From a bacterium (GTDB taxonomy: Bacteria > ARS69), in the NCBI GenBank assembly GCA_025774865.1, contig JALGZO010000031.1, positions 1 through 5,764 on the forward strand: 5,764 bases of DNA, in the 5' to 3' direction. A model generated the notes under the pieces. It did no database searches and had not been told where the DNA came from. It worked only from the letters and a program-made list of their open reading frames with translations. Below, piece after piece: positions 1 to 5,764 of the stretch. The position numbers and the translations under genes are program-made. Every line of letters starts with the position of its first letter. Within the stretch, counting starts at the first letter, position 1.

Positions 1-1
1 G

Positions 2-166
2 GAGACGCTCGTGATACCATTCGACGCCCGAGCCAGTTATCTTGTACGGAGGCTCGAGGGTGGGTCGATCACGGAGGAACGAATGCCGCTTGGCCGGCCT
101 TCCCTCCCGGGATCGCAGATTGGTACAATCCGTAACTGGATCGACCAAGGAGCTGAGGACAACTAG
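2..166 (+). CDS. C-terminal end of a probable c-type cytochrome (planctomycete cytochrome C-like), 5' truncated
   Basis: This is an open frame running in from the left edge: 54 codons and a TAG stop, with no start inside the window. The visible tail contains a SYLVRRLEG stretch, then RMPLG, then EI/QIGTIRNWIDQGAEDN-type residues at the very end. That order (a YLV-R-L helix, an R-M-P-x-G loop, then a terminal helix with I-x-x-I-x-x-W-I-x-x-GA) is typical of the C-terminal part of PSCyt1-like and related mono-haem cytochrome c domains. In class I cytochromes the Met of the M-P loop is usually the sixth haem ligand. The haem-binding CXXCH would lie upstream and is not visible, so the family call rests on the tail alone. 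The protein would act in the periplasm in electron transfer. It has no close downstream partner: 215 bases separate it from the next gene. Confidence 0.6.
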   Translation, partial: ETLVIPFDARASYLVRRLEGGSITEERMPLGRPSLPGSQIGTIRNWIDQGAEDN

Positions 167-253
167 GCCTCTCACGCGAATCAGGGCTCAGTTCGGGCCT
201 GGGGCGTGCCGAGGTAGAAGAACAATAGATGATACGGCGTCGCGAACCGGAGC

Positions 254-283
254 TTGCGTTTCCGGGTCGTCTCCGGGTATATC
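254..283 (+). promoter_or_regulatory. possible sigma70-type promoter for the first secreted paralog
   Basis: A TTGCGT box (254-259) and a TATATC box (278-283) are separated by 18 bases. They match the TTGACA and TATAAT consensus at 3/6 and 4/6 positions. Transcription would start near 290 and give a leader of about 90 bases. A C7-G6 run (283-295) follows directly, so the start region would be strongly GC-paired. The match is weak and the organism's sigma consensus is unknown. Confidence 0.2.
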
Positions 284-381
284 CCCCCCGGGGGGTCAGG
301 TTGGTCGTCTCCTCGGCCTGGCCGGAGCGTCGTTACGTGGGATTGTGACGCGCCCCTGCTGGAGTCAAACGGAGGAGCGAA

Positions 382-981
382 ATGAAGCTTTTCGCGACGA
401 TTATCGCCACACTTTCCGTAATGTTGATGCTGGTGCCGAGCAGCGCCAGCGCAGCAGATTTCCAATACGGCTGGACGATTAGCAACAGCAACGCCAGTCC
501 GTTCTCGAACAGCGGTGCCCCGCAGGGCGGCGGCCTTCTTACCTTGTACCTGTGGCTCGAGTGCGTCACGAAGGACGGCGTGGCGTCCGCGGAGTTCGAT
601 CTCGCCGTCGGCGCCCCGAATAACATCCTGGCCTTCACCGCCATGAACGGCTTCCTGAACGCCGGAGGCGCGACGAACCTCCTCCTCGCTGCGACCGGAT
701 GCCCGGGTGACGGGGATCCGGCGATCCCGATCGTCGCGGGGAGCATTCTCGCACTGGACTTCGGTGGCGAGTACTGCATCGTCAACTCGGCGACCAACAA
801 CCGGAACGTGTCGGTCGACTGCAGCCAGACCGATCCGCAGACTCACCCGAACAAGACCACCGGCTATTCGTCTCTGGGCGGTCCGCCAGCGTGCGACGAC
901 CGGGACATCAACGACATGCTCTGCGTCCCCACGTCGGTGGACGCGTCGAGCTGGGGTCAGGTCAAGGGCCTGTACCGGTAG
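382..981 (+). CDS. secreted protein of unknown function with C-terminal SWGxVKGLYR motif (paralog 1)
   Basis: The 199-residue protein has a clear Sec signal peptide: basic start MK, a hydrophobic core at about residues 4-18, and an A-S-A site with predicted cleavage after A24. The start is supported by GGAGG at 371-375, six bases before ATG. The mature part resembles no family I can name. It shares an ordered set of blocks with the gene at 1326: W-T-I-S-x-S-x-A-S-P-F (31-41), Y-L-W-L-x-C (56-61), D-G-x-A-S-A-E-F-D (65-73), F-L-N-A-G-G (91-96), G-C-P-G (106-109), P-I-V-A (116-119), V-D-C-S (145-148) and a terminal S-W-G-Q-V-K-G-L-Y-R (190-199). Cysteines 61, 107, 147 and 181 align with all four cysteines of the paralog. 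C132 and C171 are extra, so disulfides in the periplasm or outside the cell are plausible. Alternating hydrophobic and polar stretches suggest a beta-rich fold (inference). It is monocistronic with its own terminator. The export call is firm; the role is unknown. Confidence 0.9.
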   Translation: MKLFATIIATLSVMLMLVPSSASAADFQYGWTISNSNASPFSNSGAPQGGGLLTLYLWLECVTKDGVASAEFDLAVGAPNNILAFTAMNGFLNAGGATNLLLAATGCPGDGDPAIPIVAGSILALDFGGEYCIVNSATNNRNVSVDCSQTDPQTHPNKTTGYSSLGGPPACDDRDINDMLCVPTSVDASSWGQVKGLYR

Positions 982-1033
982 ACGATCGGCCGGTGCGCCG
1001 CTCGACCGCCGTCTAGCGACGCGGTTGAACTCC

Positions 1034-1065
1034 GAGGGTCCCCCTGCGGGGGGCCCTCTCTTTTT
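1034..1065 (+). terminator. Rho-independent terminator of paralog 1
   Basis: GAGGG (1034-1038) pairs with CCCTC (1054-1058), T1039 wobbles with G1053, and five C (1040-1044) pair with five G (1048-1052) around a TGC loop. The resulting 11-bp stem is followed by TCTTTTT (1059-1065). It lies 52 bases after the stop codon. Confidence 0.9.
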
Positions 1066-1222
1066 GTCTCCCACTTCCTCGTGCTCTTTCATTCTTGTCT
1101 TCGCACTTTTTGCGGTTCTTGGCGCTTTTTCACACCCGCGCCGCCCGTTCCTGCGGCGGCTGGAAGCCGCTTGTTCTCTAGGAAAAACGGAAGGACGACA
1201 TCGAAAAACGGAGAGGGGGGGG

Positions 1223-1250
1223 TTGGAAACCCCTAGCCGATTCTGTTAAT
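1223..1250 (+). promoter_or_regulatory. possible sigma70-type promoter for the second secreted paralog
   Basis: TTGGAA (1223-1228) and GTTAAT (1245-1250) are 16 bases apart and each matches consensus at 4/6. Transcription would start near 1257 and leave a leader of about 70 bases. The -35 box overlaps the right arm of the GGGGTT hairpin, so the two readings of this DNA compete. Weak evidence. Confidence 0.25.
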
Positions 1251-1314
1251 CTCATGGAGGTTCAGGGGGGCGTCACGACTACGTCTCCTTGGGTATCGTC
1301 GGATTCCGATATTC

Positions 1315-1320
1315 GGAGGA
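1315..1320 (+). promoter_or_regulatory. ribosome binding site that fixes the start at 1326
   Basis: GGAGGA lies five bases before ATG 1326. The in-frame ATG at 1254 has only weak support, and starting there would bury the signal peptide behind 24 residues. The first bases of this site are also the right arm of a small hairpin, TCCGA-TAT-TCGGA (1305-1317), that could mask it. Confidence 0.8.
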
Positions 1321-1325
1321 CTTCC

Positions 1326-1901
1326 ATGAAGCGTTCGATTACGATCTTCGCTCTGATCGCGGTTCTGGCCCTGCCGGCCGGTGCCCTCGCCCAGGCGCCG
1401 TACGCATGGACAATCAGCGCCAGTACCGCGTCGCCTTTCGTGAATACCGCGCAGCCCACGGGAACGCTCGCGACCTACTACCTGTGGCTGGCGTGCACCG
1501 ACCTTCCCGCCGGTTACGAAGACGGCATGGCGTCGGCCGAGTTCGACATCGTCACCAGCCCGCCGAACTCGCACATCGCGACCGTCATGATCAATCCGCC
1601 GTTCCTGAACGCGGGCGGCGTCGCCAATCTGTTGATCGCCGCGGGAGGCTGCCCGGGCGGTCCGATCGTCGCGGCGAACCTGCTCGTCCTTTCCGTGGCG
1701 CCGGGCACGATGGATTTCGCGCCTTCCGCCGCGAACGGCAACAAGGTCACGGTGGATTGCAGCCTGGACCCGGTGACGTGGCCGATGGACTGGGTCGGAC
1801 TGGGCATCGGAACTGAGCCGAACGGCAAGGGCTCCGCCGACTGTGGCCCGGTCTCCGTCGAGAAGAACAGCTGGGGCGCCGTCAAGGGCCTCTACCGGTA
1901 G
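1326..1901 (+). CDS. secreted protein of unknown function with C-terminal SWGxVKGLYR motif (paralog 2)
   Basis: The 191-residue protein starts with a Sec signal peptide: MKR, a hydrophobic core at about 5-18, and A-L-A with predicted cleavage after A22. It is a diverged copy of the gene at 382. Shared blocks are A-W-T-I-S-A-S (27-33), Y-L-W-L-A-C (52-57), D-G-M-A-S-A-E-F-D (66-74), P-P-N (79-81), P-F-L-N-A-G-G (92-98), N-L-L (101-103), G-G-C-P-G-G-P-I-V-A (107-116), V-D-C-S (143-146) and C-G-P-V-S-V (173-178). It ends in S-W-G-A-V-K-G-L-Y-R (182-191), which is exactly the C-terminus. Its four cysteines (57, 109, 145, 173) all have counterparts in paralog 1, so two conserved disulfides are possible. 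The main differences are an insertion at about 60-65 and a shorter segment between the third and fourth cysteines. The family is not recognised and no catalytic motif is seen. It has its own leader and terminator, so it is probably transcribed independently of paralog 1. Confidence 0.9.
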   Translation: MKRSITIFALIAVLALPAGALAQAPYAWTISASTASPFVNTAQPTGTLATYYLWLACTDLPAGYEDGMASAEFDIVTSPPNSHIATVMINPPFLNAGGVANLLIAAGGCPGGPIVAANLLVLSVAPGTMDFAPSAANGNKVTVDCSLDPVTWPMDWVGLGIGTEPNGKGSADCGPVSVEKNSWGAVKGLYR

Positions 1902-1924
1902 CTCAGTTTGTCAACTCGAGTTTC

Positions 1925-1957
1925 AGAGGGTCTCTCGCGAGAGGGGCCCTCTTTCTT
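1925..1957 (+). terminator. Rho-independent terminator of paralog 2
   Basis: AGAGGG (1925-1930) pairs with CCCTCT (1947-1952). Inside it CTCT and AGAG (1932-1935 with 1940-1943) pair around CGCG, and a TTTCTTT-type tract follows. The outer stem and following tract resemble those of the terminator after paralog 1, while the inner stem differs. Confidence 0.85.
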
Positions 1958-2006
1958 TGTTTCTCGGTGAAGCGGCGGTGGCGGGGGAGCGGCCGGGGGG
2001 ACGAGG

Positions 2007-2629
2007 CTAGAACGTGCCCGGCATCACGACCCGGAGACCATGCACGAGGAGGCGCTCCGCCTTCATCAGCTGGCGGGCGTGAAACGGCTCGTCCGACGAG
2101 TTCCAGAGGAACACGCCGGCACCGGGTCGATCGATCGGCCGCGGCTGTTCCGGGTCCCCAGGACGTCGACCATGTCCTCGACTGCCCAGGTGTCGGGGCG
2201 AGTCTTGTCGAGCTCGCTCCAGACGTCCTTGAACCCGAGCAAAAGCTCCTGAATGTCGTGCAGCGCCGCTCCGTGGCGGAGGATGTTCTTGATCACGCGT
2301 TCTGCCTCGGGGAGCTCCTCGAAATCGCTCACCAGGTGGCGTTTGGGGGCGCGGCCGCGCTTGCGCATGGATTTGGGCAGGAACTCCAGACAGGTGTCGA
2401 TCCCCTGCTGCCCGAGCCACCGGAAGCCCGCCTTGATGGGTCCTCCGTCGTACCCCACCGTCCAGGCCGCCGCGTAGTCGTCGGGCGTGGCCCCGGAGCC
2501 GGGCGGCGTCCAAGGCGGATCCACCTTCCCGAAGCGGGAGAGCTGGTAGATCTCCTTGGGGAGCGGTTGCTCGAGAAACGCCTCGACCAGCTCGTGCGTG
2601 GTCTTGTACAGCGTTCTGGATCCAGCCAA
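2007..2629 (-). CDS. protein of unknown function, about 207 aa, interrupted by one apparent frameshift
   Basis: Read on the minus strand from a TTG start at 2629 with a strong Shine-Dalgarno, the first 158 codons give an ordinary soluble protein. It has helical stretches (E-L-V-E-A-F-L-E, residues 13-20), a P-P-W-T-P-P-G turn (38-44), a V-G-Y-D-G-G-P-I-K-A-G-F core (58-69), a basic patch (86-97) and a helical region to about residue 140. Past residue 158 this frame becomes an R/S/T/P-rich tail and stops at 2066. The neighbouring frame instead gives a well-composed tail, G-V-F-L-W-N-S-S-D-E-P-F-H-A-R-Q-L, and stops at 2007. The two halves join cleanly if one base is added to the CCCC run at 2156-2159, giving V-D-V-L-G-D-P-E-Q-P across the joint and 207 residues in total. 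There is no signal peptide or membrane segment, so it is probably cytoplasmic. I recognise no family. It may be a pseudogene, or intact with a sequencing or assembly error. It converges on paralog 2 and diverges from thiC. Confidence 0.65.
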
Positions 2630-2636
2630 CTGGGGT

Positions 2637-2645
2637 CCTCCTCCT
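2637..2645 (-). promoter_or_regulatory. ribosome binding site that selects a TTG start
   Basis: On the minus strand AGGAGGAGG lies seven bases before TTG (2629-2627). The same frame is open upstream to an ATG at 2758. Those 43 codons are rich in G, P and R and look like untranslated DNA, so the TTG is preferred. Confidence 0.7.
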
Positions 2646-2845
2646 GGCGCGGGTGGGGTCCCGATGGGGGATCCCGGAGCACCACCGGCGCGATTCCAGA
2701 GGAGCGAGAGGGCTGGTTGCCTCTGAATCAAGATCCCACGGTCCGGCCGGCGAGGCAAGGGCGAAGAACGGGAATCCGCAGGTCCCCGCCCTCGGACGGC
2801 CGAGGAACGCGTTTCCTGGACCGTAGGGCCCCAATCCCCTAGATT

Positions 2846-2867
2846 CGGAGCGCTAGGGCGCTTTCCG
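2846..2867 (+). other. small stem-loop in the thiC leader
   Basis: CGG (2846-2848) and AGCGC (2849-2853) pair with GCGCT (2858-2862) and CCG (2865-2867) around a TAGG loop, with a two-T bulge. It ends five bases before the thiC Shine-Dalgarno (GGGAGGA, 2872-2878). The rest of the 254-base divergent spacer (2630-2883) shows no other structure I can support. In particular, no thiamine pyrophosphate (TPP) riboswitch was recognised. Confidence 0.35.
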
Positions 2868-2883
2868 AGACGGGAGGAACATC

Positions 2884-4347
2884 ATGTCGACGGTGCAGGA
2901 AGGGGCGGCCGCCTCGATTTCACGGGACCAGGGGCCCGGGTACGGCGATCTGGACGCCATGATGCCCGATGAGCCGCGGAGGGCGGCGTGGGTCGCCCGC
3001 CGTCGCGACGACCCGGTCCGCACCCAGATGCATTACGCCCGGCGGGGCACCGTCACGGAGGAAATGTGGGTCGTAGCGCAGCGAGAGGGGCTCGATCCGG
3101 CGTTCGTGCGGGACGAAGTGGCGCGGGGGCGAATGATCGTCCCGGCGAACGTGGGGCACGTGAACCTCGTGCCGATGGGAATCGGCATCAACGCCCGCTG
3201 CAAGATCAACGCGAATATCGGCAACTCGGCGTTGACCTCCGACGTCGAGGGAGAGCTCGAGAAGCTACGCCGCGTCGTGAAGTACAAATCCGACACGGTG
3301 ATGGACCTCTCGACCGGCGGCGGGATCGACGAGATCCGCCACGCGGTCATCGCCCACAGTCCGGTCCCGGTGGGGACGGTGCCGATCTACCAGGCGATCC
3401 AGAAGGTGAAGAAGCCCGAAGATCTCACGGCCGACGGTCTCGTCGAGATGATCCGTCACCAGGCGGAGCAGGGCGTCGACTACATGACAGTTCACTGCGG
3501 CATTCTGCTGAAGCACCTGGGGCTCGTGGATCGTCGGATCACGGGAATCGTCAGCCGCGGCGGCTCGCTCATGGCCATGTGGATGCTGGCGCACCGCCGC
3601 GAGAATCCCCTCTACGAACGCTACGACGACATTCTCGAGATCTGCCGACGGTACGACGTGAGTCTGTCGCTCGGTGACAGCTTGCGTCCCGGTTGCCTCC
3701 ACGACGCGTCCGATCGCGCCCAGTTCGCGGAGCTCGACGTGCTCGGCGAGTTGACGCAGCGCGCTTGGGAGAAGGACGTGCAAGTGATGGTCGAAGGGCC
3801 GGGACACGTTCCGATGGACCAGATCCCGATGAACATCGAGCGGCAGATCGAGGTTTGCCGGGAGGCGCCCTTCTACGTGCTCGGTCCCCTCGTGACCGAC
3901 GTCGCTCCCGGCTACGACCACATCACGTCGGCGATCGGCGCCGCGATCGCGGGACAGCACGGAGCCGCGATGCTCTGTTACGTGACCCCGAAAGAGCACC
4001 TCGGACTCCCGAAGGCCGATGATGTGCACCAGGGAATCATCGCGTACCGCGTCGCCGCGCACGCGGCGGACGTCGCGAGAGCGCGCCCGGGAGCGCGGGA
4101 CTGGGACGACAAGATCTCCCGCGCGCGATACACCTTCGACTGGAACGAGCAGTTCGCGCAGTCGATGGATCCCGAGGTCGCCCGCGCGATGCACGACGAG
4201 GATCTCCCACACGAAGCCTTCAAGACGGCGGAGTTCTGCTCCATGTGCGGCCCGAAGTTCTGCTCCATGAAGATCTCCCAGGCCGTCGACGAGTACAACG
4301 CGAAGATCAAGAGTGGGGAGGCCGAGGAGACTCAGACGGTCGGCTAG
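2884..4347 (+). CDS. thiC: phosphomethylpyrimidine synthase ThiC (HMP-P synthase), short form
   Basis: This radical-SAM enzyme of thiamine biosynthesis converts aminoimidazole ribotide to 4-amino-5-hydroxymethyl-2-methylpyrimidine phosphate, releasing formate and CO, in the cytoplasm. The 487-residue protein carries the family blocks in order: M-H-Y-A-R near residue 50, N-A-N-I-G-N-S (109-115), M-D-L-S-T-G-G (140-146), G-T-V-P-I-Y-Q (164-170), V-S-R-G-G-S (223-228), [11 protein letters not shown] (260-270) and E-G-P-G-H (304-308). It continues with A-P-G-Y-D-H and K-E-H (370-372), then C-S-M-C-G-P-K-F-C (452-460). The last is the unusual C-terminal CX2CX4C that binds the [4Fe-4S] cluster. H308 and H372 match the active-site metal ligands known from the Caulobacter enzyme by motif and 64-residue spacing. 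The N-terminal ThiC-associated domain of the roughly 600-residue proteobacterial form is missing, as in other short ThiC proteins. The ATG is backed by GGGAGGA six bases or so upstream. No other thi gene lies in the window. All key residues are intact. Confidence 0.98.
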
Positions 4348-4354
4348 CCGTCTG
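4333..4354 (+). other. hairpin spanning the thiC stop codon
   Basis: CAGACGG (4333-4339) pairs perfectly with CCGTCTG (4348-4354), and the TAG stop (4345-4347) sits in the loop. The loop region also contains the palindrome CGGCTAGCCG (4341-4350) as an alternative fold. No T tract follows, so this is not a standard intrinsic terminator. It runs straight into the tandem repeats and might help protect or end the transcript (inference). Confidence 0.4.
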
Positions 4355-4457
4355 CGGCGTCAACTCGCGTACCACCGCAGCGGTGTCAACCGGCGTACGC
4401 CCGCAGCGGCGTCAACTCGCGTACGCCCGCGGCAGCGTCAACTCGCGCACGCCCCCC
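4354..4457 (+). repeat. four tandem copies of a 26-bp repeat downstream of thiC
   Basis: The units are 4354-4379, 4380-4405, 4406-4431 and 4432-4457, with the pattern GCGGCGTCAACTCGCGTACG followed by CCCGCA and a few substitutions per copy. They are exactly in register with no spacers. The length is not a multiple of three, so the array would shift frame every copy and is unlikely to be coding. Each unit can fold on itself: GCGGCGT at the left end can pair with ACGCCCGC at the right end with one bulge. Units 2 and 3 also contain the palindrome GCGTACGC. No function can be assigned. Confidence 0.9.
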
Positions 4458-4480
4458 TGGAACGAGCCAGGGTCGGTGGT

Positions 4481-4510
4481 TTGCCCTCGTGAGCGCCCGG
4501 GGCGTACCAT
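4481..4510 (+). promoter_or_regulatory. possible sigma70-type promoter for the lipoprotein gene
   Basis: TTGCCC (4481-4486) and TACCAT (4505-4510) each match consensus at 4/6 and are 18 bases apart. Transcription would start near 4517, about 30 bases before the ATG. This fits a new transcription unit beginning after the repeat array. Confidence 0.3.
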
Positions 4511-4545
4511 AGGGACGTCTGTTCTCCCCCGCCGGTGGGTGCGCC

Positions 4546-5676
4546 ATGCTCTGGAAACGGATGAAGCTCGAGTTCGCGATGCTCGCGACCATCGCCGTCG
4601 CCGGCTGTGCGGAAGGCGACCGGCTCGTCGTTGATGACGGGCCCATGATCCCGACCGATGTCACGACCCCCGCCGAGGCCGTCGAGAGTCACGTGCAAGC
4701 GCTGAACTCGACGGACTACGACGCGTATCGGGCGATGCTGGAGAAACCGGACGGCTCCGCCGGCGTGGGATTTCGTTTCCACATTCGTAGCGACGACGCT
4801 GACGACTTCCCGTGGCTATCCGGGACGTCCTGGGGCTACGACATGGAAATGGAGCTCATTCACAACATGATGGATCCCGCGTACGCGGGGGTAACGCCTC
4901 CGGTCGAAGAGATCGAGATGGCGTATACGCTCCTCGACGAGCGCCCGGTGTCCGACGGTTTGGTGCGCCTGACGGTGGACGCGGACATCACCGTGCTCGA
5001 CGGCATTGATGGTTGGGTTACGAACACGAGACTCGAGATGCTCCTGGCCCGCGACTCGGACGGCTTCTACCGGATCCGATCCGTCAACGAGATGCCGATT
5101 CTGGTACCGGCCTCAGACCAGAGGCCCGAGTCCGCCAGTTGGGGAAGGATCAAGGCGCAGTATCGAAACGGATCGATTCCCGTCGATCTCGCCGAGCCTC
5201 GTTCGGTGATCGAAAGTCACGCTCGCGCGTTCAACGACAAGAATCTCGAAGCGTACCTCGCGCTTCTCGCACCCGACTTTCGATTCTACGTCCGGGACGA
5301 CGACGCGCAGGATCTCCCCTGGATCTCAGGGGATTCCTGGGGTCTCGAGGACGAGACTCGAATCATATCGAACATGATGGACCCGAACTTCGCGGGCCTG
5401 GAGGACCCGGTCGAAACCATCGAGTTCGAGTACGCCGTGATCGCCGAGCGGGAAGTGTCGGCAGACGAAGTCTGGCTGACCCTCGACGCGGACGTCAGGG
5501 TGCTCGTCTCGCCGAACAGGGGCTGGTTGGCCAACACCCGGTTCGAATTCTCCGTCGTTCGGGATTCGGACGGCTTTTTTCGCCTACGCGACATCAAAGA
5601 GAGAGCGGTCGTCATTCGGAGTGAGGAGGCGAGCTTCGGCTCGATCAAGGCCCTCTACTGGACTCGATTGCCGTGA
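4546..5676 (+). CDS. lipoprotein with two tandem NTF2/SnoaL-like domains, each ending in an S-W/F-G-x-I-K motif
   Basis: The 376-residue protein has a short basic start, a hydrophobic stretch and a lipobox V-A-G-C with the lipidated Cys at 21, so it should be anchored to a membrane facing the periplasm. Two homologous domains follow, at about 42-207 and 217-372. Each begins with an E-S-H-x-x-A-x-N-x-x-x-x-x-A-Y helix (47-61 and 223-237), then F-x-F/F-R-F-Y, D-D-A-x-D-x-P-W-[LI]-S-G-x-S-W-G (84-97, 252-266), N-M-M-D-P (107-111, 276-280), [TL]-x-D-A-D (143-147, 312-316), N-T-R-[LF]-E (160-164, 330-334) and R-D-S-D-G-F (169-174, 339-344). Each closes with the motif S-W-G-R-I-K-A-Q-Y-R (198-207) or S-F-G-S-I-K-A-L-Y-W (363-372). 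The helix-then-strands layout is that of NTF2-like domains, which often bind small ligands; no catalytic residues can be assigned. Its GGTGGG ribosome site (4534-4539) is atypical but recurs before the next gene. ATG 4561 would lose the basic residues, so 4546 is preferred. Confidence 0.85.
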   Translation: MLWKRMKLEFAMLATIAVAGCAEGDRLVVDDGPMIPTDVTTPAEAVESHVQALNSTDYDAYRAMLEKPDGSAGVGFRFHIRSDDADDFPWLSGTSWGYDMEMELIHNMMDPAYAGVTPPVEEIEMAYTLLDERPVSDGLVRLTVDADITVLDGIDGWVTNTRLEMLLARDSDGFYRIRSVNEMPILVPASDQRPESASWGRIKAQYRNGSIPVDLAEPRSVIESHARAFNDKNLEAYLALLAPDFRFYVRDDDAQDLPWISGDSWGLEDETRIISNMMDPNFAGLEDPVETIEFEYAVIAEREVSADEVWLTLDADVRVLVSPNRGWLANTRFEFSVVRDSDGFFRLRDIKERAVVIRSEEASFGSIKALYWTRLP

Positions 5677-5702
5677 AGCTCCTGCTTCTCGGTGGGGACA
5701 CC

Positions 5703-5764
5703 ATGTACCGGAAACGGATGAGGCTCTTGATGCTCGCGGCCATCGCCGCGGCCCTCGGCGGCTG
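5703..5764 (+). CDS. start of a second lipoprotein paralogous at its leader to the preceding gene, 3' truncated
   Basis: Twenty codons plus two bases are visible before the window ends. The leader (M-Y-R-K-R-M-R-L-L-M-L-A-A-I-A-A-A-L-G-G, then codon TG-) is a lipoprotein signal peptide, and the cut codon would complete an L-G-G-C lipobox if its third base is a pyrimidine. It parallels the leader of the gene at 4546 in both protein (K-R-M-[KR]-L, then M-L-A-x-I-A) and DNA (GGAAACGGATGA/G, ATGCTCGCG). GGTGGGG (5691-5697) lies five bases before ATG, as in that gene. It starts 26 bases after the preceding stop with no terminator between, so co-transcription is likely. The mature part is not visible, so a shared NTF2-like fold is only inferred. 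Confidence 0.75.
   Translation, partial: MYRKRMRLLMLAAIAAALGG

Follow-up and report, generated by a model that had tools for sequence, protein, structure and literature searches.

Why should exported proteins of different folds close with the same ten residues? The question is raised by the 5764-nucleotide stretch analysed here (the window), which is the entire contig C31 of a bacterial genome, G000, assembled as 4.7 Mb in 785 contigs. The four motif segments that the preliminary description placed in three proteins all translate as claimed and at the coordinates given for them. Two form the exact C-termini of a pair of exported proteins with signal peptides, all on the forward strand: SWGQVKGLYR (949–978) ends paralog 1 (382–981, 199 residues) and is followed by the stop codon TAG at 979–981, and SWGAVKGLYR (1869–1898) ends paralog 2 (1326–1901, 191 residues) and is followed by TAG at 1899–1901. 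The remaining two lie in a forward-strand lipoprotein with the lipobox VAGC (4546–5676), which consists of two tandem NTF2-like domains; SWGRIKAQYR (5137–5166, forward strand) closes the first domain and runs on into NGSIPV, and the diverged SFGSIKALYW (5632–5661, forward strand) closes the second, with TRLP and then the stop codon behind it. We refer to this segment as the tag.

Paralogs 1 and 2 share about 47% identity. In the AlphaFold model of paralog 1, residues 29–170 form a β domain and the tag lies in a tail with pLDDT values of 51–57. The top Foldseek matches to the window paralog model are all cohesins, with modest TM-scores. Since the paralogs are cohesin-like and the lipoprotein is NTF2-like, the folds that carry the motif do differ, as had been proposed from the sequence. 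None of the window proteins has a match to TIGR04183, the type A sorting domain of the type IX secretion system (T9SS), at E ≤ 1.

The window holds several other features. The forward-strand gene at 2884–4347 is thiC, encoding phosphomethylpyrimidine synthase (NCBIfam, 684 bits); a comparison of its upstream region with Rfam gave no match, for instance to a TPP riboswitch, at the gathering threshold. Just after thiC, at 4354–4454, is a tandem array of a 26-base unit in 3.9 copies with 85% match, GCGGCGTCAACTCGCGTACGCCCGCA. On the reverse strand at 2007–2834 are two overlapping frames, LYKTTHELVEAFLEQ... and then VFLWNSSDEPFHARQL..., which have the appearance of a single protein-coding gene interrupted by a frameshift around position 2150; the 230-residue frame in this region has no Pfam or NCBIfam match.

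The copy that sits mid-chain in the lipoprotein has a simple explanation. The two halves of the protein are 47% identical, motif included, and among its relatives, both within the window's family and in other phyla, are lipoproteins with the tag or a variant of it at the end, such as SWGSVKSLYRS, SWGSIKALFR and TWGSIKAMYR. As judged from these sequences, the gene arose when a one-domain NTF2-like lipoprotein, of a kind whose relatives carry the tag at the end, was duplicated in tandem, so that the internal copy was once the C-terminus of the first half. The gene fusion suspected earlier is thus upheld in the form of a duplicated, tagged one-domain lipoprotein, but the structural cap offered beside it is not. 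That one protein has both a lipid anchor and the tag suggests that anchoring is not the tag's whole role. A further lipoprotein start, MYRKRMRLLMLAAIAAALGGC, resembling the N-terminus of the lipoprotein at 4546, is found on the forward strand at 5703–5764, where it is cut by the contig end; it is probably a tandem paralog.

To ask whether the tag exceeds chance, the motif was sought at the level of DNA with no stop codon required. The pattern WGx[VIM]Kx..[YF][RS] gave 14 matches in G000 and none in the reversed control; 13 of the 14 directly precede a stop codon, and the remaining one falls four residues short of it. A relaxed pattern gave 34 matches against 6 in the control. All of these were inspected: nearly all end 0–4 residues from a stop, signal peptides are present on most of those whose 5′ end is intact, one (L231) arises by chance within a membrane protein, and the sole genuine internal copy is that in the window lipoprotein. 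When the C-terminal pattern followed by a stop was sought in 386 genomes from about 260 families, most of them fragmented metagenome assemblies, 446 matches (the sum of the listed per-genome counts) were found in 43 genomes and a single match in the control. Seventeen genomes hold 9–56 copies each; the five genomes of the window's family hold 12–24 each, and other families up to 56. In the named scan, the tag was found in Ca. Eisenbacteria, Krumholzibacteriia, Latescibacterota, Zixibacteriota, Effluviviaceae and Coatesbacteria, among others. Signal peptides, called by a simple heuristic, precede 151 of 178 tag ORFs, and most of the others are truncated or chance ORFs. The tag is, as anticipated, in excess at the C-termini of exported proteins.

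The composition of the tag points the same way. The search pattern fixed W, G, K and R and left positions −10 and −4 free. Position −10 is nevertheless S or T in 137 of the 151 signal-peptide ORFs (91%, against a background of 14.6%; P = 6e-97), and position −4 is A, S or G in 126 of them. Chance or a compositional artefact accounts for a few matches in distant genomes, which are short spurious ORFs (L121, L125 and L147); as an explanation of the whole it is rejected by the control counts in G000 and in the 386-genome survey, and we consider it virtually out of the question. The consensus of the 151 ORFs is W at −9, G at −8, I/V at −6, K at −5, L/M at −3, Y/F at −2 and R at −1, roughly SWGxIKxLYR in short form and [ST]WGx[IV]Kx[LM][YF]R as a summary pattern. 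P-[VTI]-x-V-E is preferred upstream, giving an extended tail P-[VTI]-x-V-[ED]-x-x-[ST]-W-G-x-[IV]-K-[ASG]-[LM]-[YF]-R. In the relaxed searches SFG, SWS, a free residue at −3 and 1–4 extra residues proved to be tolerated variants. The form first given, S-[WF]-G-x-[IV]-K-[GA]-x-Y-[RW], holds for the window segments; position −3 is free in G000, and SFG and SWS variants occur at exact C-termini. The hydrophobic moment of the tag is the same at 100 degrees and 170 degrees, helix and strand periodicity being equally strong. Across families, conservation is limited to the last 10–16 residues.

Common descent, or a fold that ends in this segment, would be another reason for such a pattern. Paralogs do share the tag by descent, and it is family-wide in the NTF2-like lipoproteins. 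After removal of signal peptide and tag, however, the tagged bodies fall into 70 clusters at E ≤ 1e-3, of which 52 are singletons. Their Pfam matches include β-helix, NHL propeller, lamin-tail, cohesin, LamG, FG-GAP and cleaved-adhesin families, and their NCBIfam matches include choice-of-anchor E and J, ScyF and M36, which bear other sorting signals elsewhere. Among the matches of tagged proteins, none to a Pfam or NCBIfam model covering the tag itself was reported. In genome G001 (contig C39, L026, 976–2696), three adjacent paralogs of the window's cohesin-like proteins are circularly permuted with respect to the window protein: the segment that is C-terminal in the window proteins comes first, and the tag is still last. 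Moreover, the two AlphaFold models considered, those of paralog 1 and of a fibronectin type III (FnIII) protein described below, place the tag outside the folded domain, in paralog 1 as an unpacked tail of low confidence. The unrelated clusters, the permutation and the models contradict a single family or shared fold ending in the tag, which we regard as highly improbable; whole-protein descent, as suspected at the outset, does not explain the motif.

A clue to function comes from homologous bodies that end differently. Most of the approximately 35 members of the paralog 1 family have the tag, or a near variant of it, as their ending. Three untagged members, L266 (1438 residues), L268 (1062 residues) and L273 (380 residues), instead carry C-terminal TIGR04183 domains that exceed the cut-off of 23 bits; untagged homologs score 25.7–36.3 bits. 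At L092 a tagged gene adjoins a homolog with a sorting domain, and two more families, represented by L122 and by L106 and L078, show the same exchange of tag and sorting domain. Among homologous domains, the tag and a T9SS sorting domain were not seen together on one protein, and TIGR04183 is absent from the best 25 of 39 families matched on 116 tagged proteins. Since it occupies the position that the T9SS domain has on related proteins, the tag resembles an address label, one not described before.

The distribution of the tag across genomes agrees with this. Type A sorting domains, at least 16 per genome, are present in 43/43 genomes with the tag and 8/35 without it (P = 4e-14); in this sample, the tag is confined to genomes with T9SS sorting domains. 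SprA is found over the cut-off in 41/43 and 8/35, respectively (P = 1e-11), the exceptions among the former being G001, which is 67% complete and contains fragments, and G106. Members of the PorV family, in 5–32 copies, occur in 43/43 genomes with the tag. At the level of families, the association with T9SS is 27/27 against 8/35 (P = 2e-10). Seven genomes in the sample have T9SS and no tag. The co-occurrence is confounded because it falls within related phyla, and it is unable to separate function from shared ancestry; the exchange on homologous bodies is the stronger evidence for a link with T9SS. Since the tag and sorting domains are both abundant in the same genomes, a genome-wide replacement of the sorting domain by the tag is rejected. 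The preliminary description had looked to a specific transpeptidase or secretion gene; sorting domains accompany the tag throughout, but no dedicated partner gene was found near single-copy tags, multi-copy tags or sprA, where the neighbours were only housekeeping genes (lptFG, and rimP-nusA-infB next to sprA). As a separate observation, the SprA proteins at L204–L219 are divergent, of about 1700–2600 residues; lptF and lptG adjoin in most of these genomes, and the gene often lies upstream of rimP-nusA-infB, a synteny common to several phyla.

Many genomes with one tag carry it on a small exported FnIII protein ending in ...RTWGSIKAMFR. This protein is found in Ignavibacteria, Kapaibacteria, Bacteroidetes metagenome assemblies and cultured Hymenobacter, where five loci (L111, L124, L135, L142 and L155) encode a small exported FnIII protein ending in SWG[ST]IKSMFR. 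It occurs once per genome where full length and is absent from multi-copy genomes; it is also absent from the phylum of genome G092 altogether (0/167). The tail is its most conserved part and is almost invariant across phyla. In its AlphaFold model the FnIII domain has a pLDDT of about 95 and a separate C-terminal helix one of about 70. No conserved neighbour of its gene was found, and a PDB sequence search with the family returned generic FnIII matches only.

An invariant tail on a single-copy protein is what would be expected of a stoichiometric partner, and it could be that the tail is a docking peptide for assembly, plugging into an outer-membrane or surface receptor much as dockerin does into cohesin, with translocation by another route. 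That the tag is short and predicted to lie outside the fold, and that the window paralogs are themselves cohesin-like, would fit. Exchange with a T9SS transport domain on homologous bodies argues instead for an address signal, the tag also occurs on proteins with an N-terminal lipid anchor, for which a second anchor would be redundant, and no receptor was found; we think docking unlikely. The same exchange weighs against a periplasmic quality-control tag, in which a chaperone or protease would bind the tail and set stability rather than location. Its C-terminal position and exposed aromatic and hydrophobic residues are of the kind that such factors might recognise, but the tail ends in Arg, tolerates 1–4 extra residues and is found on only a subset of small surface-type proteins, and we hold this explanation to be very unlikely.

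Overall, the tag is non-random, C-terminal, carried by exported proteins, independent of fold and interchangeable with a T9SS domain. We favour, with a probability of about two in three, the conclusion that T9SS-bearing bacteria of the FCB group and allied candidate phyla use it as a short targeting signal at the C-terminus of exported proteins. The sorting or anchoring role suggested earlier is in this sense strongly supported by position, fold independence, permutation and interchange. Tagged proteins would leave the cytoplasm by Sec; an envelope receptor would then bind the exposed C-terminal peptide, recognition presumably following export, and direct the protein to the surface of the cell or its outer membrane. 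The tag would in this way do the job of the type A sorting domain, of roughly 75 residues, mostly on smaller proteins. That the receptor belongs to T9SS, as SprA or a PorV-family carrier, or is tied to it, is a proposal to which we give slightly less than even odds. Further points tell against this reading: the tag is a peptide of 10–16 residues and the T9SS signals known so far are folded domains of the Ig-like kind, some of the proteins with the tag are lipoproteins and so already anchored, and the tag favours neither helix nor strand periodicity. Through the tag, protein export becomes approachable in candidate phyla known from metagenomes alone, in which most tagged proteins are unannotated. 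Because one protein of cultured Hymenobacter has the same tail, the receptor can be sought directly and the tag put to the test. We found no description of the motif in the literature, in a search that was thin on subscription journals and preprints.

Among known systems, the PEP-CTERM, GlyGly-CTERM and MYXO-CTERM tags resemble this one as short C-terminal motifs on many unrelated exported proteins, and choice-of-anchor domains also occur with them. No CTERM model on the tag was reported in the Pfam and NCBIfam matches. The CTERM tags combine a motif, a transmembrane helix and a basic cluster and are cleaved by a membrane protease or sortase (PMC3237569, PMC11980579); in contrast to these and to LPXTG, the tag described here is the end of the protein, with no hydrophobic helix after it. 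Types B and C are alternative T9SS signals, type B being tied to specific PorP/SprF shuttles (PMC12618676, PMC10202324). They are domains of about 100 residues, and the tag has no such conserved domain; type B genes often adjoin a shuttle gene, whereas the search around tag genes revealed none.

The closest parallel is the T9SS type A domain (TIGR04183/PF18962). Like the tag, it is C-terminal, belongs to Sec-exported surface-type proteins and numbers dozens per genome, in the same genomes and on bodies of the same kinds. A Lys is conserved in its last strand (motif C-t, motif E), the end of which is often basic, and the domain tolerates a C-terminal extension (PMC11285876, PMC10202324). TIGR04183 is not among the families listed for tagged proteins; nearly all of their genomes have the translocon over the cut-off, and all have PorV-family carriers. 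It is conceivable, at a little under an even chance, that the tag makes up a fourth and minimal class of signal for T9SS, or linked to it: a peptide that serves hundreds of proteins across several candidate phyla and has a dedicated receptor preserved as far out as Hymenobacter. If it does feed T9SS, a peptide of roughly 10 residues can replace a folded domain, which bears on how one translocon reads different signals. The type A domain is folded, seven-stranded and about 67–108 residues long; the tag comprises about 10–16 residues with no Ig domain, has an invariant W-G...K...R and is carried by smaller proteins, with a median of 216 residues against 725.
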